This document shows positions 1 through 64,000 of a DNA stretch of 64,000 bases, piece by piece. Made by a program: the position numbers and the translations under genes. The notes under the pieces are model-generated. The model saw only the letters and a list, made by a program, of their open reading frames with translations. It did no database searches and had not been told where the DNA came from. Position 1 is the stretch's first letter. Each line of letters starts with the position of its first letter. Source of the DNA: Auritidibacter sp. Marseille-P8566 (GTDB lineage Bacteria > Actinomycetota > Actinomycetes > Actinomycetales > Microbacteriaceae); assembly GCA_945895375.1 (NCBI GenBank), contig CAMDEE010000001.1:1-64000 (forward strand). The letters are read 5' to 3'.

Positions 1-28
1 AAGTGCCCGGCATAGTTGCCGGGCACTT
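1..28. terminator. Rho-independent-like hairpin downstream of the large membrane protein gene
   Basis: Perfect 12-bp stem AAGTGCCCGGCA-TAGT-TGCCGGGCACTT, 17 nt past the stop of the minus-strand ORF 46..4071. Confidence 0.85.
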
Positions 29-45
29 CTGTTTAACTTATCGAA

Positions 46-3000
46 TCAACGCAGAGTCTTTATCCACGATGCGCCGGACTTACCTAGTTTGCGTAGCTGT
101 TCCAAACGAACTGCTATCCAAACCATTACCGCTGCAATGACCAGTAGCACGACCCAAAGGAACCAGCTCTCTCTTGAAATTGGCTGGAATCCATATGGCA
201 ATACCCCTACCAAGATTCCGACCAAGCCTGGGAAGAACAAACCTCCCAGAGATCGAAGAGCCCCCACAACGAGCAATGTAATTGATGCTGCAACGATTAT
301 TCCGAATCTCCACCAGTCGACAGTCGTCAGTGTTGATTCACCTATTGACTGAAGCGATAGGTAAAGAGCTGGACCTAGAGCAACTACCGAAGGAATACCT
401 AGGTAGATATAGCTGCTGTCTGGAATTTTGTTTATGCTTCTTAGTCCTCCTAGGAATAGGAAGAGGAAGAGGGATAGCGCTAGTGTTCTAACGCCAATGG
501 TCACTTCTTCGTTAGCACTAGCCCCTGCACTTGTCCAAGTAATAGGAATCACTAGCAAGCTCAGTGTTGCTCCACCAGCTAATGCACTTCCGAGGTTTCC
601 AGCTCTGATACCCAGGATGAGTGCAACTAGTGAAATCACAAGCAGAGCCAAGATACGAATGATCTGAGAAGTAGCAAGTTGTTCAAACGCAACATCAAGT
701 GTTGAGTAGGTGTGAACAACAGATGGAACAAGAAGTGCTGCCAGCGGTAATCCGTTAGTAAAGATTGTTGATTTGAATTCAACAACTTTGCTTAGGTTCT
801 TATTGCCAACAAATATTGCTGCTGCAAGACCTAGACCAAACAGTTCAGGTCCATCCATTAGCTCAGGAGCTAACACTTCAACCAACTGCGCTAGCGATAG
901 GCCAAGACCTACAACACCTACATACTCAAGAATTGCCCAGAGCAAGCTAGCGCCCTTAGAGAATCTGAACCATGAATACACGGCAAGTATCGCTGTTGAA
1001 GCAACTAGTCGATAGACAGCTGCTGGTTCATTGATGTTCTGACTTAGTGAATACAAAGCAGAAGCTGCTACTGGGAATAACAGTGGAACATCCATACCGA
1101 TTAGACGCTTAGCCCCAACCGGAAGAGCTGAGTTGAACAGTGTTGGCAGAGCAATTGCTAGAGCCAGTGGAATTGTGTATAGCTCTAGGTTGAAATCCCC
1201 TAGATCAACTGACTTGTAAAGCAGATCGCTGGTAATCAAGGCGATGGTCACCGGTGCTAGATAGCCAAGTGCAAACCAACCAGTTGTTGTTACAGACTTT
1301 GCCTTACTTGAGATACCTAGTTGTCTAAAGACAATAACCGCGAAGATTGCAGCTACTGCGATTCTTCTGTAACCAACCAGATTGTCTTCGCCTACTGCCG
1401 AAGTGAACTCTGCACTCAGCTCTAAGCTCGCTACAGTAACAAACGCGAGCAATAGATATGCCAAACCTGCAACACGAACAGCGATGCCAAGTTTCTCTGA
1501 ACTGAATCTCTTTAGTTCAGCAGAACCTGCGGCAAGGATTGCTACCAAGCTAAGAAGCGCTAGACCTAACCAAATCTGATCTGAGTTGACTGGGTATCTC
1601 CACTGATCCCAGTTCATTACAAATGAGGCAACGCTCAGACCATAGACACTGATTAGTGAGAAGTATGTTGTGTACTTTTCAGAAACTCTCTTATCAACTA
1701 GTCGTAGAACGAAGTTCAGAGCAAGGCCAACGACAATCACTAGACCTAGGTGAGCTGATATTAGGAGCTCTTGTCTCAGGTCTGAAGCAAAAACCAATAG
1801 ACCAGCAAGAGAGAACCCGTAAGCCAGCCAGACTGATGGCTTGATCTTTCCATACCAGGCCATCGCATAGTTCAATGCAGCCAGGCCAATCAGGATTGAA
1901 CCTACGGCCATCAGGTCAGTATCAACTCTTGAGGACAGCACCACTCCGAACAGCAATACGCCTTGGAATGCATAGCTATATCTCATTAGTAGTGAAGTCA
2001 AGATACTGGACCTAGTCGCAGCACTTACTGAACTAAGACCAGTCGCAATAGCGCTACCACCCAACACTGCAACTACGAACAAGTAGTTCATTAGGGTGAC
2101 ATCAAAGCCACGAGGCAGGCTCAGTAAGAACGTCAGCGCTGTAGTCAAACCAAAGATTAGGTTCTGCTTTGGCATTGCAAACTCTTCACCAAGCTTTTTG
2201 CCAATCGATGCATCTAATGGCGCATATGCTGCAGCAAGAATAATCAATGCAAGGGTAATCAGTGCATACTCAATCGAGATTGGGTTGAAGACTACCCTGC
2301 TCTCAATTGATGAGAAGACTATTCCTATTCCTCCACTGACACTCACATATAGAAGGCCTAGACCTAGGAAGTGGAAGATGGTTGAAGCGACAATGGTCTT
2401 GCGCTCTGATCCCAACCAGCTCTGGTAAACCAGAGATAGGCCGAAGGCGATGAAGAAGATTCCAATTGCAGCTATGAACTCAAAGATTTCTTGGCCTTCG
2501 CCTAGATATCCAAGTAACCAGGATGCAGCTATTGCAATGTGTGCTGCCTGAATTGCAGATGGATACTTAGCGAGTCTCTTCACATAGAAACCAGCAGCAA
2601 CGATTGCAAACAGCAGAATCGTTGAACCAATCAAACCAATCCAGAAGTTCTTCGGGTCAATGTAGATGAGCCAAGCGTTCAATGCCAAGGCAATTACTGT
2701 GAAGGCAAAGATGTTTAACCCAGAATCAAAACGAGCCAACACTTCTTTACTTGAAGACAGAGCGCTAGCCCAACGAGACTGGGTGACAATAGCCAAAGTG
2801 CTGGCAGCAGCAAAAGCAGTCGCAGCAACTGGGTCAGGGTTGTTTACATATCCGGACAACGTAATGATCGGATAAGCAACCGCAATAAGTGCAAAAGCTA
2901 TGAATGAGAAGAAGGTGAACTTCTCTAAAGCAACGTCTTCACGCTTGGCCAAATCCTTTTCGTACTCAGCATCAGGATTTCCCTTGTCAACTTTGAACTT

Positions 3001-4071
3001 CATCTTGGCAACAAGAGTGCTGGCAAATGCTACTGCCACCGCAAACACAACGGCTGCTGCCGAGGTGAAGTTTCCGGATCCAAACCCAATCTCAAACCTT
3101 GGCGCAAGTTCTCCCACTGAATAGAAAAAACCCGCAGCAACTAGAGCGGCTAGAGAAACAATCTTCCAACCGAAGTTCGCCTTGAATCGTGCAAGAACCA
3201 ATGAAACGACTGAAACGATAAGTAGATCGATGGTCCACCACCAAGCTGGAGCAGTGTCCCAGGTGAACGGGTTGAAGATATCTCCAACAATCAGGATTGA
3301 GAACATCAACATGGCAGATGAGAATGTTGCCATGAAGTTTGCCAACATTACTGAGAACTTTCTTCCCCATAAAGCTAGAACTCCAGTAACAACTCCAATA
3401 CCAAATGTCACCCCTAGGAATTCCTGAGAAGAGAGCCTATTCAAGTTAGTTGAAACAAAAGCAGCACCGGCAATCACAATGATTGCGCTAGCTCCCATAA
3501 TCAACCACTGCTGAAGAGAAACAGTTGCCTTCGGCTTTCTGACCAGTGGCTTGGCGGGCTTGGCTGCTGGTACTTGTGCGCTTGAAGTTGCTGTGGATCG
3601 ACCAGAAGAATTTGTTGCCGCGATTAGTCTCTGTCGAACAATCATCAAGTCTTGCTCAGCCTGTAGATAGGCAGAGCTGACCGCTTGATAGTCCTTTAGA
3701 TCTTTAGTTTTGAAATTGTACCCACAAGGACAAGTGACGGTATCCTTACCTGCTAAATCAGCTGCAGAGAAAGTGTGCTGACAAACGGTAGTCGGGAAAT
3801 CCCCTGAAGTAAGAATTGGTTGAGATTGAACTTGTGGAGCAGGAGCGGGATCACGTTGGTAGCTAGAAGCAGGTAACTCTAGTTGCTTACCTCTGTTCCT
3901 AATCCGTGAGCTACGCACAATAAGGAAAACGACTAACCCGATTACGACAGCAAAAAAGATTGTTGAGTAGCCCCCCAATAAGATAGCCGGCAATAGGAAT
4001 AACAAACCAAAGATTGAGCCGCAGGAGATTCCGATAATCTTGCCGGCGCTCATAGGTTTTTTATCGTTCAT
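46..4071 (-). CDS. Very large polytopic membrane protein (1341 aa) with a short Cys-rich N-terminal segment
   Basis: Long ORF with dozens of hydrophobic segments; N-terminal CQHTF...CPCGYNF resembles a zinc-ribbon-like motif; followed by a terminator. Confidence 0.85.
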   Translation of the reverse strand: MNDKKPMSAGKIIGISCGSIFGLLFLLPAILLGGYSTIFFAVVIGLVVFLIVRSSRIRNRGKQLELPASSYQRDPAPAPQVQSQPILTSGDFPTTVCQHTFSAADLAGKDTVTCPCGYNFKTKDLKDYQAVSSAYLQAEQDLMIVRQRLIAATNSSGRSTATSSAQVPAAKPAKPLVRKPKATVSLQQWLIMGASAIIVIAGAAFVSTNLNRLSSQEFLGVTFGIGVVTGVLALWGRKFSVMLANFMATFSSAMLMFSILIVGDIFNPFTWDTAPAWWWTIDLLIVSVVSLVLARFKANFGWKIVSLAALVAAGFFYSVGELAPRFEIGFGSGNFTSAAAVVFAVAVAFASTLVAKMKFKVDKGNPDAEYEKDLAKREDVALEKFTFFSFIAFALIAVAYPIITLSGYVNNPDPVAATAFAAASTLAIVTQSRWASALSSSKEVLARFDSGLNIFAFTVIALALNAWLIYIDPKNFWIGLIGSTILLFAIVAAGFYVKRLAKYPSAIQAAHIAIAASWLLGYLGEGQEIFEFIAAIGIFFIAFGLSLVYQSWLGSERKTIVASTIFHFLGLGLLYVSVSGGIGIVFSSIESRVVFNPISIEYALITLALIILAAAYAPLDASIGKKLGEEFAMPKQNLIFGLTTALTFLLSLPRGFDVTLMNYLFVVAVLGGSAIATGLSSVSAATRSSILTSLLMRYSYAFQGVLLFGVVLSSRVDTDLMAVGSILIGLAALNYAMAWYGKIKPSVWLAYGFSLAGLLVFASDLRQELLISAHLGLVIVVGLALNFVLRLVDKRVSEKYTTYFSLISVYGLSVASFVMNWDQWRYPVNSDQIWLGLALLSLVAILAAGSAELKRFSSEKLGIAVRVAGLAYLLLAFVTVASLELSAEFTSAVGEDNLVGYRRIAVAAIFAVIVFRQLGISSKAKSVTTTGWFALGYLAPVTIALITSDLLYKSVDLGDFNLELYTIPLALAIALPTLFNSALPVGAKRLIGMDVPLLFPVAASALYSLSQNINEPAAVYRLVASTAILAVYSWFRFSKGASLLWAILEYVGVVGLGLSLAQLVEVLAPELMDGPELFGLGLAAAIFVGNKNLSKVVEFKSTIFTNGLPLAALLVPSVVHTYSTLDVAFEQLATSQIIRILALLVISLVALILGIRAGNLGSALAGGATLSLLVIPITWTSAGASANEEVTIGVRTLALSLFLFLFLGGLRSINKIPDSSYIYLGIPSVVALGPALYLSLQSIGESTLTTVDWWRFGIIVAASITLLVVGALRSLGGLFFPGLVGILVGVLPYGFQPISRESWFLWVVLLVIAAVMVWIAVRLEQLRKLGKSGASWIKTLR

Positions 4072-4114
4072 AAGATTCCCCCTTTTGAATTGGATAGTAG
4101 AAGACTAGTAATGC

Positions 4115-4130
4115 TTGCAACTGTTTACAG
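4115..4130 (+). promoter_or_regulatory. Candidate operator, copy 1 of TTGCA-N4-TTTACAG
   Basis: TTGCAACTGTTTACAG in the divergent region between the large membrane protein and GH13 genes. Confidence 0.4.
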
Positions 4131-4257
4131 AGTAACCCTAAATGTTCGTTATTTAATCGTAATTAGTTGCAAAATGGGGAAACCCGTGTTCTTTGGGCTT
4201 TCTGAAGCAGCCCAGAACAGTACTTTTACCCCCTAGACACAGCCTAAAATCAAGGCT

Positions 4258-5928
4258 ATGGACTTATTTAGTGCCGTCAACCATGGGGCTAGTAACAAGC
4301 AGGACTGGTGGCGCTCAGCTGTTATCTACCAGGTCTACCCTCGTTCTTTTGCTGATGGTAACGGGGATGGCATGGGTGATCTCAAAGGAATAACCTCAAG
4401 GCTTGAATCCCTAGCTTCTCTAGGTATTGATGCCATCTGGCTCTCCCCCTTTATGCCTTCCCCTCAGAAGGATGCTGGCTATGACGTATCGGATTACAAA
4501 GGTGTAGACCCACTATTTGGAACTCTCGATGACTTTGATCTAATGCTCACAAGAGCTCATGAACTAGGGGTCAAGATCTTGGTTGATCTTGTGCCTAATC
4601 ATTCCAGTGACCAGCACGCTTGGTTCCAAGCTGCATTGAACTCTCCTGAGGGTTCACCTGAAAGAGAGTTCTATCACTTCAAAGATGGCAATGGGGATTT
4701 ACCTCCTAATAACTGGGTCTCTATGTTTGGTGGTCCTGCTTGGACAAGAATTACTAACCCTGATGGCTCTCTAGGTCAGTGGTATTGTCACCTCTTTGAT
4801 TCATCGCAACCAGATTTAAATTGGGAGAACCCTAAGGTCCAAGTAGCTTTTGAAGACATCTTGAAGTTCTGGTTAGACCGTGGAGTTGACGGCTTCAGAG
4901 TTGATCAGCCTCATGCCATGGCAAAAGCCGAAGGATTGCCTGATCATCCATATGTTGATAGAGCAGGTGCTGGATTTATAGAAGGTGAAGAGAACCCTCC
5001 GATGTGGTTCCAAGATTCAGTTCACACCATCTTTAGAAGATGGAGAGAGATACTAGATAGTTATCCGGGTGAGCGAGTGATGTGTGGTGAAGCATATGTG
5101 CTTCCTCTAGACTTCATGGCTCTATGGGTAAGACCAGATGAATTCCATCAGACATTCAACTTTAGATATTTAGATTCACTATGGATTGCAGAATCAATCT
5201 TCAAAACAATCAATGAGTCATACAAAGCATTTGATTCTGTTGGGGCTCCAAGCACTTGGGTACTCTCTAACCACGATGTGATTAGACATGCTTCACGACT
5301 TGGTGGCGATTACGGTCGCTCAACTGCATCAGACGGTATCGGCCCTAAAGATCCTCAACCAGATAGTGAACTAGGTCTAGCTAAAGCAAGAGCTGCAACA
5401 CTATTCACTCTTGGTCTTCCAGGTTCAATGTATTTATACCAAGGAGAAGAGCTAGGTCTACCTGAGCATTCAACTCTTGCAGATGAATATAGACAGGACC
5501 CAACTTTCTTTAGAACCAATGGGCAAAGAGTTGGTAGAGATGGTTGCCGTGTTCCTCTTCCTTGGGAAGCAGGAACTAATGAATCTAATGGATTCTCTTC
5601 AACAGGAAAAACTTGGTTACCTCAACCAGATATCTATAAGAACTACTCGAGAAACCTCCAAGAGGGAGTAACTGGCTCAACACTTGAAATGTACAAACAA
5701 GCCCTAGCTATCAGAAAAGAACTTGACCTAGGGCAAGGCTCTTTCGAATGGGTTGAAGAGTTGTGCAGCGCAGATGTCCTTGCTTTTAGAAACAAAGAGA
5801 TTCTTGTAATTCACAACTTTGGCAATAAGCCAGTTGAAATACAAAACAAGACTTTAATAATTTCGAGCTCTGCTGAAACCTCAGCTGGCTTGGTGCAACC
5901 AAACGAAACTGTTTGGTTAAAGAACTAA
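4258..5928 (+). CDS. Alpha-glucosidase / oligo-1,6-glucosidase, GH13 family
   Basis: WWRSAVIYQVYPRSFADGNGDGMGDLKGI, DLVPNHSSDQHAWF, GVDGFRVDQPHAM and VLSNHDVIRH are GH13 signatures. Confidence 0.95.
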   Translation: MDLFSAVNHGASNKQDWWRSAVIYQVYPRSFADGNGDGMGDLKGITSRLESLASLGIDAIWLSPFMPSPQKDAGYDVSDYKGVDPLFGTLDDFDLMLTRAHELGVKILVDLVPNHSSDQHAWFQAALNSPEGSPEREFYHFKDGNGDLPPNNWVSMFGGPAWTRITNPDGSLGQWYCHLFDSSQPDLNWENPKVQVAFEDILKFWLDRGVDGFRVDQPHAMAKAEGLPDHPYVDRAGAGFIEGEENPPMWFQDSVHTIFRRWREILDSYPGERVMCGEAYVLPLDFMALWVRPDEFHQTFNFRYLDSLWIAESIFKTINESYKAFDSVGAPSTWVLSNHDVIRHASRLGGDYGRSTASDGIGPKDPQPDSELGLAKARAATLFTLGLPGSMYLYQGEELGLPEHSTLADEYRQDPTFFRTNGQRVGRDGCRVPLPWEAGTNESNGFSSTGKTWLPQPDIYKNYSRNLQEGVTGSTLEMYKQALAIRKELDLGQGSFEWVEELCSADVLAFRNKEILVIHNFGNKPVEIQNKTLIISSSAETSAGLVQPNETVWLKN

Positions 5929-6326
5929 TACTTTTCTAGTAGTTCGAAGTAAGCACACACAACCATAGATTCTGGTTTCACTTCGTAGCCGCAGCCTTCC
6001 CAGAATGCTCTGTGACTGTTTCTAAAATCATCACCCGAGAGATCGCCTTCAGCTTCTGCTAAAGCAAACTCATCTGAGACATCATCGAAACGCACTACAT
6101 CTACTCTTGTGATTTGAATTTTGCCAACAGGCTGGTTCTCGTTTCCAACAAGAATGAAGATTTCACCAACACTTTCAACTGGCTCATCCTCGTCGTAGTC
6201 GTATTCCAGCATGCCGGCTGTGGCCCGCTTATTTCCGTTGAATACGAAATCCAGAAGCCTGTCTCGCATCTCAGCGCCATCACCGAACTCAATAAGTCTG
6301 TGCCCATCAATTCGTTCAACTGTCAT
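5925..6326 (-). CDS. ASCH-domain-like protein
   Basis: Small ORF with the NGNKRATAGML and VGNENQPVGKIQITRVDVVRFDDVSDEFALAEAEGD pattern typical of ASCH domains. Confidence 0.75.
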   Translation of the reverse strand: MTVERIDGHRLIEFGDGAEMRDRLLDFVFNGNKRATAGMLEYDYDEDEPVESVGEIFILVGNENQPVGKIQITRVDVVRFDDVSDEFALAEAEGDLSGDDFRNSHRAFWEGCGYEVKPESMVVCAYFELLEKY

Positions 6327-6397
6327 ATCTAAATGCTACAAAACTTAAAGCCGTAGTCTTTAATTGAATTAGAACCAAAACCCTAGACGAGAGCATC

Positions 6398-6859
6398 ATG
6401 ACACCTAAGAAACTATTCAATACCTTTGCTAAAGCCGAAGCAGTTACCTGGACACTACTTATAACTGCACTGATCCTTAGGGCCACAGGTTTTGACCCAG
6501 TAGCTGTCGCTATTGCTGGAAGCATCCACGGTGCTGTGTTCCTAGGTTATGCAGTGACCGCAGCATTGACAGGTGTGAACCAAAGATGGGGATTTGGTAA
6601 GACAACGCTTGCAGTTGCTTTGGCAATTGTGCCTTATGCAACTATTCCTTTTGAGATAAGAGTTGCCAAGAATGGTTCTCTTGACGGATCTTGGCGAACA
6701 GTAGTAAGTGAAGACCCAAGAGATAAGGGATTGATTGACAGGCTGTTCCGCTGGTTCATTGCAAGACCAGTAATTCTGGTTGTTGTTATTGTGGTTGGCC
6801 TTACAGCTTTGTTCTCTTTACTTGTATTCCTTGGTCCACCAACTGAATGGTTCAACTAA
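6398..6859 (+). CDS. DUF3817-like integral membrane protein
   Basis: FAKAEAVTWTLLITALILRATG...HGAVFLGYAVTA...RWGFGKTTLAVALAIVPYATIPFEI pattern; multiple TM segments. Confidence 0.75.
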   Translation: MTPKKLFNTFAKAEAVTWTLLITALILRATGFDPVAVAIAGSIHGAVFLGYAVTAALTGVNQRWGFGKTTLAVALAIVPYATIPFEIRVAKNGSLDGSWRTVVSEDPRDKGLIDRLFRWFIARPVILVVVIVVGLTALFSLLVFLGPPTEWFN

Positions 6860-9800
6860 GAATTCAGAATCTTCTTGATTCTCTCTAGAGATACTGGTTC
6901 CACTGTTCCAAGACTTTGAGCAAATAGGCTCACTCTAAATTCCTCTAAGGCCCAACGTGCCTTCACAGTGTTTTCAGGCATGCCATCTTTCAACGGCAAA
7001 GAACCACCAGCATTTTCAAATAGCAAAATTGCTTGGTTGAGTTCAATCTCCAAGCGTCTATCTCTTTCAAGATCTTCTAGTAACTTGTTGGTTCTAATCT
7101 TGTTAGCTTGGAGATAGACAGGCAAACGATTCAGTCTTTGTAAACCTGTTGTGCTGATGAGTTTGTTTGTCATTAGTTGAGCTAAATGCTTCTTTTGATT
7201 AGCCAAGACAAACAACAGCGAGATGTCTTGGAGTAGCGAGATGGCTTTACTTGCTTCTCTTGAGAGCAAAGACACCTGAGAGATAACCTGCATACAACGT
7301 TGGCACTCTTCGAGTACCTTGCTTGCAACTTCGTTGCTAACAACTGTAGTTTCTAGATTGGCTAAAGTCTGATTCTCAATCTGATTTTCAATTAGAGCCA
7401 GAATTACATCCTCAACAAAAGCAGCAACGTTTCTGTACCCAACCGAGACAATGGCTAGCTTGCCCTCTTTGGATAAACCTTCCGTAACTTGAGCAACTGG
7501 AGCATTTACTTGAGACATGACTTCATTGATGAATTGCTGTCTTAGTTTCAAGGCATCAATGTTTGGAGTTAGCACCTTTGCCATACCTGGCTTGTGTTTG
7601 ATGAAGGCTGGATCGAACTTCTGTTTGAGTTCATCAAGGTCAAGGCTTATGCCTTTTATTTCTTTGTTTTCAGCTACTAGTTTGTATGCGATTCGTAGGG
7701 AGTGAGGAAGTTCTTCCAGTTTGAAATCAGCTGCAGTCATGTGTGTGCCACTTAGTGTTCTAAGTGTTTTAGCAATGGTTTCAAGAAGCTGCTCTGTTGG
7801 GTTCTCTGGAAGAGTGGCTAGTGCTTTTTCAGCCCAGTCAGCAGCAGGAACTACATACTTCCTGATGTTCTTAGGAAGAGTTCTAATCAGTTCAGCAATG
7901 AGGTCTTTTCTTGGTTCTGGAACTAGCCAGTCGAAGGCATCTCTGGTTATGGTTGGAAGCTCCGCGATTGGAATAACAACAGTTAGACCATCTTCGATTT
8001 CCCCTGGTTGATACTTGTATTCAAGTTTGTATGTATTCTCACCGAAGGTCCATTTACTTGGAATCTCTATACGTTCTGTTGTTTCTGGAGGTAGAAGATC
8101 TTCTCGAGTCATCGCCAAAAGGTTTGGCGTCTCTCGTTGAGCTTTCTTCCACCAACCTTCAAAGCTTCTAGTTGAAACAACTTCTTCAGGAATTCTTGCT
8201 TGATAGAAGCGGAATACATCTTCATCATCAGGAGCGTATAGAGGCTTCTTCGAGTTCTCTGCTAACTCTTCTAATCGTTTGAGTAACTCTCTGTTCTCTT
8301 TATCAAAGCGCTGCTTTGAATCCCACTCCCCCTGCACCAATGCATGTCTAATGAATAACTCTCGTGAGAGCTTCATATCCAGCCTTGAATACTGCATTCT
8401 TCTGGAGACAACTATTGGAACTCCAAAGAGCATTACCCTCTCATAAGCAACAACAGAGCCTTGAGATTTCTCCCAGTGTGGTTCACTAAAGGATCTCTTT
8501 ACTAGATCTCCTGCTAGAGCTTCAGCCCACTCAGGGTTGATAGCTGCATTCATCCGAGCAAAGACTCTGCTGGTTTCAACAAGTTCAGCACTCATCACAG
8601 CAGCAGGTGGTTTCTTAGCTAGAGAAGAGCCTGGGAAGATAACAAACTTCTTACCGTTAGAACCTAGGTACTCATTGCTTGCCTTTGCAGGCTTATCGCT
8701 CTTCTTGACTAGATCTCCAGCCTTCTTATCGCTTAGTTGTTTCAGACCTATCTGAGAGAGTAAGCCTGAGAGCAAGCTCTTGTGTATTCCATCAGGGTCA
8801 GCTTTTGCTGAGCCTGGAATAAGACCAAGCGGTTTAGCGATACTAGTGATTTGTCTAACAAGGTCTTGCCACTCTCTAACCCTTAGATAGTTCAAGTACT
8901 CGTTCTTACAAAGTCTTCTAAAAGCAGATGAAGATAACGCCTTTTGTTTTTGCTCTACGTAATTCCAAAGGTTCAGAAGAGTAAGGAAATCACTTGTGAC
9001 ATCAGTAAATCTTGCATGAGCCTGATCTGCTTGCGCTCTCTTGATTACAGGTCGCTCTCTAGGGTCTTGAATCGTTAGACCTGCAACGATGATCATGACT
9101 TCACGAACTAGATCATGTTTTCTAGATTCAAGTAACATTCGGCCAAAACGAGGTTCAATCGGTAATCTCGCTAGATCTTTGCCAACATCGGTTAGTTCAA
9201 CAACTTTGCTCTTCGGATCTTGCAAACAGCCAAGTTCTCCTAGAAGAGCCAAGCCATCTTTTACACCACGTTGTTCTGGTGCTTGTAAGAAAGGGAACTT
9301 AGTTATCTCACCAAGACCAAGTTGTGCTGCCTGCAGTATCACAGAGGCAAGGTTGGTTCTTAGAATCTCCGGATCAGTGAACTCTGACTTAGCTTCATAC
9401 TCATCCTCTGAATACAGTCTGATAACAACACCAGGACTAGTTCTTCCTGCACGTCCTGCTCTCTGATTAGCGCTGGCCTTAGAGATTGCTTCTATAGGAA
9501 GTCTTTGAACTTTAGCTGCTGGAGAGTATCGAGAGATACGAGCAGTTCCAGCATCAATTACATATTTTATGTTTGGAATAGTAAGGGATGTTTCAGCAAC
9601 GTTAGTTGCCAAGATGATTCTTCTCTTGAGGCCAGTAACCTTGCTGGTTTCAAATACTCTGTGTTGTTCAGCTGAAGACAATCTTCCATAAAGCGGCAAT
9701 ACTTCGATGCCTGTTCCTAAAGCACCTGAAGTGATTTTTCCTTGAATTGCTTCTTGAGCATCTTTGATTTCTGATTCACCTGAAAGAAAGACAAGAACAT

Positions 9801-10494
9801 CCCCTTGTTCCTCTAAAAGCAATTCATCCAAAGCACTCAGGATGCCATCTATGTAATCTCTAGCCGTTGTGCTGGCATCTGGATCTGGATTGTCTTCTTC
9901 TTCTTGATTGATAGGACGATACCTAACTTCAATAGGAAATGTTCTTCCAGAGACTTCAATGATGGGAGCATCATTGAAGTGCTTACTGAAAGATTCAGGG
10001 TCAATGGTTGCTGAAGTGATAATGACTTTGAGATCGGGTCTCCTTGGAAGTATTTGCTTGATATATCCAAGTAAGAAGTCGATGTTGAGGCTTCTCTCAT
10101 GCGCCTCATCAATGATGATGGTGTCGTATTGCTCAAGCTTTCTGTTTCTCTGCATGGCATTGAGCAAGATGCCATCAGTCATCACTTTGACTTTTGTTTT
10201 AGGACTTGACTGATCTGTGAACCTAACTTGGTAGCCAACCAGGTCTCCTAGTTCAACCTTCAGTTCTTCAGCAATACGTTCAGCTACTGCTCTGGCTGCA
10301 ATTCGTCTTGGCTGGGTATGGGCAATGCTGTTTCTGCCTAGCTCAAGACACATCTTAGGAATCTGAGTTGTCTTACCAGAACCAGTTGCTCCTGCAATAA
10401 CAACTACCTGATTTGTCTTAATAGCATCCAGAATCTCGCTACGGCGAGCACTAACCGGTAAGTCTTCCGGGTAGCTAATCTTCTGGATGTTCAC
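6856..10494 (-). CDS. hrpA: ATP-dependent RNA helicase HrpA (DEAH box)
   Basis: GATGSGKTTQIPK, DEAH box (IIIDEAHERSLNIDFLLGYIK), TSATID, QRAGRAGR; full-length 1212 aa. Confidence 0.95.
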   Translation of the reverse strand: MNIQKISYPEDLPVSARRSEILDAIKTNQVVVIAGATGSGKTTQIPKMCLELGRNSIAHTQPRRIAARAVAERIAEELKVELGDLVGYQVRFTDQSSPKTKVKVMTDGILLNAMQRNRKLEQYDTIIIDEAHERSLNIDFLLGYIKQILPRRPDLKVIITSATIDPESFSKHFNDAPIIEVSGRTFPIEVRYRPINQEEEDNPDPDASTTARDYIDGILSALDELLLEEQGDVLVFLSGESEIKDAQEAIQGKITSGALGTGIEVLPLYGRLSSAEQHRVFETSKVTGLKRRIILATNVAETSLTIPNIKYVIDAGTARISRYSPAAKVQRLPIEAISKASANQRAGRAGRTSPGVVIRLYSEDEYEAKSEFTDPEILRTNLASVILQAAQLGLGEITKFPFLQAPEQRGVKDGLALLGELGCLQDPKSKVVELTDVGKDLARLPIEPRFGRMLLESRKHDLVREVMIIVAGLTIQDPRERPVIKRAQADQAHARFTDVTSDFLTLLNLWNYVEQKQKALSSSAFRRLCKNEYLNYLRVREWQDLVRQITSIAKPLGLIPGSAKADPDGIHKSLLSGLLSQIGLKQLSDKKAGDLVKKSDKPAKASNEYLGSNGKKFVIFPGSSLAKKPPAAVMSAELVETSRVFARMNAAINPEWAEALAGDLVKRSFSEPHWEKSQGSVVAYERVMLFGVPIVVSRRMQYSRLDMKLSRELFIRHALVQGEWDSKQRFDKENRELLKRLEELAENSKKPLYAPDDEDVFRFYQARIPEEVVSTRSFEGWWKKAQRETPNLLAMTREDLLPPETTERIEIPSKWTFGENTYKLEYKYQPGEIEDGLTVVIPIAELPTITRDAFDWLVPEPRKDLIAELIRTLPKNIRKYVVPAADWAEKALATLPENPTEQLLETIAKTLRTLSGTHMTAADFKLEELPHSLRIAYKLVAENKEIKGISLDLDELKQKFDPAFIKHKPGMAKVLTPNIDALKLRQQFINEVMSQVNAPVAQVTEGLSKEGKLAIVSVGYRNVAAFVEDVILALIENQIENQTLANLETTVVSNEVASKVLEECQRCMQVISQVSLLSREASKAISLLQDISLLFVLANQKKHLAQLMTNKLISTTGLQRLNRLPVYLQANKIRTNKLLEDLERDRRLEIELNQAILLFENAGGSLPLKDGMPENTVKARWALEEFRVSLFAQSLGTVEPVSLERIKKILNS

Positions 10495-10676
10495 TAGACC
10501 AATGGTATTTGGCGGATGGCTTGTGTTTAAGGCTTAGTTTGCCAACTTTCCTTCCAGATAGGTTTCCTATCTCTGTTTCGTTCTGATTACGGCCACATGT
10601 GAGGGGTGGTTTTCGGGTAATCTCAAATAATAAATGAAAAGATGTGCAACTCGCGCTCATTAAATTGGAGGTTGGC

Positions 10677-11969
10677 TTGAACATCGCCCTCAGAACTGCA
10701 CTGGGTAGATTCGGTCGAGTCTTAGCCGCGCTCACTGTGCTAGTCGCAATCTTTGGGGGCCCTATTCTTTCTCAGGCCTCAGCTGCTTCGACTGATGGCT
10801 CGGCACTACTCATCAAAGGGACTGTCAAAAACGAAAAGAAGCCTGTCGAGGGAGTCGAGTTTCGAATTACCGGCAACGGCATCGAAGAGATTGCAGTCTC
10901 CAACGCCGAAGGGAAATGGCAGTTAGAAGTTGAAAAGAAAGGCATCTACCAGGTCGAGATTTTGCTCGAATCTTTGCCTCAAGGAGTTGGCCTTCGTGAC
11001 CCTGAAGCGAGTACCCGTGAAGCCGACCTAACTTTCACAAACACGGCTGCCGTTTTATTTCCGCTTGGCATAGACACTAGGGTGATTCAACCTATCGGTG
11101 ACCAGATAATCATCCGTCTCTTTGCGGGTTTAAACCTTGGACTACTCCTAGCAGTTGCTGCCATCGGAATCTCATTGATCTTCGGCACCACTGGGCTAAA
11201 CAACTTTGCCCATGGTGAGATGGTCACCTTTGGAGCATTGTTCACCTGGTTGTTCCATGTTGAGCTAAAGATGCCTCTTCTCTTGGCTGCCGCCATCACC
11301 ATAGCGCTCAGTGCAGGTTTCGGTTGGTTACAAGATTCTGCTCTTTGGAAGCCCCTTCGAAAGCGCCGACTGGGGCTCAACCAAATCATGATTGTGTCAA
11401 TCGGGCTTTCTATCATTCTCCGCCAGCTCTACATCCTGTTCTTTGAAGGTGACACCAAAGTCTTATCGAGCGAATACGAAAAGGTTGTTTTAGGTCCAAT
11501 CAACACCACAAGCTCTTCGATCTGGTCAATGGCTCTAAGCGTGGTTGCACTTGCATTCGTAGCTTGGTTCCTTACCCGCACCAGAATAGGCAAGGCAGCT
11601 CGTGCAGTTTCGGATAACGCGTCACTTGCAGCAGCCACTGGAATCAATGTGGAGCGCATCATCAGAATCGTATGGGTAATGGCTGGAGCGCTTACCGGAC
11701 TTGCCGGTATCCTCTACGGGCTTCAGTTCCAAGCCAACTACCTCCTTGGTGCACAGATTCTTCTACTCTTGTTCGCCTCGGTGACCCTTGGTGGCCTTGG
11801 TAAAGCGCTAGGAGCAACCGTCGGCGCAATCATCATCGGCTTCGTTGTAGAGCTTTCAGCTCTGATCATCCCTATTGACCTGAAGTACGCTGCGGCTCTA
11901 ATCATCCTTATCGTTGTCTTGCTAGTTCGCCCACAAGGTGTTCTAGGCAAAAAGCAGAGAATCGGATAG
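10677..11969 (+). CDS. livH: Branched-chain amino acid ABC transporter permease (LivH type) with N-terminal signal and carboxypeptidase-regulatory-like domain
   Basis: TTG start at 10677 preceded by GGAGG (10667-10671), in frame with track ORF 10644..11969; permease motifs GISLIFGTTGLNNFAHGEMVTFGA and ALGATVGAIIIGFV; N-terminal ~120 aa beta-rich extracytoplasmic segment. Confidence 0.88.
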   Translation: MNIALRTALGRFGRVLAALTVLVAIFGGPILSQASAASTDGSALLIKGTVKNEKKPVEGVEFRITGNGIEEIAVSNAEGKWQLEVEKKGIYQVEILLESLPQGVGLRDPEASTREADLTFTNTAAVLFPLGIDTRVIQPIGDQIIIRLFAGLNLGLLLAVAAIGISLIFGTTGLNNFAHGEMVTFGALFTWLFHVELKMPLLLAAAITIALSAGFGWLQDSALWKPLRKRRLGLNQIMIVSIGLSIILRQLYILFFEGDTKVLSSEYEKVVLGPINTTSSSIWSMALSVVALAFVAWFLTRTRIGKAARAVSDNASLAAATGINVERIIRIVWVMAGALTGLAGILYGLQFQANYLLGAQILLLLFASVTLGGLGKALGATVGAIIIGFVVELSALIIPIDLKYAAALIILIVVLLVRPQGVLGKKQRIG

Positions 11970-11973
11970 GTAA

Positions 11974-12957
11974 ATGGACATTCTGAAAATATTCACCCTC
12001 GCCCTTGGTGAGATGCTCAGTCCAACCACAATCACTTTCGTGCTTTGTGCTCTGGGTCTGGCAGTGCACTTCGGCTTCACAGGTCTGCTGAACTTCGGTC
12101 AAGCCGCTTTCGCAGCCGTCGGGGCTTACGGTATGGTCATCAGCATCGACACTTTGAAGCTGCCTTTGTTCTTGGCAGTTCTTATGGGGCTCCTTTGCTC
12201 AGTCATCTTTGCTTTAATTCTAGGAATTCCAACTCTGAGACTTCGCGCCGATTACCTCGCTATCGTGACAATTGCAACAGCTGAAGTGTTCAGATACTTC
12301 ATGACCACAATTGGCTTCTCGAATGTCACAGGTGGCTCGAACGGACTCAGCCAGTTCGGATCTGAGTTCTGGGCATTGAACCCAATTCCAGAAGGCAACT
12401 ACAACTTTGGCTTCGTAACTTATCGAGCAGATCAGTTATATGTATTGATGGTTGGTTGGGGTGCAGTAATTATTGGTGCTCTAATCCTGCGTCTTCTGAT
12501 GCGTTCGCCTTGGGGTCGAGTACTGAAGGGTATCCGTGAAGACGAAGACGCCGTTAGAAGCCTTGGCAAGAATGTCTTCTTCTATAAGTTGCAAGCTTTG
12601 ATTATTGGTGGTGTGTTCGCCAGCATCGGTGGAATGATCTTCGTCCTGAACCTGTCAAACGTGCAGCCTCAGGTCTGGACCACAAACTTCACATTCACTA
12701 TTTGGTCAGTACTTCTCTTGGGTGGAGCAGCAACAATCCTTGGCCCAATTGCAGGTGGAATGATTTTCATCGCAGTCATTAGCGTCACTCAGGGTCTCAT
12801 GAGTGGATTAGTGGAACTGGGCTTACTGCCGTTCCTAACTCAGACTGACATTGCTCAGATTCGCCTACTACTGATCGGCCTATCACTTATGTTGCTTGTG
12901 ATCTTTAGACCACAGGGTCTGTTTGGAAACAAGAGGGAGACCCAGTTCAATGTCTAG
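11974..12957 (+). CDS. livM: Branched-chain amino acid ABC transporter permease (LivM type)
   Basis: GFTGLLNFGQAAFAAVGAYG, ADYLAIVTIATAEVFRY; sits between livH and two ATPases. Confidence 0.92.
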   Translation: MDILKIFTLALGEMLSPTTITFVLCALGLAVHFGFTGLLNFGQAAFAAVGAYGMVISIDTLKLPLFLAVLMGLLCSVIFALILGIPTLRLRADYLAIVTIATAEVFRYFMTTIGFSNVTGGSNGLSQFGSEFWALNPIPEGNYNFGFVTYRADQLYVLMVGWGAVIIGALILRLLMRSPWGRVLKGIREDEDAVRSLGKNVFFYKLQALIIGGVFASIGGMIFVLNLSNVQPQVWTTNFTFTIWSVLLLGGAATILGPIAGGMIFIAVISVTQGLMSGLVELGLLPFLTQTDIAQIRLLLIGLSLMLLVIFRPQGLFGNKRETQFNV

Positions 12958-13846
12958 CTCGAAAAGCCTATCTGTAGATAATATCTGCATCGGCGCAGTC
13001 GCACCAGGTTGCCGCAAGGTAGACCCGATCCTAATTGCAGATGGTGTCAAGCGTCAGTTTGGTGGACTCACCGCTGTTGATGTTGAGCACGTTGAGATAC
13101 CAAGAGGTCTGATTACTGCTCTTATTGGACCTAACGGTGCCGGTAAGACAACCTTCTTTAACCTGCTAACCGGTTTTGATAAACCAAACCAGGGTAACTG
13201 GTCATTTGCCGGTCAGAAGCTCGCTGGGTTGTCACCTTACAAAGTTGCTCGCCTAGGCATGGTCAGAACTTTCCAACTAACCAAAGCTCTAAGTCTTCTC
13301 ACAGTCATTGAGAATATGCGCCTTGGTGCGCAAAAGCAGCCTGGTGAGAGTTTTCTAACGGCTCTGATTCGTCCACTGTGGATTCGCCGTGAGAAGCAAA
13401 TCACTGAAGTTGCCGACACTTTGCTCAAGCGATTCAAGTTAGATGCAAAGCGTGAAGACTATGCAGCCAGCCTTTCTGGGGGTCAGAGAAAACTCCTAGA
13501 GATGGCCCGCGCGTTGATGAGCGAACCTAAGCTCATTATGCTCGATGAGCCAATGGCAGGTGTGAACCCAGCGCTTACCCAGAGCCTTCTCGACCACATC
13601 AAGGATCTCAAATCTAATGGCACAACCGTTCTCTTCGTTGAGCACGATATGCATATGGTGCGACACATAAGTGACTGGGTTATCGTCATGGCTGAAGGCA
13701 AAATAGTTGCCGAAGGTCCGCCACTAACTGTCATGAAAGACCAAGCCGTGATTGATGCCTACCTAGGTGCTCACCACGATAGCGACCTTGGCGCTTTAGC
13801 CAAGCCAGCGTCATCAAGTTCCACAAAGAAAGGCGACACCAAATGA
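12950..13846 (+). CDS. livG: Branched-chain amino acid ABC transporter ATP-binding protein (LivG type)
   Basis: Walker A GPNGAGKTT, LSGGQRK signature, Walker B LIMLDEP; probable ATG at 10 codons into the track ORF, preceded by AGAGGGAG. Confidence 0.93.
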   Translation: MSSSKSLSVDNICIGAVAPGCRKVDPILIADGVKRQFGGLTAVDVEHVEIPRGLITALIGPNGAGKTTFFNLLTGFDKPNQGNWSFAGQKLAGLSPYKVARLGMVRTFQLTKALSLLTVIENMRLGAQKQPGESFLTALIRPLWIRREKQITEVADTLLKRFKLDAKREDYAASLSGGQRKLLEMARALMSEPKLIMLDEPMAGVNPALTQSLLDHIKDLKSNGTTVLFVEHDMHMVRHISDWVIVMAEGKIVAEGPPLTVMKDQAVIDAYLGAHHDSDLGALAKPASSSSTKKGDTK

Positions 13847-14574
13847 ACAGTCGCGAATTAGTGGTACACGCTGACGACTTAGTCGCTGGGTACCTGCCTG
13901 GAATCAACATTCTCAACGGCTGCAGTCTCACCGCATACCAAGGTGAGCTAATTGGAATCATTGGACCTAATGGAGCTGGTAAATCGACTTTACTGAAGGC
14001 AATTTTTGGGCAAGTGAATATTCGATCTGGGCGAGTACTCCTCAAAGGTGCAGACATCACAGGTCTCAAAGCGAACAAACTGGTGGAAAAAGGCGTAGCC
14101 TTCGTTCCACAAACTAACAACGTGTTTCCAAGCCTGACCATCGAGGAGAATCTCGAGATGGGCGTGTTTCAAACTCCGAAGCGATTCAAAGAACGCTTTG
14201 AATTTGTAACTGAGCTGTTTCCTGATCTAGGAAAGCGAAAGAACCAGCGTGCTGGCTCACTATCAGGTGGTGAGCGCCAGATGGTCGCAATGGGTCGTGC
14301 ACTTATGACTGACCCTTCAGTCCTGCTCTTGGATGAACCTTCAGCTGGTTTGTCACCTGTGAGACAGGACGAGACCTTTATTCGAGTCAAAGAAGTCAAT
14401 GCTGCAGGTGTAACAGTTGTCATGGTTGAACAGAATGCTCGCCGCTGCCTCCAGATCTGTGACCGTGCATACGTGTTGGACCAGGGTAAGGACGCATACA
14501 CCGGAACGGGCCGCGATCTTCTGAACGACCCAAAGATGGTCGAGCTCTACCTCGGTAATCTTGCCGAACTCTAG
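13843..14574 (+). CDS. livF: Branched-chain amino acid ABC transporter ATP-binding protein (LivF type)
   Basis: GPNGAGKST, SLSGGERQMVAMGRALM, VLLLDEPSAGLSP; overlaps the livG stop by 4 nt. Confidence 0.94.
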   Translation: MNSRELVVHADDLVAGYLPGINILNGCSLTAYQGELIGIIGPNGAGKSTLLKAIFGQVNIRSGRVLLKGADITGLKANKLVEKGVAFVPQTNNVFPSLTIEENLEMGVFQTPKRFKERFEFVTELFPDLGKRKNQRAGSLSGGERQMVAMGRALMTDPSVLLLDEPSAGLSPVRQDETFIRVKEVNAAGVTVVMVEQNARRCLQICDRAYVLDQGKDAYTGTGRDLLNDPKMVELYLGNLAEL

Positions 14575-14589
14575 AAACGTTGTTAAATA

Positions 14590-14625
14590 AAAGATTCCCC
14601 CGAGCAATTGCTCGGGGGAATCTTT
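14590..14625. terminator. Bidirectional terminator between convergent livF and livK
   Basis: 36-nt perfect palindrome AAAGATTCCCCCGAGCAATTGCTCGGGGGAATCTTT with A/T tracts on both sides. Confidence 0.93.
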
Positions 14626-14643
14626 TTAGTTCTGAATTGCTAG

Positions 14644-15897
14644 TTACTCTACAGAGTTACCGGCTACAGCCTCAAGGAAGACTGGCTTACCGTCTGTACC
14701 GTACTGGTAGATACCGATTGAAGCACCTGTTGGGTCTCCATTTGCATCGAACTCGATTGGGCCTGAGAAGCCCTCGTAGTCGATGTCTTTACCGGCCTTG
14801 ATTGCAGCTAGACCATCAGCGAAAGTAGATACCTTCTCGCCACCAGTTGAAACTGAAATCATGTTGGCAGCAATTGCTTCACCTGAGTCGTTCTTAGCCT
14901 GCTCAGCAGCAAGTGCAAGAAGCATAACTGCATCGTAGGTCTCTGCTAGGTAAGAGAACTCAACTAGTTCTTCACCGTAGTTCTCTAGGTAAAGAGCAGC
15001 TGCACGAGACTTTAGGTCCTCGTTTAGTTCGCCACCAGGAAGTGTTCCCTTAGCGCCTTCAAGGTAAGGAGCAAAGCCCTCTGCCTCGTAGTTAGCAAGG
15101 TTTCCATCTACTAGGAAGATGTCGCTTCCTGGGAAGCCCTTCTTCTCTAGAGCTGGAGCAATCTTCTTGAACTCGTCGTATGAGATAACTAGAAGTGAGT
15201 CAGCGCCTGCTGCTACTGTCTGGTCAACGATGGTGTCGAAGTTTGACTCTGCCTCAGGGAAAGATAGCTCTGAAACGATGGTTGCACCAGCAGCTTCTAG
15301 AGTTGCCTTGGCCTCAGCCACAAGACCTTCACCGTATGGGCTCTGCTGGTAAATGATTGCAACGTTTTCTTTACCTGCTGCAACAATCTGGTTTCCAACA
15401 ATTGCACCCTGAAGAAGGTCGCTAGGTGCTGTGCGGAAGTAGTATCCGCCGTCATCCCATGTTGAAAGGTCAGGTGCGGTGTTAGACATTGAGATCTGAA
15501 CTACCTTTGCCTTGGTGACCTGGTCAATGATCAATCGGGTAACACCAGATGCAGCGGCACCAACGATTGCGTCAACTCCTGAGTCAAGCAACTCAGTTGC
15601 TGATGCAGGTGCGATTGCAGGGTTGTCACCATCGCTTGAATCCTTCAGAGTCCACTCGACAGGCTGTCCTAGAACTCCACCAGCTGCGTTGATGTCGGCG
15701 ATTGCCAAGTCAACACCCGCAATTTCAGGCGGTGATAGGAACGCAAGTGCACCTGTCAGAGGAAGAATTCCACCAAGCTTTAGTACACCGTCTCCAGCCG
15801 CGTAAGGCGCTGGAGTTGAGCAACCAGAAAGTGCTACTGCTGTGGCGGTAACCACTGCTAGAACACCCGCTAGTTTTTTCTTTGAGAATGCGGTCAT
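14644..15897 (-). CDS. livK: Branched-chain amino acid ABC transporter substrate-binding lipoprotein (LivK type)
   Basis: MTAFSKKKLAGVLAVVTATAVALSGCS lipobox; GGILPLTGALAFLSPPEIAGVDLAIADINAAGGVLG periplasmic-binding motif. Start moved inward from 15945. Confidence 0.92.
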   Translation of the reverse strand: MTAFSKKKLAGVLAVVTATAVALSGCSTPAPYAAGDGVLKLGGILPLTGALAFLSPPEIAGVDLAIADINAAGGVLGQPVEWTLKDSSDGDNPAIAPASATELLDSGVDAIVGAAASGVTRLIIDQVTKAKVVQISMSNTAPDLSTWDDGGYYFRTAPSDLLQGAIVGNQIVAAGKENVAIIYQQSPYGEGLVAEAKATLEAAGATIVSELSFPEAESNFDTIVDQTVAAGADSLLVISYDEFKKIAPALEKKGFPGSDIFLVDGNLANYEAEGFAPYLEGAKGTLPGGELNEDLKSRAAALYLENYGEELVEFSYLAETYDAVMLLALAAEQAKNDSGEAIAANMISVSTGGEKVSTFADGLAAIKAGKDIDYEGFSGPIEFDANGDPTGASIGIYQYGTDGKPVFLEAVAGNSVE

Positions 15898-16076
15898 TAT
15901 TTTTCCTTTTCGGGGATTTGTTTGCCCGCCATAATCGGCGAACACGCGCCAGGTTAGTCTGAAACGCTTGGATAAAGCATAGCCAACAGATTTGGCCTAA
16001 AACAGTATGTGACGAAACATTTATGTTTGGGCTTAGAAAAGTTATAGTAACGAAACCTTTAGCTAAAGCCCTGATT

Positions 16077-17018
16077 TCAGGGGCGAAGCTTGCGATTCGC
16101 TCGATTTGTTTTCAACGCATCAGAGGTAAGAGTGAGCAAAGCCACCCAGACCAGTATGAAACCAACCCACCTAGCAGGAGACATCTGCTCCTCAAACACA
16201 GTTAGTGCTAGAACGAACTGAATGCTAGGGGTCATGAACTGCATAAAGCCAATCCAGCTCAGCGGGAGATTCTCTGCAGCGGTGCCAAAGAGGATCAGTG
16301 GAATTGCTGTCATTATGCCGAAGAATGCCAATCCAGCCACACCCTGCCACCCGTTTGAGGTGATCTGTAGCCCCGGTGCAAAGCTTGAAATGATCGCGCC
16401 TTGGATTATTGCCACTGGTAATAGTGCTCCCGACTCAATGGCATAAGAGTTCAATGGGGAGACTTGGCCACCCAGCTTGTTCTTAGCTAAACCATAAATT
16501 CCAAATGTTGCGGCCAAGGTTAGCGCTACCCAAGGAAGGTGCCCGTAGTCGACACTGAGCACAGTAACGGCAACAGCTCCTAGCCCAACTGCTACCCATT
16601 GAATAAGGTTGAGTTTCTCTCGCAAAAAGAAAACAGCAAGCACAATAGTCACCAAAGGATTGATGAAGTAGCCAAGGGAGGTTTCGAGCACACGACCAGA
16701 TGCAATACCTATTACATAGACCTGCCAATTGATCATGATCAGAACTGAGCTAAGGCCAATCCAGCCCAACATGCTGCGGTTTCTAAATACCGCTCGAAGA
16801 GATGCCCATGAACGAGTAACAGAAATCAGTAATACCGCGGTAGCGAAGCCAAAGACTATTCGCCAAACCACAATCTCCCAAGGGTTAGCAAAAGAAGCAA
16901 GTCCTGTGATGATCAGTGGAAACGATCCCCAAATTAGATATGCGGTGAGACCGAGCCCTAAACCCTTAGCTACGTTCTTTACGTGCGCTGGCTTTGACTC
17001 GGTTTCGTTTACACTCAC
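16077..17018 (-). CDS. rarD: EamA/RarD-family transporter
   Basis: GLTAYLIWGSFPLI, PWEIVVWRIVFGF, LPLSWIGFMQFMTPSIQFVLALTVFEEQ are RarD-type. Confidence 0.87.
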   Translation of the reverse strand: MSVNETESKPAHVKNVAKGLGLGLTAYLIWGSFPLIITGLASFANPWEIVVWRIVFGFATAVLLISVTRSWASLRAVFRNRSMLGWIGLSSVLIMINWQVYVIGIASGRVLETSLGYFINPLVTIVLAVFFLREKLNLIQWVAVGLGAVAVTVLSVDYGHLPWVALTLAATFGIYGLAKNKLGGQVSPLNSYAIESGALLPVAIIQGAIISSFAPGLQITSNGWQGVAGLAFFGIMTAIPLILFGTAAENLPLSWIGFMQFMTPSIQFVLALTVFEEQMSPARWVGFILVWVALLTLTSDALKTNRANRKLRP

Positions 17019-17198
17019 CAGTACAACCTATCGGGGTAGCTCTTAGTGCAAGAGCGAACCTAAGAAATTGAAACCGAAAACCTTGTCCTAATCCCACAAG
17101 GGCTAGGTCATAAGCAGCTCGTTTCCAAATACTAGTTGCCGCACGATTGCGTATTGACTTGCTTACGACACAAAGGCACTGGCTGCAGCCTAAAGTAA

Positions 17199-17226
17199 AA
17201 ACCCCAGCCGTGGAGGGCTGGGGTTT
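17199..17226 (-). terminator. Terminator downstream of tRNA-Tyr
   Basis: AAACCCCAGCC-GTGGAG-GGCTGGGGTTT followed by a T-run on the minus strand. Confidence 0.85.
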
Positions 17227-17229
17227 CGT

Positions 17230-17310
17230 GGCTAGTGAGGGATTCGAACCCCCGAAGGCTGAGCCGGCTGATTTACAGTCAGATCCCTTTGGCCGCTTGG
17301 GTAACTAGCC
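17230..17310 (-). tRNA. tRNA-Tyr (anticodon GTA)
   Basis: Minus strand GGCTAGT...ACTAGCC acceptor stem, GGGTTCGAATCCC T-arm, anticodon loop CTGTAAATC; long variable arm as expected for bacterial tRNA-Tyr. Confidence 0.93.
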
Positions 17311-17465
17311 AGCGCTCCCGGCCGCCTGTAATCAGCCGGACGGGTGCTTCTAAAGAATACCTGAAATCAAGCCTTCTCCGCTAATCGCCTTTATGCAACG
17401 AATAGGTTTCAATCTGGCATTATTACCTGCAATGGTATGTAAGGCTAGATAGATTACAGAGAGAT

Positions 17466-17481
17466 TTGCATACATTTACAG
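17466..17481 (+). promoter_or_regulatory. Candidate operator, copy 2 of TTGCA-N4-TTTACAG
   Basis: TTGCATACATTTACAG, 15 nt upstream of the LacI-family regulator start. Confidence 0.45.
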
Positions 17482-17496
17482 TAAAAGGGTTTATTG

Positions 17497-18528
17497 ATGG
17501 CAGGCATAGTTGATGTTGCTCGTGAGGCTGGAGTCTCCACAGCAACTGTTTCAAGAGCCCTGAGCGGTAAGGATTACGTCTCTATCGAGACTAAGGAACT
17601 GGTTCAGTCAGTAGCTGATCGTCTGGGCTATGTCCCTTCGGCTTCTGCATACACCCTTGTCACCGGTAGGACTAAGAACATTGGTGTTGTAGTTCCTTAT
17701 GTTGACCGCTGGTTCTTCGCAACAGTCCTAGAAGCCATTGACCGAGAACTAGTTGCTGCTGGCTATGACGTTACTTTGTATAACCTCTCCTCCGGTGATG
17801 ACCACCGTAAGTCCATCTTCACTAAGTCCCTGCCTCGTAAGAGGGTGGATGCGGTTATCTGTGTATCAGTCAAGATGAGCGAAGAAGAGATTGCTGCTCT
17901 AACCAAGGTGAACAAGCCTCTGGTTTCTCTTGGTGGTTCAGTTGAAGGTGCTAAGACAATCAAGATCAATGACCAGGCAGCTGGTTCTCTAGCTACCAAC
18001 CACTTGATTTCTATGGGTCACACCAAGATAGCCATGATTGGGCAGAGTGAAGCAACCGATAACTTCTATAAGGTCTTTGACGTTAGAAAAGTTGGTTATG
18101 AAGAAGCTCTAAAGGCTGCTGGCATTGAACCAAGACCTGGTTGGTATAGAGCAGTTCCTCGCTATGCAATTAGCGAAGGCTATGCCGCAGCTAAGAACCT
18201 CCTAGGCGATCCACACAACGCACCAACAGCCATCTTTGCTTCTTCTGATGAGTTAGCGGTCGGAGTATTACTAGCTGCTAAAGACCTAGGTCTAAATGTT
18301 CCAGCAGATCTTTCTATTGTTGGTGTCGATAATCACGAGTTGGCTGATTTCTTTGGCATCACAACCATCAACCAGAACGTTTTTGGCCAGGGTGAACTAA
18401 TAGCAAAGACCATGCTTGAACTATTGGATAACCCAGACCAAAAGGTCCCTGACATTACTGAGTGGCCTATTGAACTCATAGTTCGATCTAGCACCGCTAG
18501 AGCCTCTTCTGACGGCTTAGTTCGTTAG
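17497..18528 (+). CDS. LacI-family transcriptional regulator
   Basis: N-terminal AGIVDVAREAGVSTATVSRALSGKDYVS helix-turn-helix; periplasmic-binding-protein-like effector domain. Confidence 0.93.
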   Translation: MAGIVDVAREAGVSTATVSRALSGKDYVSIETKELVQSVADRLGYVPSASAYTLVTGRTKNIGVVVPYVDRWFFATVLEAIDRELVAAGYDVTLYNLSSGDDHRKSIFTKSLPRKRVDAVICVSVKMSEEEIAALTKVNKPLVSLGGSVEGAKTIKINDQAAGSLATNHLISMGHTKIAMIGQSEATDNFYKVFDVRKVGYEEALKAAGIEPRPGWYRAVPRYAISEGYAAAKNLLGDPHNAPTAIFASSDELAVGVLLAAKDLGLNVPADLSIVGVDNHELADFFGITTINQNVFGQGELIAKTMLELLDNPDQKVPDITEWPIELIVRSSTARASSDGLVR

Positions 18529-18538
18529 AATCACAGTT

Positions 18539-19027
18539 ATGGCAGATTCATCATTCGACATAGTCAGCAAAGTTGACAAGCAAGAAGCGTCTAACGCTCT
18601 AACTCAGGCACAAAAAGAAATTGAACAGCGCTACGACTTCAAAGGTGTTGGCGCATCAATTGAGTGGTCAGGCGAGAAGATCCTGATGAAAGCTAACAGC
18701 GAGGAACGAGTAAAGGCTGTTCTCGATGTTTTCCAGAGCAAGCTAGTCAAGCGTGGGATCTCCCTAAAGAGCCTTGATGATGGCAAGCCTTTTGCTTCAG
18801 GCAAGGAATACCGCGTTGAAGCAACACTGAAGGATGGCATCGAGCAGCCTCAGGCTAAGAAGATTGCAGCAATCATTCGTGAGCAGGGACCTAAGTCGGT
18901 GAAGGCAAACATTCAGGGTGATGAGTTGAGAGTTGTTAGCAAGAGCCGTGATGATCTTCAGGAAGTCATGGAGCTGTTGCGTTCAAGTGATCTTGAGATT
19001 GACGTTCAGTTCACTAACTATCGCTAA
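18539..19027 (+). CDS. YajQ-family protein (putative nucleotide / c-di-GMP binding)
   Basis: SSFDIVSKVDKQEASNALTQAQKEIEQRYDFKG is the YajQ family hallmark. Confidence 0.94.
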   Translation: MADSSFDIVSKVDKQEASNALTQAQKEIEQRYDFKGVGASIEWSGEKILMKANSEERVKAVLDVFQSKLVKRGISLKSLDDGKPFASGKEYRVEATLKDGIEQPQAKKIAAIIREQGPKSVKANIQGDELRVVSKSRDDLQEVMELLRSSDLEIDVQFTNYR

Positions 19028-20269
19028 TTACTCTGGAATGTAATCTCTATTTAGAGTTATCTTCTTATGCCTGTTGGCAACAACACCGCTAATCACACCA
19101 GCAATAGCAAAAGTAACTATTGGGAAAATCATTGCTAACGGTAATGATGAAGCATCAATCAGTGAACCCATAGCCATCTTCGCGAAGATAACAACAATTG
19201 TGTTGAACAACAACAATCGACTAAGTGCCTGAGCTGTTGAAAGCCCTTCAACATTTCCTGCCATACTGAAAAACCCTGGCACCATAGATGAAATACCAAG
19301 ACCAGCGATAGCAAAGAAAACACACAGCATCATTAGAGCTAGATCCTGATTCACATCAGCGAGATTTGCTGATGAAAAAACAGCAATCGCAAGAGCAATA
19401 GATCCAAAGATCCCACCGATTTGAGAAAGCCTTGCTACGTTGTATTTCTCAGTAAGTCGGGCAATAGAGAAGCGACCAACAATCATGGCAATAACAAAGA
19501 TTGTGTAAGGCCAAGCTGCTCTTGAAGGATCTAGGTTTAGAACTTCTTTACCGTAAACACTTGACCAGTCCATAAGTACTAGTTCAGGCCACATACCCAT
19601 GAAACCACCAACAGCTAGAAGCCAAAGGTACGGTGGAGTCTTTAGCCAAGAGATACGTTCCGCCGGCACATCTCTATCCACTGAATCACTTTCAGCAGGA
19701 TCAAGCATGTGTCTTACTGCCCACATAAATAAGCCTAAGCAAAGCACAGGCATGAGGAACATCTGCAGTTTTAGTGGAGTGAAGGCAGCAATGATGCTGG
19801 AAACTCCAGCAGAAGCAGCTGCTCCAATACTCCAAGAACCGTGGAAGCTTCCAAGTAATACCTTGTCGACTCGCTTCTGGAACATGACTGCTTGTGAGTT
19901 CAGAGCAATGTTGAAAACACTGATTGCAAAAGAAAGCATGAAGTTTAGAACTAGGAATAGCCACCACTGAGTTGGATAAGGTAACGCTAGCAAGATAGCG
20001 ATGAAAGCAAAGCTTGAGAATTTAATAATCGGAGTTGTTCCGAAGCGAATAACTAGTCGACTTGTGAATAGCAGTGGAACTAAAGAACCTGCTCCACCAA
20101 AACCAATAATTGCTCCCCATACCTCTTTAGAGACATCTAGATTCTCAATGAACTCTGGAATGCGAGGCATCCATGACAGAGTTGCAAAGCCTTGGGTAAA
20201 GAAGGTAACCATTAGCGCAAACTGAGCAGTCTTTGCTCTGCTGTCTGAGATTCCCTTGCTCTTTGTCAT
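19028..20269 (-). CDS. MFS transporter
   Basis: About 12 hydrophobic segments, FTQGFATLSWMPRIPEF and MFS loop patterns. Confidence 0.85.
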   Translation of the reverse strand: MTKSKGISDSRAKTAQFALMVTFFTQGFATLSWMPRIPEFIENLDVSKEVWGAIIGFGGAGSLVPLLFTSRLVIRFGTTPIIKFSSFAFIAILLALPYPTQWWLFLVLNFMLSFAISVFNIALNSQAVMFQKRVDKVLLGSFHGSWSIGAAASAGVSSIIAAFTPLKLQMFLMPVLCLGLFMWAVRHMLDPAESDSVDRDVPAERISWLKTPPYLWLLAVGGFMGMWPELVLMDWSSVYGKEVLNLDPSRAAWPYTIFVIAMIVGRFSIARLTEKYNVARLSQIGGIFGSIALAIAVFSSANLADVNQDLALMMLCVFFAIAGLGISSMVPGFFSMAGNVEGLSTAQALSRLLLFNTIVVIFAKMAMGSLIDASSLPLAMIFPIVTFAIAGVISGVVANRHKKITLNRDYIPE

Positions 20270-20271
20270 CC

Positions 20272-21627
20272 TTAGTCGTTCTTAAATGCTGCGTTTAGGA
20301 AGTCTTCGCGTTCAACTAGCTTCACTCGTTCACGATCTTGAGCAGCACCTAGAGCTTTTTCAGTTGCATCAATCTTGAGCCATTCAGGCCAACCTAGGAA
20401 CTGAACTCCCTTGGAATTCAAGAGGTTCACAACATCATCTTCATCAGCATGAGCAGGAGTCCACCAAGTGTCCCTGTCAGCAATGACGCAAGCAATTGTT
20501 TCCATAGCATCACTCTTAGTGTGACCAATTAGACCAATAGGTCCACGCTTGATCCAACCGGTTGCGTAGATACCTGGAATGTGTTCACCGCTGTCATCTA
20601 ACACTCGACCCGCTTCGTTAGTAATAACACCGTGCTTGTGATCAAAAGGAATTGAATCTAATTCAGAACCAAAGTATCCAATGGCTCTATAAACAGCTTG
20701 TACGTTGAACTCTCTAATTTCACCAGTTCCAGTAACACCACCAGAACCATCTAGTTCAGTTCTTTCAATTCTCAATGCAGTAACTTTTCCATCTTCACCA
20801 AGTATTTCTTTAGGTGAACTAAAGAAATGCAGGTGCAGCCTCTTTGTTGCCCCAGTGGTTTCTTTACCTCTATGGCTTTCAAGGGTGTTCACCATGACTC
20901 TTGTTTGGTTATTGGTATCAATAGCTTCTTGAGATCCTGCATCGTATTTGAAGTCTTCGTCATAGACGATGGTGTCAACACCGGCAATGTCACATGCTTC
21001 ACGAAGTTCTAGCGGTGTGAACTTGACCTGAGCTGGTCCTCTTCTACCAAAGACGTGAACATCCGTAACAGGTGAAGCTAGCAGTCCTTGATAAACATTG
21101 TCTGGAATATCTGTTGATAGAAGATCTGCTGGTTGCTTAGCAAGGATTCTGGCAACGTCAAGAGCTACGTTTCCATTTCCTAGAACAGCAACTTCCTTAG
21201 CGTTTAGCGGCCAGGTTCTTGGGAAATCTGGATGAGCGTCATACCAGTTCACAAAGTCGGCTGCACCATAGCTACCATCTAGTTCAACACCTGGAATATT
21301 TAGGGTTGCATCTTTGATTGCACCAGTTGAGAAAATAACTGCGTTGTAATGACTCTTTAGTTCATCAAGAGTGATGTCTGTTCCATACTTGACGTTACCG
21401 AAGAAGCGGATGTCTCCTCTATCTAGAACTTCATAGAGGGCTCTAATGATTCCTTTGATTCTTGGGTGATCAGGAGCCACTCCGTAGCGCACTAGGCCAT
21501 ATGGTGCTGGAAGCAAATCGAACAGGTCGATGCTCACATCAAAGTCTCTTTCAGCTTTGATGATTAGATCTGCTGCATAGATTCCGGCAGGGCCAGCACC
21601 AACAATAGCTAAACGCATTTTGTTCAA
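20272..21627 (-). CDS. fprA: Ferredoxin/flavodoxin--NADP+ reductase, FprA-like
   Basis: AIVGAGPAGIYAAD, LPAPYGLVRYGVAPDHPRIK, VLGNGNVALDVARIL, GWIKRGPIGLIGHTKSDAMETI. Confidence 0.93.
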   Translation of the reverse strand: MNKMRLAIVGAGPAGIYAADLIIKAERDFDVSIDLFDLLPAPYGLVRYGVAPDHPRIKGIIRALYEVLDRGDIRFFGNVKYGTDITLDELKSHYNAVIFSTGAIKDATLNIPGVELDGSYGAADFVNWYDAHPDFPRTWPLNAKEVAVLGNGNVALDVARILAKQPADLLSTDIPDNVYQGLLASPVTDVHVFGRRGPAQVKFTPLELREACDIAGVDTIVYDEDFKYDAGSQEAIDTNNQTRVMVNTLESHRGKETTGATKRLHLHFFSSPKEILGEDGKVTALRIERTELDGSGGVTGTGEIREFNVQAVYRAIGYFGSELDSIPFDHKHGVITNEAGRVLDDSGEHIPGIYATGWIKRGPIGLIGHTKSDAMETIACVIADRDTWWTPAHADEDDVVNLLNSKGVQFLGWPEWLKIDATEKALGAAQDRERVKLVEREDFLNAAFKND

Positions 21628-21647
21628 GATAAATCAAATCCTTTTAT

Positions 21648-22652
21648 TTACTGGTTACGGTCAACAACGGCTTCAGCGAATACTCGCAAGGCATCTTTGA
21701 CCGGTGAATCTGGTAGCGGGGCTAAGGCTTCAACGGCCTCTGCTGCCCAAGTTCTAGCCATCTGATAAGCCTCTTCAAGAGCTGGATGCTCTCTAAGTTT
21801 GCTCACCGCCAATGCTAACTGGGCGTCATCTTCAAGACCCCCGTCAATTATCTCAATAAGTTCACGGGCTTTAGGGTCAGTCTCGGCGTGAGCCCTAAGA
21901 ATAAGGGTTGGCATAGTTGGTACGCCTGCTCTGAGGTCTGTGCCAGGGGTCTTACCTGAGTCATCAGATGCAATGTCAATAACATCGTCAATCAACTGGA
22001 AGGCAACTCCTACCTTCTCACCATAGATTCTCATTGGTTCACGATATTCATCAGGACCATCACCATAGACAACACCTAGTTCAGCACTAGCTGCAATAAG
22101 TGATCCAGTTTTATCGGCAAGAACCTGAATGTAATGAGCAATAGGGTCTTCGTTATCTTGAGGACCTAGAGTTTCATGAAGTTGACCTAAACAAAGTCTT
22201 TCGAAAGTATCTGCTTGCAATGAAAGAGCTTTACCACCAAGACGGCTAACAATCTGTGATGCTCTTGCAAACAGTAAGTCACCAGTCAAGATAGCTACGC
22301 TGTTACCCCAAACTTCGTGAGCGGTTGGAACACCTCTGCGCATTGGTGCTCTATCCATCACGTCATCGTGATAAAGAGTTGCTAAGTGAGTAAGTTCAAC
22401 AACAACCGCTGCTTTGATTACTTCTTCTTTTGAATCATCACCTAAAGCTGCACCTAGAAGAACTAGTACAGGACGTAGCCTCTTGCCACCTGCTTCAAGT
22501 AAATGTCTTGAAGTCACATTCGCAACTGGATCTGTGTGAGTGACTGACTTTAATAGTTCAACCTCAACCTGCTCTAAACCAGACTGAATCTTTTTCAGCA
22601 GGGCTTTGTCTACTACTTTGCGTAGCTGAGGAGGTAATACTATTTTGTTCAT
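21648..22652 (-). CDS. Polyprenyl diphosphate synthase (probably menaquinone side chain)
   Basis: GGKRLRPVLVLL, LYHDDVMD (DDxxD), AFQLIDDVIDI (second DDxxD-like motif); next to menG. Confidence 0.93.
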   Translation of the reverse strand: MNKIVLPPQLRKVVDKALLKKIQSGLEQVEVELLKSVTHTDPVANVTSRHLLEAGGKRLRPVLVLLGAALGDDSKEEVIKAAVVVELTHLATLYHDDVMDRAPMRRGVPTAHEVWGNSVAILTGDLLFARASQIVSRLGGKALSLQADTFERLCLGQLHETLGPQDNEDPIAHYIQVLADKTGSLIAASAELGVVYGDGPDEYREPMRIYGEKVGVAFQLIDDVIDIASDDSGKTPGTDLRAGVPTMPTLILRAHAETDPKARELIEIIDGGLEDDAQLALAVSKLREHPALEEAYQMARTWAAEAVEALAPLPDSPVKDALRVFAEAVVDRNQ

Positions 22653-23347
22653 TTAGTCGCTTTCTTAGCGCTGTGTAGGGCAACAATTCCAAAGTTTAGG
22701 TTCTTGTATTTTGCATCTTTGAATCCAGCTTCAACCAACCACTGAACCAAGACCTCTTGCTTAGGCCAAGCAGCAATAGATTCTGAAAGATAGTCGTAAG
22801 CACCTTTGTTCTTAGCAAGGAGCTTACTCAGGGTTGGCAAGATGTTTGCTAGATACCAGCGATAAAGTGACCCAATAACTGGAGTCCTCACATGAGAGAA
22901 CTCGCAGATCACTACTACCCCACCTGGCTTTAGAACTCTAAGCATTTCAGCAACTGCCTTCGTAGGGTCAACTACGTTTCTAAGTCCAAACGAAATAGTT
23001 ACTGCATCAACCGAAGCATCAGCAAAAGGCAACTTTGTTGCATCAGCAAAAACAAACTCAAGGTTTGGGTGGCGTTTTCTACCAACAGCAAGCATTCCCT
23101 CACTGAAGTCGCTAGCAATTACCTTTACTCCAGGCTTAGCGAACACAACCGATGATGAACCTGTGCCAGCAGCAAGATCTAAAACAGTTTGTCCGCTTTG
23201 TGGGTTAACAGCTTTTAGTACTTTTCTTCGCCATAGGCGATCTTGACCAAAGGAAAGGAGGTCATTTGTGCGGTCGTAACTTTCAGCAACCGAATCAAAC
23301 ATGGCTGCGACTTCTGCCGGCTTTTTGGCCATATCTGCTTTATTCAC
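22649..23347 (-). CDS. menG: Demethylmenaquinone methyltransferase
   Basis: FDSVAESYDRTNDLLSFGQDRLWRR, LDLAAGTGSSS, ISFGLRNVVDPTKAVAEMLRVLKPGG (UbiE/MenG signatures). Confidence 0.95.
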   Translation of the reverse strand: MNKADMAKKPAEVAAMFDSVAESYDRTNDLLSFGQDRLWRRKVLKAVNPQSGQTVLDLAAGTGSSSVVFAKPGVKVIASDFSEGMLAVGRKRHPNLEFVFADATKLPFADASVDAVTISFGLRNVVDPTKAVAEMLRVLKPGGVVVICEFSHVRTPVIGSLYRWYLANILPTLSKLLAKNKGAYDYLSESIAAWPKQEVLVQWLVEAGFKDAKYKNLNFGIVALHSAKKATK

Positions 23348-23379
23348 TAGCCAAGTCTAATCTTTGGCTGGTTGAGTAT

Positions 23380-23937
23380 CTACTGCCCCGAGGTGGAAAG
23401 ATACATCCTCTTTCGTCTTCTGCTTCTAATGGTGCTTACGCTAGTCAAAGCCAGTAGCACGAGAGCTGCTAATCCCAGCCCTAATCCAAAAATTCTGGCC
23501 CCATCCATAAACTCATCGGCTGGTGTTCTAGTGGTTTGCTCGATGGATTGAATTGGGATTGGTGCATGTCTGTATGGGTCGAGGTTTGACTTCTGGTCTT
23601 GGCTAACCAGGCCTAGGTCCTCAAGTGCTGTGTCTAGTTCTGGTGACATGTCCCACTTATAGACCTGACCAGATGGATCGGTTGGTAACACGAAGATGTT
23701 TGGATCTGATGGCTGACCCATTCTGATTACCACTGGTGGAATCAAGACACCTGAGTGATCTTCATTGCCATACTCAATCTCTGAGTGCAGGTTCAGAAGT
23801 TCCTGCTCTTCGTTCAGGTAGCCATAGATGTCAACGATGGTTGGATCTGGCTCTGTTTCGGAAGCGAATGAGGCAACAGGAACCGATAATCCGGCTAGGA
23901 GTAATGCAGTGATTACGGTATTTAGAACTTTCCGCAC
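23380..23937 (-). CDS. Exported, C-terminally membrane-anchored hypothetical protein
   Basis: N-terminal signal peptide MRKVLNTVITALLLAGLSVPVASFAS and C-terminal TM followed by RSRRRKR. Confidence 0.7.
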   Translation of the reverse strand: MRKVLNTVITALLLAGLSVPVASFASETEPDPTIVDIYGYLNEEQELLNLHSEIEYGNEDHSGVLIPPVVIRMGQPSDPNIFVLPTDPSGQVYKWDMSPELDTALEDLGLVSQDQKSNLDPYRHAPIPIQSIEQTTRTPADEFMDGARIFGLGLGLAALVLLALTSVSTIRSRRRKRMYLSTSGQ

Positions 23938-24065
23938 TTGGCACTCCTCTCACTGTTTTAGACTTCAAGTGACCTGTCTTTAGGATATCCCAGTAAAAAG
24001 AGAGTCCTTAAGGCTCGCTGAGGATTTCACAGAAAACGTACAGAACAAGGTTTGGAAAGATTTAG

Positions 24066-25295
24066 TTGACTCTCAAGGTGTACTCAAGGCTGATAGCAGC
24101 CCATGAGCTAGGCCTAAACGAGGATTACTCCTTCGCCGACCTCCTAGGAACCAATACTTCAGCCTTCATCTATGAAAAACAAGGCCTCATCGGCTGGGGT
24201 GAAGCCCTAAGGCTAGAGACATCAGGACCTAATCGAATCCTCGAACTAGACGCCAAGTGGCGTGATGTAGCTTCTCAAGCAGAGATTACTGATGAGGTCA
24301 ATGTCTCAGGTTCTGGACTTATCTCCTTTGGGTCAATTGCTTTTTCTGAGAACAGCAAGAGCACAAGCGTTCTTGTAATTCCTCAGGTTGTTGTGGGTAG
24401 GCATGATGGAGCTCTATGGCTAACAACTATCAACATCAGTGAAGTCGCTGCTCTCAAGCTCATCAACCTAGAGAGCATCTTCACCCCTGCTCACTTTGAA
24501 CCAGGACAAATCACTACTGAGCAATACAAACTAAACGTTGATAGAGCTCTTGCGGCTATCTCTTCGAAGAACATCGAAAAGGTAGTTCTTGCTAGAGATC
24601 TAAAAGCGCAGGTATCTCAAGACTTCAACATCAATCCAGCTCTTCGCAAGCTTGAGAAGAAATTCGACTCTTGTTTCATTTACTCTGTCGCTGGACTATT
24701 CGGAGCAAGCCCTGAACTATTGGTCAAGGTTTATCACTCAGAATTCAGTGCTCGAGTCTTAGCTGGAACAGCAGGTCGAGGAACAGACCCAGGTGTTGAT
24801 CAGGCTATTGGTGCTGCTCTAAATGAATCACCTAAGAACAGAGCAGAGCATAAGTATGCAATTGATTCACTTGTTTCATCCCTAAAAGTATTCAGCGAAG
24901 AGATAACTGTTGATACAGAACCATTCAGTATTCCTCTGCCTAACCTTTGGCATCTAGCCAGTGATGTGAAAGCGACATTGAACTCAGATTCAACATCTCT
25001 TCAAGTTGTTAGTGCTCTGCATCCTTCAGCAGCTGTTGCTGGAACTCCTAGAGATAAAGCTCTTGAAGTCATTGAAGAAATAGAGAATGTTGATCGTGGA
25101 AGATATGCAGGACCAGTTGGTTGGCTAGGTGCTGATGGTGATGGTGTTTGGGCCATTGCTCTTAGAGGAGCTCAGTTAGACAACGGGACACTCACTGCGT
25201 TTGCTGGATGTGGAATTGTTGCAGGATCAGATCCTGAGGCAGAGCTTGCTGAAGCAGTTCTAAAGTTCAAACCAATTGTTGATGCGCTTAGCTAG
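24066..25295 (+). CDS. menF: Isochorismate synthase
   Basis: Chorismate-binding motifs: KVVLARDL, AGTAGRG, HPSAAVAGTP, RGRYAGPVGWLGADGDG. TTG start. Confidence 0.93.
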   Translation: MTLKVYSRLIAAHELGLNEDYSFADLLGTNTSAFIYEKQGLIGWGEALRLETSGPNRILELDAKWRDVASQAEITDEVNVSGSGLISFGSIAFSENSKSTSVLVIPQVVVGRHDGALWLTTINISEVAALKLINLESIFTPAHFEPGQITTEQYKLNVDRALAAISSKNIEKVVLARDLKAQVSQDFNINPALRKLEKKFDSCFIYSVAGLFGASPELLVKVYHSEFSARVLAGTAGRGTDPGVDQAIGAALNESPKNRAEHKYAIDSLVSSLKVFSEEITVDTEPFSIPLPNLWHLASDVKATLNSDSTSLQVVSALHPSAAVAGTPRDKALEVIEEIENVDRGRYAGPVGWLGADGDGVWAIALRGAQLDNGTLTAFAGCGIVAGSDPEAELAEAVLKFKPIVDALS

Positions 25296-26857
25296 TCCAA
25301 CACAACTTCAATAACAACTCGACCTGTAAGCGATAACGCTGACTCAAACTCTTCCACTGTCTTTGGATTCACATACTGCCACCCGTAAGCGTCGGCTAGT
25401 TTGCCCATGTAAACAATCTGTGGTGTCTGGAAGATTCTCTTGAACATGTTTGCTTCAACACTTTGAGCAACCTCTAAATTGCTGAAGATCTTTCCACCGT
25501 TATCGTTGGCAACAATAATCTGAAGATTCAGTTCCCCATCATTAGGGTCAATAGCTAAAGAGCCAACATCGTGCAGGAAGGTTAGATCCCCCATGAGTGC
25601 TCTTACCTGCTTAACTGGTTCTTGAATGGCAATACCGGTAGCAGTTGCAATAGTTCCATCAATACCTGATAGCCCACGGTTAGCCCAAGCTCTAACTTCT
25701 AACCTTGGAGCGCAAAAGTCTGCTTCTCTGATTAGCTGAGATGCTCCTAAGACCAAGATGGTGTTATCTGCTGGAGATCTCTCCCAGGTCTTAGCGATGA
25801 TTGCATGTCTATCTAGCGTTGAACTAGTTCCAATGTGATCTGGTTCACTCATCCAAGCTTTCAACCAGTCTGGGCTACAGGTTCCTTCAATCAGTTCAGT
25901 GACCTTGGTCACTTCATTACCAATAGAGAATGAACCCATTTGTCCTTCACGGACAAAGACCGTGATGTCTTCTCTTTTTAGTAACGCGATGATTGGTCTA
26001 CTAAGCGTTGGCTTGCCATAAACAATGACCTGCTCTATTTGATTTAGTAGCTCAAAGTTATTAGCAAGAAGTGTTCGATACCCAATCACAGATGCAGCTA
26101 GGTGTCTCACTCCTGACGTTGGCTCTGCGAAGACGGGAAGATTCAGGCTCTCTATTTCAGCAAGGTGTGAACCAGCATTAGCACCAGCCACAATAACTGT
26201 TGGTTTAGTTAGATCTAACTTGAAGGTACTTTCATCTTCAGTTTCTTCTACTAATGCTTTTTCATCAGCAGCCCAGATCTCTTCCAATACCTCTGCTGCA
26301 TTAGGAGTTACTGAAGATAGTGGTTCGATGAACTGTAAGTTCAGTTGAACTGGTTGTGCTCTTTTGCCCCAAGCAAGTAGCACTGCCTTCTCAACTAGTT
26401 CTTTAGCAAGCTGAGGAAGCCTTGGAATGTCTTTCTCTGTTGGTGCTGGAACATCAATACATTCAATGACAGCATCAGCAAAGATACCGACCTGGTTTGT
26501 AGTTTGGTTAGCGCCTTTATCTCTAAGCTCTGCTGGTCTATCTGCTGTTAGCAAGATAAGTCCTAGACCTGAGTGGTGAGCCTCAAGAACAGCGGGATGA
26601 AGATTAGCAACAGCAGTTCCTGAAGTAGTGATGATGACCTGAGGCCCACCATAGACAGCAGCACCTAAGGCACCAAAACCTAAAGATCTCTCATCGATAC
26701 GAACATGGAGGTTAGCTTTGCCTGCTTCTGTGACTTGAGCTGCAGCAATTGCTAATGCTTGAGATCTTGCTCCTGGTGCTAACCAGAAGACTCTTCCCCA
26801 GGCAGCTAATTCAGCGATTATGTGTGCTGAAAACATCTGGGCGGGAGATTCCGTCAT
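25292..26857 (-). CDS. menD: 2-succinyl-5-enolpyruvyl-6-hydroxy-3-cyclohexene-1-carboxylate synthase
   Basis: ThDP-enzyme motifs RIDERSLGFGALG, TTSGTAVANLHPAVLEAHHSGLGLILLTADRPAELRDKGANQTTNQ; GDLTFLHDVGSL. Start revised from 26983. Confidence 0.94.
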   Translation of the reverse strand: MTESPAQMFSAHIIAELAAWGRVFWLAPGARSQALAIAAAQVTEAGKANLHVRIDERSLGFGALGAAVYGGPQVIITTSGTAVANLHPAVLEAHHSGLGLILLTADRPAELRDKGANQTTNQVGIFADAVIECIDVPAPTEKDIPRLPQLAKELVEKAVLLAWGKRAQPVQLNLQFIEPLSSVTPNAAEVLEEIWAADEKALVEETEDESTFKLDLTKPTVIVAGANAGSHLAEIESLNLPVFAEPTSGVRHLAASVIGYRTLLANNFELLNQIEQVIVYGKPTLSRPIIALLKREDITVFVREGQMGSFSIGNEVTKVTELIEGTCSPDWLKAWMSEPDHIGTSSTLDRHAIIAKTWERSPADNTILVLGASQLIREADFCAPRLEVRAWANRGLSGIDGTIATATGIAIQEPVKQVRALMGDLTFLHDVGSLAIDPNDGELNLQIIVANDNGGKIFSNLEVAQSVEANMFKRIFQTPQIVYMGKLADAYGWQYVNPKTVEEFESALSLTGRVVIEVVLD

Positions 26858-26858
26858 G

Positions 26859-27152
26859 CTAATTGTTGTTATCTCTTCTGAAGCGATTACCGAGATCTCG
26901 TAGGAAGTCGGCATCGTCATCAGGAGCAACTGGTCTTGAACGCTTAGCTCCTTGACCTGAATCTCCATCAATTGGTCGACCAATGGTTATGTATAGAAGA
27001 CCACCGATGATTGGCACGAATAGACAAAGTAGTACCCAAGCAAACTTAGGCAATACTCTCACCTGGTTTTTGTTAGCGCTGGCGGCATATACGGTAGTGA
27101 AAATCTGGAAGATTACCACCGCAACGAGGAGTGCTAGTTGGATTCTTGTCAT
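26859..27152 (-). CDS. PLDc_N-type small membrane protein
   Basis: Two TM segments with KFAWVLLCLFVPIIGGLLYITIGRP. Confidence 0.85.
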   Translation of the reverse strand: MTRIQLALLVAVVIFQIFTTVYAASANKNQVRVLPKFAWVLLCLFVPIIGGLLYITIGRPIDGDSGQGAKRSRPVAPDDDADFLRDLGNRFRRDNNN

Positions 27153-27191
27153 GGGTCAATTCTAACCGAGGCGGAAACATAGACTAAAGCC

Positions 27192-27488
27192 ATGAGAAAT
27201 GTTTGGGTAAAGTACACAGTTATCAGACTTGGTGTTTTCACAGGACTATGCGTGCTCTTCGGTGTTCTAGGCATGCCATGGCTTGCAACAGTGCTGTTTG
27301 CAGCCACTCTCTCATTCGCCTATTCACTACTGTTTCTAAGTGGGCTCAGAGACCAAATCAGCAAGCAGATCTTTGAAAAACGTAACAACACCCTAGGTTC
27401 TGGAGATCCTGAAAGCGACCTAGAGAACGAGATTGTAGATCTAGAAGTTAAGAGTAAAAAGACCGTAACAGACACCGATAGCAAATAG
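27192..27488 (+). CDS. DUF4229-like membrane protein
   Basis: Small two- or three-TM protein in the men cluster; LLFLSGLRDQISKQIFEKRN. Confidence 0.75.
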   Translation: MRNVWVKYTVIRLGVFTGLCVLFGVLGMPWLATVLFAATLSFAYSLLFLSGLRDQISKQIFEKRNNTLGSGDPESDLENEIVDLEVKSKKTVTDTDSK

Positions 27489-28319
27489 CAGGGTCGTCAA
27501 GGTAGTTAGCTGCAAGACCAGTATTTGATCTTTAGGCTTTGTCGCAGACACAGCCATGATGTTGATAATCAGAACTGGTAGCAACAGCAGATTCACTAGG
27601 AACACTGCAGGGGCAATAAACCAAATCGGAGCAATCAAGCTAAACGGTGCCCAGGTCAGAACAAAGAACAAACCCAAAGATATGTTCTTACCAATGCGAG
27701 TTGAAAGAGTCTTCTTCCCACTCAAGCGATCTGTCTCAATGTCTCTAATGTTGTTGATCAGTAGCACTGCTGTTGCAAACGAACCAATGGCCGCTCCACC
27801 CAAGGTGCTCAGGATGTTCACTTCTAGTGTCTGAATGTAATCGGTTCCAACTGTTGCAACCAAACCAAAGAAGATAAAGACAATAACTTCACCTAAGCCT
27901 GCATAACCGTAAGGCTTCTTACCTCCGGTATAAAACCAAGCAGCCAGAATACAAACTGCACCAACAATCACAAACCACCACTGAGCAGTAAGAACTGTAA
28001 TGACTAGACCAAAGACTCCAGCTAAAGCAAAGGAAAGAAATGCTGCATTTCTAACTCGCTTTGGTTCAACAAAACCACCACCGGTTAGCCTGGCTGGACC
28101 AACTCTGTTGTCATCAGTTCCTCTAATGCCATCACTGTAATCATTTGAATAGTTCACACCTATTTGAAGTAACAAGGCAACAGTTAGCGCTAACAACACA
28201 AGACCAAGGTTGAACTTGCCAGCAAGCTCTGCTGTTCCTGCACCAACTAGGACTGGAGCAACTGCCAAAGGTAAAGTTCTAAGCCTTGCACCTTTGATCC
28301 ATAACTTAACTTCACTCAT
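27441..28319 (-). CDS. menA: 1,4-dihydroxy-2-naphthoate polyprenyltransferase
   Basis: GVNYSNDYSDGIRGTDDNRVGPARLTG and NNIRDIETDRLSGKKTLSTRIG prenyltransferase motifs. Confidence 0.95.
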   Translation of the reverse strand: MSEVKLWIKGARLRTLPLAVAPVLVGAGTAELAGKFNLGLVLLALTVALLLQIGVNYSNDYSDGIRGTDDNRVGPARLTGGGFVEPKRVRNAAFLSFALAGVFGLVITVLTAQWWFVIVGAVCILAAWFYTGGKKPYGYAGLGEVIVFIFFGLVATVGTDYIQTLEVNILSTLGGAAIGSFATAVLLINNIRDIETDRLSGKKTLSTRIGKNISLGLFFVLTWAPFSLIAPIWFIAPAVFLVNLLLLPVLIINIMAVSATKPKDQILVLQLTTLTTLLFAIGVCYGLFTLNF

Positions 28320-29440
28320 TAGATACCTTCACTAAATAGTTCTCTCAACGCAATCAAATCTGTCTTGCCACTTGTAAGCCTCGGCAATCTATCAACTCGA
28401 ATAACCCTAATTGGTTTAGCAGCTATTCCTAGTTGTTCAAACACTGCTCCAGCTATGTAATCGGCTACCTCAGGAGAACCAACATAGGCAATGCCAACAC
28501 GCTCTCCCCACTCAGTTGAACTAACCGCAGTTGCCCCTACTTCAACAACCCCTGGCACACTACCTGCTACAGCTTCAACTTGATCAAGACTCATTTTGAG
28601 TCCACCAGAGATCATCACTCGATCTGCTCTACCAAGAATGCGCAGTAGACCCGTTGAATCAAACTCACCGATGTCTTGAGTAACTAGGAAGCCTTCTTTA
28701 TTAGCAACATCGTTAGCCAACATGGTTCCCCTAATTGCAACCCGGTCATCTTCAACTAGCTTGATCTCAACACCATCTAAAAGCTCACCGTTGTACACAC
28801 AACCACCGCTAGTCTCAGCCATGCCATAGCTCTCAACTACATTGATATTTCTCTCTCTAAAGAAAGACAGAACATCAGCACTAGTTGCCTGACCACCAAC
28901 CAGGATTGCTGTGAAGCGCTGTAACAGCTTCACTAGAAAAGGATCCTGCGAAGCAAGCTGCTGCAATCTAACCAGCTGTGTTGGAACAACAGAGGTGAAC
29001 TTACTATCTGCAGTTAAGAGTGTCGAAGACAGAGCAAAAGCTTCAGGAGTAAATGGAACAGCAGTGTTCATAACAATAGGTTGAACATCAGCAAGGATTA
29101 AGCGAACTAGAACTTGAATACCTGCAATGTAATTGATTGGCAGAGTCAATAACCATTGACCTTGAGTACCAAAATACTTCTCTGTTGCCTTAGCACTAGC
29201 AATCAAAGCACTAGCACTAATGCTGATTCGCTTAGGTATTCCAGTTGAACCGCTGCTCTCAACAATCAGAGCAATATCTGAATTAACAAACGAAGGTATT
29301 CCTTCAACAATTACTTTTTCCCCATTTACTTCTCTAGGAGAAATAAACACAGCACATTTACCTTGAAGTGCATCGGTTAGAGCAACTAGAGCACCAACAA
29401 CATCATTGGCTGGGATAACTCTTACTGGGATTTGGTTCAT
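28319..29440 (-). CDS. menE: o-succinylbenzoate--CoA ligase
   Basis: AMP-binding motifs VESSGSTGIPKRISIS, ESYGMAETSGG, GRADRVMISGGLKMS; adjacent to menA and menB. Confidence 0.93.
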   Translation of the reverse strand: MNQIPVRVIPANDVVGALVALTDALQGKCAVFISPREVNGEKVIVEGIPSFVNSDIALIVESSGSTGIPKRISISASALIASAKATEKYFGTQGQWLLTLPINYIAGIQVLVRLILADVQPIVMNTAVPFTPEAFALSSTLLTADSKFTSVVPTQLVRLQQLASQDPFLVKLLQRFTAILVGGQATSADVLSFFRERNINVVESYGMAETSGGCVYNGELLDGVEIKLVEDDRVAIRGTMLANDVANKEGFLVTQDIGEFDSTGLLRILGRADRVMISGGLKMSLDQVEAVAGSVPGVVEVGATAVSSTEWGERVGIAYVGSPEVADYIAGAVFEQLGIAAKPIRVIRVDRLPRLTSGKTDLIALRELFSEGI

Positions 29441-29444
29441 GAAA

Positions 29445-30329
29445 TTAGAAGTGCCAAGGAAATGGTGACCAGTCCGGTGCTCTTTTTTCTAGGAAGCTGT
29501 CCTTACCTTCAATAGCTTCATCAGTTCCATAAGCCATACGAGTAGCTTCACCAGCAAACAGCTGTTGACCAACTAGACCGTCATCAATCATGTTCATTCC
29601 ATATTTCAACAAACGAATTGACTGAGGTGACTTACCTAGAATCTCTTTAGCCCACTCAACACCTTTGGTTTCTAGTTCAGCATGAGGAACTACTAGGTTC
29701 ACTACCCCCATCTCATAAGCGCGCTGAGCTGAATACTCTTGGCCTAGGAAGAAGATTTCTCTAGCAAACTTCTGTCCAACCTGACGAGCAAGATAAGCAG
29801 AACCATAGCCAGCATCAAAAGAACCAACATCAGCATCTGTCTGCTTGAATCTTGCATGCTCACTAGAAGCAATAGAAAGATCAGCAACAACGTTTAGAGA
29901 GTGTCCGCCACCAGCAGCCCATCCAGGCACTAGAGCAATAACAACCTTCGGCATAAAGCGCATAAGTCTTTGAACTTCGAGAATGTGTAAACGCCCTGAA
30001 CTGTTATCCCCATACTCATAACCTGCACGACCACGAACTTTCTGATCTCCACCAGATGAGAACGCCCAACCACCATCTTTAGGAGAAGGACCGTTACCGG
30101 TTAGAAGAACAACACCAACATCGGTTAGACCCTGAGCATGAGTAAGAGCCTTAGCCAGCTCATCTACTGTCTGTGGTCTAAAAGCATTTCTAACCTCAGG
30201 GCGGTTGAAAGCGATACGAACAACCCCAAGAGATATGTGCTTGTGATAGGTGATGTCAGTCAGACTCTCAAAACCATCAACTTCAGACCAGATAGATGAG
30301 TCAAAGAGCTCAGATACGTGTTTGGACAT
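29445..30329 (-). CDS. menB: 1,4-dihydroxy-2-naphthoyl-CoA synthase
   Basis: Crotonase fold with FSSGGDQKVRG, VPGWAAGGGHSLNVVADL, FDAGYGSAYLARQVG. Confidence 0.96.
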   Translation of the reverse strand: MSKHVSELFDSSIWSEVDGFESLTDITYHKHISLGVVRIAFNRPEVRNAFRPQTVDELAKALTHAQGLTDVGVVLLTGNGPSPKDGGWAFSSGGDQKVRGRAGYEYGDNSSGRLHILEVQRLMRFMPKVVIALVPGWAAGGGHSLNVVADLSIASSEHARFKQTDADVGSFDAGYGSAYLARQVGQKFAREIFFLGQEYSAQRAYEMGVVNLVVPHAELETKGVEWAKEILGKSPQSIRLLKYGMNMIDDGLVGQQLFAGEATRMAYGTDEAIEGKDSFLEKRAPDWSPFPWHF

Positions 30330-30346
30330 ACTCCTAGACTAACAAT

Positions 30347-31324
30347 GTGGAGATAACCAACGAAATGCGCCAGCAGATACTTGAGACTGCAAGAGTCCTA
30401 AGTATCCCTATGCGCATCAAGTTCAGGGGCATAACCACCAGAGAAGTATTACTATTTGAAGGACCTAATGGCTGGGCTGAATGGTCACCATTTACTGAGT
30501 ATGAAGACGAAGAAGCCAGTATCTGGCTCAAAGCAGCCATAGAGTTTGCCTTCGGAGACATCCCTCAACCAACACTCAAGACCATCAAAGTCAACGCCAC
30601 CCTAGCTGCAGTTAAGGATGTAAGAGCAGCCCTAGAACCCTTTGGCAACTTTGAAGTAGTCAAGATCAAAGTTGCCGAAAAAGGTCAAACCCTTCAAGAC
30701 GATCTTGACCGCATTCATGAAGTCAGAAAATACTACCCAGAAGCACGAATCAGACTCGACGCCAACGGTGGCTACGACATAGAAACAGCATTAGCCCTAG
30801 CTAATGCAATGTATGAAGAAGGTGTCCCTTTGGAATACCTGGAGCAGCCAGTAAAGACCATCGCAGAACTTGCTGAACTAAAACTTAAACTCAACCTTCT
30901 AAACATAAAGATTGCAGCTGACGAATCAGTTAGAAAAGTAAGTGACCCACTAGCAGTAGCTCAAGCCAACGCAGCAGATCTTCTAGTTCTAAAAGCAGCA
31001 CCACTTGGCGGAATCAACAACGCTCTAAGAATTGCTAATGAAGCAGGACTACCTGTTGTAGTTTCAAGTGCATTAGAAACATCAGTAGGAATAAGCATGG
31101 GTGTTCACCTAGCTGCTCTTCTAGACAGTGAATACGCAAGTGGTCTAGCAACAGCAGCACTACTCACAGAAGATGTAACTGACACTCCCCTAATCCCAAT
31201 CAACGGTGAAATACCCGTAACAAGAATCACCCCAAACAAAAACGCCCTGACCAAACTCCAAGCACCTGCAGATAGAACTACTTGGTGGATGGAAAGGTTA
31301 GAGCGTTGTTTGAAATCACTATGA
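30347..31324 (+). CDS. menC: o-succinylbenzoate synthase
   Basis: Enolase superfamily: VKIKVAEKG, RLDANGGYD, EYLEQPVKT, KIAADESVR, LVLKAAPLGG. Exact start uncertain (GTG 30347 or downstream ATG). Confidence 0.92.
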   Translation: MEITNEMRQQILETARVLSIPMRIKFRGITTREVLLFEGPNGWAEWSPFTEYEDEEASIWLKAAIEFAFGDIPQPTLKTIKVNATLAAVKDVRAALEPFGNFEVVKIKVAEKGQTLQDDLDRIHEVRKYYPEARIRLDANGGYDIETALALANAMYEEGVPLEYLEQPVKTIAELAELKLKLNLLNIKIAADESVRKVSDPLAVAQANAADLLVLKAAPLGGINNALRIANEAGLPVVVSSALETSVGISMGVHLAALLDSEYASGLATAALLTEDVTDTPLIPINGEIPVTRITPNKNALTKLQAPADRTTWWMERLERCLKSL

Positions 31325-31550
31325 GAATTTTGGAGTCGGTATCGAATTTAGGTACCTTGGGTGGTGAGTACGACATTGCTTGAGGCATGAAACCCGTATA
31401 AGAGTCGGAAAGACGCATATCTAGTTCACCGTTCGGCACTAACTTGGACAGGATGTTCTGATACGGTCGCAGCAAATTCTATGTTATGGCAAGACCTTGA
31501 CTGTGAAGATAGTTTCAGTCACACATTTTGAAGGCTAATGTTCTATAAAT

Positions 31551-31865
31551 TTAACGCAGCGGCTTAGCCCGCTTGAAAACCGTGACTAACACGGCAGAAA
31601 CTGCAATGATGACAGCAATTATTCCTGTTCCGGTGACCAGGTAGTGGAGAAGAGATTCATCAGAGAGCTGATATCCTTCAAAAGATAAAATTGTGAAGAA
31701 AATAGGGATAAGCATTCGTCGCAATGGCGTTGTAAAGTCGTCAGGGCTCTTTCTCTGAAAAAGTGAAGCGATCCAACCTATCCAAGTAATCCAAGACAAC
31801 CCCAACATTAGAGTCGCCACTACCCAAGGGTCGGCACTTTGAGAAATAACCATGGGATGAATCAA
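31551..31865 (-). CDS. Small multi-TM hypothetical protein; candidate immunity partner of the RHS protein
   Basis: 104 aa with about 3 hydrophobic segments; start codon overlaps the RHS stop codon (31862-31865), same strand. Function is inference. Confidence 0.6.
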   Translation of the reverse strand: MIHPMVISQSADPWVVATLMLGLSWITWIGWIASLFQRKSPDDFTTPLRRMLIPIFFTILSFEGYQLSDESLLHYLVTGTGIIAVIIAVSAVLVTVFKRAKPLR

Positions 31866-34800
31866 CGTTTTGTAACTTTCTTGACAGGCTTATTCGTATT
31901 GGTTTTGGAAAGGGGCTTCTTCGGAGTGGTTTTGAAAAGAGATTCTCCTCCAAAATATACACCTGCCGAATACGTATAACCTACTGCCATTTCTTGGCGA
32001 AAGTCTTTGAAAGTCTCGGGTGCGTGAACTTTGAAAAGACCACGAAACTGCAAGCCCTCCTTGGCCATCTTTCCGATTGGACCGCCTACCGCTCCAAACA
32101 AGCTGTCCGTCAACATGTTTTTGCCAACATACCACCAATAGTCCGCTCCCTTTAAGCGCTGCTCATTAGCCGAGGCTGTGCCGGAAATGAATCCAGATAG
32201 AGCACCAACTAAAAGGCCACCCACTAGGCAACCTATCACCGCTGTGACTGCGCAGATTGCGCCGCCTATGAGGCCACCAAAAACCGCGACGCCTAAGTCA
32301 AGCCAGCCATTCAACCCAGTAAAGTCACCTGCGTTGACGGGATCATTCGGATACGTATAACTGTTTTCGTTTCCGCCTTTGACAGGGTCTTTTGAGGTGA
32401 ATTGGTTGGTTTCAGGGTTATAGACTCTTGCTCCCATGAGGATGAGTCCTGTGGTGTTGGTTGCTCTTTCCTGTTGACCGTAGGTGCTGTAGTTGATTAG
32501 GTTTGTGTTGGTTTGGCTGGTTTGTGGGTTTCCAAACGAGTCATAAACACTCCACGCTCCAACAGAGTTGCTGTCTAGATCTAAGGTTGTGACTGTGTGT
32601 CCTCTTATGTCTGTCAACTGCATTGACGAGGTTTTGACAGTGCCTTTGAAAGTGGTGGTAACAGCAAGTCCTACACCTAGAGAGCCTGTGTAGATCTCGG
32701 TAGTGAGGTTCGCCCCAGACTGTTGGGTGGTCCATTCAGGGTTGTCTGAAGAGTCACTGTAATGTCTGACAGTTGTTAGGTTGCCTACTGTTTCGTTTAC
32801 TCTTCTACCTAGAGCATCATAGGTAAATGAGGTTGTTGAACCAGACTGGGTGATACCTGTCACCTGATCAACCAGGCTGTAAGTCAGGTTGATGCCTGCA
32901 TTATTTGCTGGAGCATCAACTGCAGGAATAAACGTATTTCTGCCTAGAGAGTCATAAACATAGCCACTAATTGTTAGCTGTGACTCGGAGTTGAAGGTAT
33001 TTGTTTTAGTTGTAGTAGCACCACAAACACCGATACTGCTGCTTGTTCTATCTCCTCGAGTGTTATAGCTGTAACTCTCTGAGAAACAGGAAGCGCCATT
33101 AGAAGACACTGTTGCAAGCCTTGAAGAAGAGTCATAACCATAAACAGTGACCTTCGGTGAAGCGCTGCTTGCTGAATCAGGTGCTAGCTCTCGAATTACC
33201 CGGCCATAGCCGTCGTATTCTCGACTCCAAGACAAAACAGTAGATGCCACAGATCCATAACTCATTGAAGAAATCTGGCCAGCATCATTGAATGTGTTGG
33301 TCTGAGTAACACCATTAGGACCAGACTGGTTGGTTAGCCTGCCGTATTCGTCATAAACACCCGAATACAGGTAACTGAAAGGTGTTCCAGCAGAACTCGA
33401 ACCAGTGATACTCATTCCGGTCACTAGAGCTCTAGGCTCTGAAGCATTGCCGTAAGTGTAAGAAGTAGTTGTTCTAGGAGAAACAACAGTTGAGACAGCT
33501 CCTGCAGCTAACTGACCTGAATCGACATAGTAAGTAGTTGTCTCTTCCCCCAAGCTATTTTTAGAGGCGACCTGTCTACCCCAGGCATCGAAAGTTTGAC
33601 TTGTTTCACTTTGCTTAACCCCTGCAACATAACTTTCAGTTTTAGTCTCTAAAAGAGACACTGGATCGTAAAGGTGCTTAGTAGATATCGATGCAGCACC
33701 TGATGCTGAAACAGTTGAAGTATCTGCTCTACCATCAGCCAGATAAGTGTTTGTTGTTGTTCTAACTAGAGAACCGAAACGATATTCTGCAACAGTCAAA
33801 GGATTCAACGCAGGATCATAGGCAGAGACATGACTCTTTGATGAAGGCAGTGTTTCACCTGTTTGTGAAATACAAAGCAGATCCTGCCAAGCAGGCTTCA
33901 AACCACAGTCAGGGAACAAAGTGTTTGCGGTCGCACTGTAATAAACAGTTACATCTGTTCTAGCATCAACACCATCAGATCCAGGAGCAACAGATTTAAC
34001 TTGCTGTCCAAGCTCATTGAAAACTGTCTTTGATGTTGAAACCAAAACCTCAGAACTATCAAAAGACTCTACGAGCGTTGGTATCCCTAAAGTCCAACCC
34101 GAAACAGTGCTGCCATCTTGAGGGGCATAATCCTTTTTTGTGCTACCCAACACTTGAATGACTGTATCTGGTGACTGCGCCAAGACTAACTCAACCTTTG
34201 AAGAAGTCAACAGGCCAGTTAACGGTTCACCCTCACGATAATCGTCATAAGTGAAACTTGTATATGTTCGAACTTCTTTAGGGTCGCCAGATGCATCCAA
34301 AACAGTCTTTTTAGGGGACCAAGTTTCAGATAGATAAGCACCATTAGGGACAGTGAAGCCATTTACCTGTGTATAAAACTTAGAGACACTGGCATACATA
34401 AACTCATCAAAGGTGCTGCCACCTTCAGTTGCTGTCCGATCTAATACGTTGTTTATACCCTGGCTATCGAATGTGGCGTAAACAACATTTTTAATTCGGA
34501 TTGTTGCGGTGTAGAGCCATTTTGTTTTACCGTAGCTAGCGGTGTTAGTTGGTTTACCGTCAACATCGAGGAATGTGAAATCAGCGTTACGCCAGAGCGC
34601 ACTTGTCGACGCTGGCACGATCACGTTTCCTGAAGCGTCCAGTGGGATAGTACTATCAGCCCCGAAAACGGCCGCCGCATAGAACGGGGCTGTTTCTTGA
34701 CCCCAAAGCAAAGTAGTGGAAAGTGGCAAGTTCGGCAAGAAACCAGTGTTACCTGAAGGGTTCAGGTCATAAACAAAGGTTTGCTCCACGTTTGAGGAAG

Positions 34801-37800
34801 CAACCCAACTACTGTTTAGGCTTCTAGCGACCTGCACAAGCCTGCCTGAAGCATCATATTTGAATGTGTAAGGAGCGAAACCACTCACAGAAACTTTAGA
34901 AAGCTTCCCTAAACCGTTGTATTCATAGGAGACAGTGGAGCCGTTTGTGTTATCTGTGACCTGCATCAACACCCCAGATTCATAGGTGTATGACTTCTTC
35001 AAAACTGTTACTGGTGAACCAGTAACAAGATCTAGGTATTTGTAACTTATAGTTGCAAGCAGTCCTGCAGCGTTATAGGTGTAAACCAAACCTTGAGTGA
35101 CAGAGGTACCCTGACAGCCAACTGTTCCTAAAGCTGCATATCCTGAAGCAGATACACGACCTGATGAATCAAATGTGGTTATAACTGCTCTACTAGAGGC
35201 ATTCGACCGAGCACAAAGTAATCGCCAATCAGCGTTTACTGGTTTAGTGAAGTTAGTGGTCGCCTGATCTGTTTCAACAACAGTCAACACATTACCGTCA
35301 ACAGTAACTTTCAGGTTCGCAGCTTTAGCTTCATCAGAAACAGGAGTCAAAGTTGTTGTGCCACTGAATTCTAAAACATCTGAGTCAGGACTAATCAAAT
35401 AGTAATGACCATTATCAGGATCGTTAGTGACTCTGTATCCAGCTAGAGCTGTCGCATCGCTAGAAAATGATGCTGACCAGCCTTCACCAAACACTGAAGA
35501 CTGAGTATCTGTGAAGAAAGAATTACCGGTAAAGGTTCTAGAAACAGATAGGGACTGTAAACCAACCTGTTGACTGTAATCGGTAGTCGACATGTTGAAT
35601 TTGCCGGAAACCAAAGAAACAATTCCAGGACCTGCTGATGCGACTGCGCTATCTAAACTATTAGGCAACCTTGTTACAGAGAAACCTGAATCATCTGAGC
35701 AAAACCATTCAGCGATAGAGGAATAGTAGAAACAAAAACGCAGATCGATAGTTACAGGAATGTTCTGCGGCAAGGCGGGAGCGCTGAAAACACCGATGTT
35801 AGACACATTTAGTTTGTAATCGTAAACACCTTTCAAACCTGATTTCGTAGTCAAAGGAATGTTTGTTTCAGCTACATCCCAAGCAGTGGAAGTTCCTTGT
35901 TTACGCCACTCAATAGTGGCAGAAGATGGTTGTAAACCAGCCATCGGAGCGCCGTACCCCGAAACCATAACGCTAGATGCAACGGTAGGTCCTGTCAATG
36001 GAGAAATAGCTCCCACATAGCCGAAAGTCATTGTGTGTGAAGCGGTGACAGATGCGATGCCATTTGTTTTCTTAGCGACTGCTGTTATTCGTCGCTGGAA
36101 AGAACCAGATGGGAGAGATATTGTTTGACTCAAAGACCCGTCAACGTTTGTTTGATAATTTACTGGCGCGGATCCATCCACACTGATGCTAAGCATGTTT
36201 GTTCTATAACTTTCAGGAGCTGCAGCAGAAGACACAGTACAAGTCACCGGCACAGTTGGTGTGTATCCACCTTGGTATCCGTTTGCGTAAGGACAGGTAA
36301 TAGTAGGTGTCAGTGGTTGTGTCGCTTCAACCTTGAAGGTAAGCACCGGAGATAAGGATTCAGAACTGACTCGACTGTCAGAACTCGATGCTCTAACAAA
36401 ATAGGTCTGATTATTAGTCAAAGCTGTTGTTGGTTTACAGCTTCCTGAACTGCCGCTTGAAACAATGACAGTACACAAAGTACTAATAGCCGTTGTAGAA
36501 GTTGCTGTTGGGTAAGACTTGAAAGCTAAAGTTACATTTCCACCATCAGGGTCAACAGCTTTAGAAGTGAAAGTAGGCTTCCAAGAACCAACACTCAAGT
36601 AACCAGAATTCTGGATTGAATCACTAACGGTAGGAGTTGCAGCAGTGCCAGGGTAACGGTTGTAATTAATGGTTAGTGAAGGCTTATTGTTTGAAGCATT
36701 CGAAGAGTTGAATCTCTTCCAACCAAAACTATCTGCCTCATTAGAGGCCTTAATGCCAAAGCCCGCTCGATTAGAAATAACCACAGGCATGTTAGCTGCC
36801 AGATTAGTAACATCCGTAGTTATGTTAGCTGCCGGACAACTCGAGTTATAGCCCGCCGCAACACTCTTAGCAACACCAACACCACCAATAGTTGGGGCAT
36901 TACCCCACCTAGTTGAAGGAGTGGCAGGTGAAATAGCGTAAATACTAAAGTTTCGTGCAGTACAAGACCAAGACCAGTTCAAATACAACTTCAAGTTAGC
37001 CGAAATGATGTCTTGGCCAATCCAGCCAGTTGAATCAAAGTTCAAGTATGAGCGGTAGATGGATGAACCACCATCAGGGGTGCCAACTAAAAGTTCTGTT
37101 GAGGACTGAAAATCAGTCGTCGGATAAACGTTAGTCACATAAGTATCAAAAGTTGGATCTAAAACAACTGCCGGATCCACAATGACTGGATACTCTAAAT
37201 CTTCACGCTCAAAAAATGTCCCATCAACAGCTAAATCTAAAACACCAGAAGCACCAATAACCGGTTCCAGTTCAGAAGTTATAGGCGCTGTTGCACCATC
37301 AGCAGAGTCATACATGAAAGGAGTGGGAACCGATCCAAGCACCTGGCTTCCAGAAACAAACTCGTATCCGCCATTACTGTCGGCTTGCAGACGAACATTC
37401 TTGCCTTTAACAAGAAGCTTCAACTTATCTAGAGTTGCCGCATCAGGTTTAGCTTTAACCTCAAAAGACTGTTCAAAACCAGAAGCATCCAGGCGAATCA
37501 GCAAATCAACATTAGGTAAAACATCAACAAAGCGAGCTGTGTCCTCAAACAACACAGGCTTAGGTAAAGCCCCATCCCAGCCAAAACCAAAATGGTTACC
37601 ATCAGAGCCAGATATACTCACTAAACCATCTGCTGCAACTTCTGCAGCGGGACCACCACCAGATACCTTGAAATCAAAACGACCAGATTTAGCTTGAACA
37701 AAACCTGTATCATCAAATACCAAAGTGAAATCAAGATCACGCCACCCATACTCCCCAGCACCATCGCGAACCCTAACTGGAGCACCAAAAGACTCAGTAG

Positions 37801-38014
37801 TTAGAGTCCCATCAGGATTAACCCAAGTTGTCGAAAGCTCAGACAACTCAGAAATCACCAAAATACGGTGATTAGTTATAGCGGCCTGCAGCCTAGCTGA
37901 AATGTAATCCTCAGCAGCATAACTAGGTGCAACAGTGAAAGCTTGAGCAGGTGTAACACCCTGCAACAGCAAAGAAAGACCAACTACAACAGAAACAAAT
38001 TTAAAAACCTTCAA
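31862..38014 (-). CDS. Secreted RHS/YD-repeat protein with N-terminal DNRLRE-like domain and C-terminal variable tip
   Basis: Probable TTG start at 38014 gives signal peptide LKVFKFVSVVVGLSLLLQGVTPAQAF; DPTFDTYVTNVYPTTDFQSSTELLVG...RSYLNFD; many YD repeats (YEYNGLGKLSKVS, YDASGRLVQVA); RHS core end RVYNPETNQFTSKDPVKGGNENSYTYPNDPVNAGDFTGLNG. Confidence 0.92.
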   Translation of the reverse strand: MKVFKFVSVVVGLSLLLQGVTPAQAFTVAPSYAAEDYISARLQAAITNHRILVISELSELSTTWVNPDGTLTTESFGAPVRVRDGAGEYGWRDLDFTLVFDDTGFVQAKSGRFDFKVSGGGPAAEVAADGLVSISGSDGNHFGFGWDGALPKPVLFEDTARFVDVLPNVDLLIRLDASGFEQSFEVKAKPDAATLDKLKLLVKGKNVRLQADSNGGYEFVSGSQVLGSVPTPFMYDSADGATAPITSELEPVIGASGVLDLAVDGTFFEREDLEYPVIVDPAVVLDPTFDTYVTNVYPTTDFQSSTELLVGTPDGGSSIYRSYLNFDSTGWIGQDIISANLKLYLNWSWSCTARNFSIYAISPATPSTRWGNAPTIGGVGVAKSVAAGYNSSCPAANITTDVTNLAANMPVVISNRAGFGIKASNEADSFGWKRFNSSNASNNKPSLTINYNRYPGTAATPTVSDSIQNSGYLSVGSWKPTFTSKAVDPDGGNVTLAFKSYPTATSTTAISTLCTVIVSSGSSGSCKPTTALTNNQTYFVRASSSDSRVSSESLSPVLTFKVEATQPLTPTITCPYANGYQGGYTPTVPVTCTVSSAAAPESYRTNMLSISVDGSAPVNYQTNVDGSLSQTISLPSGSFQRRITAVAKKTNGIASVTASHTMTFGYVGAISPLTGPTVASSVMVSGYGAPMAGLQPSSATIEWRKQGTSTAWDVAETNIPLTTKSGLKGVYDYKLNVSNIGVFSAPALPQNIPVTIDLRFCFYYSSIAEWFCSDDSGFSVTRLPNSLDSAVASAGPGIVSLVSGKFNMSTTDYSQQVGLQSLSVSRTFTGNSFFTDTQSSVFGEGWSASFSSDATALAGYRVTNDPDNGHYYLISPDSDVLEFSGTTTLTPVSDEAKAANLKVTVDGNVLTVVETDQATTNFTKPVNADWRLLCARSNASSRAVITTFDSSGRVSASGYAALGTVGCQGTSVTQGLVYTYNAAGLLATISYKYLDLVTGSPVTVLKKSYTYESGVLMQVTDNTNGSTVSYEYNGLGKLSKVSVSGFAPYTFKYDASGRLVQVARSLNSSWVASSNVEQTFVYDLNPSGNTGFLPNLPLSTTLLWGQETAPFYAAAVFGADSTIPLDASGNVIVPASTSALWRNADFTFLDVDGKPTNTASYGKTKWLYTATIRIKNVVYATFDSQGINNVLDRTATEGGSTFDEFMYASVSKFYTQVNGFTVPNGAYLSETWSPKKTVLDASGDPKEVRTYTSFTYDDYREGEPLTGLLTSSKVELVLAQSPDTVIQVLGSTKKDYAPQDGSTVSGWTLGIPTLVESFDSSEVLVSTSKTVFNELGQQVKSVAPGSDGVDARTDVTVYYSATANTLFPDCGLKPAWQDLLCISQTGETLPSSKSHVSAYDPALNPLTVAEYRFGSLVRTTTNTYLADGRADTSTVSASGAASISTKHLYDPVSLLETKTESYVAGVKQSETSQTFDAWGRQVASKNSLGEETTTYYVDSGQLAAGAVSTVVSPRTTTSYTYGNASEPRALVTGMSITGSSSAGTPFSYLYSGVYDEYGRLTNQSGPNGVTQTNTFNDAGQISSMSYGSVASTVLSWSREYDGYGRVIRELAPDSASSASPKVTVYGYDSSSRLATVSSNGASCFSESYSYNTRGDRTSSSIGVCGATTTKTNTFNSESQLTISGYVYDSLGRNTFIPAVDAPANNAGINLTYSLVDQVTGITQSGSTTSFTYDALGRRVNETVGNLTTVRHYSDSSDNPEWTTQQSGANLTTEIYTGSLGVGLAVTTTFKGTVKTSSMQLTDIRGHTVTTLDLDSNSVGAWSVYDSFGNPQTSQTNTNLINYSTYGQQERATNTTGLILMGARVYNPETNQFTSKDPVKGGNENSYTYPNDPVNAGDFTGLNGWLDLGVAVFGGLIGGAICAVTAVIGCLVGGLLVGALSGFISGTASANEQRLKGADYWWYVGKNMLTDSLFGAVGGPIGKMAKEGLQFRGLFKVHAPETFKDFRQEMAVGYTYSAGVYFGGESLFKTTPKKPLSKTNTNKPVKKVTKR

Positions 38015-38258
38015 GGAAAACCCCCATAGTAGAAACGAACAATAAAAAGACTCTACTGCCCACCACCGACAAAGTATCCCCATTTGGCAACTTATGTCCA
38101 ATCGGTGTGTCTTTATTGACATAGTTCCTAATTGAGCACAAACGTACCAAAAAGGGATTTCAAATATCGGTCCGTGTTTCTAAACTTTGTCGCCCAGCCC
38201 AATAGTTAACCCAGCCAAAGACGTAATCAAAAGATGTAACCGTCTTGTTTGCAAGTCT

Positions 38259-39173
38259 TTACAGACCTGAATAAACGTGTAATCCCTTGAAGTACATATT
38301 TACGATGGTGAAGTTGAAGATGATGGCTGTGAAACCGATGAGGGTTAGCCATGCTGCTCTCTTGCCTTCCCAGCCTCTGGTTGTAGTGGCGTGAAGGTAA
38401 GCAGCGTAAATGGTCCAGATGATGAAGGTCCAGACCTCTTTAGTGTCCCAGCCCCAGAAGCGGTGCCAGGCTTTATCAGCCCAGATAGCTCCTGCAATAA
38501 GAGTGAAAGACCAAAGGATAAAACCAATGATGTTGAACTGGTAGTAGGTTCTCTCCAGCTTTTCTGACTTAGGAAATACCTTTAGGAACTTGGTGAAGCC
38601 CTGTCCTGCCTTTGTCTTAGAGGCCTTCATTCTCTTGCTCTCTTTCAAGATGTGAATGAGTGAGAGTGTTGCGCCGATAGTAAAGAAAGCTGTTGCAAGA
38701 ATTGCAACGCTTACGTGAATAACTAGCCAGTAATCCTGAAGAGCTGGGAGAAGTGATTCAACCTGAACATAGAACAAGGTGTTAGCCGAACCAATAACTA
38801 GAACAACGAAACCAGCTAGGAATGAAGAGATGAATCTTAGATCTTTGAATAACAAGGCGATCATGTAAATCGCTGAAACTACAAATGCTCCAGAGATGGA
38901 GAACTCATACATGTTTGCCCATGGCACACGGTTCGCAGCAATACCTCTGGTTAGAACTCCAACACCATTAGCAACAACACCTAGGCCAAAGAGAACTAGA
39001 CCGATGTTGTCTAAACGATTAGCGAACTTATCCTTCTTACCCTTGCCACCTGCTCTTTTAGTTAGAGCCCAGGTTAGAACGATGAATGCGAATGCATAGA
39101 AAGTCAGCGCAACAAGAACAATGATTCTTGAAAGTGTCGCGAGTTCTGGGTTTAGTGCAATTTCTGGTGTCAT
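38259..39173 (-). CDS. ccsA: Cytochrome c biogenesis protein CcsA/ResC
   Basis: WANMYEFSISGAFV, GAIWADKAWHRFWGWDTKEVWTFIIW tryptophan-rich haem-handling motif. Confidence 0.95.
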   Translation of the reverse strand: MTPEIALNPELATLSRIIVLVALTFYAFAFIVLTWALTKRAGGKGKKDKFANRLDNIGLVLFGLGVVANGVGVLTRGIAANRVPWANMYEFSISGAFVVSAIYMIALLFKDLRFISSFLAGFVVLVIGSANTLFYVQVESLLPALQDYWLVIHVSVAILATAFFTIGATLSLIHILKESKRMKASKTKAGQGFTKFLKVFPKSEKLERTYYQFNIIGFILWSFTLIAGAIWADKAWHRFWGWDTKEVWTFIIWTIYAAYLHATTTRGWEGKRAAWLTLIGFTAIIFNFTIVNMYFKGLHVYSGL

Positions 39174-40729
39174 TTACTCTTCTTCTTTAGTGACTTGGCA
39201 ACATCTTTGACTAGCTTGTCTAGTGCTTTATCTTTCGACTTGGTTAGTGCTCCAACTTCAACACTGTCCTTAGAGATCTTCACCCACACTCTTCTTCGAG
39301 GAATGATGAGCATTAAGACTAAGGCAAACAGGGTTGATAGAGCGAAAATCAGAACCCAGATATCTAGCGGGTTATAAGTAATGTCAATTGAGGCAAATCT
39401 CTTGATGTCTTTCCACTCAACGCTTCCAAGATCTCCTGGCAATTCAACTGTCTCACCGTAAGAAAGTCTTAGCGCTTTAGTGCCGCTCTTGCCACCAGCA
39501 ATCTGGTTCATGCTATGGGTGTCTAGCTTGTAAGCATTGACTGCCATACCGCTATCAAGACCTAGGTCACCAACATAGACGTTCATGGTCATTAGTGGGT
39601 CCCAAGGGTATGGGTGGTTGGAGGTTAGAGCTCCAGTATCTAACTTGGCAACTGTTGGATAGAAGAAAGCAAGCATTCCAAACTGCTTAGGGTTAGCATC
39701 AGGAACTTTGATGGCACCTAGGGAAGTCATGTTGGAATCTTGAGGCAAGAACACTACAGGTCCACTAAATGAAACCGTTCCGTCTTTATCTCTAACCACA
39801 ATCTCAGGAGCAAAGCCGTTACCGGTGATGTATACCTTTGAGCCCATTACAGCCAGTGGTTCGTTTACTCTGATCTGACCTTTAACCTCTGGACTTGTTG
39901 GAGTCTCTTTAGTTGAAACCTTGGCAATGAAATCCATTGGCTTACCGTAGTTAGCTGGATTCTTGTAATCATAGGTAGTGCTGAAAGAATCCAAGCGCAT
40001 GCTAAACGGCTCTATGTTGTTCTTATCAAAAAGTAAACCTGGGGCGAAGTAGTCGTAGGCTGCTTCATTGTTCACGAAGGTATCGCCTTCGACAATTACT
40101 CGCTGACCTGCATAACTAAGTCCACCACCTAAACCAACAGCAATAAGGACACCGATTAGAGATAGGTGAAAGACGAGGTTTCCTGTTTCTCTGAGGTAAC
40201 CCTTCTCAGCTCTTAGTTCTTTACTGGTAGCAACAACTTTGAATTTTCTACTCTTTAGAAAATCAACAGCCTTCTGAATATCTGCATCGCTCTGTTCGAT
40301 TTTCTTGTATGAAGGCAGTCTTGAAAGGTTTGTAGGGGCAGCAGGCGGATCTGCTCTAAGGGCTTTGTAGTGAACTCCAACTCTAGGAATCACGCAACCA
40401 ATCAAAGAGATGAATAGCAGGATGTAAATAGAAGAGAACCAGGTTGATGAGTAAACATCAAAGAGCTGGAAGGTGTCTAGCCAGGCTGCAGCATCTGGGT
40501 TGTTCTTGAAATACAAAACAACACCGTTAGGGTCAGCGCTTCGCTGAGGAAATACCGATCCTGGCACTGAAGCAATAGCCAGAAGCATCAACAGGAACAG
40601 GGCGATACGCATGCTAGTTAGCTGACGCCAAAGCCATCTAGCCCATGACTTTAGAGATAGATCTGGAGCTTCAATAGGTTCTGAGTATTCCTTACGGACT
40701 ACGTATTTAGATTGCCGGGATGAAGACAC
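39170..40729 (-). CDS. resB: Cytochrome c biogenesis protein ResB
   Basis: WLWRQLTSMRIALFLLMLLAIASVPGSVFPQRS; GYLRETGNLVFHLSLIGVL. Confidence 0.95.
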   Translation of the reverse strand: MSSSRQSKYVVRKEYSEPIEAPDLSLKSWARWLWRQLTSMRIALFLLMLLAIASVPGSVFPQRSADPNGVVLYFKNNPDAAAWLDTFQLFDVYSSTWFSSIYILLFISLIGCVIPRVGVHYKALRADPPAAPTNLSRLPSYKKIEQSDADIQKAVDFLKSRKFKVVATSKELRAEKGYLRETGNLVFHLSLIGVLIAVGLGGGLSYAGQRVIVEGDTFVNNEAAYDYFAPGLLFDKNNIEPFSMRLDSFSTTYDYKNPANYGKPMDFIAKVSTKETPTSPEVKGQIRVNEPLAVMGSKVYITGNGFAPEIVVRDKDGTVSFSGPVVFLPQDSNMTSLGAIKVPDANPKQFGMLAFFYPTVAKLDTGALTSNHPYPWDPLMTMNVYVGDLGLDSGMAVNAYKLDTHSMNQIAGGKSGTKALRLSYGETVELPGDLGSVEWKDIKRFASIDITYNPLDIWVLIFALSTLFALVLMLIIPRRRVWVKISKDSVEVGALTKSKDKALDKLVKDVAKSLKKKSK

Positions 40730-41429
40730 CGCTCACCTCCGCGATTCTGTCGATAACAAACTGCCATAAACCTGTGACTAGAAGAAGCCCAAGGATAATC
40801 AACAAAACACCACCAGCGATGTTAAAAGCTCTTATGTTCTTCTTGATAAAACTAATTGACTTAGTGGCCCAACCAAATCCTGCAGCTGCTAAAACAAATG
40901 GAAGTCCTAAGCCGATTGAATAAACAGCTGCGAGGAATGCTCCTCGACCAACTGAGCCAGTATCGAAAGCGAGGTTTAGAACTGCTGCAAGAGTTGGACC
41001 GATACACGGAGTCCAACCCAAGCCAAAGACAACACCAAGTATTGGTGCTCCAACCAAACCTGCACTTGGTTTGATGTTTAGTCGCGCTGTTCGCTGAGCA
41101 AAATCAAATCCACCGATAAGAACTATTCCTAGAAGCAAGACAATTACACCGGAACCTCTTTGCAACCAGTTCTTTACTTCACCTGAGAAGATTGAACCTA
41201 GTCCACCAAAGCCAGCACCTAAAGCAACAAAAACCACGGTGAAGCCTGCGACAAACAAAAGTGAACCAGTAATCATTCTGGATTTGGTGTTAGCAGATCC
41301 AGAAACAATTCCTAGGTATGCAGGTAGTAGTGGTAACACACAAGGACTGAAAAATGACACTAAACCAGCAAGAAGCGCAATAGGTGCAGCCAACCAAAGT
41401 GGCCCTGAGGTTATTGCTTCAAAATTCAA
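40707..41429 (-). CDS. ccdA: Cytochrome c biogenesis protein CcdA
   Basis: LAGLVSFFSPCVLPLLPAYLG, GLGWTPCIGPTLAAVL (paired CP motifs). Confidence 0.95.
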   Translation of the reverse strand: MNFEAITSGPLWLAAPIALLAGLVSFFSPCVLPLLPAYLGIVSGSANTKSRMITGSLLFVAGFTVVFVALGAGFGGLGSIFSGEVKNWLQRGSGVIVLLLGIVLIGGFDFAQRTARLNIKPSAGLVGAPILGVVFGLGWTPCIGPTLAAVLNLAFDTGSVGRGAFLAAVYSIGLGLPFVLAAAGFGWATKSISFIKKNIRAFNIAGGVLLIILGLLLVTGLWQFVIDRIAEVSGVFIPAI

Positions 41430-41998
41430 TCTGCTGCACCTTCTTCAATGACTGAAGTGATTAGTGCTCTAAGTGTTGTCTTCTTAGCGATACCAAGAAC
41501 TCTTGCAGCTGGTCGACCTTCTCTATCGATAACTAGAGTGGTTGGAACAGCAGCAGGAGTAACAACTCCGGTGAAAGCTAAAACAACATCTCCTGATTCA
41601 GCATCCATGATGCTTGGGAAGTCCATGTTGAATGATCTCTTGAATGCATTAGCGGTGTCAGCAGTGTCTCTAACGTTCACTCCAATGAATTGAACCTTGC
41701 CCTCAAATTCTTTAGAAAGTTCAACTAGGTCTGGAGCTTCAACTCTGCAAGGAACACATGATGCGTACCAGAAGTTCATGACGGTTATAACACCCGGCAA
41801 GTTAACTGAACCCAAAGGTGAACCGTCGTTGGCTAAACCAGACCAGGTAACTGGTTCTGATCTGTTTTCTGGTTTGATTTCAGTTACAGTGCCATCGCCT
41901 GACTGATAACTGTTATTCATGCTTGGGGTTTCTGTGCAGGCTGATAAAGATGTCAGCGCAAGAGTAAGTCCAGCAATAACTGCTACTGCTCTTTTCAA
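41426..41998 (-). CDS. resA: TlpA/ResA-type thioredoxin-like lipoprotein
   Basis: Lipobox LTSLSACTE; MNFWYASCVPCRVEAPDL (CxxC). Confidence 0.92.
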   Translation of the reverse strand: MKRAVAVIAGLTLALTSLSACTETPSMNNSYQSGDGTVTEIKPENRSEPVTWSGLANDGSPLGSVNLPGVITVMNFWYASCVPCRVEAPDLVELSKEFEGKVQFIGVNVRDTADTANAFKRSFNMDFPSIMDAESGDVVLAFTGVVTPAAVPTTLVIDREGRPAARVLGIAKKTTLRALITSVIEEGAAD

Positions 41999-42630
41999 AC
42001 CGCACCCTTATCTATTGAGGCGAGCTTTGAAGCTGGATCTAGATAGCCAACTTCAACTAGCTTGCCGTCCTGTATTTCAAATGTTGTGATGCTAGATAAA
42101 GCGCAACGTCTTTTTCTAGGATCATGCATTAGCCGCTTACCGTTAGCACTTAGGCTCATTACCCAGATAGGTAACTGGTGAGTAACTAAAACAACGTCAC
42201 CATCCAATACTGAATCAGACGCCTGAATAATCGCTGAATGCATACGAGCGATGATCTCTTTGAAAGACTCTCCCCAAGCAGGCTTTGCTGGGTTTCTGAA
42301 GTGCCACCACCACTGAGGCTTAGTAGCAACTGCCTTTACGCTTAGCTTTCTACCCTCAAATACGTTGTATGGCTCAATTAGATCTGCTTCTGTCTTGGCA
42401 TCAATACCAAACAACTCTTCAATGGGCTTGGCTGACTCTTGAGCTCTAACTAAAGGAGAGGTATAAATAGCTGTGACATTGGCCCCCATGGCCTTTAGTT
42501 GCTTAGCTGCCTCTTTAGCCATTTCATGGCCAGTATCTGAGAGATGGAAGTTAGGAAGTCTGCCGTAAAGCACTCCGCCTGGGTTGTATACCTCTCCATG
42601 ACGGACTAGGTGAATACGTTTTGCAGGCAT
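41995..42630 (-). CDS. Histidine phosphatase family protein
   Basis: HLVRHGEVYNP, YTSPLVRAQESA, VLVTHQLPIW. Confidence 0.92.
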   Translation of the reverse strand: MPAKRIHLVRHGEVYNPGGVLYGRLPNFHLSDTGHEMAKEAAKQLKAMGANVTAIYTSPLVRAQESAKPIEELFGIDAKTEADLIEPYNVFEGRKLSVKAVATKPQWWWHFRNPAKPAWGESFKEIIARMHSAIIQASDSVLDGDVVLVTHQLPIWVMSLSANGKRLMHDPRKRRCALSSITTFEIQDGKLVEVGYLDPASKLASIDKGAV

Positions 42631-42694
42631 AGGCTCAAGTCTATCGCCCGCTAAACTTGGGGTTTAGGCAACAAGTAAAAGGACAGAGAAAATC

Positions 42695-44002
42695 ATGCGC
42701 GAACGCATTTTGGTCAAAGATTTAGCACAATCTGAAGACGGCCCAGTAGTCATCGGTGGCTGGGTTGAGACCCTTAGAGACCAAAAGAGAATCCAATTCA
42801 TCGTCCTTAGAGACGAGACCGGCTCTGTTCAGGTTACATACCCAAGACGTGAAGAAGTAGACGCTCTGGCTGACACTGTCTCAACCCTTACCTCAGGCAG
42901 CTTCGTCTGGGTAACTGGTCGTCTAGTTCACGATGAAAGAGTAAAGCTAGGTGGCATTGAGATCCAGCTAGATGACCTAGAGGTCATTACCTTGGCTGAC
43001 CCAGAGACTCCTATTGCTGAAGATTCAGGTATCGATAAGCGTCTGGACTGGAGATTTATTGATCTTCGCAGAGCAGAGATGAACCTAGTCTTCAGAGTTC
43101 AAACAACTATTGAGCATGCCTGGAGAACTTACTGGGTGAACAACGGCTTCATTGAGATTCACTCCCCTAAGTTGATGAGCTCACCTTCTGAATCTCATGC
43201 CGAGCTATTCAAGATGGAATACTTCGAGACTGTTGCATACCTTGCTCAATCTCCTCAGTTCTATAAGCAGATGGCAATGATGGCTGGCTTCGGAAGAATC
43301 TTTGAGATTGGCCCTGTGTTTAGAGCAGACCCTTCTTTCACTTCACGTCACGCAACTGAGTTCACCTCCGTTGACATGGAAGTTTCATACATTGAATCTC
43401 ACGAAGACATCATGAAGATTCAAGAAGATCTAATGGTTGCTGCCATCACTGCTGTCAAGAATCAGCACGGTGAAGAAATCAAGAGACTATTTGATATTCA
43501 TGTTGTTATCCCAAGCACACCATTCCCACGTATTCCACTAGCTGAAGCAATCGACATCGTTGCTAAGCGCGGTCACGAGCTTACTCGTGGTGGGGATATG
43601 GATCCAGAGGGTGAAAGACAGATTGCAGCTCACGTAGCTGAAACCTATAACCACGAGTTCGTCTTCCTAACCGACTACCCATCAACTGTTCGTCCGTTCT
43701 ATCACATGCGTCACGCCGATAACCCGAACCTAACTAACAGCTACGACCTTATCTGGCGTGGAACTGAGATCACTACAGGTGCTCAACGTGAACACAGACT
43801 TGAGGTTCTAATCGAACAGGCTAAGTCAAAGGGTCTAGATCCAGCAGGTCTTCAGTCATACATGGACTTCTTCAAGTACGGTGCACCATCACACGGTGGA
43901 TTCGGTATGGGTCTTCTAAGAGTGGTAATGCTTCTTCTTCACGAAACAAACATTCGTGAAGTTGGTTACCTATTCCGTGGGCCTAACCGCCTAGAGCCTT
44001 AG
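42695..44002 (+). CDS. aspS: Aspartyl-tRNA synthetase, short archaeal/eukaryal-like type
   Basis: Class II motifs (FRADPSFTSRHATEFTSVDMEVSY; GFGMGLLRVVMLLL) and only 435 aa, with no room for the bacterial GAD insertion. Confidence 0.93.
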   Translation: MRERILVKDLAQSEDGPVVIGGWVETLRDQKRIQFIVLRDETGSVQVTYPRREEVDALADTVSTLTSGSFVWVTGRLVHDERVKLGGIEIQLDDLEVITLADPETPIAEDSGIDKRLDWRFIDLRRAEMNLVFRVQTTIEHAWRTYWVNNGFIEIHSPKLMSSPSESHAELFKMEYFETVAYLAQSPQFYKQMAMMAGFGRIFEIGPVFRADPSFTSRHATEFTSVDMEVSYIESHEDIMKIQEDLMVAAITAVKNQHGEEIKRLFDIHVVIPSTPFPRIPLAEAIDIVAKRGHELTRGGDMDPEGERQIAAHVAETYNHEFVFLTDYPSTVRPFYHMRHADNPNLTNSYDLIWRGTEITTGAQREHRLEVLIEQAKSKGLDPAGLQSYMDFFKYGAPSHGGFGMGLLRVVMLLLHETNIREVGYLFRGPNRLEP

Positions 44003-44005
44003 TCC

Positions 44006-44347
44006 ATGTTCGAACGTTCTTCTCAAATACAAGGCGTTAATGCCTCGTATACAGAAGTTCAGCAAGCTCAATACAAAGCACAACATGATGCAATCGCTAA
44101 CGCGATTGCTGAACAGAAACGTAAAGGCTCGCTTTACAACGAAGTTGATGTTCAGAAACTAATTGCTGACCACTATGCATTCGTCAAGCAGTTCTGGACA
44201 CCAAACAAGCAGGCTTATAAATCTCTTGCTTTGACATATGTGCTAGACCCGGCATTCGAAGCAACCTATGAGTCCTTCGAGCCGGGCCTAGCAGCATATC
44301 TAAAGAAAGCCATTGAGATCTGGGCTGACCAGAACCTAACTGACTAA
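44006..44347 (+). CDS. Stand-alone TipAS-like antibiotic-recognition domain protein
   Basis: DHYAFVKQFWTPNKQAYKSLALTYVLDPAFEATYESFEPGLAAYLKKAIEIWA resembles TipAS; no MerR HTH is encoded. Confidence 0.75.
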   Translation: MFERSSQIQGVNASYTEVQQAQYKAQHDAIANAIAEQKRKGSLYNEVDVQKLIADHYAFVKQFWTPNKQAYKSLALTYVLDPAFEATYESFEPGLAAYLKKAIEIWADQNLTD

Positions 44348-44751
44348 TCTGGGGTTTTGGTCCAGTCAACAATCTGTAGTCCTGGCACTCGCTTGAAGTC
44401 CTTCACGTTTTGAGTGACTAAAGTCGCCCCTTCAGAAAGAGCATGGCCAGCAATCAGGGAATCAAAAACCCCGATTTGAGTACCTTTTCTCGAGAGTTCT
44501 ACTTCAAGCAGGCCAGCTGCCTCTGCTGCTTCAGCACCAAATGGAACAACCGTGAGCATTGAAAGCATGTGTTTCAATGACTTAGTTGATCGCGGTCCAA
44601 GCTTTTGGCTAGATGTTCCGGCCCAGAGTTCCTGAGCGACTATAGACGAGACTGCCATGTCTTCCAGTTTCGTCAACTCAAACATCAGTAACGTATCTTG
44701 CCTAAAGCGAATGATTTCAATCACTGTGCTGGAATCTAAGTGAAATTTCAC
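44344..44751 (-). CDS. vapC: VapC-like PIN-domain toxin
   Basis: LDSSTVIEIIR, conserved acidic residues, FDSLIAGHALSEGATLVTQNVKDFKRVPGLQIVDW. Confidence 0.9.
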   Translation of the reverse strand: MKFHLDSSTVIEIIRFRQDTLLMFELTKLEDMAVSSIVAQELWAGTSSQKLGPRSTKSLKHMLSMLTVVPFGAEAAEAAGLLEVELSRKGTQIGVFDSLIAGHALSEGATLVTQNVKDFKRVPGLQIVDWTKTPD

Positions 44752-45095
44752 TCTGAGTCCTTGATGAGTTGCTCGATTGCAGGGTGCAGGCCTGGTTTTC
44801 TATAGCGCTTAACGTACTTCAGTTCTCTTAGTTCAGCTTTTTCTTCTTCAGACATGTTTCTCAGTTCCTCGATAAAAGCCATTTTGGCTTCTTCACCAGA
44901 TATCTGCTTGATTACGACAGCATCTAGCTTTTCGTCATAAGTAATACGAACTCGATCGGACTCGAATCTAAAATCTGCGGGGATGCGCACTGCCTGGCTT
45001 CCACCGTTCATAAAGACTTTAGATATCACAGAAGGCGCTTTGCTGCTTCGCTCTGGGGTTCTATCTTCTAATTTTTGAATCACTTTCTTGGTCAT
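44748..45095 (-). CDS. vapB: VapB-like AbrB/SpoVT-fold antitoxin
   Basis: SKVFMNGGSQAVRIPADFRFESDRVRITYDEKLDAVVIKQ; overlaps the vapC start. Likely start 45095. Confidence 0.87.
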   Translation of the reverse strand: MTKKVIQKLEDRTPERSSKAPSVISKVFMNGGSQAVRIPADFRFESDRVRITYDEKLDAVVIKQISGEEAKMAFIEELRNMSEEEKAELRELKYVKRYRKPGLHPAIEQLIKDSE

Positions 45096-45158
45096 CTTTC
45101 CTCCCAACATTTCTGTATAGACATATCGTATAGATATCTACTGACAAGTCAAGAGTTA

Positions 45159-45446
45159 TTAGCGAACGAATTCGTCTAAAGCTCCACGCAATCTCTCTGG
45201 ATCTATTCGCCAGTAGTTATGGACTTTGCCATTGATTAGAAGCACTGGGACTTCTTCTGAGTATTTGTTCCAAAGGTCTTCATCAACCAAGATGTCGTGC
45301 TCAACTAGGTTCACCTGGATATGTCTGGCTACCCCTGTGTACTCTGCTCTGAAGGCCCCGACTACTGCATTGACTGTGACTCTGGCTTCATCGCATAGAT
45401 GACAGCCTGATTTGCCTATCAGGGTCAGGTCAATGGTTGTGCTCAT
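45159..45446 (-). CDS. Glutaredoxin-like (DUF836-type) protein
   Basis: LIGKSGCHLCDEARVTV (CxxC) and VPVLLINGKVHNYWRIDPERLRGAL. Confidence 0.85.
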   Translation of the reverse strand: MSTTIDLTLIGKSGCHLCDEARVTVNAVVGAFRAEYTGVARHIQVNLVEHDILVDEDLWNKYSEEVPVLLINGKVHNYWRIDPERLRGALDEFVR

Positions 45447-45485
45447 GCCTCAAGATTATTCCAGTTCACTGCCTAGACTAGACAT

Positions 45486-46229
45486 GTGCCTAAATCCCCT
45501 AAGAAGCAACCTGCTGCTTTCTTCGACGTCGATAACACGCTAGTGCGTGGGTCGACCAGCTATCAATTTGGCAAAGAGGCATACCGAAGAAGGTTCTTCC
45601 CTCGCAAAGACTTCATCGCTTTTGCTTGGCACCAGATAGTTTTTCTAACTAAAGGTGAAACAGAGCACATGCTCTCGGCTATAAAGGACCGTGCCCTCGA
45701 GTTAGTCAAGGGCAGACCATACGCTCAGATGATTGAGTTGGTTGCAGACGTTTATCAGCACAATGTGAAACCTAAGATTTGGCCAGAGACTGCTCGCCTT
45801 GCTCAACAGCACATCGCAGCAGGTAGAGAAGTGTGGCTCATCACAGCAGCTCCCCAGGAAATGGGAGACGAGATAGCAAAAGCTCTAGGTCTTACAGGTG
45901 CTCTTGGCACTCGACTAGAACACATTGATGGAATTCTGACTGGCAACATCCTAGGTAAGCCTCTGCACGGTAAAGAAAAACCAAAGGCCATCAGAAAGCT
46001 AGCTAAAGAACGTGGCTTTAGCCTCAAGAAGTCTTTCGCATACAGCGACAGCCATAACGATCTTCCGATGCTTACCTTGGTCGGTCACCCAGTTGCTGTG
46101 AACCCAGACAAGCTCCTAAAGATTTATGCCAAGGCAGCGGGTTGGAAGATCTATGACTTCAAGCGCAGAGAACTTCGCCTTCAGAAGAAAACCGTGAAAA
46201 AAGAAATCAAGATCGGTAAGCGCGGTTAA
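45486..46229 (+). CDS. HAD-IB family hydrolase (SerB-like)
   Basis: AAFFDVDNTLVRGSTSYQ, LITAAPQEM, SYSDSHNDLPML-type motif (FAYSDSHNDLPMLTLVG). Confidence 0.92.
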   Translation: MPKSPKKQPAAFFDVDNTLVRGSTSYQFGKEAYRRRFFPRKDFIAFAWHQIVFLTKGETEHMLSAIKDRALELVKGRPYAQMIELVADVYQHNVKPKIWPETARLAQQHIAAGREVWLITAAPQEMGDEIAKALGLTGALGTRLEHIDGILTGNILGKPLHGKEKPKAIRKLAKERGFSLKKSFAYSDSHNDLPMLTLVGHPVAVNPDKLLKIYAKAAGWKIYDFKRRELRLQKKTVKKEIKIGKRG

Positions 46230-46239
46230 ATAAAGAAAA

Positions 46240-46259
46240 CCCGCAGGATAACCTGCGGG
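46240..46259. terminator. Hairpin between the HAD hydrolase gene and the convergent COX24-like gene
   Basis: CCCGCAGG-ATAA-CCTGCGGG, with an A-rich 5' flank. Confidence 0.8.
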
Positions 46260-46293
46260 CCCTCTTCTCTCTTAGAGCTAAATCACGAAGTGT

Positions 46294-46392
46294 TTACTTC
46301 TTATTACGACGTTGGTGACGAGTCTTACGAAGCAACTTACGGTGCTTCTTCTTCGACATACGCTTACGACGCTTCTTGACAACTGATCCCAC
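46294..46392 (-). CDS. AURKAIP1/COX24-domain mini-protein (about 32 aa)
   Basis: Minus-strand translation from [35 protein letters not shown]-stop. Below the ORF-track size cut-off; coordinate good to about 1 nt. Confidence 0.85.
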
Positions 46393-46413
46393 AAAGACCT
46401 CTTTATTTAGATT

Positions 46414-46434
46414 AACCCCTGTGATTCAGGGGTT
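46414..46434. other. Short hairpin between the COX24-like gene and the SOUL-family gene
   Basis: AACCCCTG-TGATT-CAGGGGTT. Lies immediately 5' of the COX24-like ORF on its strand. Confidence 0.55.
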
Positions 46435-46530
46435 CTTTCGACTCCTTGTATTCTAGCCCACGCTTGGCTATGGGTAAAAACCCCTGCTAATCCCTAGGCA
46501 TTACCGCAGAGGAAGTAAAGTGAAAGCACT

Positions 46531-47064
46531 ATGACTGAAGAGCAGCCTTACACCTTGGTGGAAAAGACCAGCAGTTTTGAAATAAGGCATTATCCAAGCT
46601 ATGTCCTAATTCAAGTAACTACCAGGGGCGAGTTCTCTAGAGCCGCGAGCATGGCATTTAGCCCGCTAGTGAACTACATTTCTGGCCGTAACGAATCCAG
46701 GGAAAAGTTTGCAATGACTGCTCCGGTTATTCATGCCCCAGATAAAGCATCAGAGGTCCATGTGGTTAGCTTTGTGCTACCTAAAGACGTGTCAATCAAA
46801 GACCTGCCACTACCTAGCGATGCTCAGGTTTCCAGACATCACGTTGGTGCTCATTATGCTGCTGCAGTCAAGTTCAGAGGTTTAGCTAGCTTTGAACACT
46901 TCAATTCTTTAGGCAATCAGCTTCTAGTTGATGTCAAAAGCGCTGGCTTAGAGGTAGCCGGTGATCCCTACTATGCCCGCTTCGATCCTCCATGGAAACC
47001 AGGTTTCCTAAGAAGAAATGAAGCGATAGTCGCATTAGCCGGATACCCCTCGAAAGGAAAATAA
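46531..47064 (+). CDS. SOUL haem-binding family protein
   Basis: YTLVEKTSSFEIRHYPSYVLIQV, FAMTAPVIHAPD, AVKFRGLA, YYARFDPPWKPGFLRRNE. Confidence 0.92.
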   Translation: MTEEQPYTLVEKTSSFEIRHYPSYVLIQVTTRGEFSRAASMAFSPLVNYISGRNESREKFAMTAPVIHAPDKASEVHVVSFVLPKDVSIKDLPLPSDAQVSRHHVGAHYAAAVKFRGLASFEHFNSLGNQLLVDVKSAGLEVAGDPYYARFDPPWKPGFLRRNEAIVALAGYPSKGK

Positions 47065-47714
47065 TGGAAATCAATAAAAATCTAAGAAGCGCTCTTGCTG
47101 AAGCAATTGGTGTGATGCTGTTTGTGACATCGATTGTTGCAGTTAACTTCAACACAACATTCCACAACCTAGCTCTAGCTGGAACACTAACTCTGATGAT
47201 TCTGGTTACAGCAACAGTTTCAGGTGGACACCTAAACCCTGTTGTATCACTATTCTTTTTTGCCCGCAAAGCAATTAGTCTTGCAACCCTTATTCAATAC
47301 TGGATTGCTCAGTTGCTTGGAGCATTTGCAGGTCTATACCTTGGCTACTCACTCTCAGGTTCTACAGTGGTTGCAAAGATCACCCCTGCCGGTGTTTCAG
47401 AATCTGGTGCTTTCATCGGTGAAGTATTAGCAACTACTGTCTTGGTTGTGATCATCTCTCGTCTTGCATCAACTGACAGGGCGGCAATCATTCCTTTTGC
47501 AGTTGGTATCTGGGTTCTAGCTGCAAGCACCTTTACTCTTACCGGAGCTCAGGCAAACCCAGCTGTTACCTTCGCCCTGATGCTACGCGATGGCTTCACC
47601 CAGAACCACCTAGCCGTAGTTCTTGCTGAAATCGTTGGTGCACTCATTGCCTTTATCTACATCAGCGTGCTTGATGGCAAGCCAAAGAAAGCCAAGAAAG
47701 CTAAGAAAAAGTAA
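47064..47714 (+). CDS. Aquaporin / MIP-family channel
   Basis: EAIGVMLFV, SGGHLNPVVSL and AQANPAVTFAL (two half-helix motifs); Lys-rich C-terminus. Confidence 0.9.
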   Translation: MEINKNLRSALAEAIGVMLFVTSIVAVNFNTTFHNLALAGTLTLMILVTATVSGGHLNPVVSLFFFARKAISLATLIQYWIAQLLGAFAGLYLGYSLSGSTVVAKITPAGVSESGAFIGEVLATTVLVVIISRLASTDRAAIIPFAVGIWVLAASTFTLTGAQANPAVTFALMLRDGFTQNHLAVVLAEIVGALIAFIYISVLDGKPKKAKKAKKK

Positions 47715-47733
47715 TTCACCTTTAGTTAACTCT

Positions 47734-47768
47734 GTAATGCCCCTGACCAGAACGGTTGGGGGCATTAC
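47734..47768. terminator. Hairpin between the aquaporin and ArsC-like genes
   Basis: GTAATGCCCC...GGGGCATTAC, 10-bp stem with a loop of about 15 nt; no strong T-tract. Confidence 0.5.
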
Positions 47769-47785
47769 TGCTTTAGGGTTTAGTC

Positions 47786-48193
47786 ATGAGTAATAAATCA
47801 AGTGTTCTATTTGTTTGCGTTCACAATGCTGGTCGTTCCCAGATGGCAGCAGGTTTTCTTAGAGAACTAGCTGGTGATCGAGTAGAGGTTCTCTCTGCTG
47901 GCACCCAGCCCAAGAATGAGATAAACCCAAGCGCTATTGAAGCAATGGCTGAAGTCGGAATTGACATCACAGGTCAACAACCTAAGGTTCTTACAGAAGA
48001 AGCAGTCAAGGCAAGTGACTATGTCATCACAATGGGTTGTGGGGATGAATGCCCATGGTTCCCAGGCAAGATTTATCTAGATTGGGTTTTAGATGATCCA
48101 GCTGGTCTTGGTGTTGAAGCAGTAAGACCCATCAGAGACAAGATCAAAGATCTCGTAACTGCACTAGTTGCAGAAATAGACGCTAAGCCTTAG
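47786..48193 (+). CDS. arsC: Arsenate reductase, low-molecular-weight PTPase type
   Basis: VLFVCVHNAGRSQMAAGFLREL P-loop, VITMGCGDECPWFPGK, DWVLDDPAGLGVEAVRPIRD. Confidence 0.9.
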   Translation: MSNKSSVLFVCVHNAGRSQMAAGFLRELAGDRVEVLSAGTQPKNEINPSAIEAMAEVGIDITGQQPKVLTEEAVKASDYVITMGCGDECPWFPGKIYLDWVLDDPAGLGVEAVRPIRDKIKDLVTALVAEIDAKP

Positions 48194-48743
48194 GTTTTCT
48201 AGCTACCGGCTTTTTAGCCGGAGCTTTCTTAGCAACAGGCTTCTTAGCTGGTGCTTTCTTGGAAGTGACCTTCTTTGCTGCAGTCTTTAACTTGGCTGAT
48301 GCTTCCCCAACTTTTTCAGTTGCTTCACGCTTAGCATCAGATAGCTTTCTGCCTAGTTCTTTGCCAGCCTGCTCAGGGTCGACATCTAGGTTGATCTTCA
48401 CACCTGCACGCTTTTCCAACCAAGTAGCGGCTGAAGATAACAGGTTGCCGATGTTCTCACCAAGAATGTCGGCTTGACCTGAAACAAATGCTGAACCGAA
48501 CTTTCCAAACCACTTAGCCGCACGACCGAAACCGGTCTTGTTCAAACTGTATGTGCTGGTCTTTCCCTTGGTGACAACAGTTAGTAACTCTGCGGCTACC
48601 AATACTTTTAGGTGCTTGTCTAATGCAGTTGCTGAAAGCTTTGTCTTCTTAGCAAGAGCAGCTGTTGTTAGGGCCTCAGCAGCAACGTATTCGAGAATGG
48701 TGCGACGGTTCTGATCTGCTAACGCGTTGAATACATCGGTCAT
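48183..48743 (-). CDS. ArsR-fold winged-helix protein with Lys/Ala/Pro-rich histone-like C-terminal tail
   Basis: VFNALADQNRRTILEYVAAEALTTAALAKKTKLSATALDKHLKVLVAAELL HTH; tail KKVTSKKAPAKKPVAKKAPAKKPVARKPKA; no Cys anywhere. Confidence 0.82.
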   Translation of the reverse strand: MTDVFNALADQNRRTILEYVAAEALTTAALAKKTKLSATALDKHLKVLVAAELLTVVTKGKTSTYSLNKTGFGRAAKWFGKFGSAFVSGQADILGENIGNLLSSAATWLEKRAGVKINLDVDPEQAGKELGRKLSDAKREATEKVGEASAKLKTAAKKVTSKKAPAKKPVAKKAPAKKPVARKPKA

Positions 48744-49573
48744 TTTCTCTGCTCCTGGGCTATTTCCTTAGCGCGAGCTAGTGCTGCGCTTGTTGCTTTA
48801 AAGAATAAGTCATTGAGGTTACCCTCTTGCAACACCGCAATAGCCTTCATGGTTGTTCCGTTAGGAGAGGTTACCTGTCTTCTAAGTTCAGCAGGGTCAC
48901 CGTGAGTTTGAACTAGAAGTTCACTTGCACCAAGGAAGGTTTGTGAAACAAGTAGATAAGCATCTTCTTCACTAAAGCCATGGCTAATAGCGGTCTTGAT
49001 GAACTCTTCGATGAAGTAAAAGACATATGCAGGACCTGAACCAGAAATGGTTGATAGAGCATCAATCTGTTCCTCAGGTAAGACCAATGTCTTACCAACA
49101 GCATCAAACAGTGAAACTGCAACAGCTAGTTGTTCATCAGTAACTCTTGAACCTTTGGAAACTCCGGTTAGTCCCTTTTGAATAAGAGCTGGAGTGTTAG
49201 GCATCGCACGAATAACGGCAACTGAATCTGGAAGATGATCTTCCATAGTTTTGATCTCAACTCCAGCTGCTACTGAGATAACCAAAGCATCCTTAGAGAT
49301 AACCCCTCTAACTTCTTCTAACACCTCTAGAACATATGCAGGCTTCACAGCAACTAGAACAATGTCAGCACCTTCAACAGCTAAAGAGTTAGCGTTTGGT
49401 TGATACTCAGTTGCAAAAGCAGTTAGCCCAAACTTCTTTGAAAGCTCTTCAGCGCTGGCAACAGATTTAGTTGTTGCCCTAACATCGGAACCCTTAGTTC
49501 CGTTTTGAATCATCCCGGCAAGGATAGCGGTTCCCATGGAACCTGCACCTAGAAAAGCAACTGTTTGTGTCAT
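48740..49573 (-). CDS. proC: Pyrroline-5-carboxylate reductase
   Basis: FLGAGSMGTAILAGM, AVKPAYVLEVLEEV, RAMPNTPALIQKG, ISGSGPAYVFYFIEEFI. Confidence 0.95.
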   Translation of the reverse strand: MTQTVAFLGAGSMGTAILAGMIQNGTKGSDVRATTKSVASAEELSKKFGLTAFATEYQPNANSLAVEGADIVLVAVKPAYVLEVLEEVRGVISKDALVISVAAGVEIKTMEDHLPDSVAVIRAMPNTPALIQKGLTGVSKGSRVTDEQLAVAVSLFDAVGKTLVLPEEQIDALSTISGSGPAYVFYFIEEFIKTAISHGFSEEDAYLLVSQTFLGASELLVQTHGDPAELRRQVTSPNGTTMKAIAVLQEGNLNDLFFKATSAALARAKEIAQEQRK

Positions 49574-49577
49574 GTAA

Positions 49578-50171
49578 CTAGTTCAACACAAACTGTGGCT
49601 TGTTGGTACTCAGAACGCCATTTACATCTGCTTCAAGAATGTAGCTTGCACCACCTGCGGTCACCTCAGGTAGACCATCGGCCGCAGCACAACCAACATC
49701 ACCAGATCTGACTCTGTCCCAAGGGCTAGCAGGAGCTGTAAGAGTGTCGTTTGGCTTTAGCATCAAAGGCTCTGAGGCAAATCTTGGAGCATTACAGTCT
49801 TTAGAATCCCAGATCATGTCACTTCCACTTGTGATCTTGTAGAAGGTGACATCTGTACCAAGGTTGAATTTACATTCAACACTTCCAGTGTTGGTAACTG
49901 AGAACCAAATGTAAGGAGTATCGCCTGGGTTGAAAGCTAGCTGAGGCTGAGCATCCCCAGTTCCAACGTGGGCTTCAATACTGATCTGCTGTGATTGGCA
50001 TTCTGCTCCAGCAACAATTGTTGGTGCTTGGTTCTGATTGAAAAGTGAACCAACCCAACCGAAGAAGGACATCACTCCGGCAATGATTCCCCAGATCAGT
50101 CCGATAACAACGGCTAAGAATACGAGACGTCTAATTAGTAATTCGCGAGGAGATGGGTATCTAGAAAACAT
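49578..50171 (-). CDS. Membrane-anchored hypothetical protein
   Basis: N-terminal TM and extracytoplasmic beta-rich domain with Cys residues (AECQSQQISIEAHVGTGDAQPQL). Confidence 0.75.
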   Translation of the reverse strand: MFSRYPSPRELLIRRLVFLAVVIGLIWGIIAGVMSFFGWVGSLFNQNQAPTIVAGAECQSQQISIEAHVGTGDAQPQLAFNPGDTPYIWFSVTNTGSVECKFNLGTDVTFYKITSGSDMIWDSKDCNAPRFASEPLMLKPNDTLTAPASPWDRVRSGDVGCAAADGLPEVTAGGASYILEADVNGVLSTNKPQFVLN

Positions 50172-50195
50172 AAGACTAGTTTGCCAGCGGGTTTG

Positions 50196-50705
50196 CTATA
50201 GCAAGCGAAGCATGCGGGTGTTGCCTAGTGTGTTTTGTTTCACTCTGGCTAAATCAAGGAACTCAGCGATACCATCATCAGCTGACTGAACCATCTGCTG
50301 GAAGGTTGCCTCATCAACTGGCACATCGCTAATTTCCTCAAACCCACAGCGAGCAAAGAAGTCAGACTCAAAGGTTAGACAGAAGACTCTTCTAATTCCT
50401 AGGGTGTATGCGCGCTCAATTAGAGCCTCAACCACCGCTTTACCAAGACCCATGCCTCGAGCGCTTTGGTCAACAACTAGAGATCTAACCTCAGCCAAGT
50501 CCCCCCACATCACGTGCAAGGCACCGGCAGCCAGGATTCGTCCATCCTTAGCTTCAGCAACTACGAACTCTTGGACGCGCTCATAGAGGGCGACCAACTG
50601 GTGCTGAAGCAAGACGTTGCTATCAACCAAGGGAGCACGCATTGCCTGAATGGCAACGATGTCGCTGGTTCTAGCAGGTCTTAGAATGAAATCTTTGTCG
50701 GGCAT
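50196..50705 (-). CDS. GNAT-family amino-acid N-acetyltransferase (probable N-acetylglutamate synthase)
   Basis: VEALIERAYTLGIRRVFCLTFESDFFARCGFEEI and EVRSLVVDQSARGMGLGKAVVE. Confidence 0.87.
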   Translation of the reverse strand: MPDKDFILRPARTSDIVAIQAMRAPLVDSNVLLQHQLVALYERVQEFVVAEAKDGRILAAGALHVMWGDLAEVRSLVVDQSARGMGLGKAVVEALIERAYTLGIRRVFCLTFESDFFARCGFEEISDVPVDEATFQQMVQSADDGIAEFLDLARVKQNTLGNTRMLRLL

Positions 50706-50707
50706 TG

Positions 50708-53158
50708 CTAAATGCTAGCAATTTCTCTCACGTTTGAGGTGAAGATGAACTCGCCACCAACAAGATCAGCAACAACATCGCTTGCGTTCTTGATGACACC
50801 CTGCAAGATGCTCTCAGAGATCTGGTCTTCGATTTCACGCTGAACAGCACGACGCAGTGGTCTTGCTCCTAGTGCTGGGTCGTAACCTAGCTCAATCAAG
50901 CGCTCTTTCGCAGCTGTTGTGAGGGTAAGAGTAATGTCTCTCTCCTCTAGGCGTACGTTTAGCTTCTTGATGAATAGGTCAACAATCTCCAGCAATTCAG
51001 ACTTAGATAGCTGAGGGAAGACGATGACATCATCAACACGGTTCAAGAACTCAGGCTTGAAGTGCTTCTTTAGTTCATCGTTCACCTTGGCAGCCATACG
51101 GTCGAAGTCATTCTTCTGGTCACCTTCAAGGTTGAAGCCAAGAGCACCCTTAGAGATGTCCTTGCTTCCCAAGTTGGTAGTCATGATGATGATTGTGTTC
51201 TTGAAGTCAACAACACGTCCCTGACCATCGGTTAGGCGACCCTCTCCAAGAATCTGCAACAGTGAGTTGAAGATATCTGGGTGAGCCTTCTCGATCTCAT
51301 CGAATAGAACAACGCTGAATGGCTTGCGACGAACACGCTCAGTTAGCTGACCACCCTCATCGAAACCAACATAGCCTGGAGGAGCTCCGAACAATCTTGA
51401 GACTGTGTGCTTTTCTGCATACTCGCTCATGTCTAGAGAAATTAGAGCACCTTCGTCTTCAAACAAGAACTCAGCCAAAGCCTTAGCAAGTTCTGTCTTA
51501 CCAACACCGGTAGGACCAGCGAAGATGAATGAACCTGAAGGACGGTTAGGATCCTTTAGACCAGCTCGCTGGCGACGGATAGCCTTCGAAATAGAATCAA
51601 CAGCCTTCTTCTGACCGATAACTCTTCTGTGAAGTTCTGCCTCCATGAAGATCAACTTCGCTGATTCTTCTTCGCTTAGCTTGAATACTGGAATACCGGT
51701 AGCAGCAGCTAGAACTTCAGCAATTAGACCTTCGTCAACAACACCGTGGGCTGCAACATTTCCAGTGCGGAACTGCTTGGTCAGCTTTGCTCTTTCAGAG
51801 ATTAGCTTCTTCTCTGTGTCGCGGAGCTTGGCAGCACCTTCGAAGTCTTGAGAATCAATAGCCTTCTCTTTGTCAACGCGAACACCAGCAATCTTCTCTT
51901 CAAGTTCACGTAGCTCTGGTGGTGAAGAAAGAATTGAAAGACGTAGTCTTGCTCCTGCTTCATCGATTAGGTCAATCGCCTTGTCTGGTAGGTAGCGGTC
52001 AGATACATATCTGTCAGCAAGCTTGGCAGCAGCAACGATTGCACCATCGGTAATAGAAACCTTGTGGTGTGCTTCGTAACGGTCACGAAGACCCTTCAAG
52101 ATATTGATGGTCTGCGGAACGCTTGGCTCATTAACCTGGATTGATTGGAATCTACGCTCTAAAGCGGCATCCTTCTCAAAGTACTTTCTGAATTCATCCA
52201 GAGTGGTTGCACCGATAGTTTGTAGTTCACCACGAGCAAGCATTGGCTTCAAGATAGATGCAGCATCAACAGCACCTTCAGCTGCACCTGCTCCAACTAG
52301 TGTGTGGATCTCATCAATGAAAGTGATGATGTCGCCACGACCCTTGATTTCCTTGATGACCTTCTTTAGTCTCTCTTCGAAGTCACCACGGTATCTTGAA
52401 CCTGCAATTAGGGAACCTAGGTCTAGGGTGTAAAGCTGCTTACCCTTTAGAGTTTCTGGAACGTTGCCAGCAACAATTGCCTGAGCAAGACCTTCAACAA
52501 CTGCAGTCTTACCAACACCTGGTTCACCGATGAGAATTGGGTTGTTCTTAGTTCTTCTTGAAAGAATCTGCATGACTCTTTCAATCTCTTTCTCGCGACC
52601 GATAACTGGATCCAGTTTTCCTTCGGCAGCGGCCATAGTTAGGTTTTTGCCGAACTGGTCAAGAACCTGTGAACCCTTTTGTGGAATAGCTTCGCCACCA
52701 ACAGTTGCTGATTCTTTTCCTTCGAAGCCTTGAAGCATTTGCTGAACCTGTGCACGAACCTTGTTGGTGTCAGCACCTAGCTTGGTTAGAACCTGAGCAG
52801 CGACTCCTTCACCTTCTTTGATAAGACCTAATAGAAGGTGTTCAGTTCCAATGTATGAGTGGCCTAGTTGCAAAGCTTCGCGAAGAGATAGTTCAAGAAC
52901 CTTCTTAGCTCTTGGAGTAAAAGGAATGTGTCCTGTTGGAGGCTGCTGTCCCTGACCGATGATCTCCTTGACCTGGTCTCTAACTGCCTCTTGAGAAATA
53001 CCGAGTGCTTCTAGCGCCTTAGCGGCTACGCCTTCGCCTTCGTGGATCAGACCGAGCAGGATGTGCTCAGTACCGATGTAGTTGTGATTTAGTGACTTAG
53101 CTTCTTCTTGAGCTAAAACAACTACCCTGCGGGCCTTGTCGGTGAACTTCTCGAACAT
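50708..53158 (-). CDS. clpC: ATP-dependent Clp protease ATP-binding subunit ClpC
   Basis: [38 protein letters not shown]; two AAA modules [13 protein letters not shown] and [12 protein letters not shown]. Start revised from 53176. Confidence 0.97.
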
Positions 53159-53250
53159 TGGTTTCTCCTTTGACACATTTAGTGCTTACAAAGAAGATAA
53201 CCCTGAAAAGACCCGATTTATAGGGCTGTTCGCCAATGGGAGAAAGGGAT

Positions 53251-53640
53251 TTAGAAAGCTGGCCCCATGGCTAGTTGCACAGCCAAAGCACCTAGGAATC
53301 CGGCGGCTATGGAGATCAGGTGCTGGTTACGAGTTAGGGCGAAAGGCTTGGTTGCCTTGATGGCGTTGTAGTTAGCAACCATGGTCTTCTTGGCCACTTT
53401 ATCGTTTGCATACTGAGCAAGAGTAGCCTGGTAGCCAGGAATCCTGAGCCCACTGAGGGTAATGATCACTGTATTGCTTGCTAGGTATCCTGCCAAAGCG
53501 ACTACTGGGAGGAAGAACGTCATTTCAAAGGAGATGCTCATAAACATCAAGACCATGAGACCAGCACCATAAATGACCATGTTCTTTACAAAAGTGGTGT
53601 TCATGTAAACCACGTAGTGTTCGGCTTTGTTCTGTTCCAT
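53251..53640 (-). CDS. Small hypothetical membrane protein
   Basis: 129 aa with about 3 hydrophobic segments. Confidence 0.65.
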   Translation of the reverse strand: MEQNKAEHYVVYMNTTFVKNMVIYGAGLMVLMFMSISFEMTFFLPVVALAGYLASNTVIITLSGLRIPGYQATLAQYANDKVAKKTMVANYNAIKATKPFALTRNQHLISIAAGFLGALAVQLAMGPAF

Positions 53641-53660
53641 TTGATCCCCCTTTGGGCTAG

Positions 53661-53834
53661 TTATTTCTTAGGCTGGTTCGAAGCTAATTTTGCTCGCTCT
53701 TCAGCTTCAACTTGTGCTCTCACTTTACGCTCTTTAGCGTCCGCTCCAAGGATTGACTTGAATAGGAAATAAACCAAAAACATCATGCTGATTGGTGGAA
53801 GAGTTGCGATTAGCGCATCAATTACAACCTGCAT
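53661..53834 (-). CDS. Small single-TM hypothetical protein (57 aa)
   Basis: Reading frame MQVVIDALIATLPPISMMFLVYFLFKSILGADAKERKVRAQVEAEERAKLASNQPKK; fills the gap between neighbours; below the track cut-off. Confidence 0.6.
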   Translation of the reverse strand: MQVVIDALIATLPPISMMFLVYFLFKSILGADAKERKVRAQVEAEERAKLASNQPKK

Positions 53835-53836
53835 GA

Positions 53837-55336
53837 TTACTTCACCAACGGGAACATAATTGTTTCACGGATACCAAGACCCGTAAGGCTCATCAACAGT
53901 CTGTCGATACCCATACCCATTCCACCAGTTGGTGGCATACCAAACTCAAGAGCCTTCAAGAAGTCTTCATCAAGTTTCATAGCTTCTGGATCTCCAGCAG
54001 CAGATAACTTAACCTGAGCTACAAATCTTTCACGCTGAATAACAGGGTCTACTAGCTCTGAGTAACCGGTAGCTTGCTCATAACCTCTGATGTATAGATC
54101 CCACTTCTCAACTACTCCTGGCTTTGATCTGTGGTCACGAACAAGCGGTGAAGTGTCAACTGGGAAATCCATAACGAAGGTTGGCTTTTGCAGGCCACCC
54201 TTTACAAAGTGCTCCCATAGCTCTTCAACATATTTACCGTGCAGAGGGTGATCAATCTCAAGACCTTCTTTATCTGCAAGTGCCTTTAGAACCTTGATGT
54301 CAGTATCTGGAGTGATTTCAACTCCTGCAGCTTCTGAAAGAGATTCAAACATTGAAACTCTTGCCCATTCACCAGAGAGATCATTGACTTCACCATCTTC
54401 TAGTTGAACCTGAAGAGTTCCGAAAACATCCATCGCTGCATTCTGAATTAGAGTCTGGGTTAGCTCTGCCATGGTGTTGTAATCACCATATGCTTCATAT
54501 GCTTCAAGCATTGCAAACTCTGGTGAGTGTGTGCGGTCAGCACCTTCGTTTCTAAAGTTTCTGTTGATTTCATAAACACGATCAATGCCGCCAACTACTG
54601 CTCTCTTGAGGAATAGTTCTGGTGCAATACGTAGGAAAAGTTCTGTGTCAAAAGCATTTGAGTGAGTCTTGAATGGTCTTGCAGATGCCCCACCGTGAAT
54701 GGTTTGAAGCATAGGTGTCTCAACTTCAATGAAGTCATCTTTAGTAAAGGTGTTACGCAGAGACTGCATTACCTTAGATCTAATCTGAACTACTTCACGA
54801 GCGCGGTCACGAACAATCAGATCAACGAAGCGGTGACGAACTCTATACTCTTCACCTAGTTCGTTATGAAGGTTAGGAAGAGGCCTAATGGTCTTGGCTG
54901 CAATAGACCAGCTATCAACAAGAATTGAAAGCTCTCCGCGCTTAGAGGTAATAACTTCACCTTCAACGAATAGGTGATCTCCTAAATCAACAAGCTCTTT
55001 GTATTCTTCAAGTTTTTCTTCGCCAACTTTGTCAAGTGAAAGCATTACCTGAATACGAGATCCGGTTCCTGCCTGCAAGGTAGCAAAGCAAAGCTTTCCG
55101 GTGTTTCTTTGGAACATAACTCGGCCTGCTAGTGAAACCTTGTCACCTGTTGCAACATCGATCTCTAGATCTGGATACTTGTTCTTGACCTGGTCGATGG
55201 TGCGAGTGATAGGAAGGCTAACTGGGTACGCATCTTGGCCTGAAGCAAGGATGCGCTCACGCTTAGCCATACGAATAGCGATCTGTTCTGGTAGATCCTG
55301 TTCGTCTTCCATTGGGGCTAATTGTTCGTCGGTCAT
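53837..55336 (-). CDS. lysS: Lysyl-tRNA synthetase (class II)
   Basis: [52 protein letters not shown]. Confidence 0.97.
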
Positions 55337-56208
55337 GCCGGCTCCTGAATATAGAAAGTTATGTTGTCAATAAGTCGAACACTCTCCACCACAACAGCAA
55401 CAAGTAACTGGACTTCGCCATGGAACCCGTCGCTTATTGGTGAAAAGGTACTCTTATCAACTAGCGCTAGATAATCAAGTTTAGCCAGCGGTGGACTATC
55501 CAGAGCGCTACTAGCCTCAGCTAAAGCAACCGATGGTTTCTCACCTTCTGAAATGCTCCCCTGAACCTGCATCAAGGTACTAAACAGCGTAGGAGCAAAG
55601 CTTCTACCTTCTTTAGATAAGAACCTATTCCTACTGGATTTAGCGAGATAGTCATCTTCTCTAACAGTCATTGCCTCAATGATCTCGATGGAGTCATTGA
55701 ATTCTCGATGGACCATTCGCTTGATTAGAAACAGCTGCTGAGCATCCTTAGCCCCAAAGACCGCAACCTGAGGCTTGACCACTTCAAAGAACCAAGAAAC
55801 AACCTGGAGCATTCCCTCAAAATGTCCAGGTCTAGCTACTCCTTCAAAAACAGTTCCTAGAGCCCCAGCTCTTGGTTTTGGTTCAGCTGCAGATCCTGCT
55901 GGATAAACTTCCTCAACACTTGGGACAAACAAAAGAGCCGGCGGATTTGTTAGTGCTGCTAGGGCCTTGATGTCACTTTCAAGAGTTCTTGGGTATCTAT
56001 CAAAGTCTTCGCCCTTACCGAACTGTGTTGGGTTCACAAAGATGCTGAGCACAACAAAGGCATCTTGAATCTGATTGCCTTCTTCAATTAGAGATAGATG
56101 ACCTTCGTGCAGAGCTCCCATGGTTGGAACAAAGACTACAGTTTTACCTAGAGCTTTAGCCTGAGAGATTTCACTCTGCAATTCACTTACGGTTTCAACT
56201 AACTTCAA
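55333..56208 (-). CDS. panC: Pantothenate synthetase
   Basis: [49 protein letters not shown]. Confidence 0.96.
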
Positions 56209-56924
56209 TCGTTTTCGCCTTCTAGTAAATCTGCTGGGTCAATCTCAACAACAGCACTTCTAAGCGATTCCTCTAAAGCAGATCTCATGATGCCAGAAAG
56301 AATCTGTCTTGACTTATCGATGTTCGCATCTTCAAGCAAAGTAATAGCTTGCCCAACAATCAATGAAGTGAAAGATGAAGCAACCGATATCGCTTCAGCG
56401 TATTTCGCTCTTGCTTCAATAGGAACATGAACCGGTTCCCCACCTAACTCAATAGCAAGAGTTTGAACAACTGGTAACACTGCCTTTGGTGAATCAACGG
56501 CAATGTAAGAATCCATAAGTCTTGTTCTATCAACTGATGCAATACCGGTAAAACGTATTGCTGGATGAATAGCCATCGGAACAACACCTAGCGATAGAGC
56601 TTCATCAAATACTTCGTAACCGTAATCAGGTGAAGTGTGTGCAACTAGTTGTCCTCTTGCAAAAGACTCTGTCTTTACTAAACCAGAAACTAGTTTCTCT
56701 ATTTCAGTTCCTGGTATTGCCAAGATAACTAAATCAACTTGAGCAACTGCATCGATAACGGGCTTGATTGAAACTCCAGGCAGAACAGCACTAACCTGCT
56801 CTGCTCTGGCTGGATCTGTTGTTGCTATCGCCATTAAGGAATGTCCTGCATCTGAGATGGCTTTGGCAATGGCTAGACCTACTGGTCCTGCTCCAATGAC
56901 AGCAACGTTCAGACGACTAGTCAT
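56205..56924 (-). CDS. DUF2520 / Rossmann-like dehydrogenase-family protein
   Basis: VAVIGAGPVGLAIAKAI; GVVPMAIHPAIRFTG; SVASSFTSLIVGQA. Start revised from 56978. Confidence 0.87.
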   Translation of the reverse strand: MTSRLNVAVIGAGPVGLAIAKAISDAGHSLMAIATTDPARAEQVSAVLPGVSIKPVIDAVAQVDLVILAIPGTEIEKLVSGLVKTESFARGQLVAHTSPDYGYEVFDEALSLGVVPMAIHPAIRFTGIASVDRTRLMDSYIAVDSPKAVLPVVQTLAIELGGEPVHVPIEARAKYAEAISVASSFTSLIVGQAITLLEDANIDKSRQILSGIMRSALEESLRSAVVEIDPADLLEGEND

Positions 56925-57387
56925 CTTTCTTCTTATCACTAGGTAGTTTGCATACTTGCTCAACAACAAAACCAACAACCAATAGAAGTAATGCTGCAGC
57001 TAATGCTGTGATGTTTAGAGTTGTTGCTTCTGGAACAACAACTGGAGCAGTGAACTGCTTGAGTAAAACTCCAGCATGCCAACCAATGAATAGTGCACCG
57101 GTGATTGCTGCTGCTTTAGAGATTAGAAGAACGCGGAATGCATAGAACGGGTTCACGGGAAGCAACCTGTTTGGTGTTGCAGCTTTGAGTAGGTTCTTCT
57201 TGTATTTCCAGATAGGAACAGCAAGACCGATTAGTATCACGGCAATCAATGCAGTCGAAAGAGCAAGGGTTGCTCCACTGATTGGAACTTCAAGACCATT
57301 GTTGACAGCCCAGGTGCTGTAACCAAAACCAACAACAGCTGACGCAATTGCTACTAGAGCAATCATTAGAGGACTGATTGGTTTCAA
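56917..57387 (-). CDS. DUF3180-like membrane protein
   Basis: Four TM segments, AFRVLLISKAAAITGALFIGWHAGVLL; typical position after folK in actinobacteria. Confidence 0.8.
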   Translation of the reverse strand: MKPISPLMIALVAIASAVVGFGYSTWAVNNGLEVPISGATLALSTALIAVILIGLAVPIWKYKKNLLKAATPNRLLPVNPFYAFRVLLISKAAAITGALFIGWHAGVLLKQFTAPVVVPEATTLNITALAAALLLLVVGFVVEQVCKLPSDKKKDD

Positions 57388-57869
57388 TTGAGTTTCACCT
57401 GATCTACATAAACTTCAGCTAACTTCTCTATTCTGCCAACTCCAGGAAGTTCTGCTTTCTGATTCATTAGATACCAAGGAACAATCACAAATGATCTGTT
57501 CTTAGCCTCTGGGTGAGGAATAACTAAATCAGGAGATCTGAAGTGAGTATTGCCATAGGTAATGATGTCTATATCAATGTTTCTATCGCCCCAGCGCTCT
57601 TTGCGCTTTCTACCTAACTTTTGCTCAATTGCCTGAAGGGCTTTTAGCAATTGCTCAGGCTTGAGAGGTGTCTCTATTTCAGCCACGCAGTTTAGGAATC
57701 TAGGCTTTGATGAATCAACCCCAGCTAATGTCAGTGCTTTAGATTCAACTACTGGGGATATGTCAGTCAGGTAGATGTCCGGTGTGGTTGAGATAAGGGC
57801 AAGGGCTTTGACTAACCACTTGCGACGCTGACCTAAATTACTTCCAAGAGCTATGACAGCAACTGTCAT
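57384..57869 (-). CDS. folK: 2-amino-4-hydroxy-6-hydroxymethyldihydropteridine diphosphokinase
   Basis: VIALGSNLGQR, FLNCVAEIET, RKRKERWGDRNIDIDIITYG, IPHPEAKNRSFV. Confidence 0.95.
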   Translation of the reverse strand: MTVAVIALGSNLGQRRKWLVKALALISTTPDIYLTDISPVVESKALTLAGVDSSKPRFLNCVAEIETPLKPEQLLKALQAIEQKLGRKRKERWGDRNIDIDIITYGNTHFRSPDLVIPHPEAKNRSFVIVPWYLMNQKAELPGVGRIEKLAEVYVDQVKLN

Positions 57870-58240
57870 TAGTTCTCTCGCTTAGCCTTGACCGTGATGC
57901 TGACATCCTCAAACTCATAAGGAATAGGTGCACCTGGTTTATGAACGGTGATCTTTGCCTTGAGGACTTTGCCACCACCGAAGTTCAATGCGTAATCAAG
58001 AAGTCTTTGAGCCAAGGTCTCTAGTAAATCAACCGGGTTGTTCTTAGTTAGTTCAACTAGGCCCTTAGCAAGGTCACCGTAGTGAGCTGTGTGATTGAGA
58101 TCATCTGAAAAGGCTGCCTTATCGCCATCAACCCAGATACTCGCATCTATATAGAAGTCTTGGCCGTTTTGTCTCTCAAAATCAAATACGCCATGGTGCG
58201 CGAAGACTCTAAGTCCGGTGATGGTTATCTTGTGGCGCAT
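57869..58240 (-). CDS. folB: Dihydroneopterin aldolase
   Basis: ITGLRVFAHHGVFDFERQNGQDFYIDAS; NHTAHYGDL. Confidence 0.95.
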   Translation of the reverse strand: MRHKITITGLRVFAHHGVFDFERQNGQDFYIDASIWVDGDKAAFSDDLNHTAHYGDLAKGLVELTKNNPVDLLETLAQRLLDYALNFGGGKVLKAKITVHKPGAPIPYEFEDVSITVKAKREN

Positions 58241-58254
58241 AGGTCAATTCTGCC

Positions 58255-59118
58255 CTAGGAAGAGCTCTTGTCTGCTTCACCCTCATGCAAAGCCCCAACA
58301 ATGCTTATTGCATCGGTTGTAGCAAGGACGTTGTGGACCCTAACTCCCCATAGCTTTCTCTGCATAAGTAGAGCAGTTAGAACAGCGGTAGCAACATCCC
58401 TTCTCTCATGAGAGACAGAGTTAGGCTCTTCCTGATCTAGAGCCCCTGCAATGAACCTCTTTCTTGAGGCACCAACAAGGATTGGTAAACCTAGCTTCTC
58501 TAGTTCATCAAGTCTTGCAACTAGTTGCCAGTTCTGCTTCATGTCTTTAGCAAAGCCAAGACCTGGGTCAATAACAATCTTTGATCTTTCAACACCAGCA
58601 GCAACTGCTACTTCAACTCTTTCTTTGAGTTCATTAGCAACCTCAACTGCAACATCTGCATATGAGTTCATGGTGTCCATGACATTAGAGTGTCCACGCC
58701 AGTGAGAAATAACTATGGTCGCTTTTGTTTCAGCAGCAACTTTAAACATGTTCTCATCAGCAAGACCGCCGGAAACATCGTTGATGATAGTTGCTCCAAG
58801 TAATACAGCAGCAAGAGCAGTTTCAGAGTTCATGGTGTCAATAGAAATAGCACAACCTAAATCTTCATCAACAATCTTGGCGATGACAGGTAGAACTCTT
58901 TCCTGTTCTTCTTCAACAGATATACGAATGGCTCCCGGTCTTGTTGACTCTCCACCAACATCAATAATGTCTGCACCACTGATTTGCAATAACTTTGCAT
59001 GATCGATAGCTGCTTGTAGAGCAAGGAATTGATTACCGTCACTGAAACTATCCGGTGTTGTGTTTAACACACCCATTACAAGTGGTCTTACCTTAGGTGC
59101 AGTTGGGTTGTATTTCAT
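58255..59118 (-). CDS. folP: Dihydropteroate synthase
   Basis: VMGVLNTTPDSFSDG, IDVGGESTRPGA, INDVSGG, DPGLGFAKD. Confidence 0.96.
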   Translation of the reverse strand: MKYNPTAPKVRPLVMGVLNTTPDSFSDGNQFLALQAAIDHAKLLQISGADIIDVGGESTRPGAIRISVEEEQERVLPVIAKIVDEDLGCAISIDTMNSETALAAVLLGATIINDVSGGLADENMFKVAAETKATIVISHWRGHSNVMDTMNSYADVAVEVANELKERVEVAVAAGVERSKIVIDPGLGFAKDMKQNWQLVARLDELEKLGLPILVGASRKRFIAGALDQEEPNSVSHERRDVATAVLTALLMQRKLWGVRVHNVLATTDAISIVGALHEGEADKSSS

Positions 59119-59669
59119 TTCGCGATTAGAGCCATTACTTCGGTTCTAGCTGCTGCTTCACCGTATTCACCACGGGTAGCCATAGTCACAGTGTTAGCTT
59201 CAGGTTGTCTTGCTCCACGAGATGCAACACAGTGATGTCTTGCCTCAATCACAACAACAACTCCCCTAGTTCCAAGACCCTGTTCTAATGCATCAGCAAT
59301 TTGAGCAGTTAGGTTCTCTTGTAACTGAGGTCTAGCAGAAAGAATCTCAACGAGCTTAGGTAATCTTCCTAAACCAATTACTCGATCATTAGGTAGATAA
59401 GCGATGTGGGCAACCCCTGTGAAAGGAAGTAGGTGATGTTCACAAATACTTACTAACTCAATGTCTTTGAGAATGACAACATCGTTGTGCTCAGCAGGAA
59501 AGGTTTCACTCAATGCATCCAAAGGATTTACTCCGACACCTGCGAAGAAACCTTTATAAGCATCAGCAAACTTCTGTGGAGTTGCCTTCAGTTCTTCACG
59601 GTTCGGGTCTTCACCGATAGCCGAAATCAACTCAACAACAGCTGCTTTGATTCTCTCGGCGTCAACCAT
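59115..59669 (-). CDS. folE: GTP cyclohydrolase I
   Basis: DIELVSICEHHLLPFTGVAHIAYLPN, VVVIEARHHCVASRGARQPEANTVT. Confidence 0.97.
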   Translation of the reverse strand: MVDAERIKAAVVELISAIGEDPNREELKATPQKFADAYKGFFAGVGVNPLDALSETFPAEHNDVVILKDIELVSICEHHLLPFTGVAHIAYLPNDRVIGLGRLPKLVEILSARPQLQENLTAQIADALEQGLGTRGVVVVIEARHHCVASRGARQPEANTVTMATRGEYGEAAARTEVMALIAK

Positions 59670-59672
59670 TGA

Positions 59673-61661
59673 CTAAGCCTTTTTAGCTCTTGCTGGCTTC
59701 TTAGTAGCAGGCTTCTTCGCTTCAGCCTTTGAGGCCTCTGCCTTCTTAGAAGCAGTTGAGCCCTTAGTTGGAATAGCAATAGGGCCCTGCTTAGGCTTTG
59801 GTCTGGTCTTCTTTGATAGCCACTGTGGACGCTTAGGAAGCTTCTTCACTGACTTGAAGATAACTGCAATCTCTTCAGCGTTCAAAGTCTCTTTTTCCAT
59901 TAGCTCTTTTGCCATGGTGTCTAAGACCTTGCGGTTTAGGTTGATGGCTTTGTAAGCCTCATCGTGAGCTGCATCAAGGATTGCTCTAATTTCCTTATCG
60001 ATGTTCTCTGCTGTGACATCGCTGTATTCCTTAGTGCTAGCCATGTCTCTACCGATAAAGACTTCACCAGCAGTGCCATATGCAACAGAGCCAACCAGGC
60101 TAGACATTCCATATTGCATAACCATTGCCTTAGCAATAGATGTTGCCTTCTCGAAGTCATTAGAAGCACCAGTAGTTGGATCACCGAAGACTACTTCTTC
60201 AGCAACACGTCCACCCATTGCATAAGCAATCTGGTCTAGTAGTTGATTACGAGTTACTGAGTAACGATCTTCAAGTGGAAGAACCATGGTGTAACCAAGT
60301 GCTCTCCCTCTAGGCAAGATTGTTACCTTAGAAACTGGATCGCTGTTGTTCATTGAAGCAGCAACAAGTGCGTGACCTGCCTCGTGATAAGCAGTGTTCA
60401 ATCTTTCGGTGTCCTGCATCAGACGGGTCTTCTTTGCAGGTCCTCCGATAACACGATCTATTGATTCATCAAGTGTTGAGTTAGTAATCTGCTTCTCACC
60501 CAAACGAGCGGTTAGCAAAGCAGCTTCGTTCAAAACGTTTGCTAGGTCTGCACCAGTGAAACCAGGAGTTCTTCTAGCAACAGTTGCTAGATCAACATCT
60601 GCTGCAACCGGCTTACCCTTAGCGTGAACTTTTAGAATCTGTTCGCGACCAATTAGATCTGGAGCAGAAACTCCAACTTGTCTATCGAATCGACCAGGAC
60701 GCAATAACGCAGGGTCTAGAACATCTGGACGGTTAGTAGCTGCAATCAAAATAACGTTGGTCTTTGAATCAAAACCATCCATCTCAACTAGCAACTGGTT
60801 AAGTGTCTGCTCGCGCTCATCATTACCGCCACCAACACCAGCTCCACGCTGACGACCAACTGCATCAATTTCATCGACGAAGATAATCGCTGGAGATGCT
60901 TGCTTAGCTTGCTCAAATAGATCACGAACACGAGAAGCACCAACACCAACAAACATTTCAACAAAGTCAGAACCTGAAATTGTGAAGAAAGGAACTCCAG
61001 CTTCACCGGCTACTGCTTTAGCAAGCAGAGTCTTACCTGTTCCTGGAGGACCGTATAGCAATACACCTCTAGGAATCTTTGCTCCAACTGCTTGGAACTT
61101 CTGAGGTTCCTTTAGGAAGTCTTTAACTTCAAGAAGTTCTTCAATAGCTTCATCAACACCAGCAACATCAGCGAAGGTAACCTTCGGCATGTCCTTGTTG
61201 TATAGCTTGGCTCTCGACTTACCGAACTGCATAACCTTGCTGTTGCCACCTTGAGCACCGGCCATTAGGAACCAGAACAAACCAAAGATAAGTAGGAAAG
61301 GCAGAATGGTGAACAGCAGTTGTAAATACCAAGGGGTGCTGGTTACCTGATCGTTGAAACCATCGCTAAGCGCTGCTTCAGAAATTGTTGTGGCAACCTG
61401 TGTGCCACGAGGGGTCACATAGAAGAACTGGATCTTGTCGCCATACTTCACATCAGCGGTGTTCAGGACAACATCAACGCGCTGCTCATTCTCAATAACG
61501 AGTACAGACTTGGCAGTTCCACTTTCAATGAACTCAAGTCCCACAGAAGTGTCCACTCTTTGGAAGCCAGTTGTGTTAAATGAGTTCAAGCCAATGGTTA
61601 GCACTGCTAGAGCAACAAAAATCCAGAAAAATGGACCTCTAAAAAGTTTGCGTGATTTCAT
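59673..61661 (-). CDS. ftsH: ATP-dependent zinc metalloprotease FtsH
   Basis: [50 protein letters not shown]-rich C-terminal tail. Confidence 0.97.
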
Positions 61662-61800
61662 ATAAGAGGCTAAGCCCCTACCTTCCTAATACAACAAGAC
61701 CAAGTACTAGGCTACAAGCCCTTAGGGTCACTTGAACCCCCCAATTTGCCTTGTTCGCAGAGAGATTAACGGACGGCTTTCTTTTGCCAGAATCAAAATA

Positions 61801-62472
61801 CTAGTTGAAGGCCTTAACTATGCCCTCACGTTCAAACAGGCTGTCATCTCCATGAAACTGCATTTGTCTAGAGAACCTATCGGTGGCTGGATCTAACGTG
61901 AATCTGCCGTATGACGCCCCAGCTACTGTGTAAGTCGCATTAGAGGAAACGCTCTCGCCAGCGACTCTAAGAAACAAGATAACGTGGTCGCCCTTGACCG
62001 GAGGCCTGGACCCGCCTAATGTTTCGTATTCAATTACACCCCTTTCGCCGAATTCTCCAGATGGTCGGCCGAGGATGCCCAACGTTGTTGTTGGAAGGTA
62101 ACCTCCGCTTGTGCTGACGGTTATGACTTCCGGTACATCAAATGTGCTCTTTGTTACTCTCAGTGTCATTACACTCTGAGCCAAGCGGCCTAATACTGCC
62201 GAGTTTTCATCGGTGGCCAAATCAATTTGGGTATAGTCAACAGCGGTCAACTGTCCTTCGACAGCTCCAAGAACGTCCGGATTTAGTTGCGGATCTAGAT
62301 ATTTATGAGGATTTGTTTCGATTCCAGCCAAAGTTGCCAGAGTCGGAATTGAACTTGCGACAATATTTCCAGGCTTTTGCAGTTCAACTTGAGCTTCCGG
62401 AGTCCCAGCGCAAGCGGATAACAATGTCAAGGTTAGACCAACTATTGCTAATTTTGGAAGTCGTTTAGTCAT
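61801..62472 (-). CDS. Hypothetical lipoprotein
   Basis: MTKRLPKLAIVGLTLTLLSACAG lipobox. Start revised from 62511. Confidence 0.78.
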   Translation of the reverse strand: MTKRLPKLAIVGLTLTLLSACAGTPEAQVELQKPGNIVASSIPTLATLAGIETNPHKYLDPQLNPDVLGAVEGQLTAVDYTQIDLATDENSAVLGRLAQSVMTLRVTKSTFDVPEVITVSTSGGYLPTTTLGILGRPSGEFGERGVIEYETLGGSRPPVKGDHVILFLRVAGESVSSNATYTVAGASYGRFTLDPATDRFSRQMQFHGDDSLFEREGIVKAFN

Positions 62473-62494
62473 TGTATTTTTCTCTTTGAAGGTG

Positions 62495-63082
62495 TCATTT
62501 GTAAATTTCATTTATTCCATCTATGTCGTCCTGCTTGGGCCCAAAGAAATTCACTCGAAAGACGTCTTCTCGCATGATTGACTGGGTTTGGTCCGAGTGA
62601 AATAGTCCGAACAGGTGCCCGAATTCATGGGTAACGATGCCTAGCCCATTGACACAAGGAGCCCCATTCACTCTGACCTCGTCCGCTAATAAGATTTTTC
62701 CCCTACTCCAGTTCTGTGCCCAGAAATTTACTGCGACTAAATTCGAATCAGTGGGAATGGCTAGGCCACAAATGCTTTGTTCAATTATTGTTGAACTTTC
62801 ATATATGAGGATTTGCGCCTGTGATTTAGTTAGTGTTTTATTCAGAGAAATTTTTGGCGTTGCATTCCCCCAAAGCCATTTTGCAGAATAGATCTTCGAC
62901 TCGAGAGTTGAATTTACAGAGCCGTCTAGCCAGTACTTTCGGTTCTGAAGGCCGCCAATTAGTTGGTTTCCATTCAGGGTGATAAAGCCACTTAGGCCCA
63001 ACACCAGCAGAGGTGTGGTTATCGCAACAACTAAGGCACGAAAAGTAGATTTGCTCTTGATGTGAATTGACTGATTTTTCAC
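62495..63082 (-). CDS. Exported matrixin-like (metzincin) metalloprotease
   Basis: Signal/anchor N-terminus and THEFGHLFGLFHSDQTQSIMRED: HExxHxxGxxH zinc motif followed by a Met-turn-like SIMRE. Confidence 0.83.
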   Translation of the reverse strand: MKNQSIHIKSKSTFRALVVAITTPLLVLGLSGFITLNGNQLIGGLQNRKYWLDGSVNSTLESKIYSAKWLWGNATPKISLNKTLTKSQAQILIYESSTIIEQSICGLAIPTDSNLVAVNFWAQNWSRGKILLADEVRVNGAPCVNGLGIVTHEFGHLFGLFHSDQTQSIMREDVFRVNFFGPKQDDIDGINEIYK

Positions 63083-63154
63083 TGTCCCCCTTTTGCAACA
63101 ATTTCAATACTGTCGAAATAATAGCATGGCAATCTTTGTTGAGTGGACGAATAT

Positions 63155-63706
63155 TTAGCTGTAAACAGCTGGGGCTAGAACCCCTACATCCTTCAATGTT
63201 CGGTAGTGCTCTGCATAGTCAAGGCCGTAACCGACAACAAACTCATTAGGTATATCAAAGCCCACCCAGGCAACTTCAACCTCAACCATTGCGGCATCTG
63301 GCTTACGAAGTAAGGTAACAACTTCAACAGAAGCTGCTCCACGAGCCTTTAGGTTGCTCATTAGCCATGACAGGGTTAGGCCTGAGTCGATGATGTCTTC
63401 AACAATTAGGACATTCTTGCCTAGTACATCTGCATCTAGATCTTTGAGGATTCTTACAACTCCTGAAGACTTGGTTCCTGAACCATAGGAAGAAACTGCC
63501 ATCCAGTCCATGGTCACTGGTAATTGAATGGCTCTTGAGATGTCTGCCATGAACATGACTGCACCTTTTAGAACTCCAACAAGCAGCAGATCTTTACCCT
63601 CATACTTGTTTTCAATCTCACGAGCTAACTCTTCAATACGGTTAGCGATTTGTTCTTCGGTTACTAAGACCTTAGTGATGTCCTTCTGGACCTTATCGAG
63701 GTTCAC
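63155..63706 (-). CDS. hpt: Hypoxanthine phosphoribosyltransferase
   Basis: [53 protein letters not shown]. Confidence 0.96.
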
Positions 63707-64000
63707 CTAGCATGCTCCTGGCTTCATAGTTTTAGTGCTTTTGAGAATAATCTCTTTGCCCTTTCGCTCTACTCTAACGGAGGGAAGGGTCAAAGGTTTT
63801 TGACCATGCCAATTAGTTACCAGCTCCATAACGGAGTCAATCTGAACCTTGGCCGGTTCTGTACCCAATAGGGAAAGAGATTTGTGAATCACCCTTGTTG
63901 CTAGCGCTTTAGGTAGCTTTTCCAAACCTTCGGTATCAATAACGACTGAGTTGTTCGTAGTCTTCGCAACCGAGCTGAAGGCTTCAGCTGCTTGAGCCTC
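63707..64000 (-). CDS. tilS: tRNA(Ile)-lysidine synthetase, 3' end of gene (truncated by window edge)
   Basis: Open frame runs to the window end: ...EAQAAEAFSSVAKTTNNSVVIDTEGLEKLPKALATRVIHKSL...; partner position immediately upstream of hpt and ftsH. Confidence 0.75.
   Translation of the reverse strand, partial: EAQAAEAFSSVAKTTNNSVVIDTEGLEKLPKALATRVIHKSLSLLGTEPAKVQIDSVMELVTNWHGQKPLTLPSVRVERKGKEIILKSTKTMKPGAC

What the first reader, a model, noticed from the sequence alone, without database searches (positions are those of the whole stretch)
31551..38014. Sec-secreted RHS protein with a 4-bp-overlapping small multi-TM ORF: candidate polymorphic toxin-immunity pair
Seen: a 2.05-kaa RHS/YD-repeat protein with signal peptide, DNRLRE-like domain and RHS core end (RVYNPETNQFTSKDPVKGG...DPVNAGDFTGLNG), followed by a 148-aa tip. 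A 104-aa ORF with about 3 TM segments on the same strand starts inside the RHS stop codon. Established: RHS proteins commonly carry toxic C-terminal tips followed immediately by an immunity gene. Inference: the small membrane protein is the immunity factor.
Basis: partly seen in the sequence, partly recalled or inferred. Interest (0 to 1): 0.75.

Follow-up and report, generated by a model that had tools for sequence, protein, structure and literature searches.

The report
RHS toxin with paired membrane immunity gene
A small freshwater-type actinobacterium carries a very large secreted protein whose swappable end piece looks like a membrane-damaging weapon against rival bacteria, followed directly by a small membrane protein that most likely protects the owner; this is a well-known type of weapon-and-shield pair with a not yet described end piece.

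Summary
The RHS gene (31862..38014, minus strand, TTG start) has a signal peptide, a DNRLRE/CBM96 domain and an RHS core end, then a 150-aa tip. A 104-aa membrane ORF overlaps its stop by 4 bp. The ORF is a real gene: it is under purifying selection (dN/dS about 0.15-0.25) in two congeners. It occurs only in the 3 of 67 congeners that carry this tip, and 11 congeners tested lack both at the same chromosomal site. Across 18 RHS tip loci in the genus, all 12 glycine-rich hydrophobic tips are followed by a multi-TM ORF; all 6 polar or GIY-YIG-like tips are followed by a soluble ORF, LRR-like where modelled. This supports toxin-immunity pairing and points to a membrane-acting toxin with a membrane immunity protein, as in Tse5/Tsi5 and the CDI ionophores. 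The tip has two parts: a glycine-zipper hairpin with two invariant cysteines, conserved across six clades, and a cationic C-half that cannot be aligned between clades; nor can the partner proteins. Toxicity and immunity were not tested. I file it as a new member of a known kind: a Sec-exported, WapA-like polymorphic toxin with a tip and partner matching no curated family model.

The parts
31862..38014 (-). RHS protein gene, 2050 aa from TTG 38014 (open frame continues up to ATG 38122)
   Evidence: the paralogue has an in-frame stop just upstream of its TTG start
37940..38014 (-). Sec-type signal peptide (MKVFKFVSVVVGLSLLLQGVTPAQA)
   Evidence: read directly from the sequence; a similar leader is present in the paralogue L002
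36665..37147 (-). DNRLRE / CBM96 domain
   Evidence: NF033679 E=7.4e-25, PF24517 E=2.8e-16
32312..32545 (-). RHS-associated core end (TIGR03696)
   Evidence: E=2.7e-12
32069..32314 (-). Tip N-half: glycine-zipper hydrophobic hairpin (G33xxxG37xxxG41xxxG45; invariant Cys21 and Cys29)
   Evidence: alignable between six tip clades; GxxxG excess over shuffles, one tip per clade 29 vs 17.2
31865..32068 (-). Tip C-half: cationic, clade-specific (net charge +9)
   Evidence: 0 of 32 between-clade pairs alignable
31551..31865 (-). Candidate immunity gene, 104 aa from TTG (100 aa from ATG 31853), about 3 TM segments; N-out/C-in topology read by eye from charges
   Evidence: purifying selection and co-occurrence; AF2 three helices
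30347..31324 (+). menC, flank of the insertion site
   Evidence: menC-ccsB adjacency without RHS in 11 congeners
38259..39173 (-). ccsB, other flank of the insertion site

Best explanation
This is a Sec-exported polymorphic toxin with its immunity gene. The RHS shell is expected to hold the tip, which is released by core-end cleavage and delivered to neighbouring cells. There the glycine-zipper hairpin inserts into the cytoplasmic membrane and dissipates its potential. The overlapping small ORF encodes an integral membrane protein that binds the cognate tip in the producer's membrane and blocks channel formation. The clade-specific C-half is the likely recognition part. Shown here: gene reality, linkage, co-occurrence, tip-type/partner-type association, and the modular tip. 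Inferred: export, cleavage, delivery, depolarisation, and neutralisation.
For: The tip and ORF are inserted together between menC and ccsB in three species; 11 congeners tested have neither at that site. The ORF is found only with this tip and evolves under purifying selection. In the genus, 12 of 12 glycine-rich hydrophobic tips are followed by multi-TM ORFs, and 6 of 6 polar or GIY-YIG-like tips by non-TM ORFs. The same tip type in other genera (L041, L037) also has multi-TM partners. No polar catalytic-type residue is invariant over six homologous tips, only W, G, C, L, F and P. Glycine zippers exceed shuffles. Core and tip have separate histories: core closer to the paralogue, tip closer to the syntenic orthologue. 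Published parallels: Tse5/Tsi5 (PMC9637101), CDI ionophores with 72-100-aa hydrophobic immunity proteins and a glycine zipper (PMC11630599), EsxX (PMC12744356), TspA/TsaI (PMC7456083).
Against: No toxicity data. The AF2 tip model is unreliable (pLDDT 44). Hydrophobic segments also serve as entry domains in toxins with enzymatic ends, so the hairpin need not be the toxic part. Partners of homologous tips from different clades show no detectable homology, so a simple co-evolving pair is not visible beyond clade level. The tip classification was made by eye with the partners in view, and the loci are not independent.
Confidence: 0.68

Rival explanations
1. Entry-domain model: the conserved hydrophobic N-half only carries the toxin across the target membrane. 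The variable cationic C-half (55-75 aa) is the actual toxin, possibly with an intracellular target, and the TM protein blocks uptake or captures the tip at the membrane.
For: The conserved/variable split of the tip. GIY-YIG tips in the same genus have the same layout: hydrophobic segment, then nuclease. Entry domains precede toxins in CDI effectors (PMC11630599). Zhang et al. suggest two-TM immunity proteins may act by preventing uptake (PMC3482391).
Against: The C-half matches no enzyme model and no catalytic-type residue is conserved over six tips. All partners of this class are membrane proteins, whereas those of the GIY-YIG tips are soluble.
Confidence: 0.22
2. Non-toxic surface protein: the hydrophobic tip anchors the RHS protein in the producer's own membrane and the small ORF is an anchoring or export partner.
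For: The tip is hydrophobic and the CBM96 domain could bind glycans.
Against: Tips are swapped between homologous cores and include GIY-YIG nuclease-like domains followed by LRR-like proteins. LRR proteins are listed among immunity proteins (PMC3482391). An export partner should track the conserved N-terminal part, not the tip.
Confidence: 0.06
3. Decayed locus: a formerly active pair that is no longer expressed or functional.
For: RHS genes are present in a minority of congeners.
Against: Full-length open frames and purifying selection in core, tip and ORF.
Confidence: 0.04

Closest known systems
WapA-type RHS toxins of Gram-positive bacteria (Streptococcus suis WapA, PMC12704120)
   Same: Signal peptide, RHS core, variable C-terminal toxin and an adjacent immunity gene
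   Different: No SecF-like or sortase gene directly adjacent here; the tip is of a different, hydrophobic class
Tse5/Tsi5 of Pseudomonas aeruginosa (PMC9637101, PMC10684867)
   Same: RHS protein with a roughly 150-aa non-enzymatic, membrane-active C-terminus and a TM immunity protein
   Different: Tse5 is delivered by T6SS; no sequence similarity of tip or immunity protein was detected in the PDB sequence search
CDI ionophore toxins with CdiI (PMC11630599)
   Same: Modular tips, a glycine zipper, small hydrophobic immunity proteins, strong polymorphism
   Different: CdiA scaffold and outer-membrane delivery; immunity proteins are two-helix hairpins; the C-terminal half is the ionophore there
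EsxX/ExiCD and TspA/TsaI of Staphylococcus aureus (PMC12744356, PMC7456083)
   Same: Glycine-zipper or depolarising toxin neutralised by polytopic membrane proteins in a Gram-positive
   Different: LXG/T7SS scaffold instead of RHS/Sec

Membership tests
RHS polymorphic toxin (WapA-like) | RHS/YD repeats and RHS-associated core end | tested here: met
   TIGR03696 E=2.7e-12, PF05593 E=2.1e-10
RHS polymorphic toxin (WapA-like) | Variable C-terminal tip on a conserved core | tested here: met
   Identity to the paralogue is 0.91 over the last 100 aa of the core, then 0.34 in the tip; many tip types in the genus
RHS polymorphic toxin (WapA-like) | Sec signal peptide | tested here: inconclusive
   Clear by eye with an AQA cleavage site; no predictor run
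RHS polymorphic toxin (WapA-like) | Immunity gene directly downstream that neutralises the tip | tested here: inconclusive
   Linkage and co-occurrence met; neutralisation not testable here
RHS polymorphic toxin (WapA-like) | Toxic C-terminus | not testable with these tools
   Needs expression
Membrane-depolarising (glycine-zipper) toxins | Glycine-zipper motif in a hydrophobic helix | tested here: met
   Excess of GxxxG over shuffles across clades
Membrane-depolarising (glycine-zipper) toxins | Dissipates membrane potential | not testable with these tools
   Needs a depolarisation assay
Tse5-CT family | Sequence similarity to Tse5-CT | tested here: not met
   Tip profile finds no Tse5 chain in PDB sequences; only a weak core match in the full-length search

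The most novel reading that the evidence does not exclude
The tip N-half is an undescribed glycine-zipper hairpin with a conserved cysteine pair. It serves as a shared membrane-insertion module, while its immunity partners have been replaced repeatedly by unrelated membrane proteins, so that one toxin architecture is neutralised by non-homologous immunity families recognising the variable C-half.
Probability: 0.3. Interest if true: 0.58.

Novelty: new member of a known kind. Interest (0 to 1): 0.4.

Why it matters
It shows that streamlined 1.3-1.5 Mb Microbacteriaceae genomes, in a genus whose public records found here are largely lake-type metagenome assemblies, keep 2-kaa antibacterial weapons with exchangeable tips. 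Sec-exported RHS toxins with membrane-acting tips in Actinomycetota did not turn up in the papers I searched. The genus supplies a natural series of homologous tips with non-homologous membrane partners, suited to testing which half of the tip is toxic and which half is recognised.

Tried and rejected
Pfam, NCBIfam and PADLOC searches gave no family for tip or ORF. Romo1, DUF1097 and DUF443 hits are below their cut-offs. PDB profile searches: the Crov588 hit of the tip profile has no single supported stretch and looks like a composition artefact; none for the ORF. AF2 of the tip was too poor for a fold search (pLDDT 44), so none was run. A Mantel test of tip against partner similarity within the glycine-rich set was not significant (p=0.08; one per clade p=0.43; with GIY tips p=0.012), because partners are alignable only within clades. 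The tip profile found nothing beyond the own genome in 396 genomes drawn from the order. The N-half profile found one convincing match outside the genus (G147); the rest look like noise. No relatives in viral contigs or plasmids. Two family searches and one script failed through my own coordinate or motif errors and were repeated.

Full report
The RHS gene on the minus strand is open from 38122 (ATG) to 31862. The protein has a signal peptide by eye, a DNRLRE/CBM96 domain that appears when the segment is scanned alone, RHS repeats and an RHS-associated core end, and then a 150-aa tip. The small ORF starts at TTG 31865 and overlaps the RHS stop by 4 bp.

The small ORF is a real gene. Orthologues with the same TTG overlap lie behind the same tip in G025 and G026, with NG86 dN/dS of about 0.15-0.25. 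It is found in 3 of 67 congeners, exactly those with this tip. In a family sample of 250 genomes the only matches outside the genus are weak and carry stop codons. In 11 further congeners examined the menC-ccsB junction holds neither gene; in one of them (G041) another 157-aa ORF lies there. The RHS gene and the small ORF therefore most likely came in as one unit.

The locus behaves as a polymorphic toxin. The genome holds a second RHS gene (G000:C6) with 74% identity overall. Identity is about 0.9 over the last 400 aa of the core and then drops to 0.34 in the tip. The window core is closer to this paralogue than to the syntenic orthologue in G025 (74 versus 58%), but the tip is closer to the orthologue (71 versus 43%). 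Core and tip thus have different histories.

Eighteen RHS tip loci were found in 14 of 67 genomes of the genus. Twelve have glycine-rich hydrophobic tips and are followed by small multi-TM ORFs. Six have polar tips, most of them GIY-YIG-like (Pfam at or just below cut-off), and are followed by soluble proteins of 258-290 aa, LRR-like where modelled. The classes were assigned by eye after seeing the partners and the loci are related, so this is an association, not a formal test. Outside the genus, L037 and L041 carry tips of the same type with multi-TM partners; in L041 the partner again overlaps by 4 bp. I wrote the prediction down before the wide N-half search. That search added no new convincing case beyond G147, the genome of L041.

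The tip has two parts. Residues 1-82 are hydrophobic and glycine-rich, with two invariant cysteines (Cys21, Cys29). They can be aligned in 28 of 32 between-clade pairs (Z>5). Residues 83-150 are cationic and cannot be aligned in any of 32 such pairs. Partner proteins too are alignable only within clades. Glycine-zipper patterns exceed composition-preserving shuffles. Invariant residues over six tips are W, G, C, L, F and P only, which argues against an enzyme.

The most likely mechanism is membrane depolarisation by the tip and neutralisation by the membrane protein, as shown for Tse5/Tsi5 (PMC9637101), the CDI ionophores (PMC11630599), TspA/TsaI (PMC7456083) and EsxX (PMC12744356). Zhang et al. 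list a single pore-forming domain (Tox-WTIP) and two-TM immunity families among polymorphic toxins (PMC3482391). Sec export of RHS toxins with adjacent immunity genes is documented for S. suis WapA (PMC12704120). The main rival is that the hairpin is only an entry domain and the C-half is the toxin.

One observation stays unexplained. Between the window and G026 the tip has dS 0.17-0.19, while the core just upstream has 0.60, the small ORF 0.66 and menC 0.95. The same trend is seen against G025. Tip-only recombination between species, or constraint on synonymous sites, could cause this.

Noticed in passing
window 31865..32314 versus G026 (L004): Synonymous divergence of the tip (0.17-0.19) is far lower than that of the core, the small ORF and menC; possible tip-only exchange between species.
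   Followed up: partly
L005, L086, L087, L108: RHS tips with GIY-YIG-like ends followed by 258-290-aa soluble proteins (LRR-like in L086, E=4e-6) in the same genus; a second toxin-immunity type.
   Followed up: partly
G133 contigs C31, C32, C37: Several RHS core-end copies with differing open-frame lengths close together, as in tandem orphan tip cassettes.
   Followed up: no
L088 (Propionicicella superfundia) and L094 (Dactylosporangium fulvum): RHS tips with a hydrophobic C-x(6-8)-C hairpin and downstream TM ORFs; they resemble the window tip by eye but did not match the N-half profile.
   Followed up: partly
L067 1030..1503: In G041 the menC-ccsB gap holds a 157-aa ORF with N-terminal cysteine motifs and C-terminal hydrophobic segments instead of the RHS pair.
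   Followed up: no
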